A DNA stretch of 64,000 nucleotides from NCBI GenBank assembly GCA_019752115.1, contig JAIEMN010000022.1, forward strand, positions 124,001-188,000. Direction: 5' to 3'. The notes under the pieces are model-generated. The model searched no databases. It was not told where the DNA came from and saw only the letters and a program-made list of their open reading frames with translations. The position numbers and the translations under genes were made by a program. Shown here in pieces: positions 1-64,000 of this stretch; within the stretch, counting starts at the first letter, position 1; every line of letters begins with the position of its first letter. The DNA is from Gemmatimonadaceae bacterium. GTDB taxonomy: Bacteria > Gemmatimonadota > Gemmatimonadetes > Gemmatimonadales > Gemmatimonadaceae.

Positions 1-1117
1 TAGGCAGCGCTACCACCGTCCCCGCCACCAGCGCGATCGCGTACCCGTACGGCGCAAATGCCGCCGTCACGCCGCAGCCAATGGCCAGCATGAAAGCGGG
101 CCAGTCGCCCCACTGGTCGCGCGAGAGCCAGAGTACAGCGCCGGCCTCCACGACCAGGAGCGTGCCCAGAATGGGGCCCGGCACGAGGCGCTGAAACGCC
201 GCCGGGTCACCCACGAGGAACAGGCCAGCCAGCAGGAGCGCACTGCCGTAGAGGATCGCACTGCCACCGGTGCGCGCCCCGAAGGCGTAGTGGCCCGCGA
301 TCCCCCCCGACCCGTGACAGACCGGCAAGCCGCCCAGCGGGGCCGCGAGCAGGTTCATGAGGGCGTACGTCGTGCCGATGCGCTTCACCGTGAGCGGCTC
401 GCGCTCGGGGAAGAAGTCCGCCACCACCTGCCTGGTGGCGAGCACTGAGTTGCCGAGCGAGAGAGCGATTTGCGGTAGTGCGAGGAGCCCCGCCGCCTTC
501 ACGAACTCGTCGGTCGTGGGCCACTGTCCGCTCCACTGCGGCAGATGAAAGCCGACGGGCCCGGCGACAGTCGCCGGCCAGGTGTACGCCGCGACGGCGG
601 CACCAAGGCCGAGCACCACGAGCGCCGCCGGCACTTTCTTGTTGCTGCGCAGCGTCAGCACCGTCACCAGTGCCACCGCCGCCAGCAGCCAGCCACGCGC
701 GCCATCGCTCGGCAGGAACTGCGTGAAAGCGAGCTTGGCGAGCTGGAGGCCCAGTCCGATCTGAATGCCCCGCACGACCATCTTGGGAACGACGCGCGCG
801 ATGCGCTCCAGAAGCCCCGTCTGTGCGAGCAGCAGCATCACCACGCCGACAATGAGCCCACCGGCGGCGAGCAAGGTGGGGGCGATCTTGCCGGCAATGG
901 CAATCGCCGCCATGGCCTTGAGCGGCTGCACGGGCATCGGCAGGCGATAGACAAGCCCGGAGCCAATCTGGAGTGCGCCAAACACCACGAACGCGGTGGT
1001 AGGGTCCATCCCGGTGGCCAGCACCACACCGACCAGCAGCGGCAGGTCTGTGCCGAGATCGCCGAACGCACCGGCGAGTTCATGGCGAGAGAACGCCAAC
1101 GGCGCACGCGTGTTCAT
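1..1117 (-). CDS. MOT1-family molybdate/sulfate permease (3' end off the window)
   Basis: Reading the minus strand from the ATG at 1117 gives an open frame of at least 372 residues that runs off the left edge without a stop. The protein is almost wholly hydrophobic, with about ten membrane segments. Near the start is GAFGDLGTDLPLL, followed near residue 60 by PMPVQPLKAMAAIA; this pair of motifs is characteristic of the MOT1 group of molybdate/sulfate transporters related to SulP permeases. It would sit in the inner membrane and import an oxyanion. It is transcribed away from the FAD oxidoreductase gene, with about 75 bases between the two starts, so their promoters probably overlap. Molybdate is the most likely substrate, but sequence alone does not separate it from sulfate. 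Confidence 0.85.
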   Translation of the reverse strand, partial: MNTRAPLAFSRHELAGAFGDLGTDLPLLVGVVLATGMDPTTAFVVFGALQIGSGLVYRLPMPVQPLKAMAAIAIAGKIAPTLLAAGGLIVGVVMLLLAQTGLLERIARVVPKMVVRGIQIGLGLQLAKLAFTQFLPSDGARGWLLAAVALVTVLTLRSNKKVPAALVVLGLGAAVAAYTWPATVAGPVGFHLPQWSGQWPTTDEFVKAAGLLALPQIALSLGNSVLATRQVVADFFPEREPLTVKRIGTTYALMNLLAAPLGGLPVCHGSGGIAGHYAFGARTGGSAILYGSALLLAGLFLVGDPAAFQRLVPGPILGTLLVVEAGAVLWLSRDQWGDWPAFMLAIGCGVTAAFAPYGYAIALVAGTVVALP

Positions 1118-1192
1118 GACCGGAAAAGATACTCACCGGGCCAACCGTGCATCTGGCGCCGGATCATGGGGCTGCGTCAGCTTTCCGTCACC

Positions 1193-2692
1193 ATGGAATC
1201 ACCACTGCCCACCACTGTGATCATTGGCGCGGGGCCGGCCGGATTGACGGCCGCGTACGTGCTGGCGGGGGCGGGCTATCCGGTCACGGTGCTCGAGGCC
1301 GACCCCACGTATGTGGGCGGCATCTCGCGCACCGTGCGCTTCAAGGGGTTCCACTTCGACATTGGCGGCCACCGCTTCTTCTCCAAGTCGGAGCGCATCG
1401 AAGCGTTGTGGCGTGAAATGCTCCCCGATGATTTTCTCGAGCGCCCGCGCTCGAGCCGCATCTTCTACAACGGCCAGTTCTTCGCCTATCCGCTGCGCCC
1501 GGTGCAGGCGCTGTGGCAACTCGGCCTCGTCGAGTCCGCGCGCTGTGCACTCTCCTACGCGAAAGCGCGCCTCCGTCCCAATCCGGCGCCGCGCACCTTC
1601 GAAGAGTGGGTCACGAACGCGTTCGGCGAGCGGCTCTATCGCATCTTCTTCAAGACCTACACCGAAAAGGTGTGGGGCATGCCCTGCACCGAGATCTCGG
1701 CGGACTGGGCGGCGCAGCGTATCAAGGGCGTGTCGCTCCGTTCGGCGGTGATCACGGCCCTGCTGCCCTCGCGCCGCGCCGGGATCAAAAGCCTCATCGG
1801 CACCTTTCAGTATCCACGGCTCGGGCCAGGGATGCTCTGGGAGCGCTGCACCGACGTGATCCGGTCCCGTGGCGGTGCGGTGACGCTCGGTCGTACGGTC
1901 ACCGATCTGGCGCAACGGGACGACGGCCGCTGGATCGTGGGGCACGTCGGCACCGATGGAATGCGCGCCGAGCAGGTGGCCGATCACGTCGTGTCATCGG
2001 CACCGCTGCGTGATGTCGTGGCGCATCTCACGCCGCCACCGCCACCGGCGATGCGCGAGGCGGCCTCGCGTCTTGGGTACCGCGATTTCCTCACGGTGGC
2101 GCTGATGCTCCGCGATCGGGAGCGCTTCAGCGACAACTGGCTGTACGTGCACGATGACACGGTGAAGGTCGGCCGTATCCAGAACTTCAAGAGCTGGTCG
2201 CCGGCGATGGTCCCCGATCCGACGCTCACCTGCCTCGGCCTCGAGTACTTCTGCTTCGAGGGCGACGGGCTGTGGGCCAGCAGCGACGCGGATCTCGTGG
2301 CGTTGGCCACCCGCGAGCTGGTCCAGCTGGGGCTCGCCGACGCGGCCGATGTCGTGGACGGCTGCGTGGTGCGCCAGCCCAAGGCGTATCCGGTGTACGA
2401 CGACGAATACGCGGAACGGGTGCAGGTGATTCGCGACGGGCTTGCCGCCCACTATCCGAACCTGCATCTCATCGGCCGGAACGGGATGCACAAGTACAAC
2501 AACCAGGACCACGCCATGATGACCGGCCTGCTGGTCGCCGAGAACATCGTGGCGGGGCGGGCGCTGCATGACCCGTGGCTGGTGAATGAGGACGCCGAGT
2601 ATCTCGAGCGATTGACACCGCGGTCGACTCCCGCCGTAGGATCGAGTGGCGCGAGTGGGCTGCGGGCGGTTCCCACGCGCGTGGCGCCCTGA
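1193..2692 (+). CDS. NAD(P)/FAD-dependent oxidoreductase, amine-oxidase/protoporphyrinogen-oxidase-like
   Basis: A 499-residue flavoprotein. The N-terminus has the dinucleotide-binding GAGPAG at residues 12-17 and an acidic residue ending the second strand (VTVLEA). It is followed by DIGGHRFFSK, a motif seen in FAD proteins resembling UDP-galactopyranose mutase and protoporphyrinogen oxidase, often found near polysaccharide genes. A C-terminal NNQDHAMMTG segment matches the second FAD-contact region of this superfamily. The start at 1193 fits the fold directly; an in-frame ATG at 1166 would add nine residues. The frame stays open far upstream, but that part is the complement of the permease gene. 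The substrate is not deducible. Confidence 0.85.
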   Translation: MESPLPTTVIIGAGPAGLTAAYVLAGAGYPVTVLEADPTYVGGISRTVRFKGFHFDIGGHRFFSKSERIEALWREMLPDDFLERPRSSRIFYNGQFFAYPLRPVQALWQLGLVESARCALSYAKARLRPNPAPRTFEEWVTNAFGERLYRIFFKTYTEKVWGMPCTEISADWAAQRIKGVSLRSAVITALLPSRRAGIKSLIGTFQYPRLGPGMLWERCTDVIRSRGGAVTLGRTVTDLAQRDDGRWIVGHVGTDGMRAEQVADHVVSSAPLRDVVAHLTPPPPPAMREAASRLGYRDFLTVALMLRDRERFSDNWLYVHDDTVKVGRIQNFKSWSPAMVPDPTLTCLGLEYFCFEGDGLWASSDADLVALATRELVQLGLADAADVVDGCVVRQPKAYPVYDDEYAERVQVIRDGLAAHYPNLHLIGRNGMHKYNNQDHAMMTGLLVAENIVAGRALHDPWLVNEDAEYLERLTPRSTPAVGSSGASGLRAVPTRVAP

Positions 2693-2748
2693 CGACTTCC
2701 AGACATCCGTTGCCGTCGTCGGCGCGTGCGTTCCCCTACTTTTCCGGT

Positions 2749-3717
2749 ATGACATCCCTCGCCATCGATATTGCGGGCGCCGTGAAGCGATACGATCACC
2801 ATGTGGCGGTGAAGTCGCTCTCTCTCGCGGTCCCCACCGGCAGTGTGTACGGCTTGCTCGGCCCCAACGGCGCTGGCAAGACGACCACCATCCGGATGCT
2901 GCTCAACATCATTGCGCCCGACGAAGGGCGCATCCACGTGCTGGGAAAGCCCAACAGCGATCCCGCCCTGGTGGACCGGATCGGCTATCTCCCGGAGGAA
3001 CGCGGGCTGTACCGGAAGATGGAAGTGCGTCGCGTCCTCCGCTTTTTGGGCGAGCTCAAGGGGCTGGGGGGGCGTGATCTGGAGACGCGCATCGACGCGT
3101 GGCTCGAGCGCATGAGCCTGCGCGGCAACGGCGGGGCCGACTGGAGCACCAGCAAGGTCGACGAGCTCTCGCGCGGCATGCAGCAAAAGGTGCAGTTCAT
3201 TGGCGCCCTGCTGCACGACCCGGAGCTGGTCATTCTCGACGAACCGTTCAGCGGCCTCGACCCGATCAACGCGCAGGCGCTCAAGGACACGGTGGTCGAC
3301 CTCCGCAAGCGCGGGCGCACCGTGATCTTCTCCACGCATATCATGGACAATGCCGAGCGGCTGTGTGACTCGGTGTGCATCATTGCCGGCGGCGAGAAGG
3401 TGCTGGACGGCGCGGTGTCCGCGGTGCGCGATGCGCACGGCACGCGTCTAGTCGCCCTCGGCCTCGACGGCGCGCCCTCACCAGCAGTGCAGGCCGTCCT
3501 TGCCGATCGTGGGCTGGTGCAGCGCGTTGATGATTCCCATCGCTTTCTGGAGATCGAACTCGCCGCCGGGACGAACTCGCAAGCGCTCCTGCACGCACTC
3601 GTCGGAGCCGGTGCCGTCATCGAGCGGTTCGAACGCGTGCGGCCGTCGCTGCATCGCATCTTCCTCGAAAAAGTCGGGGCCACCCATGTGGAAGCGGGGA
3701 TGAGCGGACATGGCTAA
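2749..3717 (+). CDS. ABC transporter ATP-binding protein (NatA-like)
   Basis: A 322-residue ATPase subunit. The Walker A motif GPNGAGKTT is at residues 38-46, the signature LSRGMQQ at 140-146 and Walker B VILDEP at 161-166, with the switch histidine in FSTHIMD. The extra C-terminal domain of roughly 100 residues is typical of the NatA/drug-export branch with ABC-2 permeases. The ATG at 2749 opens exactly at the domain; a longer in-frame opening at 2710 adds an unconserved leader. The stop overlaps the permease start by 8 bases, so the two are translationally coupled and form one exporter. Confidence 0.93.
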   Translation: MTSLAIDIAGAVKRYDHHVAVKSLSLAVPTGSVYGLLGPNGAGKTTTIRMLLNIIAPDEGRIHVLGKPNSDPALVDRIGYLPEERGLYRKMEVRRVLRFLGELKGLGGRDLETRIDAWLERMSLRGNGGADWSTSKVDELSRGMQQKVQFIGALLHDPELVILDEPFSGLDPINAQALKDTVVDLRKRGRTVIFSTHIMDNAERLCDSVCIIAGGEKVLDGAVSAVRDAHGTRLVALGLDGAPSPAVQAVLADRGLVQRVDDSHRFLEIELAAGTNSQALLHALVGAGAVIERFERVRPSLHRIFLEKVGATHVEAGMSGHG

Positions 3718-5005
3718 CAGCAAGCTGATGGCGGTGATTCGCCGCGAATACATGGAGCGGGTGCGGTCGAAGTGGTTCGTGATCGCGACGCTCTTCGGCC
3801 CCGTGCTCTTTGGCAGCCTGATGTTCCTGCCGGCGCTCATCGCGTCGAAGAACAAAGACGGGAACGCGAGCGCGAACATTCACATCATCGATCTGTCCGG
3901 TGTGCAGCTGGGTGATCGCCTGGCGACCTACCTGCGGGGCGGGGTCACGGGGGCGAACACGACCGACGGGCCCATTGTCCATACGATCTCGCGCGACAGC
4001 CTGGCGCCGGCGGAGTCGCTGGCCACGCGCGCCGTGATGGACGGACGGGTAAAGGGCTACCTGGTGGTCGACTCCGCGACGGTGCTGACGGGCAAGGCGC
4101 GCTACGCCGGCAGCAACACGACCGCCCTCTTCGACATGCAGCGCCTCGAGAAGGCCGTCCAGCGCCAGGTGCTGGACTTGCGGCTGGAGGCCTCGGGCAT
4201 CGATCCCGATCTCGGACGCCAGCTCACCTCGCTCAATGCCGTCGTGAGCACGGAACGCCTGACCAAGGAGGGTCGCGGTGGCTCCGGCCAGGTGAACTTC
4301 TTCTTCGGGCTCGCCGTCGCGATGCTGCTCTATCTCACGATCTTCATTTACGGGCTCAACGTGTTGCGCGGCGTGCTGGAGGAGAAGCAGACGCGCGTGG
4401 CCGAAGTGGTGATCGCGAGTGTGCCGGCGTCCAAGTTGCTCACGGGCAAGGTGGTGGGGGTGGGCGGCGTGGGCTTGACGCAGATCGTCCTCTGGCTGGT
4501 GATGGGACTCGCGATGTATCAGGTGCGCGCTCCGATCCTCGCGAAGTTCGGGGCGGCGGACACGCCGCTCTCGTTGCCGAGCATCTCGGTTGCGACCGGG
4601 GCTATTCTCGTTGCGTTCTTCGTGCTCGGGTTCATGTTCTACGCCGGCCTCTTCGCTGCGGTTGGCTCCACGATCAACAGCGAGCAGGAAGCGCAGCAGG
4701 CGCAGATGCCGATCGTGCTGCTCCTCGTGAGCAGCATCATGTTCGCGCAGAACATCCTGATGCAGCCGGATGGGATGCTCTCGCGCGTGCTCTCCACGCT
4801 CCCGTTCAGTGCCCCGATCATCATGCCGCTGCGCATGACGGTGGCGCCGGTGTCGCCGGGTGAGATTGCGCTGTCGTTGGCCAGTGTGGCGATCGGCGCG
4901 GCGGTCGCGGTGTGGCTGGCGTCGCGGATCTATCGCGTGGGGTTGCTCATGTATGGCAAGCGCCCGTCGATCGGTGAGGTGTTGCGCTGGGTTCGGGCAC
5001 GGTAG
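3710..5005 (+). CDS. ABC-2 type permease (NatB-like)
   Basis: A 431-residue inner-membrane protein. One membrane segment near residues 18-42 is followed by a long extracytoplasmic domain (about 45-190) and then a C-terminal block of five or six membrane helices, the layout of NatB/ABC-2 permeases paired with NatA ATPases. It overlaps the ATPase gene by 8 bases. An arginine-rich ending follows the last helix. The exported substrate (sodium, drug or peptide) cannot be told from sequence. A hairpin with a T-rich tail lies 45 bases downstream, so this two-gene unit probably ends there. Confidence 0.9.
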   Translation: MANSKLMAVIRREYMERVRSKWFVIATLFGPVLFGSLMFLPALIASKNKDGNASANIHIIDLSGVQLGDRLATYLRGGVTGANTTDGPIVHTISRDSLAPAESLATRAVMDGRVKGYLVVDSATVLTGKARYAGSNTTALFDMQRLEKAVQRQVLDLRLEASGIDPDLGRQLTSLNAVVSTERLTKEGRGGSGQVNFFFGLAVAMLLYLTIFIYGLNVLRGVLEEKQTRVAEVVIASVPASKLLTGKVVGVGGVGLTQIVLWLVMGLAMYQVRAPILAKFGAADTPLSLPSISVATGAILVAFFVLGFMFYAGLFAAVGSTINSEQEAQQAQMPIVLLLVSSIMFAQNILMQPDGMLSRVLSTLPFSAPIIMPLRMTVAPVSPGEIALSLASVAIGAAVAVWLASRIYRVGLLMYGKRPSIGEVLRWVRAR

Positions 5006-5050
5006 GCGCTCAGCGATCACTGCATCTCGATGATGCAATCTTCATGAACA

Positions 5051-5086
5051 CTCTGTCATTCACGTATGACAGAGCGTTCTTTTCTT
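5051..5086 (+). terminator. Rho-independent terminator after the ABC exporter genes
   Basis: A perfect 9-bp inverted repeat (arms 5051-5059 and 5066-5074, loop TCACGT) is followed within two bases by a pyrimidine run rich in T (5077-5084). It lies between the ABC permease stop and the tad operon on the plus strand. A second, weaker hairpin (TGCATC/GATGCA, 5021-5037) precedes it. Confidence 0.7.
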
Positions 5087-5172
5087 GTGATGTGTGGTTT
5101 CTCTACGTCGTTGTGTTGCTTTTCTTCGTCAGGGAAACCCGCGCCGATTGTGTGATGTTTGCCGACTGGAAT

Positions 5173-5188
5173 GTGACGGTTGCGTCAC
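5173..5188. promoter_or_regulatory. Dyad GTGACG-N4-CGTCAC upstream of the tad operon
   Basis: A perfect 6-4-6 inverted repeat lies about 95 bases before the first pilin gene, inside the AT-richer gap 5006-5283. It looks like a site for a dimeric regulator. It resembles CRP-type half-sites (TGTGA/TCAC) but the spacing is 8 rather than 6, so the CRP family is only a possibility. The tad promoter is presumably between here and 5284; I cannot place the -10 and -35 boxes with confidence. Confidence 0.4.
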
Positions 5189-5283
5189 CATTTTCGTGGC
5201 GGATCCCTGATCCACCGCAACGCCAGCTCAGTGAGGGCGGCTGACGAGGCGCTCACTGGAGCCCTCCGGACAGAGAGGCGGTT

Positions 5284-5460
5284 ATGTCGACGATGACAAC
5301 GCTCGTCCGCCGGTTTACTGCGGATGACTCGGGTGCCTCGCTCGTCGAGTATGGGATGCTGGTGCTGCTGATTGCGGTGGTGGTCATTGGAGCCGTCACC
5401 ACGCTCGGCACGAAGATCAACACGGGCTTCGGCAAGGTGAATACGGCGCTGCCGAACTAG
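5284..5460 (+). CDS. flp: Flp/Fap-type pilin 1
   Basis: A 58-residue class III signal protein. A short basic leader ends at Gly17. The mature part begins with ASLVEYG, giving the Glu at +5 and Tyr at +6 that define Flp pilins, then one hydrophobic helix (about residues 22-40) and a short polar tail ending LPN. CpaA, encoded just downstream, would cut after Gly17. This is the likely major or one of two major subunits of the Tad pilus. It opens the tad operon; the next gene starts 15 bases after its stop. It is shorter than 60 residues and easily missed. Confidence 0.9.
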   Translation: MSTMTTLVRRFTADDSGASLVEYGMLVLLIAVVVIGAVTTLGTKINTGFGKVNTALPN

Positions 5461-5475
5461 ACACGATGTCGTCGT

Positions 5476-5661
5476 ATGTGGTACGCGACACGTGAGTCTC
5501 GCCTCCGCGCCTGGCGCGAGGACGAGCATGGCGCCTCGCTCGTGGAGTACGGCCTACTCGTCCTGCTGATCGCGCTCGTTGCGATTGCCACCGTGAACAC
5601 GTTCGGCTCCAAGGTGGCTGCGCTGTTCACGGAGGCCGACGGGAAGCTCCCCAACTCCTGA
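5476..5661 (+). CDS. flp: Flp/Fap-type pilin 2
   Basis: A 61-residue second Flp pilin. The leader ends at Gly19 and the mature start is again ASLVEYG, with Glu at +5, then a hydrophobic stretch (VLLIALVAIATV) and the same kind of polar end (KLPNS). It shares the cleavage motif with pilin 1 but differs in leader and tail, so it is a diverged paralogue rather than a recent copy. It lies 7 bases before cpaA. Confidence 0.88.
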   Translation: MWYATRESRLRAWREDEHGASLVEYGLLVLLIALVAIATVNTFGSKVAALFTEADGKLPNS

Positions 5662-5668
5662 GGGACCG

Positions 5669-6217
5669 ATGTTCCGCCTGACCGATAGTCCGCTGTGGAT
5701 ACCCCTCGCTGGAGGGTTGTTCACCGGTGCGCTGGTGATCGCATCCGCGGCAGACGTTCGGTCACGACGGATCCCCAACGGGATGGCGGCGGGTCTCCTC
5801 GGCATGGGCGTGCTGGTACAGCTGGTGGGGCACGGGGTGGCGGGGCTCAGCACCGCCACCCTTGGCGCTCTCACGGGGCTGGCGATCTGGTTGCCGTTCT
5901 GGTTGCTCCACATGATGGGCGGCGGCGATGTGAAGCTGTTTGCCGCCGGAGCCGCGTGGCTTGGACCGCTGGGCGCGGCCGAAGGGGCGATGCTCGCCGG
6001 ATTGTGCGGTGGTCTGCTCTCCCTTGGCTGGCTCCTCTGGACACGCGGCGCGGGATACACCGCGCTTCGGCTGCAGCTCGGGGTGCGCCAACCGCGTCAG
6101 CTGCACGAGCCCTCGGTGGATGCGCGTGATGCACGCGTGCCCTACGCGCTCGCGATGACCGCCGGGCTGCTGCTGGCCTGGTGGAAACCCGGGCTCATTC
6201 TGGGAGGTGTCGCATGA
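5669..6217 (+). CDS. cpaA: Prepilin peptidase, CpaA/TadV family
   Basis: A 182-residue A24 aspartic peptidase of the inner membrane. The two catalytic aspartates are visible: Asp29 in the ASAADVRSRRIPN segment and Asp87 in the GGGDVK motif. Several membrane helices surround them, and there is no N-terminal methylase domain, as expected for TadV-type enzymes. It would remove leaders from Flp1, Flp2 and the TadE pseudopilin encoded nearby. Its stop overlaps the tadE start (ATGA). Confidence 0.92.
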   Translation: MFRLTDSPLWIPLAGGLFTGALVIASAADVRSRRIPNGMAAGLLGMGVLVQLVGHGVAGLSTATLGALTGLAIWLPFWLLHMMGGGDVKLFAAGAAWLGPLGAAEGAMLAGLCGGLLSLGWLLWTRGAGYTALRLQLGVRQPRQLHEPSVDARDARVPYALAMTAGLLLAWWKPGLILGGVA

Positions 6218-6684
6218 CCCGTTCCCTCTCCTGGTGGCGCGCGATGCGGGCGCAGCAGCGGCGCCTGCGGACCGACGAACAGGGTGCCACGCTCGTCGAG
6301 TTCGCGATTCTCGTCACGCTGCTCCTCACCCTGGTGTTCGGGGCGATCGACTTTGGTCGCGCGCTCTACACGTCGAACAACTTGACGGCGGCCGCCCGAG
6401 AAGCGGCGCGGTATGCCGCGCGCTTGCCGAATCCGGGGGCGGAACTCGCCGCCATTCGCGATACGGCCGCCGCGGTCATGTCTCCCTTTGGCAACGCGCC
6501 CGTGGATGCCGCCACGCAGGTCGTCGTCACGTGCAAACCCGGCTGCAGCACCTCCGCGCTGCAGTCGATCGAAGTCCAGATCAATTATCCGTTCACGTGG
6601 CTGACGCCACTGCCGGCGCTGATGGGCAAGTCGCTCACCCCAACGCTGCGGGCGCGCGCCACCTTCCGGTGGGAAGGCGCCTGA
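6214..6684 (+). CDS. tadE: TadE-like pseudopilin
   Basis: A 156-residue minor pilin. A basic leader ends at Gly24, followed by ATLVEF with Glu at +5 and a hydrophobic helix, then a globular domain with a Cys pair (CKPGC) that could form a disulfide. TadE proteins are processed by the same peptidase as Flp and initiate or cap the pilus. The ATG at 6214 is preceded by GGGAGGT and overlaps the cpaA stop; an in-frame ATG at 6181 lies inside cpaA and is less likely. Confidence 0.85.
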   Translation: MTRSLSWWRAMRAQQRRLRTDEQGATLVEFAILVTLLLTLVFGAIDFGRALYTSNNLTAAAREAARYAARLPNPGAELAAIRDTAAAVMSPFGNAPVDAATQVVVTCKPGCSTSALQSIEVQINYPFTWLTPLPALMGKSLTPTLRARATFRWEGA

Positions 6685-6730
6685 CACCGCCGCCGGCGGT
6701 GCCGAGGATCTCGTCTTCAGGGAAGGCGTT

Positions 6731-7690
6731 ATGGACCTCAATCGTTACTCCGTGGTTCTGGTGGTCGCGCTCGCGACCGCAGGCAGTGCCACCTTCGGGG
6801 TGTACCGCCTGATCGAGCGCACGCGCGCCCAGAACCAACTCGTCCTGGCGCCCGTCGTGATCGCCAGCCAGGACATTCCCGAAGGGGCCGCCCTGATGCG
6901 CAGCGCGCTGTCGGCGGAGCGGTGGCCCGCGGCCTCGGTGCCCGACAGCGCCTTTGGCCAGATCGACTCCGTAGTCGGACGCGTGACCCGCATCGCGGTG
7001 TTCAAGGGCGAGGCCATCATCCCCGGACGCCTCGCTCCACTCGGCACCGGTCAGGGCATTCAGGTCAAGATCACGCCGGGCAAACGGGCGATGGCCGTCC
7101 GCATCGATGATGTGGTCGGGGTGAGCGGCCTGATTCAGCCGGATTCCCGCGTGGACGTCCTCGTGACACTGCGCGAGCAGGGCGACGATCGACAAGTCTC
7201 CAAGCTGTTCATGTCGAACATGCGCGTCCTGTCGGTCGGAACGGTCGATCGGGCGGCGCGAGACAACGAGCCGATCAAGGCCACGACGGCCACGCTCGAG
7301 GTCACGCCCTTCGAGGCGGAGCGCCTGGCCGTGGCGATGCGTGATGGCACGATCCAACTGGTGCTGCGCGGCTATGGTGATCCGGACTCGATCGTGACGA
7401 AGGGCGCACGGACGGAGGACGTGCTGATGCGCGACCCGCCGCCGCCGCCACAACCCGCGCCCGAGAAAGCGGGTGCGGCACGCCCTCGGATCGTCGTGCG
7501 CTACCTCCCGGCGCCAACGCCGGCACCAACGGTGGCGCCGCCCCGTGACTCGGCGGTCATCGCACCACCGAAGGCGCCCGATTCCGTCGCGGTGCAGGTC
7601 ATCCGGGGCGACAAGGTCACCAACCAGAAGTTCGAGAAACGTGATTCGAGCAAAAGTGACTCGGTGAAACGGAAGCCGCCGCTCCCCTGA
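6731..7690 (+). CDS. cpaB: Flp pilus assembly protein CpaB/RcpC
   Basis: A 319-residue periplasmic assembly protein. One N-terminal membrane segment (about 7-25) precedes an SAF domain (residues 40-105, with the PVVIASQDIPEGA start) and the RcpC domain (about 108-225). From residue 235 the sequence becomes proline-rich and charged, likely unstructured. CpaB supports secretin assembly in Tad systems, consistent with the secretin gene that follows 44 bases downstream. Confidence 0.9.
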   Translation: MDLNRYSVVLVVALATAGSATFGVYRLIERTRAQNQLVLAPVVIASQDIPEGAALMRSALSAERWPAASVPDSAFGQIDSVVGRVTRIAVFKGEAIIPGRLAPLGTGQGIQVKITPGKRAMAVRIDDVVGVSGLIQPDSRVDVLVTLREQGDDRQVSKLFMSNMRVLSVGTVDRAARDNEPIKATTATLEVTPFEAERLAVAMRDGTIQLVLRGYGDPDSIVTKGARTEDVLMRDPPPPPQPAPEKAGAARPRIVVRYLPAPTPAPTVAPPRDSAVIAPPKAPDSVAVQVIRGDKVTNQKFEKRDSSKSDSVKRKPPLP

Positions 7691-7734
7691 CGACTCGTCA
7701 CCGGGCCTTCCCCTTCATTCAGTGGGAGCGTCCC

Positions 7735-8949
7735 GTGCGTACCACCATGTCCGCGCCACGTCGTGGCCAACTCGTCAGACTCTGGCAGGTTCTGGCACTG
7801 CTGCTGTTCTTCCTGCTCTTGCTCGCCTCGCGGGCGATCGCGCAATCGCCCGTGTCGTCCGACACCATTCTGCGCATCAGTCTCTCGGTCGGGCGATCGC
7901 TGCCCCTGACCACCCCCGATCCGATCACCCGGGTCGCCGTCGCGAACCCCGAGATCGCCGATGTGGTCGTGCTCGGTGAGCGCGATCTCGTGATCAACGG
8001 GAAGGCGAACGGGGAGACCGATATCGTTCTCTGGGCGGCCAACCGTCCACGGCTCCACTACCGCGTGAGCGTCCGTGCGCCGAACGACCGGCGCATGGTG
8101 CTGCTCGCGGTCCGTCTCGCCGAGGTGCGCAAGGATGTGCTCCGGCAGATCGGCGTGTCGGGGCTGCACAAGAACGACGGCAGGAATACGCGCGTCGGGA
8201 CTGGCCTCTTCAAGTCCGACAACGCGATCGATCCCGAGAAGGGGACCATCACGATTCCAGGAGAGACGCGCTTCCTGACCATCCTCTCCGACTTTGGCAC
8301 GAAGCAGTTTCTCGCGCTGCTGGAAGCTGAGGAACAGGGCGGACGTGCTCGCCTGCTCGCCGAACCGAACCTGCTGGCGGCCGATCGCGATTCGGCGTCG
8401 TTCCTCGCCGGCGGTGAACTCCCCATTCCGATTGTCCAGGGCGCGGCGATGGGCGCTGGCCAAGGTGGGCAGGGCTTCGTCACCATCACGTATCGTGAAT
8501 TCGGTGTGCGGCTCCGCTTCTCGCCGGACATCGTCAGCGACAGCCTCATCAAACTGTTCGTGCGGCCGGAAGTCTCGAGCCTCGACTACGGCAATGCCGT
8601 CACGCTCAACGGCTTCCGCATTCCCGCCCTCCGGACACGACGCGTCGAAAGCACCGTGGACATCCGGCGTGATCAGTCGGTCGTGCTCTCCGGGCTCTTC
8701 AACGAGGAACGGGAACGGGTGCGCACCGGTGTGCCGTGGCTGATGAACGTCCCGGTGCTGGGCGCCCTCTTCTCGAGTTCACGCTGGCAGAACGCGGAAT
8801 CGGAACTGCTGGTGATCATCACCCCGAGCATCATCGATCCCGCCAACGTCGGCGCAGAACTGCTCGCGCAGCCGCGTACGCCGGGCTCACTCCCGGCGAT
8901 CGAGGCCCTCCGAAAGCGCCCCGCGTCCGACACCTCGAAGCGGCAGTAG
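7735..8949 (+). CDS. cpaC: Tad secretin CpaC/RcpA
   Basis: A 404-residue outer-membrane secretin. A signal peptide covers about residues 12-36. The BON-like pilus N-domain follows (VAVANPEIADVVVL, then the GETDIVLW turn), then the secretin domain with LLAEPNLLA, the VRPEVSSLDYGNAV segment and a DQSVVLSGL motif near the end. The GTG at 7735 is chosen because GGGAG lies seven bases upstream; an ATG at 7747 would have poor spacing. The protein forms the channel for the Flp pilus. Confidence 0.92.
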   Translation: MRTTMSAPRRGQLVRLWQVLALLLFFLLLLASRAIAQSPVSSDTILRISLSVGRSLPLTTPDPITRVAVANPEIADVVVLGERDLVINGKANGETDIVLWAANRPRLHYRVSVRAPNDRRMVLLAVRLAEVRKDVLRQIGVSGLHKNDGRNTRVGTGLFKSDNAIDPEKGTITIPGETRFLTILSDFGTKQFLALLEAEEQGGRARLLAEPNLLAADRDSASFLAGGELPIPIVQGAAMGAGQGGQGFVTITYREFGVRLRFSPDIVSDSLIKLFVRPEVSSLDYGNAVTLNGFRIPALRTRRVESTVDIRRDQSVVLSGLFNEERERVRTGVPWLMNVPVLGALFSSSRWQNAESELLVIITPSIIDPANVGAELLAQPRTPGSLPAIEALRKRPASDTSKRQ

Positions 8950-8964
8950 GTGAAGGGGGATATC

Positions 8965-10200
8965 ATGCGTGAACGCACCGTACTGATCGTGGGCGACGCC
9001 GCCCGGCCGGCCGACGTGGTGCTGCCGGTCCTCACCCGCTTCGGGTTTGCGGCGCCGGACACGGTGCCCTCCCTGGCCGCGGCGGCGAACCGGCTGCGTT
9101 CCACGCATGCGGATCTGGTGCTGCTCCCCATCGATGGCCTGGGCCCGGTGGAATCGGCGCTGATCGAACACGACCTGCGCCGAGCGACGCCGTTTCTGAT
9201 CGGCGTCGCAGAGGCGGCCACACCAGAACTCATGTTGGCGGCGATGCGCGCGGGGATCGCCGAGTTCGTGGCGTCGCCGATCACGGTGCGCGAATTCGAA
9301 GGCGCCGTTGACCGCCTCTCCCGACGTATGACGACGCCAGTGCGGGCGGCGGGCACCACGATCGCCGTCTACTCGGCCAAGGGAGGGTTGGGCACCACCA
9401 CGGTGGCGGTGAACCTGGCCGCCGCCTTGGCCAAGGCCGATCCGACGCGTCGGGTGGCTCTGGCCGATCTGGTCGTGGTGGGTGGCGACGTGCGCGTGCT
9501 CCTGGATGCCACCCCCACCTATGACATCGGCGATCTGATGGCCAAGGTGGACCGCGTCGATGCCGAGTTGCTCAATGCGCTGCTTACACCGGGGCCCGAT
9601 GGGATCTGGATTCTGCCCTCGTCCGACAAGGCGGAAATGCTCGACCTCATCGACGCCAACGCGGCGACGAGCATTCTTGCCCACCTCCGCTCGCACTTCC
9701 AGTGCGTGGTGGTCGATACCGAGCACTATCTCGGCGAACGCACCCTGGCGGCGCTCGACACCGCCGATCACATCGTGCTGGTGACGCAACTCTCGGTGCC
9801 GGCGCTCCGCAGCACGCAGCGCACGCTGCAGCTGTTCGAGCGCCTCGGCTATGGCGCCCACAAGGTGCACGTGGTCGTGAACCGCGCGAACGCCGAATCG
9901 CCGCTCTCGATGCGCGATGCCGAAGGCGTGCTCGGACGCGCCATTCGCTGGAAGCTGCCGAACGACTTCGATGCTTGCACGCTCGCGACCACGCGTGGCG
10001 TACCGGTCATCGATCTCGATGCAGACTCCGCGCTGACCCGCAGCTATCGCGACCTGGCGGTCCGCCTGGTCCCCGGCGGAGCGGCCACGGCGCCGACAGA
10101 CACCCTGCCGGCGGCCCCGACTCGCGACGACGGTTCCTCGCCGCCCGACTCTCGTCCGGATTCACGCAAGGGGCGGTTGTTCCGCCTTGCGGGGAGATGA
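8965..10200 (+). CDS. cpaE: Pilus localisation ATPase CpaE/TadZ
   Basis: A 411-residue protein with an N-terminal receiver-like domain (about 1-120) and a ParA/MinD-type ATPase domain. The deviant Walker A is KGGLGTTT at 139-146: the second lysine usual in ParA proteins is absent, as is common in TadZ. A final 35-residue tail is rich in Pro, Asp and Arg. TadZ positions the Tad machine at the cell pole. The ATG at 8965 has AAGGGGGA just upstream; a GTG at 8950 directly after the secretin stop is the alternative. Confidence 0.88.
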   Translation: MRERTVLIVGDAARPADVVLPVLTRFGFAAPDTVPSLAAAANRLRSTHADLVLLPIDGLGPVESALIEHDLRRATPFLIGVAEAATPELMLAAMRAGIAEFVASPITVREFEGAVDRLSRRMTTPVRAAGTTIAVYSAKGGLGTTTVAVNLAAALAKADPTRRVALADLVVVGGDVRVLLDATPTYDIGDLMAKVDRVDAELLNALLTPGPDGIWILPSSDKAEMLDLIDANAATSILAHLRSHFQCVVVDTEHYLGERTLAALDTADHIVLVTQLSVPALRSTQRTLQLFERLGYGAHKVHVVVNRANAESPLSMRDAEGVLGRAIRWKLPNDFDACTLATTRGVPVIDLDADSALTRSYRDLAVRLVPGGAATAPTDTLPAAPTRDDGSSPPDSRPDSRKGRLFRLAGR

Positions 10201-10201
10201 T

Positions 10202-11644
<1,443 letters not shown>

Positions 11645-11659
11645 GCTGTGGGAGGCGTT

Positions 11660-12607
11660 ATGTCCACCGTCGTGCTCTTTCTGGTCTTTTTCGGCACGCT
11701 CCTCCTGGTGCTCACCGCCTACGGTTACATGAATCGCGGGCGCCTCGAAGCGCTGGCGGCACTCCGCTCGCGCGGCACGCCTGGGAGCGCCACGGCGAAC
11801 CTGGAGATTCTGCGTGATGTGCGGGCGAGTGCGGTGCCGCTGCTCGATCGCCTGCTCCATCGCATTCGCATCACGCCGCTGATCACCCATGCGCTGGCCC
11901 GCGCTGGCGTGCATTGGTCGGCGGGGGAGTTCGTGATCGGCAGCGTTCTCCTCGCATCGCTGGGGCTCCTCGCCACGCCGCGCTTCGGCCTGTTCGTGTC
12001 GGTCCCCCTCGCCTGCGTCGGGGTGGCGCTTCCCACGATGGTCGTGGCGTTCCGCACCCGGAAGCGGCTGGCGCACTTCGCCATCCAGCTCCCGGATGCG
12101 ATCGACATGGTTGTCAACGCCATGCGCGCCGGCTTCTCCTTTCAGGCGGCGATGAAGTTCGTGGGCGACGAGATGCCGAAGCCGGTCGGTGAGGAATTCA
12201 TGGCGTTCTACGATGCACAGCGCCTGGGGATCGATGTACGCTCAGCGCTGCTGGATTTGCAGGAGCGGGTCGGTACGCTGGATGCCAAGATGTTCGTGAC
12301 CTCGCTGCTGATTCAGCGTGAAACCGGCGGCAATCTGACCGAGATCCTGGGTGGACTGGCGACGTTGATCCGTGATCGCGGCGCGCTGATGGACCAGATC
12401 GATACGCTGACCGCCGAGCCCAAGTTCACGGGAGCCATTCTGGCGGCGCTCCCGATCGTGGCGTTCGCGGCGATGATGCTGCTCAACCCCACGATGATGC
12501 AGCCGATGTTCGTGTCGCGCACCGGACAGCTGATGCTGGGATACGCTGCACTCTCGATCGTGCTGGGCTACCTCATGGTGCGTCGCATTGCGCGCATCGC
12601 GTTCTGA
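11660..12607 (+). CDS. tadB: Tad inner-membrane platform protein TadB
   Basis: A 315-residue membrane protein with a T2SSF (GspF-type) cytoplasmic domain around residues 130-260, including QLPDAIDMVVNAMRAGFSF and the QRETGGNLTEIL motif typical of TadB. Two helices lie before it and two after. Its strong GGGAGG ribosome site fixes the ATG at 11660. It pairs with TadC to hold the CpaF ATPase. Confidence 0.93.
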   Translation: MSTVVLFLVFFGTLLLVLTAYGYMNRGRLEALAALRSRGTPGSATANLEILRDVRASAVPLLDRLLHRIRITPLITHALARAGVHWSAGEFVIGSVLLASLGLLATPRFGLFVSVPLACVGVALPTMVVAFRTRKRLAHFAIQLPDAIDMVVNAMRAGFSFQAAMKFVGDEMPKPVGEEFMAFYDAQRLGIDVRSALLDLQERVGTLDAKMFVTSLLIQRETGGNLTEILGGLATLIRDRGALMDQIDTLTAEPKFTGAILAALPIVAFAAMMLLNPTMMQPMFVSRTGQLMLGYAALSIVLGYLMVRRIARIAF

Positions 12608-12654
12608 CGGCGTCGTGCTGATCACGTCGTTCTGCTTTTGACGAGGGAGCGGGT

Positions 12655-13575
12655 ATGTCGACCTCACTCATGATGCTCATCGCGGTGCTCGTGATTGCCG
12701 CCTCGTTCGCCGCCTGGGCGGTCGTCGGAAATCAGGCGCGTGCCGCGGTGATCGGCCGGGCGACCGAGCGGCGCGGCCGCGCCGCCCGTCTCCCGCCCCT
12801 GCTGACCCGTGAAACGCCATCCATGGCGCGACATGTCGAGCACGCGATGACCAGCCTGCTGCCCGATGGCATGCTCGATCTCAGCAACGCGCGCCGGCTC
12901 GTACGCGCCGGGTTCGATCACCCCTCCGCGCCGGCCCTCTACGTGTTCCTGCGAGTGCTGTCGGTGGCGGTCTTTCCGGCGCTCGCGTTGATCACGTTGC
13001 GCTACGCGGCGCCGGTGCTGCTCTTTACCGGGATCGGGGTGAGCGCCGTGCTGGGACTGCTGCTCCCTCCGGTGGTGCTGCGGCGACTCGAGCAGACGCG
13101 TCAACGACGGGTCGTGCATGCCATTCCGGACTGCCTGGATCTCCTGCTCGTGTGTGTCGAGGCGGGCGTCTCGCTTGATGCCGCGCTGTTGCGCGTCGGA
13201 CGTGAGATGCAACTGGTGCACCCGGATCTGGCCGAGGAGCTGTTGGTCATCAACCGGAAGTCGAATGCCGGCATGCGCCGCGAGGACGCCCTGCACGGAT
13301 TGTACGACCGCACCGGCGTGACCGAACTGCGGACGCTCGCCTCGGCCATGATCCAGAGCGAAAAGTGGGGATCATCGATTGGGCGCGTGCTGCGCGTGCA
13401 CTCGGAAAGCTTGCGTCGCAAGCGGCGGCAGGTGGCGGAAAAGACCGCGGCCCTGGCCGCCACCAAGATGGTGTTCCCGATGGTGCTGTTCATTCTGCCG
13501 GCGCTGTTTGTCGTCATCGGTGGCCCGATGGTCCTGGGCCTCGACACGATCTGGACCGCGCTCGGCTTGCAGTAG
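12655..13575 (+). CDS. tadC: Tad inner-membrane platform protein TadC
   Basis: A 306-residue T2SSF-domain protein. One membrane segment is at the start, two near residues 95-140, then the cytoplasmic domain (AIPDCLDLLLVCVEAG and SEKWGSSIGRVL motifs) and a final hydrophobic helix. The pattern matches TadC, the partner of TadB. It lies 47 bases after tadB and 27 before tadG, in the same transcription unit. Confidence 0.92.
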   Translation: MSTSLMMLIAVLVIAASFAAWAVVGNQARAAVIGRATERRGRAARLPPLLTRETPSMARHVEHAMTSLLPDGMLDLSNARRLVRAGFDHPSAPALYVFLRVLSVAVFPALALITLRYAAPVLLFTGIGVSAVLGLLLPPVVLRRLEQTRQRRVVHAIPDCLDLLLVCVEAGVSLDAALLRVGREMQLVHPDLAEELLVINRKSNAGMRREDALHGLYDRTGVTELRTLASAMIQSEKWGSSIGRVLRVHSESLRRKRRQVAEKTAALAATKMVFPMVLFILPALFVVIGGPMVLGLDTIWTALGLQ

Positions 13576-13602
13576 CGCCTCACGGGCGCTGAGGAGGGGC
13601 CG

Positions 13603-14778
13603 ATGAAACGCACCAGCCTGTGGTATCTGCCGGCGCATTCCCGGGAATCCGTGACGCGCCGCCGTCGCGGATCGATCCTGATTCTCGTGGCGAGTCTGCT
13701 CGTCGTACTCCTCGGCGTGGTGGCATTCGCCGTGGACTTTGGCCGCATGTATCTCGATCGGGCGCAGGTGCACGTGTCAGCCGATGCCGCGGCCTTGGCT
13801 GGCGCCGACCGACTGCTGCGCCTCGCACCAACCCGCGGCGCCGACTCCGCCATCCGCTATGGGCAGTTGAATCTGGTGGAGAATGTGGCGCCCACGATTG
13901 GCAGTGCCGACGTGGTTCCCGGCCGGTGGGATTTCAGCCGCCGGACGTTCACGGCGACGGGCTCGTGGACGGCGGCGAACACGAATGCGGTACGGGCCAC
14001 CTCCCGCTATACGGCGCACTATCTGTTTGGTCGTATCTATGGGTTCGAGACGAAGCTGCGATCGGCGACGAGCATTGCGGCGGTCGGCTATGCGTCACGG
14101 ACGCCCTGCGTGCGCCCCATGGTCGTGCCCTATCAGGCGATGCTGGACATGCTGTTTCCGCCGGCCGGGTCGCAGACGAGTGCCACCCATCCGTCGCTGG
14201 ATACCACCGATGTCCGCCGACTCGCTCAGCTGACCATCGCCAATGAGATCACCCTCGCCGGCAAGGGCAATGGCCCGCTCGGCTCCGGGACCTTTGGCGG
14301 CGTGCGTCTCCCACCGATTCAGTACGCCGATGGCAGCGGCGGCAATCCCTGGAACAACGCCAGCAACAACTGGGAGTACGGGCTTGGCGTCACGTGTGAC
14401 TCACTCGCGCAACGTATTGCGGCGTACGGCGGCCGGCCCACCATCGGCGTCGGCGACCAGCTCGCCGAGGACAATGGGGTCACGACGTCAGCGCAGAGTG
14501 CGGGCATCGAACGGCTGTGCAACAACGAGGGTGGCGGGACCGTGCCGGCCACCCCGAAGAACAACGCGACGTTCAGTTGTGTGAATCCGGTCCCGGTGAA
14601 AGTGGCGGTTTCGGAGGCGCTGGTGAGTGGGCGATTCACCGTGAAGTTCATCGGCGTGTTCGCGGTGACCGGATACACCAAGAACACCGGTATCCGCGGC
14701 TACTTCTCGTCCATCGCGTCCACAGGCGCGTTCTCGGGGACGCCGAGTCCGGTGAAAGCCATCGCCCTCGTGCAGTAG
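13603..14778 (+). CDS. tadG: TadG-like pilus protein
   Basis: A 391-residue secreted or membrane-anchored protein. A basic N-terminus (VTRRRRGS) leads to a hydrophobic helix at about 23-46 ending FAVDFGRMY, then the RAQVHVSADAAALAGA segment typical of the TadE/TadG N-terminal domain. Unlike TadE there is no Glu at +5, so CpaA cleavage is doubtful. The rest is a large, Gly/Asn/Thr-rich extracellular domain with Cys residues that I do not recognise. TadG proteins are minor pilus-associated components. Fifteen bases separate it from the pseudokinase gene. Confidence 0.82.
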   Translation: MKRTSLWYLPAHSRESVTRRRRGSILILVASLLVVLLGVVAFAVDFGRMYLDRAQVHVSADAAALAGADRLLRLAPTRGADSAIRYGQLNLVENVAPTIGSADVVPGRWDFSRRTFTATGSWTAANTNAVRATSRYTAHYLFGRIYGFETKLRSATSIAAVGYASRTPCVRPMVVPYQAMLDMLFPPAGSQTSATHPSLDTTDVRRLAQLTIANEITLAGKGNGPLGSGTFGGVRLPPIQYADGSGGNPWNNASNNWEYGLGVTCDSLAQRIAAYGGRPTIGVGDQLAEDNGVTTSAQSAGIERLCNNEGGGTVPATPKNNATFSCVNPVPVKVAVSEALVSGRFTVKFIGVFAVTGYTKNTGIRGYFSSIASTGAFSGTPSPVKAIALVQ

Positions 14779-14793
14779 CCTCGGGAGGCTGTC

Positions 14794-15750
14794 ATGATCA
14801 CGCGAGCCGCCTTCGGTGAGCAGATCGCACGGCGCCTCGGCGAGCGATTTCACGACGCCCGCCTGTTGCACGCCGGCGAAAATGGGCTGGTCTTCAGTGC
14901 CCGCGATCCGGCGGCGCACGGAGAGCGGCGCGCGGTGCGCGTGCCGTACCCCAACGAGGGCACCGACGCCGGGCACGCCATTCGCTTCCGGCGCCTGGTG
15001 GCGCTCGCGCAGGCGGTATCGCACCCGCACATTGCCCGCGTGCATACGACAGAGCTGATCGATGGACTCGAGGTGGCGGTAACGGAGCTGGCCGGGCCAC
15101 TGCGCGTCGATCACCTGATCGTGGCGACGCGCCCACCGACGGTGCACCGCATCCTCACCGTGCTGCGCGAAATCGGTGAGGCGCTTGATCTGCTCCACGC
15201 CGCCGGGATCGTACACGGGGCGCTGCGTCCCTCCCGTGTGCTGCTCGACGCGAGCGGGCACGTGAAGCTCACCGGGATGCTGCTGCGCGCCGGTGAGACG
15301 CCGCCCCATCCGGCGTTGCGGCCGGCGGCTGTTGGCGATCCCGCCTATATGGCACCGGAGCAATGGCACGCCGAGATGGCGACGCCGGCGATGGACCGCT
15401 ATGCCGTGGGCGTGATGGCCTATGAGCTGTATACCGCCGAACCGCGTGTCACGCATCTGGATGCTTCGGTTGCGGTCCATCCGCTGCAGATCCCGTTGCA
15501 ACGCCCGCTCCGGCCCGATGTCCCACTCGCCGTGAACGAGGTGCTCCGGCGCGCCACGCACGCAGATCCCGGCATGCGCTATGCTTCCGTGCGCGAACTC
15601 GTGGACGCCTTGGAGCGGCCGCATACCCCGGTATCGGCACACGCCGTGGCGGCGCCAGCGCCTGAAGCGGGCAGTGCCTCAAGGATCAGCCCGCGAATGT
15701 GGGGGTTGATCGTCGCGCTGATTGCCGCGCTGCTGCTGCTGCTCACGTGA
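14794..15750 (+). CDS. Tail-anchored Ser/Thr pseudokinase at the end of the tad operon
   Basis: A 318-residue protein with a recognisable protein-kinase fold but without catalytic residues. The Gly-rich loop is degenerate (GENGLVFSA). The ATP-binding lysine position reads Arg (RRAVRV). The HRD motif is replaced by HGALRPSRV (Ala143 where the catalytic Asp should be) and the DFG Asp by Gly161, while the APE motif (YMAPEQ, 185-190) survives. A single C-terminal membrane helix (302-317) anchors it facing the cytoplasm. It follows tadG by 15 bases with a GGGAGG site, so it is transcribed with the pilus genes. It probably acts as a scaffold or ligand-sensing partner; this role is inferred. Confidence 0.85.
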   Translation: MITRAAFGEQIARRLGERFHDARLLHAGENGLVFSARDPAAHGERRAVRVPYPNEGTDAGHAIRFRRLVALAQAVSHPHIARVHTTELIDGLEVAVTELAGPLRVDHLIVATRPPTVHRILTVLREIGEALDLLHAAGIVHGALRPSRVLLDASGHVKLTGMLLRAGETPPHPALRPAAVGDPAYMAPEQWHAEMATPAMDRYAVGVMAYELYTAEPRVTHLDASVAVHPLQIPLQRPLRPDVPLAVNEVLRRATHADPGMRYASVRELVDALERPHTPVSAHAVAAPAPEAGSASRISPRMWGLIVALIAALLLLLT

Positions 15751-15752
15751 CG

Positions 15753-15769
15753 CACACGCCGCGCGTGTG
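15753..15769. terminator. GC-rich hairpin between the convergent tad and kinase genes
   Basis: The 33-base gap between two convergent genes contains a perfect 7-bp inverted repeat (CACACGC and GCGTGTG, 3-base loop). There is no T-run, so it may be a weak or factor-assisted terminator. Confidence 0.35.
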
Positions 15770-15783
15770 GCGCGGCGCGGGCG

Positions 15784-17475
15784 CTAGCCGCGCGGCGGCG
15801 ACAAAATGCGCTCGCCTACCCGGCGCACGATCCGCTCCAGCTCCGCCTGTTTCTTCTGCGATGAGCGCATGAACAGCCAGCGCGCGCCGGTGACCGAGAG
15901 CGCCATCGATCCCAGCAGCGCGAGGACGATCTGCGGCGGGTTGTGCGACGCCGCTCCAACGATGGCGGCAATGGCGGTGCCGCCGCCGACCCCGGCGCCA
16001 CCGGCGAGGCCACCAAACAGGCCGCCGGCGATTTGCGACGTGTCTTCGAAGGCGCGGATGGTCGTGCGCCCATTCCGACTCGACACCGTGACCTGCAGCG
16101 TGCGCGGCATGCCCTTGCCGGGCGTCGGCGTGGTATTCACGGTGAGCGTCCGCCCCACCGCGCTCACCGTGACCAGCTGGCCGATCGCCGCACGCAGTTC
16201 GTCGGCGACATCCTCGAACTCTTCGGGGCGCAGTTCACGATCGATGACGGCGGTGTATTCGATCTTGGTCGGCGCACCGAGGAACGCGTTGACTGGAGCG
16301 AGCATGGCGTCGCCGGGCTTCACGGCCACGGCGGCCGCCGCGGCGGCCTGTCGCTCCACGAGCGCGCGATTCACGAAGCGTTCGTCGATGCCGGCATCAA
16401 CGGCCGCCGCGCGCACCTCGTCGGCGGCGTAGCCACGCGTCAGCAGCTCCGCCGGCTCGCTGAAGTTCGCCGGGCGCGCCTGAGCGCTGGTATCCGCTTG
16501 CAGCTCCGCCGCGCGCGCCCAGACCTGCTGCGCGTCGGCGGAGGCCATACGCGTCGAGGGGCGCCCCTCGGGTGCCGGCATCGCCTCCGGGGATACGCCC
16601 AGCCGGATCGGGCTCATGGGCATTTGCAACCAGGCGAGCACCTCCTCGAGGAGCGCGCCGGCCGAGGCGTAGCGGCTCGCCGGCACCTTGGCGAGCAAGC
16701 GGGAGACCATGCGATCGATGGCGCCGTCCACACCGGGCACCAGCTCCCGCAGGAACGGCGGGGTCGCATTCACATGCGCTACGAGCACGGCCGGTGCGGT
16801 GGCGCGCTCGAAGGGGAAACGCCCCGAAAGCGCGTAGAACATCAGCACCCCCAGGGCATAGAGGTCGGAGCGCCCGTCGAGCTCGTCCCCCTGCACCTGC
16901 TCGGGGCTCATGTAATGCACCGTCCCGAGCACCGTGCCCGTCGCCGTCATGGGCTGCGCTTCGGTGACGCGCGCGATCCCGAAGTCGGTCACCATCGCGT
17001 GCCCGCGCCGATCGATCAGCACATTCTCGGCTTTGATGTCGCGGTGCACCACGCCCTGCGCGTGCGCATAGGCGAGGGCCTCGGCGAGCTGTCGCACCAT
17101 CGGCATGAGGGCGCCGGTCGTCAGCGGCCCGTCACGCGCGATCCGCTCGGCGAGCGACTCACCATCGACGAGCCCCATGACGAAGTACACCACCCCGTCG
17201 TGCTCGGCCCCCTGGTAAATGGGCACGATGTTGGGGTGCGACAGCGAACCGGCCGTACGCGCTTCGCGCAGGAACCGCGCGCGCACGGTCGCATCATTCG
17301 CGAGGTGTGGCGGCAAGGTCTTGATGGCCACCGCGCGCTCGAGGCGCTCGTCGATGGCGTGGTACACCACGCCCATCCCACCACGCCCGATTTCGCGCAC
17401 CAGGCGAAATTCTCCCGCCACCGCGCGCAGCAGCGCGGCGGTGGTCGGGTCGTCGGGGCGCAGGTCCTGACTCAG
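15784..17475 (-). CDS. Serine/threonine protein kinase with C-terminal membrane segments
   Basis: A kinase of about 563 residues. The catalytic domain is intact: GRGGMG loop at 30-35, Lys52 in VAIK, HRDIKAEN at 144-151, DFG at 164-166, then the activation loop and SPEQ. After about residue 290 comes a linker, a region including YAADEVRAAAVDAGIDERFVN, a beta-rich part and two hydrophobic stretches (about 475-535) with a basic tail. The start is uncertain. The only upstream ATG (17580) would translate 95 bases of the bacilliredoxin gene in another frame, which I think is spurious. I give a CTG at 17475, just after that gene's stop; a GTG at 17421 is also possible. Confidence 0.8.
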   Translation of the reverse strand: MSQDLRPDDPTTAALLRAVAGEFRLVREIGRGGMGVVYHAIDERLERAVAIKTLPPHLANDATVRARFLREARTAGSLSHPNIVPIYQGAEHDGVVYFVMGLVDGESLAERIARDGPLTTGALMPMVRQLAEALAYAHAQGVVHRDIKAENVLIDRRGHAMVTDFGIARVTEAQPMTATGTVLGTVHYMSPEQVQGDELDGRSDLYALGVLMFYALSGRFPFERATAPAVLVAHVNATPPFLRELVPGVDGAIDRMVSRLLAKVPASRYASAGALLEEVLAWLQMPMSPIRLGVSPEAMPAPEGRPSTRMASADAQQVWARAAELQADTSAQARPANFSEPAELLTRGYAADEVRAAAVDAGIDERFVNRALVERQAAAAAAVAVKPGDAMLAPVNAFLGAPTKIEYTAVIDRELRPEEFEDVADELRAAIGQLVTVSAVGRTLTVNTTPTPGKGMPRTLQVTVSSRNGRTTIRAFEDTSQIAGGLFGGLAGGAGVGGGTAIAAIVGAASHNPPQIVLALLGSMALSVTGARWLFMRSSQKKQAELERIVRRVGERILSPPRG

Positions 17476-17485
17476 CGGAGTCGGC

Positions 17486-17899
17486 TCAGCAGTGTGTCTC
17501 GAACGCCTGCTGGAGGTCGGCCGCGATCTCCTGCGCGCTCCGCCCTTCGATCTGCCGCCGCTCGAGCATGAACACCACATCGCCGTCCTTCATGAGCGCG
17601 ATGCTCGGCGAGCTCGGCGCATAACCGGTGAAGTACTCACGCGCGCGCTGCGTCGCCTCCACATCCTGGCCGGCAAACACGGTGGTGGAGCGCTGCGGCT
17701 TCTTGGTATGGCTGAGCGCCATCGCGACGGCCGGGCGGGCGTTGCGCGCCGCGCAGCCGCAGACGGAGTTCACCACGACCAGCGTGGTGCCGCTCGCCGG
17801 CAGCGTCGCATCGACCGCTTCGGCCGTGCGCAGCTCTTCCACGCCCAGGCGCGTGAGCTCCTGACGCATGGGGATCAACAGCTGTTCGGGATACATCAT
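17486..17899 (-). CDS. Bacilliredoxin, BrxA/BrxB (DUF1094/YphP) family
   Basis: A 137-residue thioredoxin-fold protein. It carries the family's CxC-type active site in VVNSVCGCAARNARP, near residues 44-46, and the PSSPSIALMKDG strand-turn region. Bacilliredoxins remove bacillithiol from oxidised proteins; whether this organism makes bacillithiol or uses another thiol is not shown here. The ATG at 17899 has AGAGGA eight bases upstream. It lies 22 bases after the GroES-like gene and 10 before the proposed kinase start, so the three are probably co-transcribed. Confidence 0.9.
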   Translation of the reverse strand: MMYPEQLLIPMRQELTRLGVEELRTAEAVDATLPASGTTLVVVNSVCGCAARNARPAVAMALSHTKKPQRSTTVFAGQDVEATQRAREYFTGYAPSSPSIALMKDGDVVFMLERRQIEGRSAQEIAADLQQAFETHC

Positions 17900-17921
17900 A
17901 TCGCGATCCTCTGAGTGAGAC

Positions 17922-18308
17922 TCAGTAATCCGGAATGTCTTCGCGCGGCTCCCGCACGAGGGCGAGAATCGCCGCCTGCGGCACCACGAGATACTGCTCG
18001 TTTTCGAACGTGATTTCGACCGCGGCCTTGCGGAAGAAGAGCGCGTAGTCGCCCACCTGCGCCTGCATCGGCACGTAGCGCGCTTCGCGCCCCGACGCGC
18101 CACCGATGCGCCACGGCTCGTCGCCCTGATCGGCAAGATCGGGCAGCGCGAGCCCCGGGCCGGTGGAGACGATCTCCCCGCCCTGCACCGCCTGATTGTC
18201 GACGGCCGTGGGCGGCAGATAGAGCCCGACCTTCGACCGCTGTTCGCCATCCTCGATTTTCACGAGGACGCGGTCGCCCACCACAATGAGACGTTTGTTC
18301 TTGCTCAT
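17922..18308 (-). CDS. GroES-like co-chaperonin family protein
   Basis: A 128-residue Cpn10-fold protein, longer than the usual 95-100 residues of GroES. It has GDRVLVKIE near the start, LYLPPTAVDNQAVQGGEIVSTGPG where GroES has its mobile loop and following strand, and VGDYALFF later. An insert of about 25 residues (PDLADQGDEPWRIGGASGRE) sits in the middle, and the end is acidic (REDIPDY). No groEL lies nearby, so this is an orphan relative rather than the housekeeping groESL pair. Its partner is unknown. Confidence 0.8.
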   Translation of the reverse strand: MSKNKRLIVVGDRVLVKIEDGEQRSKVGLYLPPTAVDNQAVQGGEIVSTGPGLALPDLADQGDEPWRIGGASGREARYVPMQAQVGDYALFFRKAAVEITFENEQYLVVPQAAILALVREPREDIPDY

Positions 18309-18346
18309 ACCCGACAATTTAGGGGGGTGGGAAGGGCCCGGGCCCG

Positions 18347-19963
18347 CTATCCGCGCGTTTTCCGACTGCCCAGCCGACTCGCCGCCGCCTCGGCCGCCCG
18401 GACACCGTGCCACTGCGCCTCCTCGAACAGGCTGAAGCCACTCAGATCGGCGTGGGCCACGAGCAGCCCCGGCGCCGGCTGCCAGCGGGCCAGCGCCTCG
18501 GTCCGTGACAGCAGCCCGGGGGTCGGGCGCGCCATCGCATGCCCCCAGCGCATCACATCGATCCGGGCGACACAACTGGCAATGTCCGGATGGGCGCGCG
18601 CGAGATCGGCCACGATCTGGTCGCGCCAATCGCTCCAGGGGCGCGCCTGAAGCCACCGCCGCGCCTCCGTGGCTGGGCGATCCACGACGGCGTGATACCA
18701 GGTCCACACCGTGGGGAGCGACTCCGCGCCGAGGTGCTGATGCGCCGCGTTCACGTAGCCCAGCGACGGGCTGTCGTAGAGGACGTTGTCCCAGGCCAGC
18801 GGCGATCCCCGCTGCGCCGGCAGCCGATCGAGGACGAGGTTGGCGACCACCCACGGCGCGTACTCGAGCGCCACCGGGACCGTGATGTCGGGCGCGACGC
18901 GCGGCAGCACGAACAGGGGCGCGCTCCAGATCACAACCTCGGCGTCGAGTCGTACGGTCGGCGTGTCCACGACCCAGCGGGATCCACGTCGCGCGAGGCG
19001 AAGAGCGGGCGCATTGGTCAGCAGCCGCGCGCCGTCATCGGCGGCGCGCCGGGCGACAACCCGCCGCGTGAGCTGCTGGGCGATCCAGTCGTTGCCTTCG
19101 GGCCAGGTGAGAGGCCCCTGCTCGTCCGCCTCGCGGGCGGCAAAGTAGTGCACGGCCGCCCACGCGCTCGCCTGCGTGAGCGACGCCCCATAGTCGTCGC
19201 GGGTGCCGTACTCCACCCACCACCGCAGCGCCTTCGAGGTGAACCCCTGCTGCGTCAGCCAGGCGTCGGCGGTCTGCGCGTCGAGCTGCTCGACACGCTG
19301 GCGTACCGTCGCCAATGCGGCCCGCCGCCGTTCATGCGCCGGGGCACTGGGCACCGCGAACGCGCGGGTCGCCCGAAACTCGGCGATGCGCTCGGCGAAG
19401 CGGGTGAACTGCGCGCGCTCAGCCGGTGGCAGCGCATCGAACGGCTCGAGCCCCTCGTGCCAGCGGCCGTGCTGAAAGATCCGCTCCTGCGGGGTGTGAC
19501 AGAGCGTACGCTCGTCGAAGCGCCCGTCGGCCCCCAACACGCCGAGATCACGCAGCAGGGCGCGCACGTACGTGGCATCGGCCGCCGGCACCGGCAGATA
19601 GTGCGCGCCCCACGGGGCGGCCTGTCCGATGGACGGGTAATAGGCAGCCTGCGCATTGCCACCCGTACGCGCGCCCAGCTCGCACACCACCCAGTCGTGC
19701 ACGCCCAGGGCGTCGAGCTGCCAGCCCGCGGAGAGGCCGCCGATGCCGCCGCCTACAATGGCCACCGAGACGCGCCGGGTCGGTCGCGATGCCGGGAGCG
19801 TGGCCTTCCCGTCGCGCAGGGCATGCCCCGCGGTGCTGTGGTCCTCCGCGAACCCGCCGCGGATTACACGTCCCTTCGCGGAGAGCCCCGCCAGCGCGGG
19901 CGCCGCCATCGGCATGGCCGCCAGCGCCGCCAGCTGGCGCAGCGCATCCCGTCGCGACGTCAC
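18347..19963 (-). CDS. Tat-exported FAD-dependent amine-oxidase-like protein
   Basis: A 538-residue flavoprotein beginning with a twin-arginine signal (SRRDALRQL followed by an Ala-rich hydrophobic run). The FAD site is VAIVGGGIGGLSAG near residue 68, with the acidic ending VVCELGARTGG. The C-terminal GLLVAHADLSGFSLFEEA segment resembles the second FAD-contact motif of flavin monoamine oxidases. It starts at a GTG seven bases after the spermidine synthase stop. An oxidase acting on polyamines outside the cytoplasm would fit this context, but the substrate is inferred, not shown. Confidence 0.82.
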   Translation of the reverse strand: MTSRRDALRQLAALAAMPMAAPALAGLSAKGRVIRGGFAEDHSTAGHALRDGKATLPASRPTRRVSVAIVGGGIGGLSAGWQLDALGVHDWVVCELGARTGGNAQAAYYPSIGQAAPWGAHYLPVPAADATYVRALLRDLGVLGADGRFDERTLCHTPQERIFQHGRWHEGLEPFDALPPAERAQFTRFAERIAEFRATRAFAVPSAPAHERRRAALATVRQRVEQLDAQTADAWLTQQGFTSKALRWWVEYGTRDDYGASLTQASAWAAVHYFAAREADEQGPLTWPEGNDWIAQQLTRRVVARRAADDGARLLTNAPALRLARRGSRWVVDTPTVRLDAEVVIWSAPLFVLPRVAPDITVPVALEYAPWVVANLVLDRLPAQRGSPLAWDNVLYDSPSLGYVNAAHQHLGAESLPTVWTWYHAVVDRPATEARRWLQARPWSDWRDQIVADLARAHPDIASCVARIDVMRWGHAMARPTPGLLSRTEALARWQPAPGLLVAHADLSGFSLFEEAQWHGVRAAEAAASRLGSRKTRG

Positions 19964-19970
19964 CGACGGT

Positions 19971-21467
19971 TCACCGGTTGATCGCGTCGAACTCGTGCTC
20001 GTAGTAGCGCACGAGCACCTGATCGTTCAGGCGATTGGGTTCGGCCGGAATGCGCTGGAGGTCGGCAGGAAAATCAAAGAGCGACGGCAAGGTGGCCACC
20101 GTGAGATAGCGCAGCCCCGTGGGGAGGGTGCGCGGCGGCGCATAACTCGCTTCGCCGGCAATCACGAAGCCCCAGTCGCCGAAGCTCGGCACATAGACGT
20201 GATACGGCCACGTGCGGAGCCCGGCGCCTTCGAGCGTGGCCACGATGCTCCAGTAGCTCTGCCGCGCGAACATCGGCGACGTGCTCTGCACCACCAGAAA
20301 CGCGCCCGGCGCGAGATGCTGCTTGACCAGTCGATAGAACGCACTCGTGTACAGCTTCCCGACGTGGTAGTTGGACGGATCGGGGAAATCGATCACCACG
20401 AAGTCAAACTGGGTGGCGTGCGTATCGAGCCAGGTGAACGCATCGGCATTCACCACGGTCACGCGCCTGTCGGTCAGTGAGCCGGCGTTGAGCTCAGTCA
20501 GGCGTGGATGCGTGCGAAAGAGCTGCGTCATCCCTTCGTCGAGGTCCACCAGCGTGACCTGCTGCACCTCGGGGTACTTGAGGATCTCCCGCACCGCGAG
20601 TCCGTCGCCGCCGCCAAGCACCAGCACCCGCCCACGGGTTGTGGCCGCACTCAACCCGGGGTGGACGAGCGACTCGTGGTAGCGATACTCGTCGCGCGAG
20701 GCGAACTGGAGATGCCCATTGAGATAGAGCCGAAGATCGTCTTTCCAGCTCGTCAGCACGATGCGCTGATACCGTGTGTCCTTCGCGAGGATGATGGGAT
20801 CGGCATACATCCCTTCCTCGGCGAGTGTCGTGATCGCCTGCCCCTTCCAGAGCCCGGCGCAAAGCACCACCAGCGCCAATACGCCGGTGGCCTGGAGTGC
20901 GCGGCGACGCGGCAGCACATCGCGGAAGAGCCACGTGCTCCAGAGCCCCACCGCCACGTTGATCACCCCGAAGAGGAGCGCCGAGCGCACCAGCCCGAGG
21001 CGCGGCACGAGCAGCAGGGGAAAGAGCAGCGAGGCGAACAGCGCGCCGATATAGTCGAACGTGAGCACGTTCGACACCACATCCTTGAAGCTGAAGCGGT
21101 CCTTGAGAATGCGCATGAGCAGCGGGATCTCGAGGCCGACCAGGACGCCGATCAGGATGACCAGCGTGTACAGCGTGGGGCGAAACGCTTCGGTGTAGGC
21201 AAAGGCGAGAAAGAGCACGAGGCTCGACAACCCACCCACCACGCCCACGAGTAACTCCACCACGACAAAGCGCGTGACCACACCGCGCGTGACGAACCGG
21301 GAAAGCCAGCTCCCGATGCCCATGGCAAAGAGATAGGTGCCGATGATCGTGCTGAACTGCGTCACGCTGTCGCCCAGCAGGTAGCTGGCGAGCGCGCCAG
21401 CGACGAGCTCGTAGATGAGCCCGCAGGCGGCGATCAGACAGACGGAAATGAACAGCGCAATCGGCAC
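19971..21467 (-). CDS. Membrane-fused polyamine aminopropyltransferase (spermidine synthase-like)
   Basis: A 498-residue fusion. Residues 1-210 form about seven membrane helices; residues 225-490 are a spermidine-synthase fold with the decarboxylated-AdoMet site GGGDG (285-289), acidic DLDEG (308-312) and DFPDP (360-364), the position of the catalytic aspartate region. It would transfer an aminopropyl group to a diamine at the membrane. The GTG start at 21467 has GGAG nine bases upstream. The AdoMet decarboxylase that makes its co-substrate is encoded in the same run (23903-24289), which supports real polyamine chemistry. Confidence 0.9.
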   Translation of the reverse strand: MPIALFISVCLIAACGLIYELVAGALASYLLGDSVTQFSTIIGTYLFAMGIGSWLSRFVTRGVVTRFVVVELLVGVVGGLSSLVLFLAFAYTEAFRPTLYTLVILIGVLVGLEIPLLMRILKDRFSFKDVVSNVLTFDYIGALFASLLFPLLLVPRLGLVRSALLFGVINVAVGLWSTWLFRDVLPRRRALQATGVLALVVLCAGLWKGQAITTLAEEGMYADPIILAKDTRYQRIVLTSWKDDLRLYLNGHLQFASRDEYRYHESLVHPGLSAATTRGRVLVLGGGDGLAVREILKYPEVQQVTLVDLDEGMTQLFRTHPRLTELNAGSLTDRRVTVVNADAFTWLDTHATQFDFVVIDFPDPSNYHVGKLYTSAFYRLVKQHLAPGAFLVVQSTSPMFARQSYWSIVATLEGAGLRTWPYHVYVPSFGDWGFVIAGEASYAPPRTLPTGLRYLTVATLPSLFDFPADLQRIPAEPNRLNDQVLVRYYEHEFDAINR

Positions 21468-21483
21468 GGGGCCGAACTCCGGC

Positions 21484-21696
21484 TCAGTGGATAGCGGCGG
21501 CGACGATGATGCCGAGCGCGATGGCGACCGACCCCATCAGGATGGCGGCGGCCGTGTTCTTCTTTTCGCTGATCTCATCCCAGAGCTTGCCGGGGGTGAG
21601 CAGATCGATGATGAAGAACGCCACGACGAAGAGCACGATGCCCAGCGCGGCGAAGACCGCCGACCCGGAGACGTTGTTGAGGAGCGATTCAGTCAT
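21484..21696 (-). CDS. DUF350 membrane protein (short form)
   Basis: A 70-residue protein with two membrane helices (about 11-31 and 46-68) joined by DLLTPGKLWDEISEKKN, the loop typical of DUF350/YjfL proteins. YjfL of E. coli is about twice this length and holds four helices, so this is a single repeat unit. Its gene is 9 bases downstream of the small membrane protein gene and 16 upstream of the spermidine synthase, a conserved type of neighbourhood for DUF350. Its biochemical role is unknown. Confidence 0.85.
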   Translation of the reverse strand: MTESLLNNVSGSAVFAALGIVLFVVAFFIIDLLTPGKLWDEISEKKNTAAAILMGSVAIALGIIVAAAIH

Positions 21697-21705
21697 GCAG
21701 TGGCC

Positions 21706-21888
21706 TCACTTGCCGCGGAGCACACGCCCCGGTGAGTAGTACGACGGACGATAGGAACCCGGATTGTTGCGAACGGAACGTGGATTGGTTTTGGCTTCGG
21801 TCACCGTGGTGAACGACCAGCCAGTATACTGGGCGTAGCCGAGCATCCCGAGCACGGCGATGGCCCAGAGGGTGTAGAGCTTTACCAC
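21706..21888 (-). CDS. Small membrane protein of the DUF4178 cluster
   Basis: A 60-residue protein of unknown function. One hydrophobic helix (MVKLYTLWAIAVLGMLGYAQ) is followed by an exported or cytoplasmic tail rich in Ser, Asn, Arg and Tyr (NPGSYRPSYYSPGR). The GTG at 21888 is chosen because GGAG lies eight bases before it; an in-frame GTG at 21897 would add three residues. It sits between the DUF4178 and DUF350 genes, with 21 and 9 bases on its sides. I do not recognise it beyond its position. Confidence 0.65.
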   Translation of the reverse strand: MVKLYTLWAIAVLGMLGYAQYTGWSFTTVTEAKTNPRSVRNNPGSYRPSYYSPGRVLRGK

Positions 21889-21909
21889 GCGGCACACTCC
21901 GGCAGGCGG

Positions 21910-23256
21910 CTATTCGTCGTCATCACTGTCTCCCGAGCTGGCGGGGGCGTGATCGCTCTCGGCCCATCGGCGCCCTTCGAAGCCGGCCGACGGCAGCAGC
22001 GCGAGGATCGTGGGCACGAGCAACACGAGAAAGGCGAGCCCATAGAGCAGGTAGTACGGCTGATCACGGCGCACCTCGACGCGATACGGGATCGGACCAC
22101 GCCCCGGCTCCCCGCCTTCCGGCTGAATACGCAGGAAGTAGCGGCCGGCCGGCACGTTCGAGAGGCGCAGCGTTTCGCTGCGGCCGCCCTCACTCCAACT
22201 GCCATCGCTGTCGGTGCCGTGGTAGTAGCTGATCTGCCGACCCGCCTCGCGCGTCTCACCGGTCGCTTCGTTGATGAGGGCGAGATTGACGTACATCCAG
22301 TCGTTCTCGAGCGGCGCCGACAGCGCGATCGCCAGGGATGACGGCCGGCCGTCGAGTTGGAAGGGCTCGGTCACGAAGGCGTCGCCGGTCGGTTCGTTGT
22401 CGCCAGCCGCCGCTTCGGGCGCCAGCAGCTGTGGGCGGGCGCGCGCAAACTCGTAGGTGTGGTTGAACACCACCCGGTCACTGGCGAACGCCGCGTTCAG
22501 CACCAGCATCCCGATCAGCACCAGCATGGCGATGCCGAAGACGCCGAACATTCGCTTCGGCAGATCGGTATACGGATTGGGCTGATTGGCAAACACGCCG
22601 CGCGGCGACGGCAGGCTCTTGAGCCCGAACGCCTTCGCAATGACCTCGGGGGGCGTGTACGTCCCGAGCGACCAGGTGACTTCGTTGTCCGACGCTTCGG
22701 CGCTCAGGATGTACGGTGGCGCCACGAAATCGCGCGCGATGATGCGATCACCGTAGCGCAGTTCCCACGGGAACTCACCGAGGGCGTGCGTGGTGTAGGC
22801 GCTGGCCGTCTGGAAGTGCTTGAAGGTGAGCCCATCAAAGGTGGCCGTGGGGCGCTCGCCCCCGGTTTCATCTTCCGCGCGGCGATGCTGCTTCTCGATG
22901 ACGTTCCAGTGCCCCTCGTACTCCGAGAGATAGAAGAAGCCGCGGTAGGGATTGAAGCAGACGTATTCATCCCACGAATACGCCGTGCCTTCCACCGAGA
23001 TCTCGACGCGCTGAAAGCCGATGACATCCCAGCGTACACCCTTCCAGGTCCCCCGCGTGCCGATCGGGATCTTGGGGAGCCGCTCCACCGCTTCGCCGCG
23101 GCGCAGCAGCGCGAGGTTGGGATCGGTGGCATCGAGCAGCGCGCCGCACTGACCGCAGGCGACGGTGACGGCCCACCCCTGCGCGTGCATCTCGATCGAC
23201 GCGCCGCACCCCTGACAGGTGAAGCCAGTGGCCTGTGGCGCCATGGAGGTGCTCAT
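21910..23256 (-). CDS. DUF4178 protein with zinc ribbon and two membrane helices
   Basis: A 448-residue protein. An N-terminal zinc ribbon has cysteines at 14, 17, 34 and 37. The DUF4178 domain follows (GTRGTWKGVRWDVIGFQR, then SWDEYVCFNPYRGFFYL), through about residue 210. A membrane helix near 235-255, an exported beta-rich domain and a second helix near 405-425 complete it, with an acidic C-terminus. The gene overlaps the upstream DUF4178 gene by 4 bases. Molecular function is unknown; the architecture suggests one face in the cytoplasm and one beyond the membrane. Confidence 0.85.
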   Translation of the reverse strand: MSTSMAPQATGFTCQGCGASIEMHAQGWAVTVACGQCGALLDATDPNLALLRRGEAVERLPKIPIGTRGTWKGVRWDVIGFQRVEISVEGTAYSWDEYVCFNPYRGFFYLSEYEGHWNVIEKQHRRAEDETGGERPTATFDGLTFKHFQTASAYTTHALGEFPWELRYGDRIIARDFVAPPYILSAEASDNEVTWSLGTYTPPEVIAKAFGLKSLPSPRGVFANQPNPYTDLPKRMFGVFGIAMLVLIGMLVLNAAFASDRVVFNHTYEFARARPQLLAPEAAAGDNEPTGDAFVTEPFQLDGRPSSLAIALSAPLENDWMYVNLALINEATGETREAGRQISYYHGTDSDGSWSEGGRSETLRLSNVPAGRYFLRIQPEGGEPGRGPIPYRVEVRRDQPYYLLYGLAFLVLLVPTILALLPSAGFEGRRWAESDHAPASSGDSDDDE

Positions 23257-23906
23257 GCGGGCGGCCCCCAGCCGTCGAACTCGCGCACGTGGCGAAGCGC
23301 GAGGTCGTCAAAGCGCACGTATTCCCCCACGAACACGAGGGGCGGTTCTTCGGTACCGTCCACCGTGGCGAAGCGCCCGTCCGGCGACTGGAAGTCCACG
23401 AAGCGACAGCGGCGCTTGTCCCACGACGTGAACGGCAGGTCGCCTTCCGTGCCGATGTACGCGGCATCGACAAAGCCCGCCACTTCGTACTCGCGCGCCA
23501 TGAACTTCTGACGGTCACCGACGCGCAGACGGTCGAGATCCACTCCGCCACCGGGGAGCGGCGCGGCCACGGTCATCGTGTATTCGAGCTGCGCATCCGC
23601 GAGCCACGCACTCGAGCCATCGGCCAGAACACAGTGCCACTCGTTCCACCGACCGCGCGGCCACTGGTACGTGATGCGCCCGACCACGGTGAAGCGTTGC
23701 TGTTTCCAGGTGCCTTCGGTCCCGATCTGAATGGGAGAGCCGGTGGCCGGGAAGCTGGCCTGCCGACCCACCAGCTCCAGACCGATATCGGTGCGGACCA
23801 GCACCGAGCGGCAATACTCGCAGGTGGTCTGCACCGCCTGCGCCCAGCGAAAGCGCACGGTGGCCCCACAGTTCGGGCAGCTCATGCTGTTGGCGGGCGC
23901 CGTCAT
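23253..23906 (-). CDS. DUF4178 protein with N-terminal zinc ribbon (soluble)
   Basis: A 217-residue protein without membrane segments. Cysteines at 10, 13, 29 and 32 form a zinc ribbon. Two DUF4178-like units follow: GTEGTWKQQRFTVVGRITY with WNEWHCVLADG, then a second repeat with GDRQKFMAREYEVAGFV and a DFQSPDG end. It overlaps its neighbours by 4 bases on both sides (AdoMet decarboxylase before it, longer DUF4178 gene after), so the three are translated together. Function unknown. Confidence 0.83.
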   Translation of the reverse strand: MTAPANSMSCPNCGATVRFRWAQAVQTTCEYCRSVLVRTDIGLELVGRQASFPATGSPIQIGTEGTWKQQRFTVVGRITYQWPRGRWNEWHCVLADGSSAWLADAQLEYTMTVAAPLPGGGVDLDRLRVGDRQKFMAREYEVAGFVDAAYIGTEGDLPFTSWDKRRCRFVDFQSPDGRFATVDGTEEPPLVFVGEYVRFDDLALRHVREFDGWGPPA

Positions 23907-24289
23907 GCGCCGGTCTCCGCCGGCGCCGGCGCGTATTCACGCGGCAGCACGCGCACCTGGACGTCGGACGCACCGAGCAGCGCCGCCAACCGCGCGCGCC
24001 ACGCCCACGACGGGCGGGGCGTGCAGCAGAAGAGATTGAAGCACGCCGACGCATGCTCCGGAAACGTGTGCACCGTGAGATGCGACTCGGCGAGCATCTG
24101 CATGCCGGTCAGGCCACCGGGATGCGGGAAGCGATGCCACACGGCATCGCCCACCGGATGGAGCGCCAGCTCCTGCACGGCCGCCGAGAAGACGGCCTGC
24201 AACGCCGCAACGTCGCGCAGGCGTTCGGGATCACACCCGAACGCCTCCACGATCCATTCGCTGCCGGTGCGGGAATTGGAGGGGAGCAC
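23903..24289 (-). CDS. speD: S-adenosylmethionine decarboxylase proenzyme (SpeD class 1B)
   Basis: A 128-residue pyruvoyl enzyme. The self-cleavage site is AESHLTVHTFPE: cleavage before Ser69 would create the pyruvoyl group. His74 and Cys83 (in SACFNLF) are the expected processing and catalytic residues. It makes decarboxylated AdoMet, the aminopropyl donor for the synthase encoded at 19971-21467. It begins at a GTG 14 bases after the SPFH gene and overlaps the next gene by 4 bases. Confidence 0.93.
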   Translation of the reverse strand: MLPSNSRTGSEWIVEAFGCDPERLRDVAALQAVFSAAVQELALHPVGDAVWHRFPHPGGLTGMQMLAESHLTVHTFPEHASACFNLFCCTPRPSWAWRARLAALLGASDVQVRVLPREYAPAPAETGA

Positions 24290-24303
24290 CGCCTACGAGC
24301 GAT

Positions 24304-25317
24304 TTATGACTGCGCGGTGCCGCACGCCGAACAGAACTTCGCGATGCTCGGCAGCTTGGTGCCACAGTTGATGCAGAACTTGCTCTCGGCGCTCGGCGCG
24401 ACCGGCGGCGCCATCCGCTCGGGCGGCTGCGCCACACCGGGCGACTGCGGAGCCCCCGCGGCGCCGGCGAGTGCATTGGTGATCGCACCACCGAGGCCGA
24501 CACCCGCGCCCAGACCAGCCGCCAATCCGGCGATGCCGCCTTCGTTGGCCGCCGCGATGGGAATGGACTGCGCCGCCTGAAACGCCGTGTACGTCCGCAT
24601 GTCCCCGATGATGTTCATCGAGATGCGTTCATCGAGACGCTTCTGCAGCTCGTCGGGGAGCGACAGGTTCTCAACGGTGAACGTGTCGAGCGTCAGCCCG
24701 AACTGGGCAAACGCCGGCTGCACCGCCGCGGCGATCTGCGTGGCGAGCTGCGCCTGATTCGCCGCCATGTCGAGGAATGGCACGTTCGCCGCGGCAAAGG
24801 CGCTCGTGAAGCCACTCAGAATGGCATTCCGAAGCTGCGGCTCGATCTGCGCGACCGTGTACTCGGCGTCGGTGGCGCCCACCGTCTGCTGAAAGACCGC
24901 CGGGTTGCTCACCTTGAAGGCGTACATGCCGAACGCGCGCAGGCGCACCGCCCCGAATTCCTTGTCGCGAATCGTGATGGGCTGCTGCGTCCCCCACTTC
25001 TGCCCCGTCTGCGTGCGGGTGGAGAAGAAGTAGACGTCGCTCTTGAACGGGGACTCGAACATCTTGTCCCAGTTCATCAGGTTCGTGAGCAACGGCAGGT
25101 TCTGCGTGATCAGCGTATGCAGCCCGGGCCCGAAGGCGTCGGCCGCACGCCCTTCGTTTACGAAGAGCGCGAGCTGCGATTCGCGCACGGTGAGCTGCGC
25201 GCCGCTCTGGATCTCCATGTCCCGCATGGGAAAGCGGTACATGAGCACCCCGGGACCCGATTCGGTCCACTGGATGACGTCAATGAATTGCTTACGGAGG
25301 AAATCGCCCAACGACAC
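24304..25317 (-). CDS. SPFH-domain protein with C-terminal zinc ribbon (YdjI-like)
   Basis: A 337-residue protein. The start (DFLRKQFIDVIQWTE) and residues 20-200 form an SPFH/band-7 domain of the virion-core-like type, as in B. subtilis YdjI, which is encoded with PspA. A helical part (200-255) leads to a Gly/Ala-rich stretch that may touch the membrane, a Pro-rich linker and a zinc ribbon (FCINCG...FCSACG). The GTG at 25317 has AGGAG six bases upstream. It is only 9 bases after the M24 peptidase stop, so it may lack its own promoter. Confidence 0.87.
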   Translation of the reverse strand: MSLGDFLRKQFIDVIQWTESGPGVLMYRFPMRDMEIQSGAQLTVRESQLALFVNEGRAADAFGPGLHTLITQNLPLLTNLMNWDKMFESPFKSDVYFFSTRTQTGQKWGTQQPITIRDKEFGAVRLRAFGMYAFKVSNPAVFQQTVGATDAEYTVAQIEPQLRNAILSGFTSAFAAANVPFLDMAANQAQLATQIAAAVQPAFAQFGLTLDTFTVENLSLPDELQKRLDERISMNIIGDMRTYTAFQAAQSIPIAAANEGGIAGLAAGLGAGVGLGGAITNALAGAAGAPQSPGVAQPPERMAPPVAPSAESKFCINCGTKLPSIAKFCSACGTAQS

Positions 25318-25326
25318 GGTTGGCTC

Positions 25327-26748
25327 CTAGCGGACAAGGTGAAAGGTGGTCTGGCGTCCATACGCCCAACGCACCCTTCCGGTTGCATCAATGATCACAT
25401 CTTCTTCCTGCATCGAGCGCACCGGCTGGTTTCCCCATTCTGGCACCTTGGTGGTGGCCTGAAGCTCGATGGAGTACCACATCCCCGGGATGATCGTGTG
25501 GTCGCCGCGCCCCGGCACCCCCTCTTGGTAGTCCCACAACCCGATGAGGGCGCCGGCCCCGTGGCCGTTGAGTCCGATGGGGTGGGAGTACACGGTGCCA
25601 TCGATCCCCTCCTCCTTCATGCGGCGGAGCGCCGAGGCGAGCACCTGGTTGCCGGTCCGGCCGGGCTTGAGCTCCTCGACCGTGATGTCCTGCAGCCGAT
25701 TGGAGTTGGCGAGCGCCTTCTTGAAGCCGGCGGGGATATCCGTTTCGCCGGCCTTGAGCACGTAGCCCATGTGCTGCGTGTCGGTGTTGAGCCCCAGCGC
25801 TGTGATGCCGAAGTCGCAGTGCAGCACGTCGCCGCGCAGGATCGTGGGGTTCACGCCCACGAGTTCCTTGCTGTCGAGCGGGCGCTGGACTTCCACGCTC
25901 GGGTGGAACCAGGTGCCCAGCCCGAGGTCGTTCACGCGCTGGCGCATCCACCACACCACGTCATCGGCCGTGGTCACGCCCGGCTTGATGACCTTGTTGG
26001 AGAAGGCCTCCGTGATGATGGCCCAGGCGAGCGCGTTCAGGTCCTTGTAGAAGGCCTCCTCATCGGGCGAGCGCGCCGCGATGAGATCCACGGCGAGCGC
26101 TTCGGCATTGACGACCTTGGCCGCCAGCGCCGGACCCAGCGCCTCGAGCATCCCTTCCTTCTCGCCGCTCGACAGGCCGTCGGCGAACGCGAAGGTGCGC
26201 GACGTGTTGATCGCGATCTTGCGGGGGCTGCGCTCCTCGATGACCTGCTTGAGCACAGACCACTGTTCGTCACCCCAGAGTTCGGCGGTGCGATCGGTGC
26301 TGCGGCTGCCGGCGGCCGGCGCCGCGACCGCCTTGGTGCTGCGTACCGCCTTGAAGACGTTCCCCTGACTCGTGCCACCGAGGGCAAGCCGCTCGATGCC
26401 CTTGTCGCCGCCGCGGTCGTAGAAGACGTAGATCGTGCGGCGGCGCGCGGCGAACGTGGTGGGCGACGTCAGCGCGCGGAAGACCGGATCTTCGTTGTAC
26501 TCGCGCATCGGCACCACCCACATATCCACGCCCTGTCGCCGCATCAGCCTGGGGAGGACCGAATCCATGCGGAACTCGAGCCACTTCTGCATGCGGAACG
26601 CCTGATCGCGGAGCGTGCCGAATGGGCGCAACGTGTCGGCCGCAGTGGACCCTGAGGTACGGGTCCCCTTGGTGGCCGGAAAGGCGATGGGCTGGGCGGC
26701 GGCGGGCGCGGCACTCAGCGCGAGGAGCAGGAGGAGGGCGGGTCGCAT
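25327..26748 (-). CDS. Exported M24-family metallopeptidase (Xaa-Pro aminopeptidase-like)
   Basis: A 473-residue secreted protein with a signal peptide ending AAPAAAQP near residue 20. The pita-bread domain lies in the C-terminal half, and all five metal-ligand positions are present: Asp312, Asp323, His396 in NGHGAG, Glu428 and one Glu of the 448-449 pair. M24 enzymes cleave N-terminal residues before proline or act on related substrates. The ATG at 26748 begins exactly at the signal peptide; the longer open frame upstream is the complement of the next gene. The gene sits 10 bases after the GT87-like gene. Confidence 0.88.
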   Translation of the reverse strand: MRPALLLLLALSAAPAAAQPIAFPATKGTRTSGSTAADTLRPFGTLRDQAFRMQKWLEFRMDSVLPRLMRRQGVDMWVVPMREYNEDPVFRALTSPTTFAARRRTIYVFYDRGGDKGIERLALGGTSQGNVFKAVRSTKAVAAPAAGSRSTDRTAELWGDEQWSVLKQVIEERSPRKIAINTSRTFAFADGLSSGEKEGMLEALGPALAAKVVNAEALAVDLIAARSPDEEAFYKDLNALAWAIITEAFSNKVIKPGVTTADDVVWWMRQRVNDLGLGTWFHPSVEVQRPLDSKELVGVNPTILRGDVLHCDFGITALGLNTDTQHMGYVLKAGETDIPAGFKKALANSNRLQDITVEELKPGRTGNQVLASALRRMKEEGIDGTVYSHPIGLNGHGAGALIGLWDYQEGVPGRGDHTIIPGMWYSIELQATTKVPEWGNQPVRSMQEEDVIIDATGRVRWAYGRQTTFHLVR

Positions 26749-26758
26749 GGGCACTACG

Positions 26759-27739
26759 TTAGCGCCCCGCGACCTCGTCCGAAACGACCGGCGGGCGTCG
26801 CAGGACAAGCACGAGTGCCGGCAGGTAGACGCCGACCAACACATACCATTCGGCTTTCGCGACATAGAAATCCGCCCCACCAAGCCCGGCGTACCAGGCG
26901 AGCCAGGCGAGGAGCGCGGCGAAGGCCATGCCGGCCGCCTGCGTGCGCGAGCGCGCGAGCAGAAAGAGCGGCAGCTGGTCGGCGAAGTACAGCAACTGCG
27001 GCACGGCCGCCATCCCGAGCAGCAAGCGGGCATCGCGCGAGCGCCAGCGCAGCAGCGCCAACCAGAGCCACGCGCCGCGCCACGAGAACAGTGGGGCCGG
27101 ATGTTTCTCGAGCGTCCCGAGGTTGTGCAGCCACTCGGCGGGCCAGTGCGGCAGGATCAGCAGTGAGAGCGCCCCCACCGCGGTGGCCATGGCAACGGCG
27201 CGCCACGACGGGCGCCAGACAAAAAGTGCGGCGCCGAGGTTCGGCTTGACCGCGAGCAGCGCGCCGAGCCACGGGATGGCCACGCCGAGGATCACCGCAG
27301 GGGACCATTGCCCCAGCTCGATGACCATCAGAAAGCTGGGGGTGGCGAAGAGCCACAGCGTCCACCACGCCGACGCCGTGAGCCACCAGGCGAGTACGGC
27401 ACTGCTCGCGCCGATGAGGAGGCCGGCCGCCAGCGGCAGAGGGATCGACGCCACGGGCGCGGCGACCAGCAGGGCGGGCAGCGGATAGTAGAGCGGCTCC
27501 GCAAAGGGCCAGAGCGCACTGCGCGGGGGCACGGTGTACGGATCGGTCCCCGACAGCAGCAGCTGTGCACCGATATGCCATGCCCGGAAGTCACTGGCGC
27601 CACCGCGCGCGGCATACGCCGCCGCCACCCCACTCGCGAGCCCGATCAGGAGCGCCACCACCACGCGGGCGCGTGGCGTCGGCGCGCGCGCGGGCGCCTC
27701 GTCAGGGGCTGGCGTCAGCGACCCGTCGGCCGTCGCCAC
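26759..27739 (-). CDS. Polytopic membrane protein, GT87/DUF2029-like
   Basis: A 326-residue membrane protein with about nine helices. After the first helix it has SDFRAWHIGAQLLLSGTDPY, a motif typical of GT87 mannosyltransferase-like proteins (Asp-Phe pair and the DPY turn). It is shorter than most GT87 enzymes (about 400), so activity is uncertain. It starts at a GTG one base after the stop of the preceding gene, so the two are coupled. Confidence 0.7.
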   Translation of the reverse strand: MATADGSLTPAPDEAPARAPTPRARVVVALLIGLASGVAAAYAARGGASDFRAWHIGAQLLLSGTDPYTVPPRSALWPFAEPLYYPLPALLVAAPVASIPLPLAAGLLIGASSAVLAWWLTASAWWTLWLFATPSFLMVIELGQWSPAVILGVAIPWLGALLAVKPNLGAALFVWRPSWRAVAMATAVGALSLLILPHWPAEWLHNLGTLEKHPAPLFSWRGAWLWLALLRWRSRDARLLLGMAAVPQLLYFADQLPLFLLARSRTQAAGMAFAALLAWLAWYAGLGGADFYVAKAEWYVLVGVYLPALVLVLRRPPVVSDEVAGR

Positions 27740-27740
27740 C

Positions 27741-28241
27741 TCAGGCGACAGAGTGATGCTGATGCCCGTCGCGCTTGTCCACCGCGCGGCGTACCAGCTG
27801 CACCACCAGCGCGAGGACGGCGGCGAAGAGCACCATCACGAGCCCGCGCTGCCAGAGCGTCTGTCCGGCCATCGGCCACCAGTCCGCCCACGTCGCGAGA
27901 CGCGAGCCCATGCGCTCGCGCTGAAACACGATGAGCACCGAGCTCATGCCGAGCTCGACCATCACTTCGATCACGAGGAACGCGAGGACCCGCAGCGGCC
28001 ACCGGCGCACCGGGAAGTTGCCCAGATGCCACGTGAGCATGCCGCAGAGAAAGAGCAGCCCGGTGGTCACCCCGACAACGAACAGCCACCACTGATCCGG
28101 GATCAGCACCACGGCGCGCCACAGCCGCAGCACGATCCCCGTGATACCGGCGGGTTCGATCGTGCGGATGGCAAAGGCGCGCAGCGGGTGGAGTTTCTCC
28201 TCCCCCCAGTGGATGACGTCACGCGGGAAGAACCGGGACAT
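27741..28241 (-). CDS. Membrane protein of unknown function, four helices
   Basis: A 166-residue protein I do not recognise. A soluble start (SRFFPRDVIHWGEEKLHPL) is followed by hydrophobic stretches near residues 53-72, 82-105 and 131-152, and it ends in a histidine-containing charged tail (DKRDGHQHHSVA). It lies one base before the GT87-like gene and 90 bases after the esterase gene. Confidence 0.65.
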   Translation of the reverse strand: MSRFFPRDVIHWGEEKLHPLRAFAIRTIEPAGITGIVLRLWRAVVLIPDQWWLFVVGVTTGLLFLCGMLTWHLGNFPVRRWPLRVLAFLVIEVMVELGMSSVLIVFQRERMGSRLATWADWWPMAGQTLWQRGLVMVLFAAVLALVVQLVRRAVDKRDGHQHHSVA

Positions 28242-28331
28242 ATCCCCAAGCTACGGCGCGGGACGGATCGATGTAACGCCCCCGGCAGTCACCGGGGTGG
28301 CGCGCGCCCTCACATCCGGCGCCCCGCGGCC

Positions 28332-29357
28332 TTATGGCTTGCCGACGACGGCGAGGAGGAATTCCAGACTGTCCTCGGCGTGCACCCGCCAATAGGTCCA
28401 CGTATGCCCGCCGGTGAACTCGCCGTAGCGCCGCGGCACGCCGGCGCTGGCAAGCGCCGCATTGAAGTCGCGGTTGTGGAGCAGCCAGGGGTCGTCAGCG
28501 CCCACATCGAAGTACAACGCCGGCATCAGCGCCTGACCGGCCTGCACGCGCGGCAGCAGGCGCCCGAGCATCACGACGGGGTCGCGGGCCCGCCACGCGA
28601 TCGTATCGGGACCAAAGGCCAGCCGCTGCGACTTCCAGAGCCCGCGCGCCGCCTGCTGCAGCTGCGCCATGCTGGTGGCGTAGCGATTGGCGTCGGGCGC
28701 CACCATGCCGGGGAGGAGCCGCGGCGAGAGGACGCCGGAGTGACTGGCGGCGGCGGCAAACCGATCGGGGTGAGCAAGCGCGAGCGTGATGGCGCCGTAC
28801 CCGCCCATGCTCAGGCCGGCGATGGCGCGATGCGCGCGGTCGGCCCTGGTGCGGTAGTGGTGGTCCATGTGGTCCACCACGTCGCGCTCGATGTAATCGT
28901 CGTAGCGCGGCCACGGGACACAGTAGGTCGCCGCCGGTTCCTTGCGACTCGTGTCGCCGGTGCACGCCGGGACGTCGGGCAGCTGCCCCCAGGTGGTGTA
29001 CCAGCTGTCGTCACCATCGGGCATGGCAATGATCGCTTCCGGTGTCCCCGCGGCCACGAGCGAGTCCATCGTGCGATCGAGCGCGCCGTTATCGACCCAG
29101 TTCTTTTCGTTGCCGCCCAGGCCGTGCAGATACACGAGGAGCGGATAGCGCCTGGTGGGGCTCGACGCGTAACTCGGCGGGAGGTAGACGCGAAGGGCCT
29201 TTCGGGCGCCGATCGCGTTCCCCCACACGGTGTCCATGCGGACGGTCCCGCGGGGAAACGTGGCGGGCGTCGCGTTGGCGGGCGGCGCACTCTGCGCGCG
29301 CGCCACGCCGGCGCCGAGCGCCAGCGCGACGGCCAACGCCCCGACCCCACGCGCCAT
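28332..29357 (-). CDS. Exported alpha/beta-hydrolase, esterase D/feruloyl-esterase-like
   Basis: A 341-residue secreted hydrolase. A signal peptide (ending GVARAQS) is followed by the putative-esterase fold: LLVYLHGLGGNEKNW oxyanion region, nucleophile serine in AGLSMGGYG, aspartate in FDVGADDPW and histidine in GGHTWTYWR. It resembles esterase D-like enzymes acting on acyl esters. The gene begins at ATG 29357; a GTG at 29363 overlaps the lepB stop (GTGA) and is also plausible. Confidence 0.85.
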   Translation of the reverse strand: MARGVGALAVALALGAGVARAQSAPPANATPATFPRGTVRMDTVWGNAIGARKALRVYLPPSYASSPTRRYPLLVYLHGLGGNEKNWVDNGALDRTMDSLVAAGTPEAIIAMPDGDDSWYTTWGQLPDVPACTGDTSRKEPAATYCVPWPRYDDYIERDVVDHMDHHYRTRADRAHRAIAGLSMGGYGAITLALAHPDRFAAAASHSGVLSPRLLPGMVAPDANRYATSMAQLQQAARGLWKSQRLAFGPDTIAWRARDPVVMLGRLLPRVQAGQALMPALYFDVGADDPWLLHNRDFNAALASAGVPRRYGEFTGGHTWTYWRVHAEDSLEFLLAVVGKP

Positions 29358-29359
29358 CG

Positions 29360-30157
29360 TCACCGGATGATCGTCCCCAGCCGCCCCCACCGGATGTCGG
29401 TGATGAAGGGGAACGGACGGTCGGACTCATCGCTGTTGCGGTACGAGTAGTACACGAACACCGGGCGCCCGCGCACATTCTCGCGCGGCACCATCCCCCA
29501 ATAGCGGGCGTCCTTGGAGTCGTAGCGGTTGTCGCCGAGCATGAAGAGATGCTTGGCCGGCACCACCAGCGGCCCCCAGTCGTCGAGCGTGGGCTGCGCG
29601 GGCGGCTCGCCAAAGCGCGAGCCCTTGAGCTCGAACTGATGCTGCCACTGGAAGAGCGGATGCGAGAAGCCGCCGTCCTGCTTGGGGTTCTGCGCGGCGG
29701 CCGGCCCCTGGGGCTGCGGCTGCCCATTCACGTGCAGCAGCCCACCGCGCATGTAGATCGTGTCACCGGCGACGGCGACGAGGCGCTTCACCAGCGTGGG
29801 ATTCGGATCTTCCGGCTGGTCGATCTGGGTGGGCGACACGAACACCACCACGTCGCCACGCTCGGGTTCGTCGTACCCCGGCAGGTTCACGTTCGTGAAC
29901 GGAACGTGCGGGCCGTAGGCCAGCTTGTTGACGAACAGCCAATCCCCGACGAGCAGCGTCGGGATCATGCTCCCCGAGGGGATGCGGTACGCCTCGATCA
30001 GGAACGTCCGGATGGCGAGGAAGATCGCCACCGTGACGAGAATCGCCTTGATGTTCTCCCAGGTGGAGGCGCCCCCGGACGAGCCCCCGCCGCTCTTCGT
30101 GCCGGAGCGGAGCTGGGAGACGGAGGAGCGATCGGACGAGGACGGCTTCGCGGCCAC
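29360..30157 (-). CDS. lepB: Signal peptidase I
   Basis: A 265-residue S26 peptidase. One membrane helix at about 37-55 is followed by box B PSGSMIPTL with nucleophile Ser63, the general base Lys124 in LVKRLVAVAGD and box E LGDNRYDSKDAR. The cytoplasmic N-terminus is Ser/Gly-rich, and an insertion of about 40 residues lies between the catalytic Lys and box E. It removes signal peptides from exported proteins such as the many encoded nearby. It ends overlapping the esterase start region. Confidence 0.95.
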   Translation of the reverse strand: MAAKPSSSDRSSVSQLRSGTKSGGGSSGGASTWENIKAILVTVAIFLAIRTFLIEAYRIPSGSMIPTLLVGDWLFVNKLAYGPHVPFTNVNLPGYDEPERGDVVVFVSPTQIDQPEDPNPTLVKRLVAVAGDTIYMRGGLLHVNGQPQPQGPAAAQNPKQDGGFSHPLFQWQHQFELKGSRFGEPPAQPTLDDWGPLVVPAKHLFMLGDNRYDSKDARYWGMVPRENVRGRPVFVYYSYRNSDESDRPFPFITDIRWGRLGTIIR

Positions 30158-30183
30158 GGGCAGGCAGGGAATGAGGACAGAGA

Positions 30184-30216
30184 GAAGGGGCGCGTCCCAC
30201 CGGGACGCGCCCCTTC
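30184..30216 (-). terminator. Strong hairpin after the SWIB/H1-like gene
   Basis: A perfect 15-bp inverted repeat (arms 30184-30198 and 30202-30216, 3-base loop) lies 26 bases past the stop of the minus-strand SWIB gene. On that strand it is followed by a pyrimidine-rich stretch. It separates that gene from lepB on the same strand. Confidence 0.7.
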
Positions 30217-30242
30217 AAACATACGCAGAAGACCGCGCTGGG

Positions 30243-30662
30243 TTACGAGAGGTTTGCGTTCATGAACTTCATCATCTCGAACATGTCAGCCGACTTCTTG
30301 CCGCCAAACAGAGCCTTGAGCTTGTCGTCGGCGTTGATCTGGCGCTTGTTCTTCTGGTCCTGGAGGCCGTTCTTCTTGATGTAGGCCCAGAGCTTCTTGA
30401 CGGAGTCCGTGCGCGCCAGCGGCTTGTCGCCAACGATCGCGGCCAGCACGGCCGACGGCGTCATCGCCTTCATGAACGCCGGGTTCGGGGCACGCTTAGT
30501 CGCCTTCTTGGCGGCCTTCTTCGGGGCGGCCTTCTTGGCCGGCGCCGCCTTCTTGGCGGCAGCCTTCTTCGGCGCGGCCTTCTTCGGGGCGGCCTTCTTG
30601 GCAGCCTTCTTCGGAGCAGCCTTCTTCGCAGCCTTCTTCGCGGACTTCTTCGCAGCGGCCAT
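30243..30662 (-). CDS. SWIB/MDM2-domain protein with histone H1-like Lys/Ala tail
   Basis: A 139-residue DNA- or chromatin-associated protein. Residues 1-58 are almost only Lys, Ala and Pro in repeats of the type KKAAP, like the tail of eukaryotic H1 and bacterial H1-like proteins. Residues 61-138 form a SWIB domain (TPSAVLAAIVG, LWAYIKKNGLQDQKNKRQINAD, LKALFG). This pairing is known from chlamydiae and some other bacteria. AGGAG lies five bases before the ATG at 30662; the longer frame back to 30869 covers promoter DNA. Tandem DNA repeats in the tail make its length prone to change. Confidence 0.9.
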   Translation of the reverse strand: MAAAKKSAKKAAKKAAPKKAAKKAAPKKAAPKKAAAKKAAPAKKAAPKKAAKKATKRAPNPAFMKAMTPSAVLAAIVGDKPLARTDSVKKLWAYIKKNGLQDQKNKRQINADDKLKALFGGKKSADMFEMMKFMNANLS

Positions 30663-30792
30663 GTCGTCTCCTGAGTGGTTTGACCGTTGGGTCGGGTCGA
30701 GCAATCCATGTCTCGACAGGATCGCGCGAAGTCGGTACGCGCTTCGCGGACGGGCACAAACTACAATCGCGCGATACGCGCGCAATAGGTGA

Positions 30793-30841
30793 TTTCGCGT
30801 TTTTCCCTCTGAGAATCGAAAATTTTTCGCGTTTTTCCCTC
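30793..30841. repeat. Two 17-bp direct repeats in the SWIB gene promoter region
   Basis: TTTCGCGTTTTTCCCTC occurs at 30793-30809 and again at 30825-30841, a 32-bp period (three helical turns). The pair lies 130-180 bases upstream of the SWIB/H1-like start, in an AT-richer pocket of the 210-base gap. Two identical, helically phased sites suggest binding of a regulator, possibly the SWIB protein itself. Confidence 0.6.
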
Positions 30842-30872
30842 GGAAACGCGTGATCGCGCGCGTTCGCACGCG

Positions 30873-31934
30873 TCAGCGCGCGCCCAATGCGCCCTCGAGA
30901 AACCCCGCGATCGCCCCGAGTGCCGCCGGGTGCACGCGCCGATCGACCAGTCGGACGTACCCCTCCGGGCCGCCATCGTCATCGGCGAGGAACAGGTGAT
31001 TGGTCCGGGGCACCCGCTCGACGCGCACCCGCGCACCACCCTCGCGGAGCGCGGCCGCCAACTCGGCCGCCTGTGCGACCGGCACCTGCTGATCCGTCTC
31101 GCCGTGGACGAGCAGGACCGGCGCATGCGTCGTGCGCGCGGCCGTGCGGGCGGCGTCGCGCGGGTCGAGCGCGAACCAGGTGCGGAGCCACGGCTCCCGC
31201 TCGGCCAGCCGCTCGGCTTCACCTTCGGCGGCCGAGAGGACGGGCGTGCGCATCGGCGGTGGAAACGCCGCCAGATCGCGGGTGACCACCGCCTGCCGCT
31301 GCCAGCGGGCGAGTTCACGACCGGGGCGTGACGCCGCCCCCAGCAGCACGAGCGCACGCACCGGCGGCAGCGCGGGCGCCGCGAGCAGCGCCACCAGCGC
31401 CCCTTCGCTGTGCCCGATCAACGCCAGGCGGGTGCCATCCACCGATGGCGCCGTCTGCAGCCAGCGTACCGCCGCCTCGGCGTCGTGCGCGAAGTCCACG
31501 GTCGTACTGCCGGCGAACTGCCCGGTCGATGCGGCCGTCCCGCGGTCATCGAGACGGAGCGACGCGATACCACGCCCCGCCAGCGAATCGGCCACCTCCT
31601 GCCACGGCTGATAGCCCGGCAGATCGTCGCGCGCCCCGTCGCGATTCTGTGGTCCCGAGCCGCCCAGGATGAGTGCCACCGGCGCGCGCGTCCCATCGCT
31701 CCGGCTCGGCACCGTCAACGTGCCGGCGAGCACGAGCTCCCCACCCGCGGTGCCCACGGGCACGCGCACGTCGAAGCGATCCACCACCGACGCCGCCGGC
31801 GCGCGACAGGCGCCGAGGGCAACGGCGAGCCACCACCCGGCACCGACGCTGCGCGCCGCCCCCCACGAACGCCGACGCGCGCGACGGCTCAGGGCGCGAG
31901 CGACCGCAGCAGCGCGATGGAGCGGACGTCCCAT
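30873..31934 (-). CDS. Alpha/beta-hydrolase lipoprotein, dienelactone-hydrolase/S9-like
   Basis: A 353-residue protein. An Arg-rich start leads to a hydrophobic segment and a lipobox-like LAVALGAC with Cys43. The hydrolase fold has GGSGPQNRDG (oxyanion region), nucleophile Ser in GHSEGA, Asp in HGETDQQVP and His in RTNHLFL. It resembles exported hydrolases annotated as cocaine-esterase or dienelactone type. Its ATG overlaps the last 46 bases of the endonuclease IV gene. Confidence 0.82.
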   Translation of the reverse strand: MGRPLHRAAAVARALSRRARRRSWGAARSVGAGWWLAVALGACRAPAASVVDRFDVRVPVGTAGGELVLAGTLTVPSRSDGTRAPVALILGGSGPQNRDGARDDLPGYQPWQEVADSLAGRGIASLRLDDRGTAASTGQFAGSTTVDFAHDAEAAVRWLQTAPSVDGTRLALIGHSEGALVALLAAPALPPVRALVLLGAASRPGRELARWQRQAVVTRDLAAFPPPMRTPVLSAAEGEAERLAEREPWLRTWFALDPRDAARTAARTTHAPVLLVHGETDQQVPVAQAAELAAALREGGARVRVERVPRTNHLFLADDDGGPEGYVRLVDRRVHPAALGAIAGFLEGALGAR

Positions 31935-32779
31935 GGATCGGGGGTGTCGTCATCCTCCGCCACCGTTTCGATCTCCTGCGGCGTTTCGAGGATGAGTGGG
32001 ATCTGCTGCGCCCGCCGATCGTGCAGCAGCCAGCCGAATGCGTCGGCGCCGATCAGCCCCTCGCCGATCAGCTTGTGCCGGTCCTTGTTCGAGCCCAGCG
32101 CGCCTTCGCTGTCATTCAAGTGGAAGAACGCCGGCGGCTCACCCGTCGCCGATTCGAAGGCATCGAGCACCCCGGTGAGCGCCTGCGGCGATTCGTTGAT
32201 CGGGAATCCCGACGCAAAGAGATGGCAGGTGTCGAGGCCGTACCCGGTGCGATGGCGCTGGGCCGCCGGAATGCCGCTGAGCATGAGCGCCACTTCCTCC
32301 GGCGTCCGCCCTACGGTCGTGCCGGCGCCGGCGGTGTTCTCGATGAGCAGACGCGTCGCGCCGTCCGGAACGTGGGCCAGCGCGCGGCGCATCGCCTCGC
32401 TCACCCGCGCACAGGCCGCGTCGCGGTCGCCATCGGTGGCGGCCCCGGGGTGAAAGCAGACGCCGCCCACGCCGAGCGCCGTGGACCGTTCGAATTCCTT
32501 GGCGAGGCCGGCCGCTGCGCGGGCCCACTTTTCTTCATCGGGCGTGGCGCAGTTCAGTACGTACGCGGCGTGCACGATCACGTGCTCGGGGCGAATCCCG
32601 GCCTCCGCCAGCGCTTCCCGGAAGCGCGCCAGGCGATCCGGCTTCACGCCGACCTTGTCGTTGTAGTACTTGGGAATCGCGCTGAAGATCTGGAGCGCCT
32701 GCATGCCGGCGCGACCGGCGCGGCGGGCGGCCATCGGAATGCCACCGGTGTCGAGACAATGGGCGCCGAGCAGCAGCAT
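31889..32779 (-). CDS. nfo: Endonuclease IV (AP endonuclease, Nfo)
   Basis: A 296-residue TIM-barrel DNA repair enzyme that cuts the backbone 5' to abasic sites. The metal-ligand segments are all visible: HAAYVLN, CFHPGA, LIENTAG, GLDTCHLFASG, FHLNDSEGALGSNKDRH, GEG and ILETP. They follow the order in E. coli Nfo. The ATG at 32779 begins at MLLLGAH; the frame further upstream is not conserved. There is no clear ribosome site. It follows the lipoprotein gene by 32 bases. Confidence 0.95.
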   Translation of the reverse strand: MLLLGAHCLDTGGIPMAARRAGRAGMQALQIFSAIPKYYNDKVGVKPDRLARFREALAEAGIRPEHVIVHAAYVLNCATPDEEKWARAAAGLAKEFERSTALGVGGVCFHPGAATDGDRDAACARVSEAMRRALAHVPDGATRLLIENTAGAGTTVGRTPEEVALMLSGIPAAQRHRTGYGLDTCHLFASGFPINESPQALTGVLDAFESATGEPPAFFHLNDSEGALGSNKDRHKLIGEGLIGADAFGWLLHDRRAQQIPLILETPQEIETVAEDDDTPDPWDVRSIALLRSLAP

Positions 32780-32811
32780 CGGGACAGGGGCCAGAGGGGA
32801 GAGACGAGCGG

Positions 32812-33954
32812 TCAGCGGAGCACGCGTACACGGCGGGTGACGAACACAGGCGAGGCGCCCGCCGCCGGGGCGGACGGATCGGCGGCCACATCGCTCCACC
32901 CGAGGGCCACCGCACGGCCGTGCACGACGACGTGAGGATCGCGCGCATCGCCGGCCTCACCACTGGCCGTGAGCCGCTGCTCCTCGAAGGTATGCCCTGC
33001 CGTGCGCGAGATGGCGAGCCCCACCCGCGAGCGGCCGCGGGTGTTGGGGTCCTCATAGGCCACCGCCACGACATCACCGTCGCTCGCCACCCGCGCCACG
33101 CCCAGCTGCTCGCCATAGAGCACGGCCGCCGGGACTTCGAACGAGGCCCGCGGATCCATCTGGTGCGCATAGAACACGCCGGGCCCTTCGGGGCCGCGAA
33201 CCGTATAGGCGACATGCAGGAATTTCGTGCGGGCGTCCCAGGCCACGCTGGGTGCCGGCCGCACGCAGCCATGCGCACCGCGCTCGGCCGCCTGCGCATC
33301 ACCCGGCCCCTGATCGAGCGTGTCCACCGGCAGCGGCCCGCGCCAGGCACCGCGGCTGCCATCGCGCCACGCCGCCACCAGATGGACGCGCCCGGCCGTG
33401 GCGCGGGTCCACCAGAGCGCGGCCGTACCGAACCCCGGGGCCTCCACGGTGCGCAGCGTCCGGGCGCAGCGGGCGTCATCCCGCGGCAGGTCGCCATCGC
33501 CGAGTGGGCCGGCTGCGGGCATGGGCATGGTGCTCATGTCGTGCGCGGCGTGATTCATACCCGGCATCGGTGCAGCGGCGCTGGCCCCCGCGCTCGCCGT
33601 CGCGCTCGCCGTCGCGCTCGCGGTCGCCCTCGCGGCCGCGACGGGCGCTGTGGACGATGCGGTATCCGTCGCCTCGGGCAGTCCAGCCGTCAGCCCCGCC
33701 AGCAGCGACAGGGCACCGGCCTCGCGCAGGCGATCCTGCATCAGCTGAAAGGCGGCCAGTGCCGACGAATCGGCCAGCGTGGAATCGAGGGGCTCGGACG
33801 GCAGATTGGCGAGCGGCGAGGGCATGGTGGTGCGCACCGGCGCGGGGTCCACCCACGCGAGCGGCGCCGTGTCGCAGGCGAGGCTGCCGAGCGCAGCACT
33901 GCCGAGCAGCAGGGTGCGGAGCACGCGTGCGCGGGGGAGCACAGAACAGACCAT
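32812..33954 (-). CDS. His/Met-rich lipoprotein with beta-propeller-like C-terminus
   Basis: A 380-residue secreted lipoprotein of unknown function. The lipobox is LGSLAC with Cys27. Residues 110-130 are a (TASA)n low-complexity run, followed by MPGMNHAAHDMSTMPMP, a Met/His cluster like those in copper-handling proteins. The C-terminal 210 residues contain repeated strands ending in SRTAGHTFEE-type motifs, recalling BNR/sialidase propeller blades. It heads a short minus-strand group with nfo. Confidence 0.65.
   Translation of the reverse strand: MVCSVLPRARVLRTLLLGSAALGSLACDTAPLAWVDPAPVRTTMPSPLANLPSEPLDSTLADSSALAAFQLMQDRLREAGALSLLAGLTAGLPEATDTASSTAPVAAARATASATASATASAGASAAAPMPGMNHAAHDMSTMPMPAAGPLGDGDLPRDDARCARTLRTVEAPGFGTAALWWTRATAGRVHLVAAWRDGSRGAWRGPLPVDTLDQGPGDAQAAERGAHGCVRPAPSVAWDARTKFLHVAYTVRGPEGPGVFYAHQMDPRASFEVPAAVLYGEQLGVARVASDGDVVAVAYEDPNTRGRSRVGLAISRTAGHTFEEQRLTASGEAGDARDPHVVVHGRAVALGWSDVAADPSAPAAGASPVFVTRRVRVLR
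33589..33636. repeat. 12-bp in-frame tandem repeat
   Basis: Four copies of a 12-base unit (CGCGCTCGCCGT and near-copies; first two identical) lie inside the lipoprotein gene and encode Thr-Ala-Ser-Ala units. Gain or loss of a unit keeps the reading frame. Confidence 0.7.
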
Positions 33955-34033
33955 GTGCGAAGGGTACTGCGCGCACGCGCCGATGGTAGCTTTCAGTGCT
34001 CCCCCATTTCCTTCCGATGCTCCGGAGACCCTG

Positions 34034-35665
34034 ATGTCCTTTGCTGCTTTCGACGGGACGCGCCGCGTGCCGCCCGCTGTGAACGAACCGGTGCGGAGCT
34101 ACGCGCCGGGCTCCCGTGAACGCGCGTCGCTCGAAGCGCGCCTGGCCCAGATGGCGGCCGAGGTGGCCGAAATCCCCGTGGTCGTGGGCGGGCGTCGGAT
34201 TCAGACCGGCGATACCGGCACCGTGAACATGCCCTGTGATCATCAGCACGTGCTGGCGCGCTACCACAAGGCGACGCCGGCGCTGGTGCACGAGGCCATC
34301 GCCGCGGCGGCCGAGGCCAAGAAGGAATGGGCGAGCTGGCGCTGGGAAGACCGCGCCGCGGTGTTCCTCCGGGCGGCGGAGCTGCTGACCACCACGTGGC
34401 GCGACACGATCCTCGCGGCCACGATGCTCGGCCAGGCCAAGACCGTGCATCAGGCCGAGATCGATGCGGCGTGCGAGCTCATCGACTTCTGGCGCTTCAA
34501 TGCCCAGTTCGCGCAGGAGCTCTACAACGAGCAGCCGCTGAGCGACCACTCGATGTGGAACCAGCTCGACTACCGCCCGCTCGAAGGGTTCGTGTACGCG
34601 GTCACGCCCTTCAACTTCACGGCCATCGGCGGCAACCTGCCGGGTGCGCCGGCACTGATGGGCAACACGGTGCTCTGGAAGCCGAGCGCGACGGCCACGC
34701 TGTCGAGCTGGTACACGTTCCTGCTCCTCGAGGAAGCCGGGCTGCCCAAGGGCGTGATCAATTTCCTCCCGGGCGACGCGGCGATGATCTCCGACATCGC
34801 GCTCACACACCGCGATCTGGCTGGCGTGCACTTCACCGGCTCGACCGGCGTCTTTAACAGCATGTGGGAGACGGTCGGCAAGAACATGAACAAGTACCGC
34901 TCGTACCCGCGCATCGTGGGCGAGACGGGGGGCAAAGATTTCATCGTGGCGCATCCGAGCGCCGACCCGCAGGCGCTGGCCGTGGGCATGGTGCGCGGCG
35001 CCTTCGAGTATCAGGGGCAGAAGTGCTCGGCGGCGAGCCGCGCCTACATCCCGGCGTCGCTCTGGCCCACCGTGAAGGAACGCTGCGTGAAGATGATGGG
35101 CGAGATGAAGCAGGGCGACACGCGCGACTTCACGAACTTCGTGGCCGCCGTGATCGACGAGCGCGCCTTCACGCGCCTGGCGGCCGCGATCGACGAAGCC
35201 AAGGCGAACGCGACGATCGTGGCCGGCGGTGGCTACGACAAGTCGAAGGGGTGGTTCATCCAGCCCACGATCATCGAGACCAAGGACCCGAACTACCGCA
35301 CGCTGTGCGAGGAGCTCTTCGGGCCCGTGCTCACCGTTTATGTCTACGACGATGCGAAGTGGCTCGAAACGCTGGCGATCGTCGACAGCACGTCGCCCTA
35401 TGCGCTCACCGGTGCCGTGTTCTCGAACGATCGGCAGGGCGTGCGGGAAGCGATGAGCGTGCTGCGCCACGCGGCCGGCAACTTCTACATCAACGACAAG
35501 CCGACGGGCGCCGTGGTCGGGCAGCAGCCGTTCGGTGGCGCGCGCGGCTCGGGCACCAACGACAAGGCCGGCTCCAAGTCGAACCTCATGCGCTGGACGA
35601 GCACGCGCACGATCAAGGAGACGTTCTCGCCGCCGCTCGACTGGAAGTACCCCTACCTGGGCTGA
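34034..35665 (+). CDS. pruA: L-glutamate gamma-semialdehyde (P5C) dehydrogenase
   Basis: A 543-residue aldehyde dehydrogenase, the length of stand-alone P5C dehydrogenases. The catalytic Cys331 is in GQKCSAAS, the general base Glu297 in GETGGKDF, and the NAD site includes FTGSTGVF. It oxidises glutamate semialdehyde to glutamate in proline and arginine catabolism. GGAGA lies five bases before the ATG at 34034; the frame extends upstream through the complement of the lipoprotein gene. No proline dehydrogenase gene is adjacent. Its last 13 bases overlap the convergent sulfatase gene. Confidence 0.95.
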   Translation: MSFAAFDGTRRVPPAVNEPVRSYAPGSRERASLEARLAQMAAEVAEIPVVVGGRRIQTGDTGTVNMPCDHQHVLARYHKATPALVHEAIAAAAEAKKEWASWRWEDRAAVFLRAAELLTTTWRDTILAATMLGQAKTVHQAEIDAACELIDFWRFNAQFAQELYNEQPLSDHSMWNQLDYRPLEGFVYAVTPFNFTAIGGNLPGAPALMGNTVLWKPSATATLSSWYTFLLLEEAGLPKGVINFLPGDAAMISDIALTHRDLAGVHFTGSTGVFNSMWETVGKNMNKYRSYPRIVGETGGKDFIVAHPSADPQALAVGMVRGAFEYQGQKCSAASRAYIPASLWPTVKERCVKMMGEMKQGDTRDFTNFVAAVIDERAFTRLAAAIDEAKANATIVAGGGYDKSKGWFIQPTIIETKDPNYRTLCEELFGPVLTVYVYDDAKWLETLAIVDSTSPYALTGAVFSNDRQGVREAMSVLRHAAGNFYINDKPTGAVVGQQPFGGARGSGTNDKAGSKSNLMRWTSTRTIKETFSPPLDWKYPYLG

Positions 35666-37179
35666 CCCCCGGGCGCGCACGTGGTGTAGTTGACCACGCG
35701 CGCCGAGTCGACCGGAAAATTCCACGCCGGCAGGATGGCCGTTGTCCGCTCACGCGCGATGACGGCCATCAGCTTTTTCACAAGGTCCGGGCGCTGCGCC
35801 GCGCGATCGATGCGCTCCCCCGGATCGGTCTCGAGATCGAAGAGCATGGGGGCGAGCGGCGTGCGGGCGCCCACACCGAGTCGCACGAGCTTCCAGCGGC
35901 CATCGCGGACGGCCTGCTGCCCCGCGCACACACCGTGATGCTCCCAGTAGAGCGGCGCGTGCGGCGACATGGCCTTCCCGAACAACGCGGGCGCAAAGGA
36001 GCGGCCGTCGATGCCGGCCGGGGCCTGTGCCTGGGCAATGTCGGCGAGCGTGGGGAGCACGTCCCAGTTCGCGGCGACGGCCGTGCTTACGGTGTTCGGC
36101 CGGATGCGCCCGGGCCACCGCGCGATGAAGGGCTCGCGGATACCGCCCTCGAAGACGGCGTCCTTGAGCCCGCGGAACGCCCCCACACTCTGAAAGAAGG
36201 CCTGATCGACCCCGCCGGTATACGTCGTCCCGTTGTCGCTGGTGAAGACGACCAGCGTGGTGGAATCGAGCTGCAGCTCATGCAGCACATCGAGCACCTG
36301 CCCCACATGCTTGTCGAGTCGGCTGATCATGCCCGCATAGGCGGCGCGCGGTCGCGCATGCGGGAGGTAACCGCTCTGTCCGAGATAGGGCGTCTCCGGA
36401 AAGTCGTACGCGGCCAGCTCGTCATCGGGGACCTGCAACGCCAGATGCGGGAGCGTGAAGGCGAGATACAGAAAGAACGGCTGGTTGGCACTGCGCCGGA
36501 TGAACGCGACGGCTTCTTCTGTCATGCGATCGGGCGCGTACACGGTGCCCTGAAACGCCTTCCACGCGGCCGGGTCGGTGGGCACCGCCGAGAGCGTCTG
36601 GTGCGCACTGAAGTACGGCTGCAGCGTGTCCCACTGCGTGTTGCGCCAGAGATGGCTCGGGTAGTGGTTGTGCGCCTGCTTCTGGTCGAGATACCCGTAG
36701 AAGAAGTCGAAGCCGAAGTTGTTCGGGATGCCGCTCGTTTGCGGACCACCAAGCCCCCACTTACCGACGAGCGCCGTGGCGTAACCGCGCGCCTTGAGCA
36801 TCGTGGCAATGGTGGGCGTACCGAGTGGCAGCGGATGCTGCCCGAACTCCTCGCGGTCGAGAAATCCGCCGTACTCGGCGTTCCCGCGAATGGGCGCGTG
36901 GCCCGTGTGCCACCCGGTGAGCAGGGCCGCGCGGCTGGGCGCGCACACGGGGCTGCCACTGTAGAACTGCGTGAAGCGCACGCCCTCACGCGCCAGACGA
37001 TCCAGCACGGGCGTGCGGATCTTCTGCTGACCATAGGCCCCGAGCTCCGCATAGCCCAGATCATCGGCCATGATGTACACGATATTGGGCGCGCGCTGGC
37101 CACTGGCCGACCGCGCGATGGCGTGAGCAACGACGCATGCGAGCACCGCTGCAGCGATGCTCGCTCTTCTTCCGAACAT
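35653..37179 (-). CDS. Exported arylsulfatase-family sulfatase
   Basis: A 508-residue secreted enzyme with a signal peptide (residues 1-27). The formylglycine motif is CAPSRAALLTG with Cys79, which needs a modifying enzyme for activity. Asp39 and Asp40 (IMADDLGY) and the later FTSDNGTT supply the calcium ligands. It hydrolyses sulfate esters; the substrate is unknown. No formylglycine-generating enzyme is encoded in the window. The gene is convergent with, and overlaps by 13 bases, the P5C dehydrogenase gene. Confidence 0.93.
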   Translation of the reverse strand: MFGRRASIAAAVLACVVAHAIARSASGQRAPNIVYIMADDLGYAELGAYGQQKIRTPVLDRLAREGVRFTQFYSGSPVCAPSRAALLTGWHTGHAPIRGNAEYGGFLDREEFGQHPLPLGTPTIATMLKARGYATALVGKWGLGGPQTSGIPNNFGFDFFYGYLDQKQAHNHYPSHLWRNTQWDTLQPYFSAHQTLSAVPTDPAAWKAFQGTVYAPDRMTEEAVAFIRRSANQPFFLYLAFTLPHLALQVPDDELAAYDFPETPYLGQSGYLPHARPRAAYAGMISRLDKHVGQVLDVLHELQLDSTTLVVFTSDNGTTYTGGVDQAFFQSVGAFRGLKDAVFEGGIREPFIARWPGRIRPNTVSTAVAANWDVLPTLADIAQAQAPAGIDGRSFAPALFGKAMSPHAPLYWEHHGVCAGQQAVRDGRWKLVRLGVGARTPLAPMLFDLETDPGERIDRAAQRPDLVKKLMAVIARERTTAILPAWNFPVDSARVVNYTTCAPGGQPR

Positions 37180-37214
37180 GGCGACCCTCCGATGTGTCGC
37201 TGAGGAGGGAGACG

Positions 37215-38537
37215 CTACAGGCTGTCGCGCCGGAGTTCAACGGCGCCGCGATTACCGGCAACAGGGGGCGCGATCCGCGTCATGCGATACTGACGGGACC
37301 GCCGATGTCCCCCGTCTTCCCAGATCAGCGTCGCCCGCCAGCGGTCGGCGGTCTCCCGTTCCCACTGAAAGTGATTGGTCGCACCGCGGACCGGAGCGAA
37401 CCCGATCCGCTCGGGCGTCAGCTGCTCCGCGATCCATTCCATGTCCGCGTTTCCCGTCCGCAACTCGTTGGCGCGCACCCGCAGTGTTCCGCTCAGTGGC
37501 GCAGCGGTATCGCCGGCGTCACGCGGCTGCCGCACTTCGACCGTCGAGTCGTCGAGAAAGTGATAGCTCTCGTAGAAGGGCGCCGTATCGTTCAGGGTGC
37601 CTCGCCAGCGTCCCTCGAGCATCCGCCACGGGGTGAGCGCCGACGCGGTGGCCATCGCCGGTTCCACGTTGTCCCGCGTACATCCGGCGAACAGGCTCAT
37701 GACGACGAGCAGGCTCGCGGCCTGTGCGCGATCGGCGCGCCGCATCGGTCCGCGCGTCGGCGGCGGGGCGGCGCCGCGGTGGAGCGACCAGAGCAGCGCG
37801 AGCGCAACGACGATCAGCACACCGTCGGCGATGTCGAGCGCGACGCCAAGGGAGCCGCGCAATCCAAATAGGGCGCCGCTCTGCATCCGACCGCTGGGAA
37901 CCAGCGACGCCCAGAACCAGCCGGCGTGGAAGCCGGTCCCGAGCCACACCGAGCCGGTCCGAAGCCAGCACACCGCGAGGACGACACCGAGCGCCCACAA
38001 GTAGGCCAAGCGCGGCAGGCTGAGCGTTTCACCGATGCCGTGCATCAACGCGAAACTGAACGCCGTCAGAGCGACCGCGCGCCATGCCGGCCATTGCGCC
38101 AGGAGCGCGAGCGGTGCCGCCCGACTGGTGATCTCCTCGAAGAGGGCGTTGAGCAGGGCGATACCGACGCCGGTCGCCACGGCGACCACGGCGACGTGGG
38201 GACGGTGCTCGACCACGACCGTCCCCTGCAGCAGCGGGATCAGCCAGGGCAGTGCGTTGAGGGCCGCGCCAACGATCAGCCCCGTGAGCAGGTGCCGCGT
38301 GCGTGCCACATCAATCCGAATCCCGAGAGTTGCGCCCGGGCGGGTGCGCCACGTGATGGCCGCGCTCGCCCACACAAGCCCGGCGGTCACGACGAGATAG
38401 AGCAGCAGATCGCTCAGGTGGGGCACGTCCTGCAGGCCCTTCAGCGTGCGTCCCGTGATCTGTCGGTGCCCCAGCATCACGAGTCCCAACACCCCGACGA
38501 GCATCGCCTGTTGCCCCAGGAAACGGCGCAGCGTCAT
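37215..38537 (-). CDS. CPBP intramembrane protease fused to a lipoprotein-like domain
   Basis: A 440-residue protein with two parts. Residues 1-255 are a CPBP (CAAX protease/bacteriocin-processing) membrane domain with the Glu-Glu pair at 134-135 (FEEITSR), His166 in LMHG and His204 in GFHAGW. Residues 265-440 look like a separate lipoprotein: an internal start-like Met265, basic residues, a hydrophobic run and lipobox SLFAGC (Cys286), then a lipocalin-like beta domain (LEGRWRGTLND). The gene is divergent from the TetR gene, with a 16-bp operator-like dyad between them. Confidence 0.8.
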   Translation of the reverse strand: MTLRRFLGQQAMLVGVLGLVMLGHRQITGRTLKGLQDVPHLSDLLLYLVVTAGLVWASAAITWRTRPGATLGIRIDVARTRHLLTGLIVGAALNALPWLIPLLQGTVVVEHRPHVAVVAVATGVGIALLNALFEEITSRAAPLALLAQWPAWRAVALTAFSFALMHGIGETLSLPRLAYLWALGVVLAVCWLRTGSVWLGTGFHAGWFWASLVPSGRMQSGALFGLRGSLGVALDIADGVLIVVALALLWSLHRGAAPPPTRGPMRRADRAQAASLLVVMSLFAGCTRDNVEPAMATASALTPWRMLEGRWRGTLNDTAPFYESYHFLDDSTVEVRQPRDAGDTAAPLSGTLRVRANELRTGNADMEWIAEQLTPERIGFAPVRGATNHFQWERETADRWRATLIWEDGGHRRSRQYRMTRIAPPVAGNRGAVELRRDSL

Positions 38538-38551
38538 CGACTCTCCACATA

Positions 38552-38567
38552 TTAGACTTGAGTCTAA
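38552..38567. promoter_or_regulatory. Operator-like dyad TTAGACT-TG-AGTCTAA between divergent genes
   Basis: A perfect 7-bp inverted repeat with a 2-base centre lies in the 45-base gap between the CPBP-fusion gene start (38537) and the TetR gene start (38583). This is the expected place and form for an operator bound by the adjacent TetR dimer, controlling both promoters. Confidence 0.7.
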
Positions 38568-38582
38568 ATTGAGCCATCAACT

Positions 38583-39206
38583 ATGTTGTCCGCAATGGTG
38601 CGCCCCTCTCCTGCCCGGCTCCGTCGACGGTCCGCCATTCTCGAGGCGGCCGGCGCGCTCTTCGTGACCGGGGGCGTCGCCGCGACGTCGATGGAGGCGA
38701 TCGCCGAGCGCGCGGGCGTCTCGCGCGCCACGGTGTTCAATCATTTCGGCGGGAAGCGCGAGTTGCTGCTCGGCCTGTATGATCGCCAGCTGGATCGACT
38801 CGCCGAGTCGTTACGCACGTCGTCGGAGCAGTCCAATCCGCGGCGCGCCGTTGCCGCCTTTTTCCGCAGCGCCGAAACCGTCCTGCGCGCCGACGGCGAC
38901 CTGACGCCGCTGCTCATTCGCGAAGTGTTGTACGATCCGGCACTGTTGGCGCACGATGTGGCGCGCGGTGACGACGTCCGGCGCGAACTCATCGATCGGG
39001 TACGCGCGGCGCAGCGGGCGGGGCAGCTTCGGCGAACCGTCCCCGCGACGCAGATCGCCGCCATCATGATGGACCTGTGGACGGCCTCGCTGGTGCCGTG
39101 GGTGTTGGCGGAGCGACGGTTCGGGTTGGCCGCGCACGTCATGCGCAAGATTCGCCTGGTGCTGCGCGGACTCGGCGCTGATCCACGCGAGGCGTCGCCA
39201 CGTTAG
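38583..39206 (+). CDS. TetR-family transcriptional regulator
   Basis: A 207-residue repressor. The N-terminal helix-turn-helix domain (about 14-60) contains RRSAILEAAGALFV and MEAIAERAGVSRATVFNHFGGKREL, the standard TetR recognition helix. The C-terminal ligand domain is not specific to a known subgroup. Starts at 38583 or 38595 are both possible. It probably regulates itself and the divergent CPBP gene through the dyad at 38552-38567. The PhzF gene follows after 9 bases and is likely co-transcribed. Confidence 0.92.
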   Translation: MLSAMVRPSPARLRRRSAILEAAGALFVTGGVAATSMEAIAERAGVSRATVFNHFGGKRELLLGLYDRQLDRLAESLRTSSEQSNPRRAVAAFFRSAETVLRADGDLTPLLIREVLYDPALLAHDVARGDDVRRELIDRVRAAQRAGQLRRTVPATQIAAIMMDLWTASLVPWVLAERRFGLAAHVMRKIRLVLRGLGADPREASPR

Positions 39207-39215
39207 CTTTGGCGC

Positions 39216-40151
39216 ATGCGTACCCTCCGATATGTCACCGCCGACGTCTTCACGTCGGTGCCCTTCACGGGCAATCAGCTGGCCGTCGTCTTTGGCGCCG
39301 AGGGGCTGCCGACGGAGACGCTACAGGCCATCACGCGTGAGTTCAACTACGCCGAGACCACGTTCGTCTTTGCGCCCGAGCGCGCCGACACGACGCGGCG
39401 GGTGCGGATCTTCACGCCGGAGCTCGAAGTGCCCTTTGCCGGCCACCCGACGATCGGCACGGCGCACGTGCTGGTGGCCACCGGTGATGTGCCGGCGAGC
39501 GGCGACGAGATGACGGTGGTGCTGGGGGAGAACGTGGGGCCGGTGCCGGTGCGCGTGCGGCTGGCGGGGGGCGCGCCAGTGCACGGCCAGCTCACCACGG
39601 CGCAGCTGCCCGAAGAGCGCGTGGAAGTAACCGACCTCGAGGCGCTGGCGAGTACGCTCTCGCTCAGCGCCGACGACCTGGTGGGCGGCGCGCATGCGCC
39701 GGCGGGCGTGAGTTGCGGGCTGCCGTTTCTCCTGATGCCGCTCAAGACCACCGCTGCGGTGGCCAAGGCACGGCTCAACATGGAGGCGTGGCACCGGGTG
39801 CTGCACGGAAAGTGGGCGGCGTGGCCGATGGTCTTTGCGATGGCGCATGAGGACGACCAGTCCGCGTGGCCCACGCATGTGCGGGGCGCCGACATCCGCG
39901 CGCGCGTGTTCGTCCCCGGCAGCACGGTGCCGGAAGATCCGGCGACCGGCTCGGCGAACGCCTGCCTCGCCGGCTATCTCGCGGCCCGCACCCCGCGCGA
40001 CGGGCTGCTGCAGTGGGAAGTGGCGCAGGGCGTCGAGATGGGGCGCCCCAGCCGACTGTCCATCGAAGTGCACAAGACCGGTGGCGCGTTGGACGCCGTG
40101 CGGGTGGGCGGCGCGACGGTGGTGATGTGCGAGGGGACGCTGCGCGTCTGA
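39216..40151 (+). CDS. PhzF-family isomerase/epimerase-like protein
   Basis: A 311-residue protein of the diaminopimelate-epimerase fold. It shows VTADVFTSVPFTGNQLAVV at the start, the catalytic Glu in FNYAETTFV and the ELEVPFAGHPTIGTAH motif, then DPATGSANAC in the second half; all are PhzF hallmarks. PhzF makes a phenazine precursor, but most family members have other, unknown roles, and no other phenazine genes are here. It lies directly behind the TetR gene. Confidence 0.92.
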   Translation: MRTLRYVTADVFTSVPFTGNQLAVVFGAEGLPTETLQAITREFNYAETTFVFAPERADTTRRVRIFTPELEVPFAGHPTIGTAHVLVATGDVPASGDEMTVVLGENVGPVPVRVRLAGGAPVHGQLTTAQLPEERVEVTDLEALASTLSLSADDLVGGAHAPAGVSCGLPFLLMPLKTTAAVAKARLNMEAWHRVLHGKWAAWPMVFAMAHEDDQSAWPTHVRGADIRARVFVPGSTVPEDPATGSANACLAGYLAARTPRDGLLQWEVAQGVEMGRPSRLSIEVHKTGGALDAVRVGGATVVMCEGTLRV

Positions 40152-40154
40152 GGG

Positions 40155-40193
40155 GGCGCCGCGCCGATGGCGTCGACGCCGAGGCGTGGCGCC
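40155..40193. terminator. Nested GC-rich hairpin between convergent genes
   Basis: The 42 bases between the PhzF and diguanylate cyclase stops are nearly all one nested inverted repeat: outer arms 40155-40165 and 40183-40193 (10 of 11 paired) around an inner palindrome GGCGTCGACGCC. It probably ends both transcripts. Confidence 0.5.
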
Positions 40194-41420
40194 TTACGGC
40201 GCCGAGGCCGTCCAGGTGACGACGCGGTTCCGACCGCTGCGCTTGGCGGCATAGAGCGCTTCATCGGCCCGCGCGCGCAGCGCTTCGGCGATGCTCTCGT
40301 CGGGGACCCGATTCGCCGCAATGCCGGCGCTGACCGTTACGCTGACCTTGGCGCGTGGCTCGCCGAAGCTGCGGCGACGGAACGACTCGGTGATGCGCAG
40401 CGCGAGCTGCTGGGCGCCGTCCACGCCGGTGTTGGGGGCGAGCACGATGAACTCTTCGCCACCGGTGCGCGCCACCACATCGTCGGCGCGGGCATTTGCG
40501 CGCAGCAGTTCGCCCGCCTCGGCAATGACCTGATCGCCCACCAGGTGCCCGAAGGTGTCGTTGACCTGCTTGAAGTGGTCGAGGTCCAGCGCGATGAGTG
40601 CCAGATCGGTGTGCGTACGGGCGGCGCGCGCAAGCTCGCGACGATACTGCAACTCGAAGCCCCGCCGGTTGTAGCAGCCGGAGAGCGGATCGGTCAGCAC
40701 GATGCCGGCGAGCTGGGTGCGCATGCGGTTGTAGGCGCGCCCCACACTCGTGATGGCATCGGGGCGCGCGTCGGCCGCCACATCGTAGCTGTCGGTGAAG
40801 TCCCCTTCCTCGGCGCGCTCGAACATCGTCACCAGGCGGCCGAGCCGCGCCTGCAGGTTGGTCTGCACCCGGGTGAGCAGCAGCCCGCCCAGACTGAAGA
40901 TCGCCACGCGAAAGAAGACCTTGTCCCAGTACACGACACCATGGTGTCGCTCGGCGACCTGATTGAGCGCAAGGTACCCGGCGCCGATCACCGCCAGCAT
41001 GAGCAAGGCCGGCGCGCGCCCGAAGTACACATGCGTGAGCTGCAGCGACACCAGCGCGATGAAGAGGCCGACATCATAGTTCTCGGGCGCGGCCAGCAGG
41101 AACACCACGCAAAAGACCAGGACCAGGTCGGCGACGACCATCACCGTGGAGAGCGCGATGCCGGCGCGACGCTTTCGGGTGATCCAGTGCCGGAGGCCGA
41201 GGACCAGCGCCGCGTAGCCCGTGGTGATGAGCCCCAGCAGCCAATCCGCCGCGTCGGTGCCCACACCATGTTCCGCGACCTCCGAGAGGGCCAGAAACCC
41301 CGCGGTGCGCAGCCCCACCGCCACCAGCCCGACCGACAGGGCCAGCGCCAGCCGGTACCCCGTCTGCCAGAGCAGGACGTCGGCAGCCGCGAGATCGGCG
41401 CGGGGGCGGTCGGTAGCCAT
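40194..41420 (-). CDS. Membrane-bound diguanylate cyclase with HAMP-like linker
   Basis: A 408-residue cyclase. Six hydrophobic segments cover residues 20-185, a HAMP-like linker 186-240, and the GGDEF domain 241-405 with active-site GGEEF at 320-324. An inhibitory I-site (Arg311-Asp314, five residues before GGEEF) is present, so product inhibition is expected. It makes cyclic-di-GMP from two GTP at the membrane. The ATG at 41420 is preferred; the longer frame starts at 41474. No EAL or PilZ domain is attached. Confidence 0.93.
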   Translation of the reverse strand: MATDRPRADLAAADVLLWQTGYRLALALSVGLVAVGLRTAGFLALSEVAEHGVGTDAADWLLGLITTGYAALVLGLRHWITRKRRAGIALSTVMVVADLVLVFCVVFLLAAPENYDVGLFIALVSLQLTHVYFGRAPALLMLAVIGAGYLALNQVAERHHGVVYWDKVFFRVAIFSLGGLLLTRVQTNLQARLGRLVTMFERAEEGDFTDSYDVAADARPDAITSVGRAYNRMRTQLAGIVLTDPLSGCYNRRGFELQYRRELARAARTHTDLALIALDLDHFKQVNDTFGHLVGDQVIAEAGELLRANARADDVVARTGGEEFIVLAPNTGVDGAQQLALRITESFRRRSFGEPRAKVSVTVSAGIAANRVPDESIAEALRARADEALYAAKRSGRNRVVTWTASAP

Positions 41421-41578
41421 GCGCGAAGTGTACCCGGCGCGCCGTGTCATGCAACGCAGGCGTGACGAACGCATTGACAGCGCCAGCCGTAAGACGCATT
41501 TGGGATGGGTGGGTCCGGGGACGGAACGACTCCGCCCACGCCCCGGTTTGTCTGCTTCACCCCCGATCAGCTCAGGCT

Positions 41579-44500
41579 ATGTCCCAGCACCTCGCCAGCG
41601 GCAAGTTGTCCGACGACCACGTCGGCTCCCCGTACGCCCCCAAGGACGCCTGTGGCGTGGGGTTCATTGCCCGCCAGAGTGGCGAGCGCACGCATGAGGT
41701 GATCAGCCTCGCGCTGGGGGCGGCGGCCCGCATGGCCCATCGCGGCGCCTCGGCTACCGACAACTCGGCCGACGGCGCCGGCCTGCTCACGCAGATCCCG
41801 CGCCGCCTGTTCATCCTGGCCGCCTCGCGCCTGGGGATCCATCTGCCGGCCGACGCGTCGATTGCGGTGGGCATGTGCTTCCTCCCGACCCAGGCCAACG
41901 CCTGCGAGGAGGCGATGACGCTGGTGAAGGACGTGCTGCTCGGAGACGGCCTGCCGGTCCTCGGCTGGCGCGACGTGCCCATTCGCCCCGAGGTCCTGGG
42001 CACTTCGGCGCGCGCGGCGATGCCGGCGATCAAGCAGGTCCTCGTGGGGCGCCCGGCCGGCGCCGACGACGAGACGTGGGAGCGCCAGCTCTATACCGCG
42101 CGTCGCGAGATGGAGCATCGGGCGCTCGCCCGCGGGCTCGAGCCGTTCTACATCTGCTCGCTCTCGTGCCGCACCGTGGTCTACAAGGGGCTGCTCACCG
42201 GGCATCAGCTCGGCGACTTCTTCCCCGACCTGCGCGACCCGGCGTTCGAAAGTGCCATCGCCGTGTTCCACGAGCGCTACGCCACGAATACGATGCCGCG
42301 GTGGGAATTGGCGCAGCCGTTCCGCATGCTCGCGCACAACGGCGAGATCAACACGCTGTGGGGCAACCGCAACGCGATGGCCATGCGCGGTACGCTCCTC
42401 GATGCGCCGGCCTTTGGGGCGCACGCCGAGCGCGTGCGTGAACCGATTCGCCCCCGCGGCTCCGACTCGGCCAGTCTCGACAACGCGCTCGAGCTGCTGG
42501 CGCGCGCCGGTCGTTCGCCGGTGCACGCCACCATGATGCTGGTGCCGCAGGCGTGGGAGAAGTTCCCCGATGTCGAGCCCGCGGTGAAGGCATTCTACGA
42601 GTACCACCAGTGCGTCATCGAGCCGTGGGATGGTCCGGCGGCGCTGGCGTACAGCGATGGCGTGCAAGTCGCGGTATCGCTCGACCGCAACGGTCTGCGC
42701 CCCTGCCGTTACAAGATCCGCGCCGACGGCATGGTCGTGGCCGGCTCGGAAGTGGGGATCGTGGACTTCGATCCGCGCGACGTGGTGGAGACGGGCAAGC
42801 TGGGCCCCGGCGGCGTGTTCCTCGTGGACACGGCGGGCAAGCGCATTGTGCGCAACATGGCGGCCAAGCGTGAAGTGGCCACGCGCCGCCCGTATGCGAA
42901 GTGGATTGCGCAACACATGGCCACGCTCCCCACGAGCGATGGCACCGAGCCGCTCGTGCGTTCGAGCGACCAGCTGCGCGCCACGCAGATGGCCTTCGGC
43001 TACGGACACGAAGACCTGCGCATGGTCATCGAGCCGATGGCCACCACGGCGGCCGAAGTGGTGTGGAGCATGGGCGACGACGCGCCGCTGGCGGTGCTCT
43101 CCACCATGACGCCGCCGCTCTACAGCTTTTTCCGCCAGCGCTTTGCGCAGGTCACGAACCCGCCCATGGATTCGCTGCGCGAAAGCATGGTGATGTCGCT
43201 GCGCATGCACCTCGGGCGCCGCGGCTCGCCGCTGGTGGAGAAGCCGGCGTACGCGCGCATGCTGCGCATCGAGCACCCGGTGCTGTTGCCGGAAGAGATG
43301 AACAGCCTGCGCAACTTTCCGCAGTTCCCGAGCGCGACGCTGGATGCCACCTACAACGCGCGCTCGCGGTCGGAGGCGCTGGAAGCGGCCCTCGACTCGC
43401 TCTGCCGCCGCGCCGAGATGGCGGTGCGTAAGGGCGCCCGCATTCTCATCCTGAGCGATCGCAAAGTGAGCGCCGACCGCGCGCCCATTCCCATGCTGCT
43501 GGCGCTCGGTGCGGTGCGCCAGCACCTGGTGCGCACGGGGCTCCGCGCCCGCGTTGGGCTCGTCGTGGAAGTGGGTGACGCCATCGAGCAGCACCACATG
43601 GCGACGCTCTTCGGCTACGGCGCCGAAGCGGTGCATCCGTGGGTCGCCATGGAAACGGTGGCGACGATCTTTGCCGAAACGCACGGCAAGGCCGATGCGG
43701 ACCCCGATCGCCCCGGCCCCGCGGCGGCGCAGTCGCGCTATCGCACGGCGGTGGAGAAGGGGCTGCTCAAGGTGCTCGCCAAGATGGGCATCTCCACGCT
43801 CTCGTCGTATTGCGGCGCGCAGACCTTCGACGCCCTCGGCCTGGGCTCGGATGTGATCGACCGCTGCTTTGCCGGCACCAGTTCGCCGATGGGCGGGTTG
43901 TCGCTGCGCGAGATCAGTGAGGACGTGTTGCAGCGTCACCGCCGCGCGTTCACCGCGGATGGCGCGCCCGTTGCCACGCTCCCCGACCATGGGCGCATTC
44001 GCTTCCGCAAGGAAGGCGAAGTGCACGCCTGGGCGCCGCAGACCGCGCTCACGCTGCAGCAAGCCGTGGGCAGCGCGCGCGCCTCACGCGCCGGCAGCAA
44101 TCCGGATGACGCGTGGCGCACGTTCGTGGACAAGATCGAAGGTGGCGCGCCGGCCAATGTGCGCGACCTGCTCGCGATCCGCCCGGCGACGCCGATCCCC
44201 ATCGACGAAGTGGAACCGATGGAGGCCATTCGCACCCGGTTCATCTCGAGCGCGATGTCGCTCGGCGCCCTGTCGCCCGAGGCGCATGAGACGCTCACGA
44301 TCGCGATGAACCGCATGCAGGCTCGATCGAACTCGGGGGAAGGTGGCGAAGATCCGGCGTTCTATCGCGAGCAGGGGGGCGATCGGCGCGACAGCAAGAT
44401 CAAGCAGATCGCATCGGCACGCTTTGGCGTGACCACCGAGTATCTCGTGCGGGCCGAAGAGCTCGAGATCAAGGTGGCCCAGGGCGCGAAGCCCGGTGAA

Positions 44501-46162
44501 GGCGGGCAGCTCCCGGGCCACAAGGTCACCGAGCTCATCGCGCGCCTGCGTCACTCCACGCCGGGGGTCGGCCTCATTTCGCCGCCGCCGCATCACGACA
44601 TCTACTCCATCGAAGATCTCGCCCAGCTGGTGCACGATCTCAAGACGGTGAACCCGCGGGCGCGGGTGGGCGTCAAGCTCGTGGCAGAAAGCGGCGTGGG
44701 CACGGTGGCGGCCGGTGTGGCCAAGGCGTTCGCCGACTATGTGCTCATTGCCGGCTACAACGGCGGCACGGGCGCGAGCCCGCTGTCGAGCATCAAGCAC
44801 GCCGGCTCCCCGTGGGAGCTCGGCCTGGCCGAAGCGCAGCAGGTGCTCGTGCAGAACGGGCTGCGCCATCGCGTGGAAGTGCGCGTGGACGGTGGTCTCA
44901 AGACCGGCCGTGATGTCATCATCGCCGCGCTGCTCGGCGCCGAGACCTATGGCTTTGGCACGGGGCCGCTGGTGGCGATGGGGTGCGACATGGCGCGGCA
45001 GTGCCATCTCAATACCTGCCCCACGGGCATTGCCACGCAGCGCGAGGATCTGCGGGCCAAGTTCCGCGGCACGCCGGAGCAGGTCATCGCCTACTTCTCG
45101 CGCATTGCCGAAGATGTGCGCACCGAGCTCGCGCTCATGGGCGCGCGCTCCCTGCAGGAGATCATTGGCCAGGTGGAGCGGCTGCAGCGCGCCGAGCGCC
45201 CCGAGCTGCCGCGCAGCACGATGCTCGACCTGTCGCTGGTCCTAGGCGCACCGCGTCGGACCGACGAACCGCGCGTGCGCACGGCAGCGCGCAACGAACG
45301 GCGCGGTCTGCAGGTGCTCGACGAGCGCATCCTCGAGGAAGCGTATCAGACGGTCGCCACCGGCGCGTCGTTCAGCGGGCAGTACGAGATCCGCAATCAC
45401 CATCTGTCGGTGGGTACCCGCCTGGCGGGAGCGCTGGCGGAACGCTTTGGCGATGCCGGGTTGCCGACGGGCACGATGCAGCTGTCGTTCACCGGGAGCG
45501 CCGGTCAGAGCTTTGGCGCCTTCGCGCTACGGGGGATGCGGCTCACGCTCGAAGGCGAGTGCAACGACTACGTGGGCAAGGGGCTCAACGGCGCCGAGAT
45601 CACCGTGCGGCCGTTCCGCAACGCGCGGTATCGCGGCGCGAGTCACCTGAACATGATCCTGGGCAACACCGTGTTGTACGGGGCCACCGACGGGCTGCTG
45701 CTCGCGGCGGGTCAGGCGGGCGATCGCTTTGCGGTGCGCAATTCCGGCGCCTGTGCGGTGGTGGAAGGCGTAGGCAATCACGCCTGCGAGTACATGACGG
45801 GTGGGATCGTGACCGTGCTGGGGCGCGCCGGGCGCAACTTCGGCGCGGGCATGTCCAACGGTGTGGCGTACGTGTTCGACGAATCGGAGACGTTCGCCGG
45901 ACGCCTGAATCACGAGATGGTGCTGCTCGCCGATCTCGACCCCGAAGACACGCAGCTCCTGCAGCAACTGCTGCAGCTGCACATCACGCGGACCGGCAGT
46001 GCGCGCGCGCGCTGGATTCTCGAAGACTGGGAGCACCAGCACATGCGCTGGCGCAAGGTCAAGCCACGCGGGGCGGCGGAGCATGTCACGCGCATCCGCG
46101 AGCACTGGACGCCGCGCATCGCGGCGCTGCTGGAAGAAGAGCTGGGCGCCGCCGCGCACTGA
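41579..46162 (+). CDS. gltB: Glutamate synthase large subunit
   Basis: A 1527-residue enzyme that makes glutamate from glutamine and 2-oxoglutarate. A propeptide of 24 residues precedes Cys25 (ACGVGFIA), the nucleophile exposed after processing. The glutaminase domain, central domain and FMN-binding synthase domain (SAMSLGALSPEAHETLTIAMNR is part of it) follow; the 3Fe-4S cysteines are in CHLNTCPTG with the preceding CDMARQ. The C-terminal beta-helix domain holds many GxGxGxN-like turns. The frame opens earlier, but 41579 fits the family. No small-subunit gene (gltD) is next to it. Confidence 0.96.
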   Translation: MSQHLASGKLSDDHVGSPYAPKDACGVGFIARQSGERTHEVISLALGAAARMAHRGASATDNSADGAGLLTQIPRRLFILAASRLGIHLPADASIAVGMCFLPTQANACEEAMTLVKDVLLGDGLPVLGWRDVPIRPEVLGTSARAAMPAIKQVLVGRPAGADDETWERQLYTARREMEHRALARGLEPFYICSLSCRTVVYKGLLTGHQLGDFFPDLRDPAFESAIAVFHERYATNTMPRWELAQPFRMLAHNGEINTLWGNRNAMAMRGTLLDAPAFGAHAERVREPIRPRGSDSASLDNALELLARAGRSPVHATMMLVPQAWEKFPDVEPAVKAFYEYHQCVIEPWDGPAALAYSDGVQVAVSLDRNGLRPCRYKIRADGMVVAGSEVGIVDFDPRDVVETGKLGPGGVFLVDTAGKRIVRNMAAKREVATRRPYAKWIAQHMATLPTSDGTEPLVRSSDQLRATQMAFGYGHEDLRMVIEPMATTAAEVVWSMGDDAPLAVLSTMTPPLYSFFRQRFAQVTNPPMDSLRESMVMSLRMHLGRRGSPLVEKPAYARMLRIEHPVLLPEEMNSLRNFPQFPSATLDATYNARSRSEALEAALDSLCRRAEMAVRKGARILILSDRKVSADRAPIPMLLALGAVRQHLVRTGLRARVGLVVEVGDAIEQHHMATLFGYGAEAVHPWVAMETVATIFAETHGKADADPDRPGPAAAQSRYRTAVEKGLLKVLAKMGISTLSSYCGAQTFDALGLGSDVIDRCFAGTSSPMGGLSLREISEDVLQRHRRAFTADGAPVATLPDHGRIRFRKEGEVHAWAPQTALTLQQAVGSARASRAGSNPDDAWRTFVDKIEGGAPANVRDLLAIRPATPIPIDEVEPMEAIRTRFISSAMSLGALSPEAHETLTIAMNRMQARSNSGEGGEDPAFYREQGGDRRDSKIKQIASARFGVTTEYLVRAEELEIKVAQGAKPGEGGQLPGHKVTELIARLRHSTPGVGLISPPPHHDIYSIEDLAQLVHDLKTVNPRARVGVKLVAESGVGTVAAGVAKAFADYVLIAGYNGGTGASPLSSIKHAGSPWELGLAEAQQVLVQNGLRHRVEVRVDGGLKTGRDVIIAALLGAETYGFGTGPLVAMGCDMARQCHLNTCPTGIATQREDLRAKFRGTPEQVIAYFSRIAEDVRTELALMGARSLQEIIGQVERLQRAERPELPRSTMLDLSLVLGAPRRTDEPRVRTAARNERRGLQVLDERILEEAYQTVATGASFSGQYEIRNHHLSVGTRLAGALAERFGDAGLPTGTMQLSFTGSAGQSFGAFALRGMRLTLEGECNDYVGKGLNGAEITVRPFRNARYRGASHLNMILGNTVLYGATDGLLLAAGQAGDRFAVRNSGACAVVEGVGNHACEYMTGGIVTVLGRAGRNFGAGMSNGVAYVFDESETFAGRLNHEMVLLADLDPEDTQLLQQLLQLHITRTGSARARWILEDWEHQHMRWRKVKPRGAAEHVTRIREHWTPRIAALLEEELGAAAH

Positions 46163-46189
46163 CGGCAGCTCCCCATCTCGGTTCGTCGA

Positions 46190-47536
46190 TCAGGCCGCGA
46201 GCAATGCCGCGGCCTTTTCGCGTACGTAGGGGTTCCGGTCCTCGAGCAGCTCCTTGAGCAGCGGCACGGCGTGAGAGCGATGCCCACTCGAGAGCGCGGC
46301 CAGCGCCGCCAGTCGCACCTGATGATCATCGAGGGTGCCGTTGGTCTTCCGGGCAAAGGCCTCGAGCCGGGCGCGGGCGCGCGGCGTGTGGATGTGCGCC
46401 AGCGCGGCGACCATCTCGAGGCGGTACTCCAGCGGATTCTCTTCCTCGAGCGCCATCAACACGCGCGACGGCAGCGGGGCGCTGTCCGGTGACGCGAACA
46501 CCAGCGCGAGCGCGCGATTGCGCACTTCGATCGACGGATCGAACAGCACCGACTCGAGCCGCGCGAGGGCCAGTGGACCGCCGATCTGCCCCAACGCCAC
46601 GACGGCGGCGATGCGCACGCGCTGGTCTTCGTAGCGCAGCAGCTTGCCAAGCTCCGAGATCATGTCCGGATCGCGCGACTCGCCCATGAGTCCGGCCGCG
46701 TTGCGCACCACGTACCAGCGCTGGTCGTGCGCGTGTTCGCGGGCCACCACGCCAATGCCGGCGAGGGTCGCCGCCAGATCGTAGAGGAAGCGCCGCTCGG
46801 AGGTGTCGGTGGCGGCCACGAGCTGGGCGAAGACGGCGCGGGCGCCGGTGACCCCCGCGCGATCCAGCAGCGCATGCGCGTCATCGTACGTGATCGCCGC
46901 TTCGAGGAGCTGCTCCACCACCAGGTGGAGCACCTCCGGCGTCGCCGCCCGCGCGAAGGCGGAGCCGGTGAGCGCCAGCAGCAGCTGACACACCGTGCGC
47001 CCATCGCCGCGATGCAGGGCCAGTGCGAGCTCGTCTTCGAGCGCCGGCGACGGTGTATCGGCCGGGGCCGCGTCCGCCGGCTCGGGGGCCGATGCCGCCG
47101 ACGGCGCGGCGGGTGCCGGCGTGTCCACCGCCTTCATGCCCAGCGGAGTGGGGCGCAGCTTGGCGCCAAAGGCACGCAGCCGCACGTTCCAGATCGACAG
47201 CGCTTCGGCGGTTTCCACGATGCTCCCCGCCACGATCGACGGTGTGCCCGACAGAATCCCGGCGAGCTTGAGAAACTCGGTCTCGGTGACGGTCGTCGCG
47301 ATGTCCATCGCCTCGATGCCGTGCGCGTGCATCGTGTCCTGCAGCAGCCGGCTCGCCATGCCCACGCTGTCCGCGCGCTCGCTGTCCAGCGTCGCGGCGC
47401 GAATAGTGACCGAGCCCACGCGCGCGAGGGCGCACAGTCGCGCCACACTCGCGAGCACATCGGACATGGGCGCCTTGTCTCGGAGCTGCTGGATCAGCAG
47501 CCCGAGCGCCGCGGCGTAGACGAGGTCGAGGGACAT
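46190..47536 (-). CDS. HEAT-repeat protein
   Basis: A 448-residue protein of unknown function. The N-terminal 130 residues are helical and unrecognised. A Pro/Ala/Ser linker (about 135-165) follows, then helical repeats; the last 200 residues carry clear HEAT units (WYVVRNAAGLMGE, RVRIAAVVALGQIGG, EVRNRALALVFAS, QVRLAALAALSSG, YVREKAAALLAA). Such scaffolds bind other proteins. It lies convergent to gltB with 27 bases between the stops and has no partner gene on its strand close by. Confidence 0.8.
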   Translation of the reverse strand: MSLDLVYAAALGLLIQQLRDKAPMSDVLASVARLCALARVGSVTIRAATLDSERADSVGMASRLLQDTMHAHGIEAMDIATTVTETEFLKLAGILSGTPSIVAGSIVETAEALSIWNVRLRAFGAKLRPTPLGMKAVDTPAPAAPSAASAPEPADAAPADTPSPALEDELALALHRGDGRTVCQLLLALTGSAFARAATPEVLHLVVEQLLEAAITYDDAHALLDRAGVTGARAVFAQLVAATDTSERRFLYDLAATLAGIGVVAREHAHDQRWYVVRNAAGLMGESRDPDMISELGKLLRYEDQRVRIAAVVALGQIGGPLALARLESVLFDPSIEVRNRALALVFASPDSAPLPSRVLMALEEENPLEYRLEMVAALAHIHTPRARARLEAFARKTNGTLDDHQVRLAALAALSSGHRSHAVPLLKELLEDRNPYVREKAAALLAA

Positions 47537-47584
47537 GGCTTCACTCCGTCGTGAAGATCTGGGGCCCCGGACTACCCGAAGGCG

Positions 47585-47614
47585 CGAAGAGGGGACGATT
47601 TCGTCCCCTCTTCG
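47585..47614 (-). terminator. 14-bp hairpin after the outer-membrane barrel gene
   Basis: A perfect inverted repeat (arms 47585-47598 and 47601-47614, 2-base centre) lies 43 bases past the minus-strand stop at 47657, in the gap before the HEAT-repeat gene. No long T-run follows. It is the likely end of the barrel transcript. Confidence 0.6.
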
Positions 47615-47656
47615 GTCATTCCGCGGCTGAGAAGGCCCGTCCCGCCCCGCCAGGGC

Positions 47657-50269
47657 TCAGAGTGGGGCCCCGAGGTAGATGTCCGTGCGCCAGCGCTTGG
47701 CCGGGTTGAGGCCACGGGCGAAATCGACCCGCAGCAGCCCGTCCAGGAAGCCGAAGCCCACCCCGGCCCCCCGCTGCATCATCCCCTGCCCGAACGCGCT
47801 CCGGCTCCCCGCCCACCCCATGTCGTAGAACACGATCGGCCGCGCAAAGCCCTGCCGCGTCCCGAGTTCGGCCCGGCTGTACCAGAAGGCATTGCCATTC
47901 TGGGTGCCCGGAAACTGGCCGCGCACGGTGCGCAGCCCGCCCAGGAACCAGTTCCGCTGGATCGGCAGGCGCCCTGCCGAGCTGCCGGCCGAGCCGGTGA
48001 GCGCGAAGGAGGCGCGCCGCCCGAGCCCGTGCGAGACGGTCGTCTCCAGCGACCCGCGCGCATACTCGAACGTGCCCGTGGCCGCCTCGGCGCGGGTAAT
48101 CCCAACCAGCCGCCAGCCGCGCGGCTGGTCGAGCAGCGTACGCGCCCACGTCAGATCCACGCCGGTGAACGTGCTCGGCTCCGCGATGATGTTCGGGGCA
48201 AAGCGCCGGTCCCCAAAGGCGCGGGCAAACGAGAAGGTGTTCACCACGCCAGTATCGCCGGCGGTCCACTGCCGCTCGATGAACAGGCGGTAGTCGAGCG
48301 ACCCCTTTCGCTGTTCGCGATGTTCGCCAAGGGAGGCCCCCATGGCGCGGTAGTAGAACCCTTCGTCACGGCCATAGAGGAGCGCCGGCAGCGACGGCCC
48401 GAAGCTGAGCGCGCCGGCCCAGTCGGGATTCGTGGCCGAGAGGCGATGATACCCGGTGAGGCTGACCGTGCGGAGCCCGGTGCCGCGCGCGAGGGTCAAC
48501 TCACCATTGGCGTGCAGATCAGCAAAGCCGAAGCGCCCGACGCCGGTGAGGGTGTAGCCGGCCCCAAGCACCTGCTTCACTTCCGCTCCAACGGACAGCC
48601 CTTCGATGCGATTGTAGCGCATGAGATCGGAGCCCACGCGCACCTTGGGCAGTTGCGGCGCCCACGGCGTCTGCAGGGACATCCCGAGCGCATCGACGAG
48701 CCGTTCGGCGCTCGCCATGTCGAAGACGTCCGCATCACTTGCATCGAGCGCGGGCAGTGCCGGCGACTTGCCCAGTCGATCCATGTCGCACGGCAGGTCA
48801 TAGGCGATGCGCACGGCGCCCTCGTAGCGCTCCTCGACGCGCGTCCACACGCTGTCCTTCGAACACTGCCGGAGCTTGGAGGTCCCGTAGCGGCGACGCT
48901 CGATGGAATCGCGCTGCGCCGGCGTCTTCTTGCGGTCCGACGAGCTGACCGTGACCTCGACGCCGGTGTTGTCGAGATCCACCGCCAGGCTGTCGGCCTT
49001 CGCCGAATCCTTCGCGGCGAACCGATTGCGGGCGGGCGGCAACGCCGGCAGCGTGAAGTCGCCGTCGACATCATCGTAGCTGAACTTCTCGTCGAAGCGC
49101 ACCGGAATGCGCATGAACATCGCTTCGGCGTTCGCCGTGGCGCTGTGCATGCGGGGGAGCCAGAACTTCCCCTTGTAGAGCGCGTACTCCACGGTGATCG
49201 CATCGAGGCTGGCCTTCATCGGGCGGAACGTGGCGGTCACCCAGGCCGGTGGCTTGTCGTCGGGATTCTGCCCCTGAAACTTCTCGAGGCGCGCGCGCTC
49301 GATACTGTCCTTGACGTACACGTCGCGCGGCAGACGGGCACGCAACAGCGAATCCCGCACCGGGCGCATCGCGAGCCGCTCGGCGACATCCTTCTCGGTT
49401 TCCTCGTCGGCAACGCTCCAGATGTCGATCTCCGACGCCATGCGATACGCCGCACGCACGAGCTGGCCGCCATCGGCGTCGAACCAGAACGACCCCACGA
49501 ACGACCGCCACTCCGGCTTGCGCGCCGCAATGCGCAGTTCGCGCAGGCGGATGACTTTGCCGTCAGGGAGCGTGATATCGGCCGAGTCGCCCGTCTGGTA
49601 CCGATAGAAACGTTCGGCGCCGCGCGCCAGCGGATGAATCATCTCGCGCTCGTCCACCTCGGTCTTCACCATGCCGAAATCGGACGACGGGAACCACAAT
49701 TGCTCGCGACCCGGGAAGTACGGAATGGAGACGGCGCTCACGAAGTCGCCACCCGTCTCGCCGCCCATGGGCACCACCATGCGCGAGCCAATCGGGCGGA
49801 CCCGGACGCCCACATCGCGGCGCCAGGAGATCTCGGCGACGTTGTCTCCTCGGAAGAGCAGCTTTTCGAACCCCAACCGGCGGGCGCCGAGCCCAACCGA
49901 CATCCGCTGCGTCGTGGTAGCCCGGTACGCCTTGAGCGCGCTGTCCTGCCGCTCGCGGGCCGCCCGCGCGCGGTCGAAGATCACACGCGCCTCCGGCGAG
50001 GCGAATGCCGTGGTCGCCGCTTCAGCCGTGCGGGTGGCCCGCTCGACGCTGTCCCCCGCGGTCCGGCGACGCGAGATGGAGCGGGCGTCACGTGACGCCT
50101 CGCGGATGGCGCGACGCTCGTCGGCGGTGAGGGTATCGCGCTTGGGCGTTCCCGCCGTGGCCTTCGCCGGAGCCGGCGGGGCCTTGGGGGGCTGCGGAGC
50201 TTGGGCGGCCGCCAGATGCCCGGCGGACACCACCGAGCAGACCGCGAGCAGGACAAAGGGACGACGCAT
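47657..50269 (-). CDS. Outer-membrane protein with C-terminal Omp85-like barrel
   Basis: An 870-residue exported protein. A signal peptide ends near SAGHLAAAQ. The first 500 residues form a charged, beta-rich periplasmic part with no clear family match but a recurring carboxypeptidase-regulatory style. The last 330 residues are amphipathic strands and include FLGGLRTVRGQFPG, like the conserved VRG(F/Y) loop of Omp85/BamA/TpsB barrels, and a final strand ending in an aromatic/Leu pattern. It may insert or export proteins at the outer membrane. The ATG at 50269 starts the signal peptide; the longer frame is spurious. Confidence 0.72.
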   Translation of the reverse strand: MRRPFVLLAVCSVVSAGHLAAAQAPQPPKAPPAPAKATAGTPKRDTLTADERRAIREASRDARSISRRRTAGDSVERATRTAEAATTAFASPEARVIFDRARAARERQDSALKAYRATTTQRMSVGLGARRLGFEKLLFRGDNVAEISWRRDVGVRVRPIGSRMVVPMGGETGGDFVSAVSIPYFPGREQLWFPSSDFGMVKTEVDEREMIHPLARGAERFYRYQTGDSADITLPDGKVIRLRELRIAARKPEWRSFVGSFWFDADGGQLVRAAYRMASEIDIWSVADEETEKDVAERLAMRPVRDSLLRARLPRDVYVKDSIERARLEKFQGQNPDDKPPAWVTATFRPMKASLDAITVEYALYKGKFWLPRMHSATANAEAMFMRIPVRFDEKFSYDDVDGDFTLPALPPARNRFAAKDSAKADSLAVDLDNTGVEVTVSSSDRKKTPAQRDSIERRRYGTSKLRQCSKDSVWTRVEERYEGAVRIAYDLPCDMDRLGKSPALPALDASDADVFDMASAERLVDALGMSLQTPWAPQLPKVRVGSDLMRYNRIEGLSVGAEVKQVLGAGYTLTGVGRFGFADLHANGELTLARGTGLRTVSLTGYHRLSATNPDWAGALSFGPSLPALLYGRDEGFYYRAMGASLGEHREQRKGSLDYRLFIERQWTAGDTGVVNTFSFARAFGDRRFAPNIIAEPSTFTGVDLTWARTLLDQPRGWRLVGITRAEAATGTFEYARGSLETTVSHGLGRRASFALTGSAGSSAGRLPIQRNWFLGGLRTVRGQFPGTQNGNAFWYSRAELGTRQGFARPIVFYDMGWAGSRSAFGQGMMQRGAGVGFGFLDGLLRVDFARGLNPAKRWRTDIYLGAPL

Positions 50270-50408
50270 ACGGGAACGAAAGCAGGGGAAGGACCTTCGG
50301 GGCAACGAGGGCCCGTACGCGACGGCGGCGCGAGCGGTTTCTCCCCGATGGGCGTAACTTCGGAAGGTTCGACCCCCGGATGATCGCCAACGTTTCAGGA
50401 GACCGGCC

Positions 50409-52088
50409 GTGCCCTTTGCCCCTGCCCTTTCCCGCTGGACCCGCCGTGCGGGTCTCGCCGCCTCCCTCGCGGCGCTTCCCGCCACCCCGCTCGCCCTCCC
50501 GGCGCAGGCCGCGGCCCAGCCAGCAACAGCCGCCGCCGATCCGCGCCTCGAGAAGCTGAAGGCCGAAGCGCTGCAGATGGTGGAGGCGCGCTCCAAGCAG
50601 GTGCAGGAAATCGTGGACATGCTCTTCTCCTTCCAGGAACTCGGCTTCCAGGAATTCGAGACGCAGAAGTACATCACCACGCTGCTGGCCAAGGAAGGGT
50701 TCACGATCGAGAAGGGCGTCGCCGGCATGCCGAGCGCGTGGACGGCGAAGTGGAGCTACGGGACCGGCAAGCCGGAGATCTCGCTGGGCTCGGACGTGGA
50801 CGGCATCCCGCAGGCCAGCAACAAGCCGGGCGTGGGCTACAAGGATCCGATGATCACCGGCGGCCCGGGGCATGGCGAAGGGCACAACTCCGGGCAGGCC
50901 GTGAACATCGTGGCCGCGATTGTCGTGAAGCAGCTCATGATGCGCGACAAGATCAACGGCACAATCCTGCTCTGGCCGGGCATCGCCGAAGAGCAGATGG
51001 CCGGCAAGGCGTTCCTCGTGCGCGCGGGCATCTTCAAGAACACCGACGTGACGCTCTTCACGCACGTCGGCAATGATCTGGGCGTGTCGTACGGCCCGAG
51101 CGGCTCGAGCGCGCTGATCTCGGCTGAATTCAAGTTCCGTGGCGAAAGCGCGCACGCCGCCGGGGCGCCATGGAGCGGCCGCTCGGCGCTCGACGCCGCG
51201 ATGCTCATGGGCACGGGCTGGGAATATCGCCGTGAGCACCTGCGCCTCGCGCAGCGCTCGCACTATGTCATCAAGGACGGCGGCGACCAGCCGAACGTGG
51301 TGCCCAGCACGGCGAGCATCTGGTTCTACTTCCGCGAGGAAGACTACCCGCGCACGATGGCGCTCTTCGAGATCGGCAAGCAGATCGCGGCCGGCGCGGC
51401 CATGATGACGAACACCAAGCTCGACACGGTGAACATTCTGGGCAGCGGCTGGAGCGGCCATTTCAGCAAGCCGATCGCCGAAGCGATGCACGCCAACATC
51501 CAGGTGGTGGGCATGCCCAAGTGGGACGACAAGGACCAGACGATCGCCAAGGGCATTCAGGCCGAACTCGGCAATCCGGCGTTCGGGTTGGCGAACGATG
51601 TGAACAAGCAGCTCCGCGGTGGCGATACCCGTGCCTTCACGGGCGGTGGCTCGGACGACATCGGCGACGTGTCGTGGAATGTGCCGACGGTGACGCTGCG
51701 CTATCCGTCGAACATTCCGGGGCTGCCGGGGCACAACTGGGCGAACGCCATATCGATGGCCACGCCGATCGCCCACAAGGGCGCGCTCGCTGGGGCGAAG
51801 GTGCAGGCGATGACGATGCTCGACATCTTCCTGACGCCCAAGGTCGTGGCGGACGCGTGGGATTACTTCAAAAACGTCCAGACGAAGGACGTGAAGTACC
51901 AGCCATTCATCCGGCCCTCGGACATGCCGCCCACGTATCTGAACGCCGAGATCATGGCGCGCTTCCGCGAGCAGCAGAAGAAGTTCTACTACGATCCGAC
52001 GAAGTATAAGACGTACCTGGAGCAGCTCGGGATCGAGTACCCGACGGTGCGGCCGCAGGTGACGAAGCCGAAGGGGAACAACAATTAA
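50409..52088 (+). CDS. Exported M20 amidohydrolase, aminobenzoyl-glutamate hydrolase AbgB-like
   Basis: A 559-residue peptidase. An Ala-rich signal region (residues 10-40) is followed by the M20 fold: FSFQELGFQEFETQKY, SDVDGIPQ, GHGEGHNSG and the Glu pair in GIAEEQMAGK. The dimerisation domain has RGESAHAAGAPWSG. These features match AbgB-type carboxypeptidases cleaving p-aminobenzoyl-glutamate or other N-acyl amino acids. It starts at a GTG with AGGAGA upstream. A second M20 gene follows across a long hairpin repeat. Confidence 0.9.
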   Translation: MPFAPALSRWTRRAGLAASLAALPATPLALPAQAAAQPATAAADPRLEKLKAEALQMVEARSKQVQEIVDMLFSFQELGFQEFETQKYITTLLAKEGFTIEKGVAGMPSAWTAKWSYGTGKPEISLGSDVDGIPQASNKPGVGYKDPMITGGPGHGEGHNSGQAVNIVAAIVVKQLMMRDKINGTILLWPGIAEEQMAGKAFLVRAGIFKNTDVTLFTHVGNDLGVSYGPSGSSALISAEFKFRGESAHAAGAPWSGRSALDAAMLMGTGWEYRREHLRLAQRSHYVIKDGGDQPNVVPSTASIWFYFREEDYPRTMALFEIGKQIAAGAAMMTNTKLDTVNILGSGWSGHFSKPIAEAMHANIQVVGMPKWDDKDQTIAKGIQAELGNPAFGLANDVNKQLRGGDTRAFTGGGSDDIGDVSWNVPTVTLRYPSNIPGLPGHNWANAISMATPIAHKGALAGAKVQAMTMLDIFLTPKVVADAWDYFKNVQTKDVKYQPFIRPSDMPPTYLNAEIMARFREQQKKFYYDPTKYKTYLEQLGIEYPTVRPQVTKPKGNNN

Positions 52089-52092
52089 CTCA

Positions 52093-52169
52093 CAACTCAT
52101 GACCTAAAGCTCGGAACCCTGAACTGATCGGTTTTGTGTTTCGGGTTTTAGGTCGTGGGTTCTGGGTTT
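52093..52169. repeat. Long imperfect hairpin repeat, copy 1
   Basis: Between the two M20 genes lies an imperfect inverted repeat with arms of about 32-38 bases around the loop TGATCG (52125-52130). Bases 52101-52133 match copy 2 (56478-56510) at 28 of 33 positions, so the two are members of one dispersed family. The right arm ends 17 bases before the next ATG (52187) and may act as an attenuator. Confidence 0.7.
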
Positions 52170-52186
52170 GCTTCAGACCACGGACT

Positions 52187-53503
52187 ATGAAGACGCTCAG
52201 ACACTCCCTCGCCACGCTCCTGCTCGCGGCGGCGCCCTTCGCCGCCCAGCAATCCCCGTTCGATCCCGCGCTCGCCGCCGAGATCGACAAACGCACCGCC
52301 GCGATTGCCGACAAGATCACGGCCTGGCGGCACGACATTCACCAGCACCCCGAACTCGGCTACCAGGAGAAGCGCACCGCGGCGCTCGTCGCGGCGCATC
52401 TCAAGTCGCTCGGGCTCGAGGTGCAGGAGAATGTCGGCGGCATTCCTGGGGTGATTGGCATCCTCAAGGGGGGCAAGCCGGGGCCGACCGTGGCGCTGCG
52501 TGCCGACATGGATGCGCTGCCGGTCGCCGAGCAGGTGGATGTGCCGTTCAAGAGCACGGTGCGCACCGTCTACAACGGCGTCGAGACCGGGATCATGCAC
52601 GCCTGCGGCCATGACATGCACACGGCCATGCTCATGGGCACGGCCGAAGTGCTCGCCGGCATGAAGGCCAAGATCCCGGGCACGGTGAAGTTCATGTTCC
52701 AGCCCGCCGAGGAAGTGCCGCCCAATGGTGGGGCGAAGGCGATGATCGAGTCCGGGGCGATGAACGGCGTGGACGGCGTGTTCGGCCTGCACGTGGGGCC
52801 GGGCCCGAGCGGCACGCTGTCGTATCGCAGCGGGTCGATCACCGCCGCCGCCGACAGCTGGAAGATCATCGTGCGCGGCAAGCAGGGGCATGGCGCGATG
52901 CCGTCGAACGCGGTGGACCCGATCGTCGCCAGCGCGGAGATTGTGAGTGCGCTTCAGACGATCGTGTCGCGCTCGCTCGATCTCACAGCAGGTCCGGCGG
53001 TCGTCACGGTGGGCGCCATTCACGGCGGCCTGCGCGAGAACATCATCCCCGACTCGGTGTGGATGATCGGTACCATCCGCACCTTCGACGCCAAGTCGCG
53101 GCAGGTGATCGGCGAAAAGATGAAGCTCATCGCGCAGAAGATCGCCGAAGCGAACGGCGCGACCGCGGAAGTGCACGTGGACCTGGGCTACAGCAGCACG
53201 AACAACAACGTGGCGATGGTCTCGCGGTTTTCGCCGGCGCTCAAGCGCGTGGCGAACGGCAAGGCGTTCGAGTCCAAGGGGCCGAGCATGGCCGGTGAGG
53301 ATTTCTCGCGCTTCGCCGACAAGGCACCGGGGTTCTTCTTCAACCTGGCCGTGACGCCGCCGAACGTGGATCTGTTCAACGTGGCGTCGAACCACTCGCC
53401 GCTCTTCCAGGGCGATGATGCGGCGCTGCCGGTTGGCACGCGCGCGCTGGCCAACGTGGCGCTGGAGTTCCTGACGAGTGGCGGGATTCCGAAGACGCCC
53501 TGA
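52187..53503 (+). CDS. Exported M20D amidohydrolase (hippurate/N-acyl amino acid hydrolase)
   Basis: A 438-residue enzyme. A short signal peptide (ending PFAAQQ) is followed by RHDIHQHPELGYQE, RADMDALPV, HACGHDMHTAML and FQPAEEVPPNGG, the classic M20D metal and catalytic motifs (Cys, His and Glu ligands). The ending GEDFSRFADKAPGFFF supplies the last histidine-region loop. It hydrolyses N-acyl amino acids or related amides outside the cytoplasm. The ATG at 52187 opens the signal peptide; the longer frame begins in the hairpin repeat. Confidence 0.93.
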   Translation: MKTLRHSLATLLLAAAPFAAQQSPFDPALAAEIDKRTAAIADKITAWRHDIHQHPELGYQEKRTAALVAAHLKSLGLEVQENVGGIPGVIGILKGGKPGPTVALRADMDALPVAEQVDVPFKSTVRTVYNGVETGIMHACGHDMHTAMLMGTAEVLAGMKAKIPGTVKFMFQPAEEVPPNGGAKAMIESGAMNGVDGVFGLHVGPGPSGTLSYRSGSITAAADSWKIIVRGKQGHGAMPSNAVDPIVASAEIVSALQTIVSRSLDLTAGPAVVTVGAIHGGLRENIIPDSVWMIGTIRTFDAKSRQVIGEKMKLIAQKIAEANGATAEVHVDLGYSSTNNNVAMVSRFSPALKRVANGKAFESKGPSMAGEDFSRFADKAPGFFFNLAVTPPNVDLFNVASNHSPLFQGDDAALPVGTRALANVALEFLTSGGIPKTP

Positions 53504-53516
53504 GTTGGACTAAAGG

Positions 53517-53616
53517 GCTCGCACAGAGTGCACGAAGAGCCACAGGGGGCACGGAGAACAGCGCAGCACTGGCTGTCTCTGTGTCCCCTGTGGCTCTTTG
53601 TGCACTCTGTGCGAGC
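53517..53616. repeat. 100-base near-perfect palindrome between convergent genes
   Basis: Arms 53517-53561 and 53573-53616 pair over about 44 bases around an 11-base loop. Only three mismatches and one extra base are present, and on the plus-strand RNA the three mismatches become G-U pairs. It fills almost the whole gap between the M20D gene and the convergent aminotransferase gene and would end both transcripts. Similar accgtgtcctctgtggctct-style palindromes recur between genes in several bacterial phyla; that comparison is from memory. Confidence 0.75.
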
Positions 53617-53627
53617 AGTTCGGCGAA

Positions 53628-54953
53628 CTACCCACGCGCAGCGATGGTTTTGATGGCGACAGAAAGCTTGTCGAGATCCGCCGGCGTATTGAACAGCGTG
53701 GGCGTCACGCGCACACAGTCGCCCTTGGCGAGGCCGGTGCGCTGGAAGGTGAAGATGTGGAACTCGTCGAGTAGCGTCTTGGCGAGCGCGTCATTGGCCG
53801 CCTTGTCCCCGCGGCCGTGGAGGCGGAAGCCCGTGATCGCCCCGCAGAGCCCTGGCTCCTCGGGGGTGAGCACCTGCACGCCGGCCACGTCGCGCACCGC
53901 GTGCACCCAGCGATCGCGCAGGTAGCGGAGGCGCGCCGCTTTCTGCGGAATGCCGATGGAACGCTGAAAGGCGATGGCATCCGGGATCGCCATCACCGTG
54001 GCAAAGTTGGTGGTGCCCGTGTGCAGGCGGCTGCCGATATTCGAGAGCGGGAACGCCTCATCGGCGTGCATGCGATCGATGGCGTCGAGGCGGCCGCTCC
54101 GGATGTACATCGCGCCGGCGCCCACCGGGGCCCCGATCCACTTGTGCAGGTTGAGCCCCACAAAGTCGGCGCCGAGGTCATCCATCGTGAGCGGCACCTG
54201 CCCGAACGAGTGCGCCGCATCCACCACGACATCGGCCCCACGCGCCTTCGCCAACGCGGCGATCTGCTTCACGGGGATGATCAGCCCCGTCTTGTTGTTG
54301 CAGTGCGTGAGCAGCAGCAGCTTGGTGCGGGGGTTCGCGTCGAGTGCTCTGGTATACGCCTCGAGCACGGCCGCTTCGGAGGCCGGCTCCGGGATGTTGA
54401 GGGTGGCCACCTTCGCCCCGCGCTCGGCCGCGAGCGCGTTCATGGCCCACTGCATCGCGTTGTAATCGAGGTCGGCGTACATCACCGTGTCACCGGCCCC
54501 GACGCCCTTGTACTGCACGATGAGCGCCTGCAGCGCCTCGGTGGCCCCGCGAGCGAGCTGCAGTTCCTCGGGCTTGGCGCCCACGAACTCGGCAACCGCC
54601 TGACGAGCGGCGATGAACATCGCCGGGTACGCGCGCCGGGCGAAGTACGAGTTCTCGCGGTTCACCCGGTCGAGATGCGCGTGGTACGCCTTGAGCACCG
54701 GCGCGGCCATCAGCCCGAAATAGCCGGCTTCGAGGTTGATGACCTCCTTCGTCACCGCATACTGCTCGGCCACCTTCGCCCAGTAGGCCTCGTCGCGGGC
54801 GACCGCGTCGAGCGGGCCATCAAGCGGCGCGAGCGGCATCGGTTCACGCGGCGCGTGGTCGGCGGGGGCCGCCCCGGCCACGGATGGCAGGCTGATGGCC
54901 GCACATCCCAACAGCGCGGCATCCTTCACGAAGTCTCGGCGGGAGGTCGTCAT
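53628..54953 (-). CDS. Tat-exported class V aminotransferase, isopenicillin-N-epimerase-like
   Basis: A 441-residue PLP enzyme. The N-terminus is a twin-arginine signal (TSRRDFVKDAALL, then a hydrophobic run to residue 29). Catalytic Lys271 is in LHKWIG, with Asp245 and His248 in VVDAAHSF, and a RGATEALQ phosphate-binding segment. The closest known type is CefD (isopenicillin N epimerase), though most relatives are uncharacterised cysteine-desulfurase-like proteins. Export of a PLP enzyme by Tat is consistent with folding in the cytoplasm. Confidence 0.87.
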   Translation of the reverse strand: MTTSRRDFVKDAALLGCAAISLPSVAGAAPADHAPREPMPLAPLDGPLDAVARDEAYWAKVAEQYAVTKEVINLEAGYFGLMAAPVLKAYHAHLDRVNRENSYFARRAYPAMFIAARQAVAEFVGAKPEELQLARGATEALQALIVQYKGVGAGDTVMYADLDYNAMQWAMNALAAERGAKVATLNIPEPASEAAVLEAYTRALDANPRTKLLLLTHCNNKTGLIIPVKQIAALAKARGADVVVDAAHSFGQVPLTMDDLGADFVGLNLHKWIGAPVGAGAMYIRSGRLDAIDRMHADEAFPLSNIGSRLHTGTTNFATVMAIPDAIAFQRSIGIPQKAARLRYLRDRWVHAVRDVAGVQVLTPEEPGLCGAITGFRLHGRGDKAANDALAKTLLDEFHIFTFQRTGLAKGDCVRVTPTLFNTPADLDKLSVAIKTIAARG

Positions 54954-54996
54954 GTCTCAGGCTACCGCGTAACCGGCGCCGCAGCAACTTTGCAGC

Positions 54997-56484
54997 ATGG
55001 CCGATCCGACCCCTTCGCGTGACAGTGCCCCCTTTCTGGGCGATCTCCCCGCCGATGACTTCCGCGCCGCCGCCCACGCGGCGGTCGACTGGATCGCTGA
55101 CTATCTCGAGCATCCGCAGCAGTATCCCGTGCGGAGCCGCGTGCAGCCTGGCGATGTGCGAGAGGCGCTGCCCGCGTCGCCGCCGACGCGCGGGGAACCG
55201 CTCGATGCGATGCTGCGCGACTTCCACAGCACCGTCCTCCCCGGCATCACCCACTGGAATCATCCCGGGTTCATGGCGTACTTCGCGAACAGCGCGTCGT
55301 ACCCGGGCATTCTGGGGGAGCTGCTGGCCGCCGCGTTGAATGCGAACGGCATGCTCTGGGTCACCAGCCCGGCGGTGACGGAACTCGAGCAGGTGGCCGT
55401 GGACTGGCTGCGCCAGCTCATGGGGCTGGGCGAGGGGTGGTTCGGCCAGATCACCGACACCGCCAGCGTGTCCACGTTCTATGCGCTCGCGGCGGCGCGT
55501 GAACGCGCGGGGCTGGATGTCCGCGCGCAGGGGATGGCCGGTCGCGCCGACATGCCGGTGCTGCGCGTGTACGCGAGCGAGCATGTGCACTCGAGCATCG
55601 ACAAGGCGGTCATTGCCCTCGGGCTCGGCCACGACAATCTCGTGAAGGTGCCGGCCGACGCGCAGTTCCGCATGCGCGCCGACGCGCTGGAGCAGGCGAT
55701 CGCCGACGACGTGGCGCGCGGATATCGACCGATCGCGATCGTGCCCTGCGTTGGCACGACGAGCGTCACCAGTATCGATCCGGTGCCTGACGTGGTCCGC
55801 ATCGCCCGTCGCTACGACTGCTGGGTGCATGTGGACGCCGCCTATGGCGGACCGGCGGCGATCGTCCCCGAACTGCGCTATCTGCTCGACGGCGTGGACG
55901 GTGCCGACTCGCTGGTGGTGAATCCGCACAAATGGCTGTTCACTCCCATGGATTGCTCGGTGCTGTATACCAAGCATCCCGACGCGCTCAAGCAAGCCTT
56001 TGCGCTGCTGCCGGAGTATCTCGTCACGAAGACGCAGGATTCGGCGGTCAACCTGATGGATTACGGCATTCAGCTCGGGCGCCGCTTCCGGTCCCTCAAG
56101 CTGTGGATGGTGTTGCGCGCGTATGGCGCCGACGGACTCGCCGAACGCATTCGCTTTCACTGCGAGCTGGCGCGCGAGTTCGCGGGCATGGTGCACTTCG
56201 AACAGGGCGGCTGGGAGCTCACCGCTCCCGTGACGCTCTCGCTGGTGTGCTTCCGCTATGCGCCGGCCGGCTGGCGTGAGGAGCAGATTGCCGCCGTGAA
56301 CGCGCAGATCATGGAGCGCGTGAACGCCAGCGGTGACGCTTATCTGTCGCACACGAAGATCGCCGGGCGCTACACCCTCCGCCTCGCGATCGGCAACATT
56401 CGCACCGACCGGGTGCATATCACCCGCGCGTGGGCAGCCCTGCGAGAAGCCGCAGCCGCCGTCGACCCACAACCCACGACCTAA
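54997..56484 (+). CDS. PLP-dependent aromatic L-amino acid decarboxylase (DDC family)
   Basis: A 495-residue group II decarboxylase. Lys312 in NPHKWLFTP binds PLP; Asp280 in WVHVDAAYGG and ITHWNHPGFMAYFANS near residue 84 are the other conserved parts. It decarboxylates Trp, Phe, DOPA or related amino acids to amines. The gene is divergent from the aminotransferase gene, 43 bases apart. Its final six residues (DPQPTT) and stop codon come from the hairpin repeat at 56464-56543, so the C-terminus was probably replaced. Confidence 0.93.
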   Translation: MADPTPSRDSAPFLGDLPADDFRAAAHAAVDWIADYLEHPQQYPVRSRVQPGDVREALPASPPTRGEPLDAMLRDFHSTVLPGITHWNHPGFMAYFANSASYPGILGELLAAALNANGMLWVTSPAVTELEQVAVDWLRQLMGLGEGWFGQITDTASVSTFYALAAARERAGLDVRAQGMAGRADMPVLRVYASEHVHSSIDKAVIALGLGHDNLVKVPADAQFRMRADALEQAIADDVARGYRPIAIVPCVGTTSVTSIDPVPDVVRIARRYDCWVHVDAAYGGPAAIVPELRYLLDGVDGADSLVVNPHKWLFTPMDCSVLYTKHPDALKQAFALLPEYLVTKTQDSAVNLMDYGIQLGRRFRSLKLWMVLRAYGADGLAERIRFHCELAREFAGMVHFEQGGWELTAPVTLSLVCFRYAPAGWREEQIAAVNAQIMERVNASGDAYLSHTKIAGRYTLRLAIGNIRTDRVHITRAWAALREAAAAVDPQPTT

Positions 56485-56543
56485 AGCCCGAAACCCAGAA
56501 CCGATCAGTTCTGGGTTTCGGGTTCTTGGTCTTGGGTTTCGGG
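56464..56543. repeat. Long hairpin repeat, copy 2, shared by two gene ends
   Basis: A perfect 15-bp stem (56487-56501 and 56508-56522, loop CGATCA) lies inside longer imperfect arms that reach about 56464 and 56543. It matches copy 1 at 52101-52133 (28 of 33). The decarboxylase stop (56482-56484) is in the left arm and the DedA stop (56505-56507) is in the loop, so both convergent genes end inside the element. Confidence 0.75.
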
Positions 56544-57179
56544 TACTCGGTGCGGCCTGGTCTTCCGTAACGCCTTCCGCTCGCGCCGCCGGCGGTCCCA
56601 CTTGAAGAACGCGATCACCGCGGTGGTCACGGCGATCGCGCCGATGACCTCGCCCACGCGCCCGAAGTGCCCCATCGCCTGCACGGCGGCTTCACCGGCC
56701 GCGTAGCCCACACCGGTGAATACCGCTGTCCAGATAGCGGAACCGACGAGCGACACCGGCAGGTAGATGTACAACGGGACCCGCGCGGCACCGCAGGCCA
56801 TCGGCAGCACGATCCGCAACCCGAAGGCGAAGCGTACGAAGAACGACGCCTTCAGTTGGTTGTTGCGGACGACCCGTAGGGCCACGGTGCCCGTGGCGCG
56901 TGCCTTGGGGAAACGGCGCCGGATCGCCTCCCACTTGAGGCGCCCGAGCGCGTAGAGCAACGCGCCCGCGATCCACCCGCCAAGGGTGATGGCCACGATG
57001 ACCCGGCTGATCTGCAACTCCCCTTCGTGGGCGGCGATGCCGCCGAAGATGGGGCCGAGTTCCTCCGTCACGATCGCCGTGGCCCCGAGCACCACGTACG
57101 TCCACGGGGCGTCGGAGAGCGCGGCCAACCACGATGCGGCGTCGGCGAGCAGGGCGAGAGGCAGGAACGGCGGTCGCAT
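56505..57179 (-). CDS. DedA-family membrane protein
   Basis: A 224-residue DedA/SNARE-associated protein with five or six membrane segments. It has GxxxPGxE-related EELGPIFGGIAA, the FVRFAFGLRIVLPMACG segment with the conserved Arg, and a late membrane helix. DedA proteins flip polyprenyl phosphate or phospholipid. The ATG at 57179 is preferred over an upstream one at 57233. Its last dozen residues (repeated PETQ units) are encoded by the hairpin repeat and are not part of the family fold. Confidence 0.88.
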   Translation of the reverse strand: MRPPFLPLALLADAASWLAALSDAPWTYVVLGATAIVTEELGPIFGGIAAHEGELQISRVIVAITLGGWIAGALLYALGRLKWEAIRRRFPKARATGTVALRVVRNNQLKASFFVRFAFGLRIVLPMACGAARVPLYIYLPVSLVGSAIWTAVFTGVGYAAGEAAVQAMGHFGRVGEVIGAIAVTTAVIAFFKWDRRRRERKALRKTRPHRVPETQDQEPETQN

Positions 57180-57201
57180 GGGGATGGTGAATCTACACCA
57201 A

Positions 57202-57242
57202 ACGACCGCGGCAGTTGGGGAGTGCCCAACCACCGCGGTCGT
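57202..57242 (-). terminator. Composite hairpin ending the efflux operon
   Basis: Perfect outer arms of 10 bp (57202-57211 and 57233-57242) and a perfect inner 6-bp stem (57214-57219 and 57225-57230) are separated by CA on both sides. It lies 33 bases past the minus-strand stop at 57275, before the DedA gene. On that strand TTTGGTGTAG follows. Confidence 0.7.
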
Positions 57243-57274
57243 GGGATCCGGCCGCTACGTTCGCGGCGACAAAC

Positions 57275-60200
57275 TCAGTCGCCGACCCCCGGCACGGGCA
57301 TTTCGAACGTGGCGAACTGGCCGGTGTGCGGCGCCGTCAGCCCGACCATGCGCATCACGCGGGCACGCGCATTGTCGAAGATCTCGTAGAAGGTCGGGAT
57401 CACCAGCAGGGTGAGCACGGTGCTCGTGACCACGCCACCAATCACCGCCACGCCGAGTGGTGCGCGGAACTGGGCCCCTTCGCCGCGACCGAGCGCCACC
57501 GGAATCATGCCGGCGATCAGCGCGAACGTCGTCATGAGAATCGGACGCAAGCGAATCGCGCCCGCTTCGATCAGCGCCTCACGCAACGGCATCCCCTGCA
57601 CCTCGCGCGCCGACTTGGCGAAGTCGATGAGCAGGATGGCGTTCTTCGCCACGATGCCGCAGAGCAGGATCACCCCAATCAGGCTCATGAGGTTGATCGT
57701 GTTGCCGGTGAGCGCGAGCGCACCCATCACGCCAATCAGCGACAGCGGCAGCGAGATGAGAATGGCAATCGGATCGAGGAACGACTGGAACTGCACGACC
57801 AGGATCAGATACATCAGCGCGATCGCCACACCGAGCGCGATGAAGATGTTGGTGAACACCTCCTGCTGCTGCTGCACCTGGCCACCGCTGGTGAGGCGCA
57901 CGCCGGGAGGCAGTGCGATGGTGGCAATCTGCTTGTCGATGTCGGCGCGCACCTCCGAGAGCGAGCGCTCCGCGACATTGGCCTCGACCTTGATCACGTT
58001 GTCGCGATCGAGGTGATTCACCACCGCCGGGCCCAACTCGTTCTTGATCTGCGCCACCTGCGCCAGCGGAATCAGCGTGGCATTCGCGCCCTGCCCCACG
58101 CCCACGGGCAACTGCGCCAGGTCGCTGCCCCGCGCACGGGCCTCGGGGGAGAGGCGCACCATCACCTTGCGCGTCTCGTTCGACGGATCAACCCAGTCGC
58201 CGGCATCGAGCCCCGCAAAGGCCGGCCGCAGCGCCTGCGCAATGCTCCCGATGCTGAGCCCCAGGGCACCGGCCAGACCACGATCCACCTGCACCGTGAG
58301 CTCCGGCTTCTGCCCCTTGGTGCTGAGCCCCACGTCCACGGCCCCCGGGATACCCTGCAAGGCCGTGAGGTACTGATCGGCGACGCTCTGCAGCGCTGCC
58401 TTGTTGGTCCCGCGGAGCTCAAGCGAGATCTGCTTCTGCGCGCCGGCAAAGTCGTTCGTGAACACCGCCACGCTCGCCCCGCCGATCCGCTTCACCTCGC
58501 GGCGAATCGCCGACGCCAGATCCTCGGCCGTCAGCTGGCCCTTCTTCAAGCGGTCGGCCTTCGGCTTGAGCTTGAAGTACACACTCGCCTTGTCGACCGC
58601 GCCGTTCGCGCCGCCGGCACTGACGAAGGTGTACAACACCTCGGGGTGCTTCGTGGAGTCGCCCAGCGCAAGCACTTCCTGCGTCTTCTGCCGCAGGTAG
58701 TCGAGATTGCCGCCCGGCGGCGTCTCCAGCGTCATCTGCAGCTCGGCGTTGTCCTCCAGCGGGAAGAACCCGCCACCGACCAGCCCGGCCGCCGGCATCG
58801 CGAGCGCCACCACGAACGTACCGACCGCCAGGGCGACCATGCTCTTCGGATGGTCGAGCGCCCAGCCGATCATCCGGCGGTAGCCGTTCGCCAGGCCGTT
58901 GAACCAGTGATTGAACTTGTCGAGCTGCTTGGTGATCCAGCTCTTCTGGTCCTCGGTCTGATGCGGATCGGGCCAGTAGGCCGACAGCATCGGGTCCAGC
59001 GAGAAGGACACGAACAGCGACACCAGCACCGAGCAGGCAATGGTGAGCGCGAAGGGCTTGAACCACTGACCACTCAGGCCCTGCAGGAACGCGATCGGGA
59101 CGAAGACCGCCACAATCGAGAAGGTGGTCGCCGCCACCGCCAGGCCGATCTCCGCCGTCCCCTCGCGCGCGGCCGTGTAATGGTCTTTCCCCATCTCCAC
59201 ATGCCGTACGATGTTCTCGCGGACGACGATGGCGTCGTCGATCAGGATACCGATCGCCAGCGACAGTCCGAGCAGCGACATGGTATTGAGCGTGAACCCG
59301 AACGCCCACACCGCCACGAAGCTCGCGAGCACCGAGACCGGCAGCGCCAGACCCGTGATCACCGTGGAGCGCCACGAGTTCAGGAACACGAACACCACCA
59401 GCACGGTGAGCACCGCGCCTTCGATCAGCGCGGACTGCACGTTGTTCACGGAGTTCGTGACGCGCGTGCCCTTGTTCTTTACGACTTCGAGGTTCGCCCC
59501 CTTGGGCAGCGTCGGGCGGAGCTGGTCCATCTTCTTGATGACCGCGTCGGCCACCGCCGTCGTGCTGTACCCCTTGGTCTTCTTGATCTCGAGACCGACC
59601 GCATCGCGGCCATTGAAGAGCGCCATCGTCCGCTGCTCTTCATAGCCCTCGGTGGCGGTGGCCACATCCGCCAGCCGGATGACGCGCCCGCCCTTCTCGG
59701 CGATCACCAGCTGCATGAAGTCCTGAGCGCCGTCGAGACGGCCGCGCAGACGAATCGTGCGTTCGTCGAGCGTGCCGTTGAGGCGCCCCACCGGCACCGC
59801 GAGGTTGCCACTCTGCACCGCGGCCACGACCTGCGGCACGCTCACCCCCGCCGCCTGCATGCGCGCCGGATCGAGATTGACCGTGAGTTCCTTCTTCACC
59901 GCGCCTGTCACCGACACATCGGCCACGCCCGGAATGGCGCGCAGCTCACGCGTGATCCCGGGATCGGCGAGCTGGGTCAGCTGCGCCGGCGAGAGCGAGT
60001 TCGACCACATCGACAGCGTCACGATCGGACCGTCGAGGTCGTTGAACTTGCGGATGATCGGCTCCTCGAGCTCCTGCGGCAGGTCCTGCCGTTTGGTGGC
60101 AATGGCGTCGCGAATGTCCTGCGTCGCCTCCTGCACATCCTTGGAGAACACGAACTCGGTGCGGATGAGCGCGAAGCCGTCGCGCGCTTCGCCGTTGATG

Positions 60201-60436
60201 CTCTTCACGCCCGAGATCGACTGGATGGCCTCCTCGATCGGCTCGAGCACTTCGCGCTCCACCTGCTCCGGCGAGGCGCCCGGGTACACCGCCGTCGTGA
60301 GCACGATCGGCGGCTGCACTTCCGGAAACTCGTCTGTCTGCAATTGCGTGAGCGCGACCGCACCGAAGCCGACGAGGGCCAGCATGGCCACGATCGTCAG
60401 CAGCGGCTTCTTGATCGCAAAATCAGAGATGAACAT
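57275..60436 (-). CDS. RND efflux pump inner-membrane transporter (HAE1 type)
   Basis: A 1053-residue transporter. It has the RND layout: a first helix (residues 9-30), a large periplasmic loop, six helices, a second loop and six more helices. The proton-relay aspartates are in [11 protein letters not shown] near residue 405. It expels drugs or other toxic compounds by proton exchange through the adaptor and TolC parts encoded upstream. It starts 9 bases after the adaptor gene. Sequence does not reveal the substrates. Confidence 0.95.
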
Positions 60437-60445
60437 GGTCCGGCC

Positions 60446-61579
60446 TCAGTTCTTGACGGGCTTTTGTGCCGGAGCCGTCGCATCCTTCGGCGCGGACACG
60501 GTGATCGACGTGCCCGCGGAGATGCCGCGCGCCGCCCCGAGCAGTACCGTGTCGCCACCCGCGAGTCCCGACGTGATCTCGAGCAGCTCGGCCGCGTCAT
60601 CACGCAGCCCGACCTGCACTTCGATCTTCTCCACCTTGCCGTTCTTGACGCGCATCACGTTGGCCACGATGCCCGTCTGATCGACGGCCTGTTCGGGCAC
60701 CAGCACCCCCACACGCTTCTGGGACGCCACACGCCCTTCGACGAAGAGCCCCGCGACGAGCGCGTTCGCGCCGTTGGGCACGGTGGCCTGAATGCCGACC
60801 TGCTTGGTCTGCGCGTTCACCATCGGCGCCACGCGGCTGATCTTGCCGACGAGCTCGCGATTGGCGCCATTGACCGTGAACATGACCGGCGCGCCCACGT
60901 GCACATCACCGAGCGCCGTGGCCGGCACCGACGCTTCGACACGCAGACTGCGCGGATCGATCACGGTGAACAGCGCAGCACCCGGCGACACGATGTCGCC
61001 CGGGCTCACCGACTTTTCCGCCACCACGCCCGCGAACGGCGCGCGGATGGTCGCGTTCTTGAGGTTCTTCTCCGCGGTCGCCACGCGCGACTTGGCATCG
61101 GCGAGCTGCGCCTGCGCCCCCAGATTGGCGCGCTGCGCACTTTCGACATCGCGATCGGCGATGGCGCCAGCCGCCGACAGCGCCTGCGCGCGCTTGAGCT
61201 CCCGTTCGGCCTGCTCCGCCGCCAGTGCCGCCTGCGCGGCACCGGAGCGTGCCGACGCGGCGGCATCGCGCAGCACCGCATCATCGATCCGGGCGAGCGT
61301 CGTGCCTTCCGACACCGGCTGCCCTTCGTCGACATACGTCTGCAGCACCGCACCGGCCACTTCGGCGCGGATGCGCGCCTCGCGATCGGCGACGAGCGTG
61401 CCGGAGATCGCGGGGCCGCTCTTGAGCGTGTCCGTGCGCGCGACCGCGATGTTCTCGGGGCCGATCGCCTGCACGGTGGGCGTGGTGGCCGAAGCATCGG
61501 CCTTGTCCTTTTTGCCGCAGGCCGCAGCAGCGAAGGCAACAGCGAGGAGAAGCGCCGACTGGCGCAAAGGGGTCGTCAT
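60446..61579 (-). CDS. RND efflux periplasmic adaptor (membrane fusion lipoprotein)
   Basis: A 377-residue lipoprotein. The lipobox ends FAAAAC with Cys21. The order is a short linker, lipoyl half-motif (AEVAGAVLQTYVDEGQPV), alpha-helical hairpin (about 105-165), second lipoyl half (TIRAPFAGVVAEKSVSPGDIVSPG) and beta-barrel, as in AcrA/MexA. It links the RND pump to the TolC channel. Its ATG overlaps the TolC gene stop by 4 bases. Confidence 0.95.
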   Translation of the reverse strand: MTTPLRQSALLLAVAFAAAACGKKDKADASATTPTVQAIGPENIAVARTDTLKSGPAISGTLVADREARIRAEVAGAVLQTYVDEGQPVSEGTTLARIDDAVLRDAAASARSGAAQAALAAEQAERELKRAQALSAAGAIADRDVESAQRANLGAQAQLADAKSRVATAEKNLKNATIRAPFAGVVAEKSVSPGDIVSPGAALFTVIDPRSLRVEASVPATALGDVHVGAPVMFTVNGANRELVGKISRVAPMVNAQTKQVGIQATVPNGANALVAGLFVEGRVASQKRVGVLVPEQAVDQTGIVANVMRVKNGKVEKIEVQVGLRDDAAELLEITSGLAGGDTVLLGAARGISAGTSITVSAPKDATAPAQKPVKN

Positions 61580-63123
61580 CGGCCGGTTCCGGTAGTCGTG
61601 GGAGCGGCGCTCGTGCTACCGAGCGGCAGGTAGGGCAAGAGTTCCAGGCGCTTGCGGGCGACCTGCAGGTCGCGCGCAGCGCGGGCCCGGTTCGCGAGCG
61701 CCTGCTGGAGCTGCACGCGCGAATCCGAGAGTTCGATCTGCGTGGAGATACCTTCGCGGAAGCGCACTTCCGCGATGTCGTAGGCGCGCTGCGCCTGTTC
61801 AGCGGTACCCACACTCGCCAGCCAGGTGGCTTCGGCTTCGGTGAGCTGCAGCGTGGCCTGCCGCGCGTCGAGCGAGGCGTTCTCCTGCGCGAGCTTGAGA
61901 CGCTGGCGGGCATCGGCCACGCCGGCTTCGGCCTGCAGGATCTGCCCCTTCACGTTGCCGCCGGTGAACAGCGGATACGAGAAACCGAGCCCCACCGTCC
62001 AGTTCGGAAAGAAGTCGCGCAGACTCGACGGCAGCGCATTGACCGGATAGGCGAGACGCTGGTACTGCGTGTTGGCGCTCAGCTGCGGCAACCGCGCCGC
62101 CTTGGCCGCACGGAGCTGCTGCTCCGCGACGCTCACCGACTTCTCGGCCTGCTTCACCGACGCGCGGGAGCGACTGGCCGTATCGGTCGCGGCCACCACC
62201 TGCGACACACTGCTCGAGACGCGCGGGTCGATCGTCAGCACGGTGGACGGATCCACCGTCACCGTCGTGACCGGAGCCGCCGTGGCGGCCGGCGCCACCG
62301 GCTGCTCGGCAATGCTGTCGGTGAGCACGAGCGGCGTGTTCGCCGGCAGATCGAGCAGATTGCGCAGCCGAGCGAACGCGAGCTCGCGCTGCGTCTTGGA
62401 CTGCAGCCAGGCCGGCCGCTGATTGTCGCGGGTGACCCGGGCGCGGATCAGTTCGAACTCCGACGCCGAGCCGACGCTGCGGGTGAGCTGTACCTGGCGG
62501 AGCGTCCGCTCCGACTGCACGAGCGTCGATTCCGCGATGGTCACGAGACGGTCGGCGAGCGCCGCATCGTAGTACGCCTGCGTGACATCGAGCTGCACCT
62601 GCGCCTGTGCGCTGGTGATGCCGATCTCGGCGCTCTCGCGCTGCAGACGGGCCGCCTTGATGTTGGCCGTCGCTCGTCCACCGGTGAAGATGGGCTGCGA
62701 CGCCGCGATCCCCGCGGTCAGGGTGTACTCACTCGCAAAGATGCGGGTGATGCTCGCAGCGGGATTGCTACCGCCACTGCTCGACGTATCGCTGCCGCCG
62801 CTGGAACTGCCGCTGCTGGCGCGCTTGGAGATCGCCGCGAACTGATTCTCGAGCGTCTTGCGCCAGTCGAGGGTGGTGTTGACCTGCGGGAGCAGCGCCG
62901 AGCGCGCCGAGCCGAGCGCGCCGCGCGCGCGCTGCTCGCCGGCCTTGGCGATGGCGACCTGCTCGGAGGTGGCACCGGCGAGCGACAGCGCCTCGGCCAG
63001 CGACAGCGGCCGTGGCGCCGGTTGCGCCGGCGCCTGCTGCGCGGCGCCGACGGACGGCGCGAACGCAAGCAGGGTGAGAGTCAGTGCGCGGCCTACGGTA
63101 CGCGCACCCGGAAGAGGCATCAT
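61576..63123 (-). CDS. TolC-family outer-membrane efflux protein
   Basis: A 515-residue channel. A signal peptide ends near VGAAQQ. Two outer-membrane-efflux-protein repeats follow, with the long helical hairpins typical of TolC (SLAEALSLA start, and GLGFSYPLFTGG at the second repeat). A Ser/Gly-rich stretch (SSGSSSGGSDTSSSGG) sits in the first repeat. It starts at the ATGATG overlapping the TetR gene stop, so the repressor and pump genes are translated in one unit. Confidence 0.95.
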   Translation of the reverse strand: MMPLPGARTVGRALTLTLLAFAPSVGAAQQAPAQPAPRPLSLAEALSLAGATSEQVAIAKAGEQRARGALGSARSALLPQVNTTLDWRKTLENQFAAISKRASSGSSSGGSDTSSSGGSNPAASITRIFASEYTLTAGIAASQPIFTGGRATANIKAARLQRESAEIGITSAQAQVQLDVTQAYYDAALADRLVTIAESTLVQSERTLRQVQLTRSVGSASEFELIRARVTRDNQRPAWLQSKTQRELAFARLRNLLDLPANTPLVLTDSIAEQPVAPAATAAPVTTVTVDPSTVLTIDPRVSSSVSQVVAATDTASRSRASVKQAEKSVSVAEQQLRAAKAARLPQLSANTQYQRLAYPVNALPSSLRDFFPNWTVGLGFSYPLFTGGNVKGQILQAEAGVADARQRLKLAQENASLDARQATLQLTEAEATWLASVGTAEQAQRAYDIAEVRFREGISTQIELSDSRVQLQQALANRARAARDLQVARKRLELLPYLPLGSTSAAPTTTGTGR

Positions 63124-63785
63124 TCGGGCACCGCCGATGTGGTGAAAGGGCGCATCGGTGTGCCGACGTCGGCGTCGCTGGCGGCAGGAGCCGCCGGCAA
63201 CGCGCCGAGTCCGCGCAGGAAGATGCGCACGTACGCTCGCAGGCTGTCGTCGACGGTCTGCGAGAACATTTCGGGCATGAGCTCGCGATGCATGGCATCG
63301 GAGAACAACGCCCCCATGAGCATGGTGACGGCCGCGGCGACCTCGGTGGGCGAGATCTGTTCGGGGCCGGCGATGAGCCCGTTGCGGCGCAGCTTGACGA
63401 CGTAGTCGCGAAGCGACGCCGCCGCGCTGTTGGGCCCCTGTGACGCACAGCTGGCGGCGTCGGGGCGTTCGAGCGCGTCGGACATCATCTGTTGCACCAG
63501 GGCGCGGCGGGACGCGACATGGACGTGCTGCGCCATCATCCAGCGCAGCAGTTCGGCCTCGGGATCGGCCGGGACTTCGGGGAAGGCGACCACCCCATCG
63601 AGGGCCGCCAGCTCCCGCATCATCGTATCCAGGAGGGCGTCCTTGGAGCCGAAGTGGCGGAAGAGGGTGACCTCGTTGACGCCCGCCTCTTCGGCGATGC
63701 GTCGCGTGGTGGCGCCCCGCCAGCCGTGCTGGGCGTAGACCACGGCGGCGGCGTGGAGAATGCGGTGTCGGAGATCGTCTACCAT
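63120..63785 (-). CDS. TetR/AcrR-family repressor of the efflux operon
   Basis: A 221-residue regulator. The helix-turn-helix region (about 8-50) has RILHAAAVVYAQHGWRGATTRRIAEEAGVN-type spacing and ends in the recognition helix VNEVTLFRHFGSKDAL. The C-terminal domain is not subclassified. It is the first gene of the pump operon, so it likely represses its own transcription; two identical-form dyads lie 15-50 bases before its start. Confidence 0.93.
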   Translation of the reverse strand: MVDDLRHRILHAAAVVYAQHGWRGATTRRIAEEAGVNEVTLFRHFGSKDALLDTMMRELAALDGVVAFPEVPADPEAELLRWMMAQHVHVASRRALVQQMMSDALERPDAASCASQGPNSAAASLRDYVVKLRRNGLIAGPEQISPTEVAAAVTMLMGALFSDAMHRELMPEMFSQTVDDSLRAYVRIFLRGLGALPAAPAASDADVGTPMRPFTTSAVPE

Positions 63786-63799
63786 GACCTGAGATTAAA

Positions 63800-63833
63800 G
63801 CAAGTGGTTACTTGCTCGCAAGTGGGTACTTGC
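63800..63833. promoter_or_regulatory. Two tandem TetR-type operators
   Basis: GCAAGT-N4-ACTTGC occurs at 63800-63815 (GGTT centre) and 63818-63833 (GGGT centre), an 18-base period. Both are perfect 6-4-6 dyads just upstream of the repressor start at 63785. They would block the promoter of the efflux operon and perhaps the divergent gene at the right edge. Confidence 0.75.
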
Positions 63834-63871
63834 TTCGGTTAACAACGGAAAGCGCCATAGCAAAGTTTCAG

Positions 63872-64000
63872 GTGCGCGCCATCGAGGGGGCGAGTAGACT
63901 CCGGCAGTCCTTCCCGGAGCCTCCTCTGACCGGATTTGCCGACCTCGCCCGCGCTGCGGCGGCCGCCCTCGAGGCGCGGCCGACGGTGCCGCTCGCCCTG
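63872..64000 (+). CDS. Possible start of a rightward gene (3' end off the window)
   Basis: From the GTG at 63872 a frame of 43 codons stays open to the right edge. The later part reads FADLARAAAAALEARPTVPLAL. No ribosome site is convincing at the GTG; a CTG at 63926 has GGAG upstream but is a rare start. It is divergent from the efflux operon. I do not recognise it, and it may be only a chance open frame. Confidence 0.3.
   Translation, partial: MRAIEGASRLRQSFPEPPLTGFADLARAAAAALEARPTVPLAL

Follow-up and report, generated by a model that had tools for sequence, protein, structure and literature searches.

A REP-like family of heptamer-built palindromes at gene 3′ ends in Gemmatimonas supplies C-terminal residues to some neighbouring proteins

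A palindromic element present in about 60 copies, far above chance, is dispersed through the genome of a Gemmatimonas-like bacterium. We think it probable that these copies form a REP-like family of inverted ACCCNNN/GGGTNNN heptamers around a AACTGATCAGTT centre, which occupies gene 3′ ends and forms a hairpin at the 3′ ends of mRNAs. The hairpin may act as a terminator or as end protection. Of the readings considered, this hairpin at 3′ ends appears the most likely one for the element. In several genes the element also supplies the last codons and the stop, so that a non-coding repeat has become a real protein end.

Two copies in the window, that is, in the whole stretch of 64,000 nucleotides that was analysed, and their neighbouring genes are as follows.

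50409 to 52088, plus strand: M20-type peptidase gene, its stop directly next to the second copy
52088 to 52167, no strand assigned: second copy of the element, starting on the final base of the upstream TAA
54997 to 56484, plus strand: pyridoxal-dependent decarboxylase, domain match to PF00282
56464 to 56484, plus strand: tail of this PLP-dependent decarboxylase, the last six codons (DPQPTT) and the TAA stop, in the left arm
56465 to 56544, no strand assigned: palindromic repeat element of 80 bp with ACCCNNN heptamer arms and centre ACCGATCAGT
56505 to 56543, minus strand: tail of the DedA/VTT-domain protein, the last twelve codons (PETQDQEPETQN) and the TGA stop, in the right arm and centre
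56505 to 57233, minus strand: DedA-like membrane protein, domain match to the PF09335 VTT domain (the gene caller places its start at 57179)

The copy at 56465-56544 is a near-perfect palindrome (arms 56465-56504 and 56505-56544) between two convergent genes, the decarboxylase and the DedA-like gene. A preliminary description had placed this hairpin at 56464-56543; the hairpin is real, with borders that were off by one. Its folding energy is -51.5/-53.2 kcal/mol on the two strands versus -23/-25 in shuffles (z about -9 on both), and 37 bp are paired in the intact palindrome. By translation, the decarboxylase reading frame stops in one arm and that of DedA at the centre, as had been proposed. 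This bears out the further claim that the element supplies the last six residues of the former and about a dozen (twelve) of the latter. The decarboxylase ends ...AAAAV-DPQPTT-TAA, with its six tail codons at 56464-56481; the G of the first of these falls outside the left arm. The DedA-like protein ends ...PHRV-PETQDQEPETQN-TGA, with its twelve codons at 56508-56543. The second window copy had been recognised as a related family member, which it is, at 52093-52169; its borders are corrected here to 52088-52167. It contributes no tail, and its first A closes the TAA of the M20 peptidase.

Genome searches agree with the initial view that the hairpin belongs to a dispersed family. In the host genome (a draft of 5.17 Mb in 83 contigs, 97% complete), a BLAST search gave 41 clusters and a covariance model found about 54 full copies. 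A profile search of the loci raised the number to 61 places, half and inside-out copies included. The family consensus is ACCCACAACCCACGACCAAAAGCCCGAAACCCTGAACTGATCAGTTCTGGGTTTCGGGTTTTTGGTCGTGGGTTGTGGGT, with five ACCCNNN-like heptamers per arm. Conservation within the heptamer is highest at positions 1, 2 and 4 and lowest at position 6, with an information content of about 2 bits at position 2 and about 0.75 bits at position 6. Copies are on average 83% identical in pairs. The two arms match each other better within a copy than between copies (86% vs 81%, permutation p 5e-5), and 71 cells are changed on both sides, against 34 in shuffles; the covariation score exceeds all 500 shuffles and all slid registers. 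No Rfam covariance model matched either window copy at E 1 or better, searches of plasmids and phages returned no match, and a search for long pure ACCCNNN arrays elsewhere gave just two overlapping pattern hits, both inside one inside-out copy.

Variants of the element also occur. A shorter subfamily of about 70 bp is found at L060 5133-5203, L063 4302-4371, L111, L112, L113 and L119, and the two members examined in full have ACCCCAAACCC-type arms around the same AACTGATCAGTT centre. A single half copy lies downstream of a gene stop (L058 3001-3047). Two inside-out copies, in which the GGGT arm precedes the ACCC arm, sit in one suf cluster (L039), between sufB and sufC (3000-3092) and between sufD and a nifU-like gene (5191-5303). 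The window also holds an unrelated second hairpin family at 53510-53625, between two convergent genes, with 41-nt arms of CACAGAG/CACGGAG-type repeats that are 93% complementary and about 20 dispersed copies in the genome. This hairpin matches eukaryotic microRNA models in Rfam weakly, below curated cut-offs, probably merely because of its long hairpin shape.

The copies sit almost exactly where genes end. A gene 3′ end falls inside the element in 19 of 58 copies and at most 12 bp away in 30 more, making 49 of 58, whereas 12% of random intergenic positions in the window come as close as 12 bp to a gene 3′ end. More weight attaches to the 30 copies just outside stops, because a repeat that inserts into a coding frame will tend to bring the gene to an end within its own sequence. 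Most copies lie just after the stop codon. Convergent junctions are enriched (26 of 61 element places vs 29 of 232 junctions without an element) and divergent junctions depleted (4 of 61 vs 42 of 232). This is the distribution of a REP: a dispersed extragenic palindrome adjoining the 3′ ends of convergent or tandem genes.

About 11 genes longer than 360 bp, the decarboxylase and DedA-like genes among them, end in 5-12 element-encoded residues, an approximate count from a home-made gene caller. In 15 congeneric genomes the orthologs of these two genes lie next to each other as a convergent pair, -32 to +30 bp apart, which provides a control for the origin of such tails. It had been set down beforehand that orthologs without the hairpin but with the same C-terminal residues would speak against this origin. 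All 15 pairs lack the element, and neither DPQPTT nor PETQDQEPETQN occurs in any of them; their C-termini (for example ...AAAALEAGA and ...AAAAAESVPA; ...RRNKR and ...ASRHDA) have nothing in common with the element tails. The element has therefore taken the place of a few residues and contributed new ones. By the alignments, the net change in length comes to about +2 to +6 (decarboxylase) and about +4 to +15 (DedA-like protein), and varies among orthologs. IlvD ends here in GAVTHSGTRRF-QPTTQNQEPETLN, while its orthologs end in GAVTHSGPV and similar sequences, and a glycosyltransferase-like protein has the same tail pattern. The earlier statement that the element rewrites protein C-termini thus holds in that tails are supplied, but the effect is modest in residues and genes alike. 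We regard the tails as a by-product of the element, which is the best reading. Together, the decarboxylase, the DedA-like protein and IlvD provide an ortholog-controlled case of a non-coding repeat turned into real protein ends.

The proposed function would work as follows. Transcription would place the window copy at the end of both convergent mRNAs, where it would fold into a hairpin that ends or protects them; the inner stem followed by TTTTT and preceded by AAAAA has the geometry that a bidirectional terminator would need. A copy that spans a stop codon would close the frame with stops of its own (TAA at position 18, present in many copies; TGA at positions 33 and 38), and the displaced last residues would be exchanged for element-encoded ones of the QPTTQNQKPETQN type. 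A dispensable C-terminus would explain why such tails are tolerated. Among the terminator-like sites in 20 kb, the window copy ranks first (17 pairs); the terminator scan of these 20 kb gave no overall excess over shuffles (7 vs 9). On the plus strand, 5-6 of the 8 bases that follow the inner stem are T in most copies; the minus strand has fewer. At several copies between tandem genes the next start codon is 13-24 bp away, and the inside-out copies stand within the suf cluster; their form, to judge by its sequence, lacks the stem-then-T geometry. Not all of these copies can therefore be strong terminators.

By comparison with named genomes the relatives fall in Gemmatimonas, the neighbourhood being that of Gemmatimonas/Gemmatimonadetes MAGs. 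The covariance model matches 19 of 61 related genomes, namely 18 of 30 from the same genus (host included) and one from a sister genus. Matches were listed on both strands, making the copies about half the match number. Copy number ranges from 0 to about 60 per congener, these counts being lower bounds owing to strict filters and a model biased to the host genome. Versions in other species are about 78 bp long, with the same centre and different arms. Among three sister species, with flanks about 87-97% identical, most copies are common by position; where a copy is missing in relatives the spacer is remodelled, with possible remnants at L167. At four loci (L197, L198, L201, L203) an unrelated hairpin of similar size stands at the gene end where a sister species has the element. 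The comparison suggests that hairpins turn over at fixed gene ends. Orthologous copies in the sister species show 35 double changes against 12 expected; the pair is kept in 14 only, and recent selection for pairing is therefore weak or absent. At most of the orthologous decarboxylase/DedA junctions a strong hairpin is absent (z values largely from -1.7 to +1.2, with a single -2.5), so the hairpin is not required at this site.

The family has dispersed, and it may be mobile. The preliminary description went further, calling the hairpin a mobile intergenic element and proposing a search for an associated RAYT-type transposase elsewhere. No Y1 transposase (PF01797, RAYT/IS200) was found in the 97% complete host draft or in the copy-rich genomes G001, G022 and G028, and the domain, present in 8 of 30 congeners, has no clear relation to element copy number. 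The idea of a RAYT-mobilised REP, with its associated Y1 tyrosine transposase, accordingly finds no support in these four genomes, and target-site duplication, a mark of MITEs, shows no excess over shuffled flanks. Broader is the alternative that the family is a selfish, non-autonomous MITE or REP that depends on a transposase, RAYT/IS200-type or other, inserts preferentially near stops and has no host function. Its copies are indeed dispersed and palindromic, their number varies widely across congeners, and the element at the DedA site is absent in all relatives examined. On the other side stand the missing Y1 transposase (PF01797 being the one class screened), target-site duplication no higher than chance, copies kept at positions common to the three sister species, and no clean empty site in G006, G009, G018, G005 or G016, where the flanks are remodelled and sometimes carry an unrelated hairpin. 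We therefore rate a purely selfish element as rather unlikely, though worth keeping in mind.

More speculatively still, the element may be a genus-specific portable gene-end cassette: it would offer a stop in most of the frames from which it is entered, together with a hairpin that terminates in both directions, spread without a RAYT, keep its arms complementary by paired changes, and be swapped between sister species for an unrelated hairpin at a given gene end. We advance this combination only tentatively, as a long shot compared with the 3′-end hairpin itself.

It is quite improbable that the element is essentially a G-rich GGGTNNN repeat of the Xanthomonas/Nostoc GGGAATC kind, with a G-quadruplex in the G-rich strand as the main actor and inversion secondary. 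The clear heptamer register, the single half copy at L058, and the Xanthomonas repeats, which are likewise often inverted and nearer the upstream 3′ end (on average 28 nt vs 160 nt; PMC4692102), would fit such a structure. However, the third heptamer has GG only, the pairing of the long palindrome should outcompete a quadruplex, and the variable loop positions covary between the arms, which a quadruplex does not need. A chance overlap or gene-calling artefact with the true stops elsewhere is scarcely credible: nothing specific favours it, ortholog homology simply stopping at the element, while homology to orthologs runs up to that point in both frames, the stops are in frame, and the tail type recurs on IlvD and others.

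The 3′-end palindrome family described here has counterparts in other bacteria. Our literature search on Gemmatimonas repeats found nothing relevant and no description of this family, which appears to be new and of a known kind, adding a repeat family in Gemmatimonas. The GTAG- and CGTC-tagged REP sequences are short dispersed palindromes; most occupy the space between convergent or tandem genes, no more than about 20 bp from a 3′ end, and they provide stop codons to flanking genes (PMC3733652). Our family resembles them in its dispersed palindromes near the 3′ ends of convergent or tandem genes, which sometimes supply a stop and residues, and resembles the CGTC type, for which there is no dedicated transposase (PMC3733652), in lacking a dedicated RAYT in the host genome. 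Unlike REPs of 20-40 bp (PMC3733652), its members are 80 bp long with heptamer-built arms. Neither end of the consensus has a GTAG or CGTC tag, the copies ending ACCC...GGGT; in view of this and of the lack of a RAYT, we call the family REP-like and not a member of the GTAG/CGTC superfamilies. Because a copy at one site may be shared, missing or replaced from one sister species to the next, the family is a good system for studying how REP-like repeats originate and persist without a RAYT transposase.

The GGGAATC heptamers of Xanthomonas occur as inverted pairs on the downstream side of genes (PMC4692102). Like these and the G-rich heptamers of Nostoc (GGGGA(C/T)T; PMC4692102), the present family has a seven-base register with a fixed G-run and variable positions, is often inverted, and is intergenic and close to an upstream 3′ end. 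It differs in its GGGTNNN heptamer, nearly fixed length and fixed AACTGATCAGTT centre, and in having no variable-length tandem arrays (PMC4692102). Rickettsia palindromic elements (RPE; PMC10969869) and enterobacterial RU repeats with reading frames (PMC2759123) add residues to host proteins, as our family does. RPE and RU repeats often lie in frame inside genes, whereas every clear case in our family is a C-terminal tail ended by a stop codon of the element itself.
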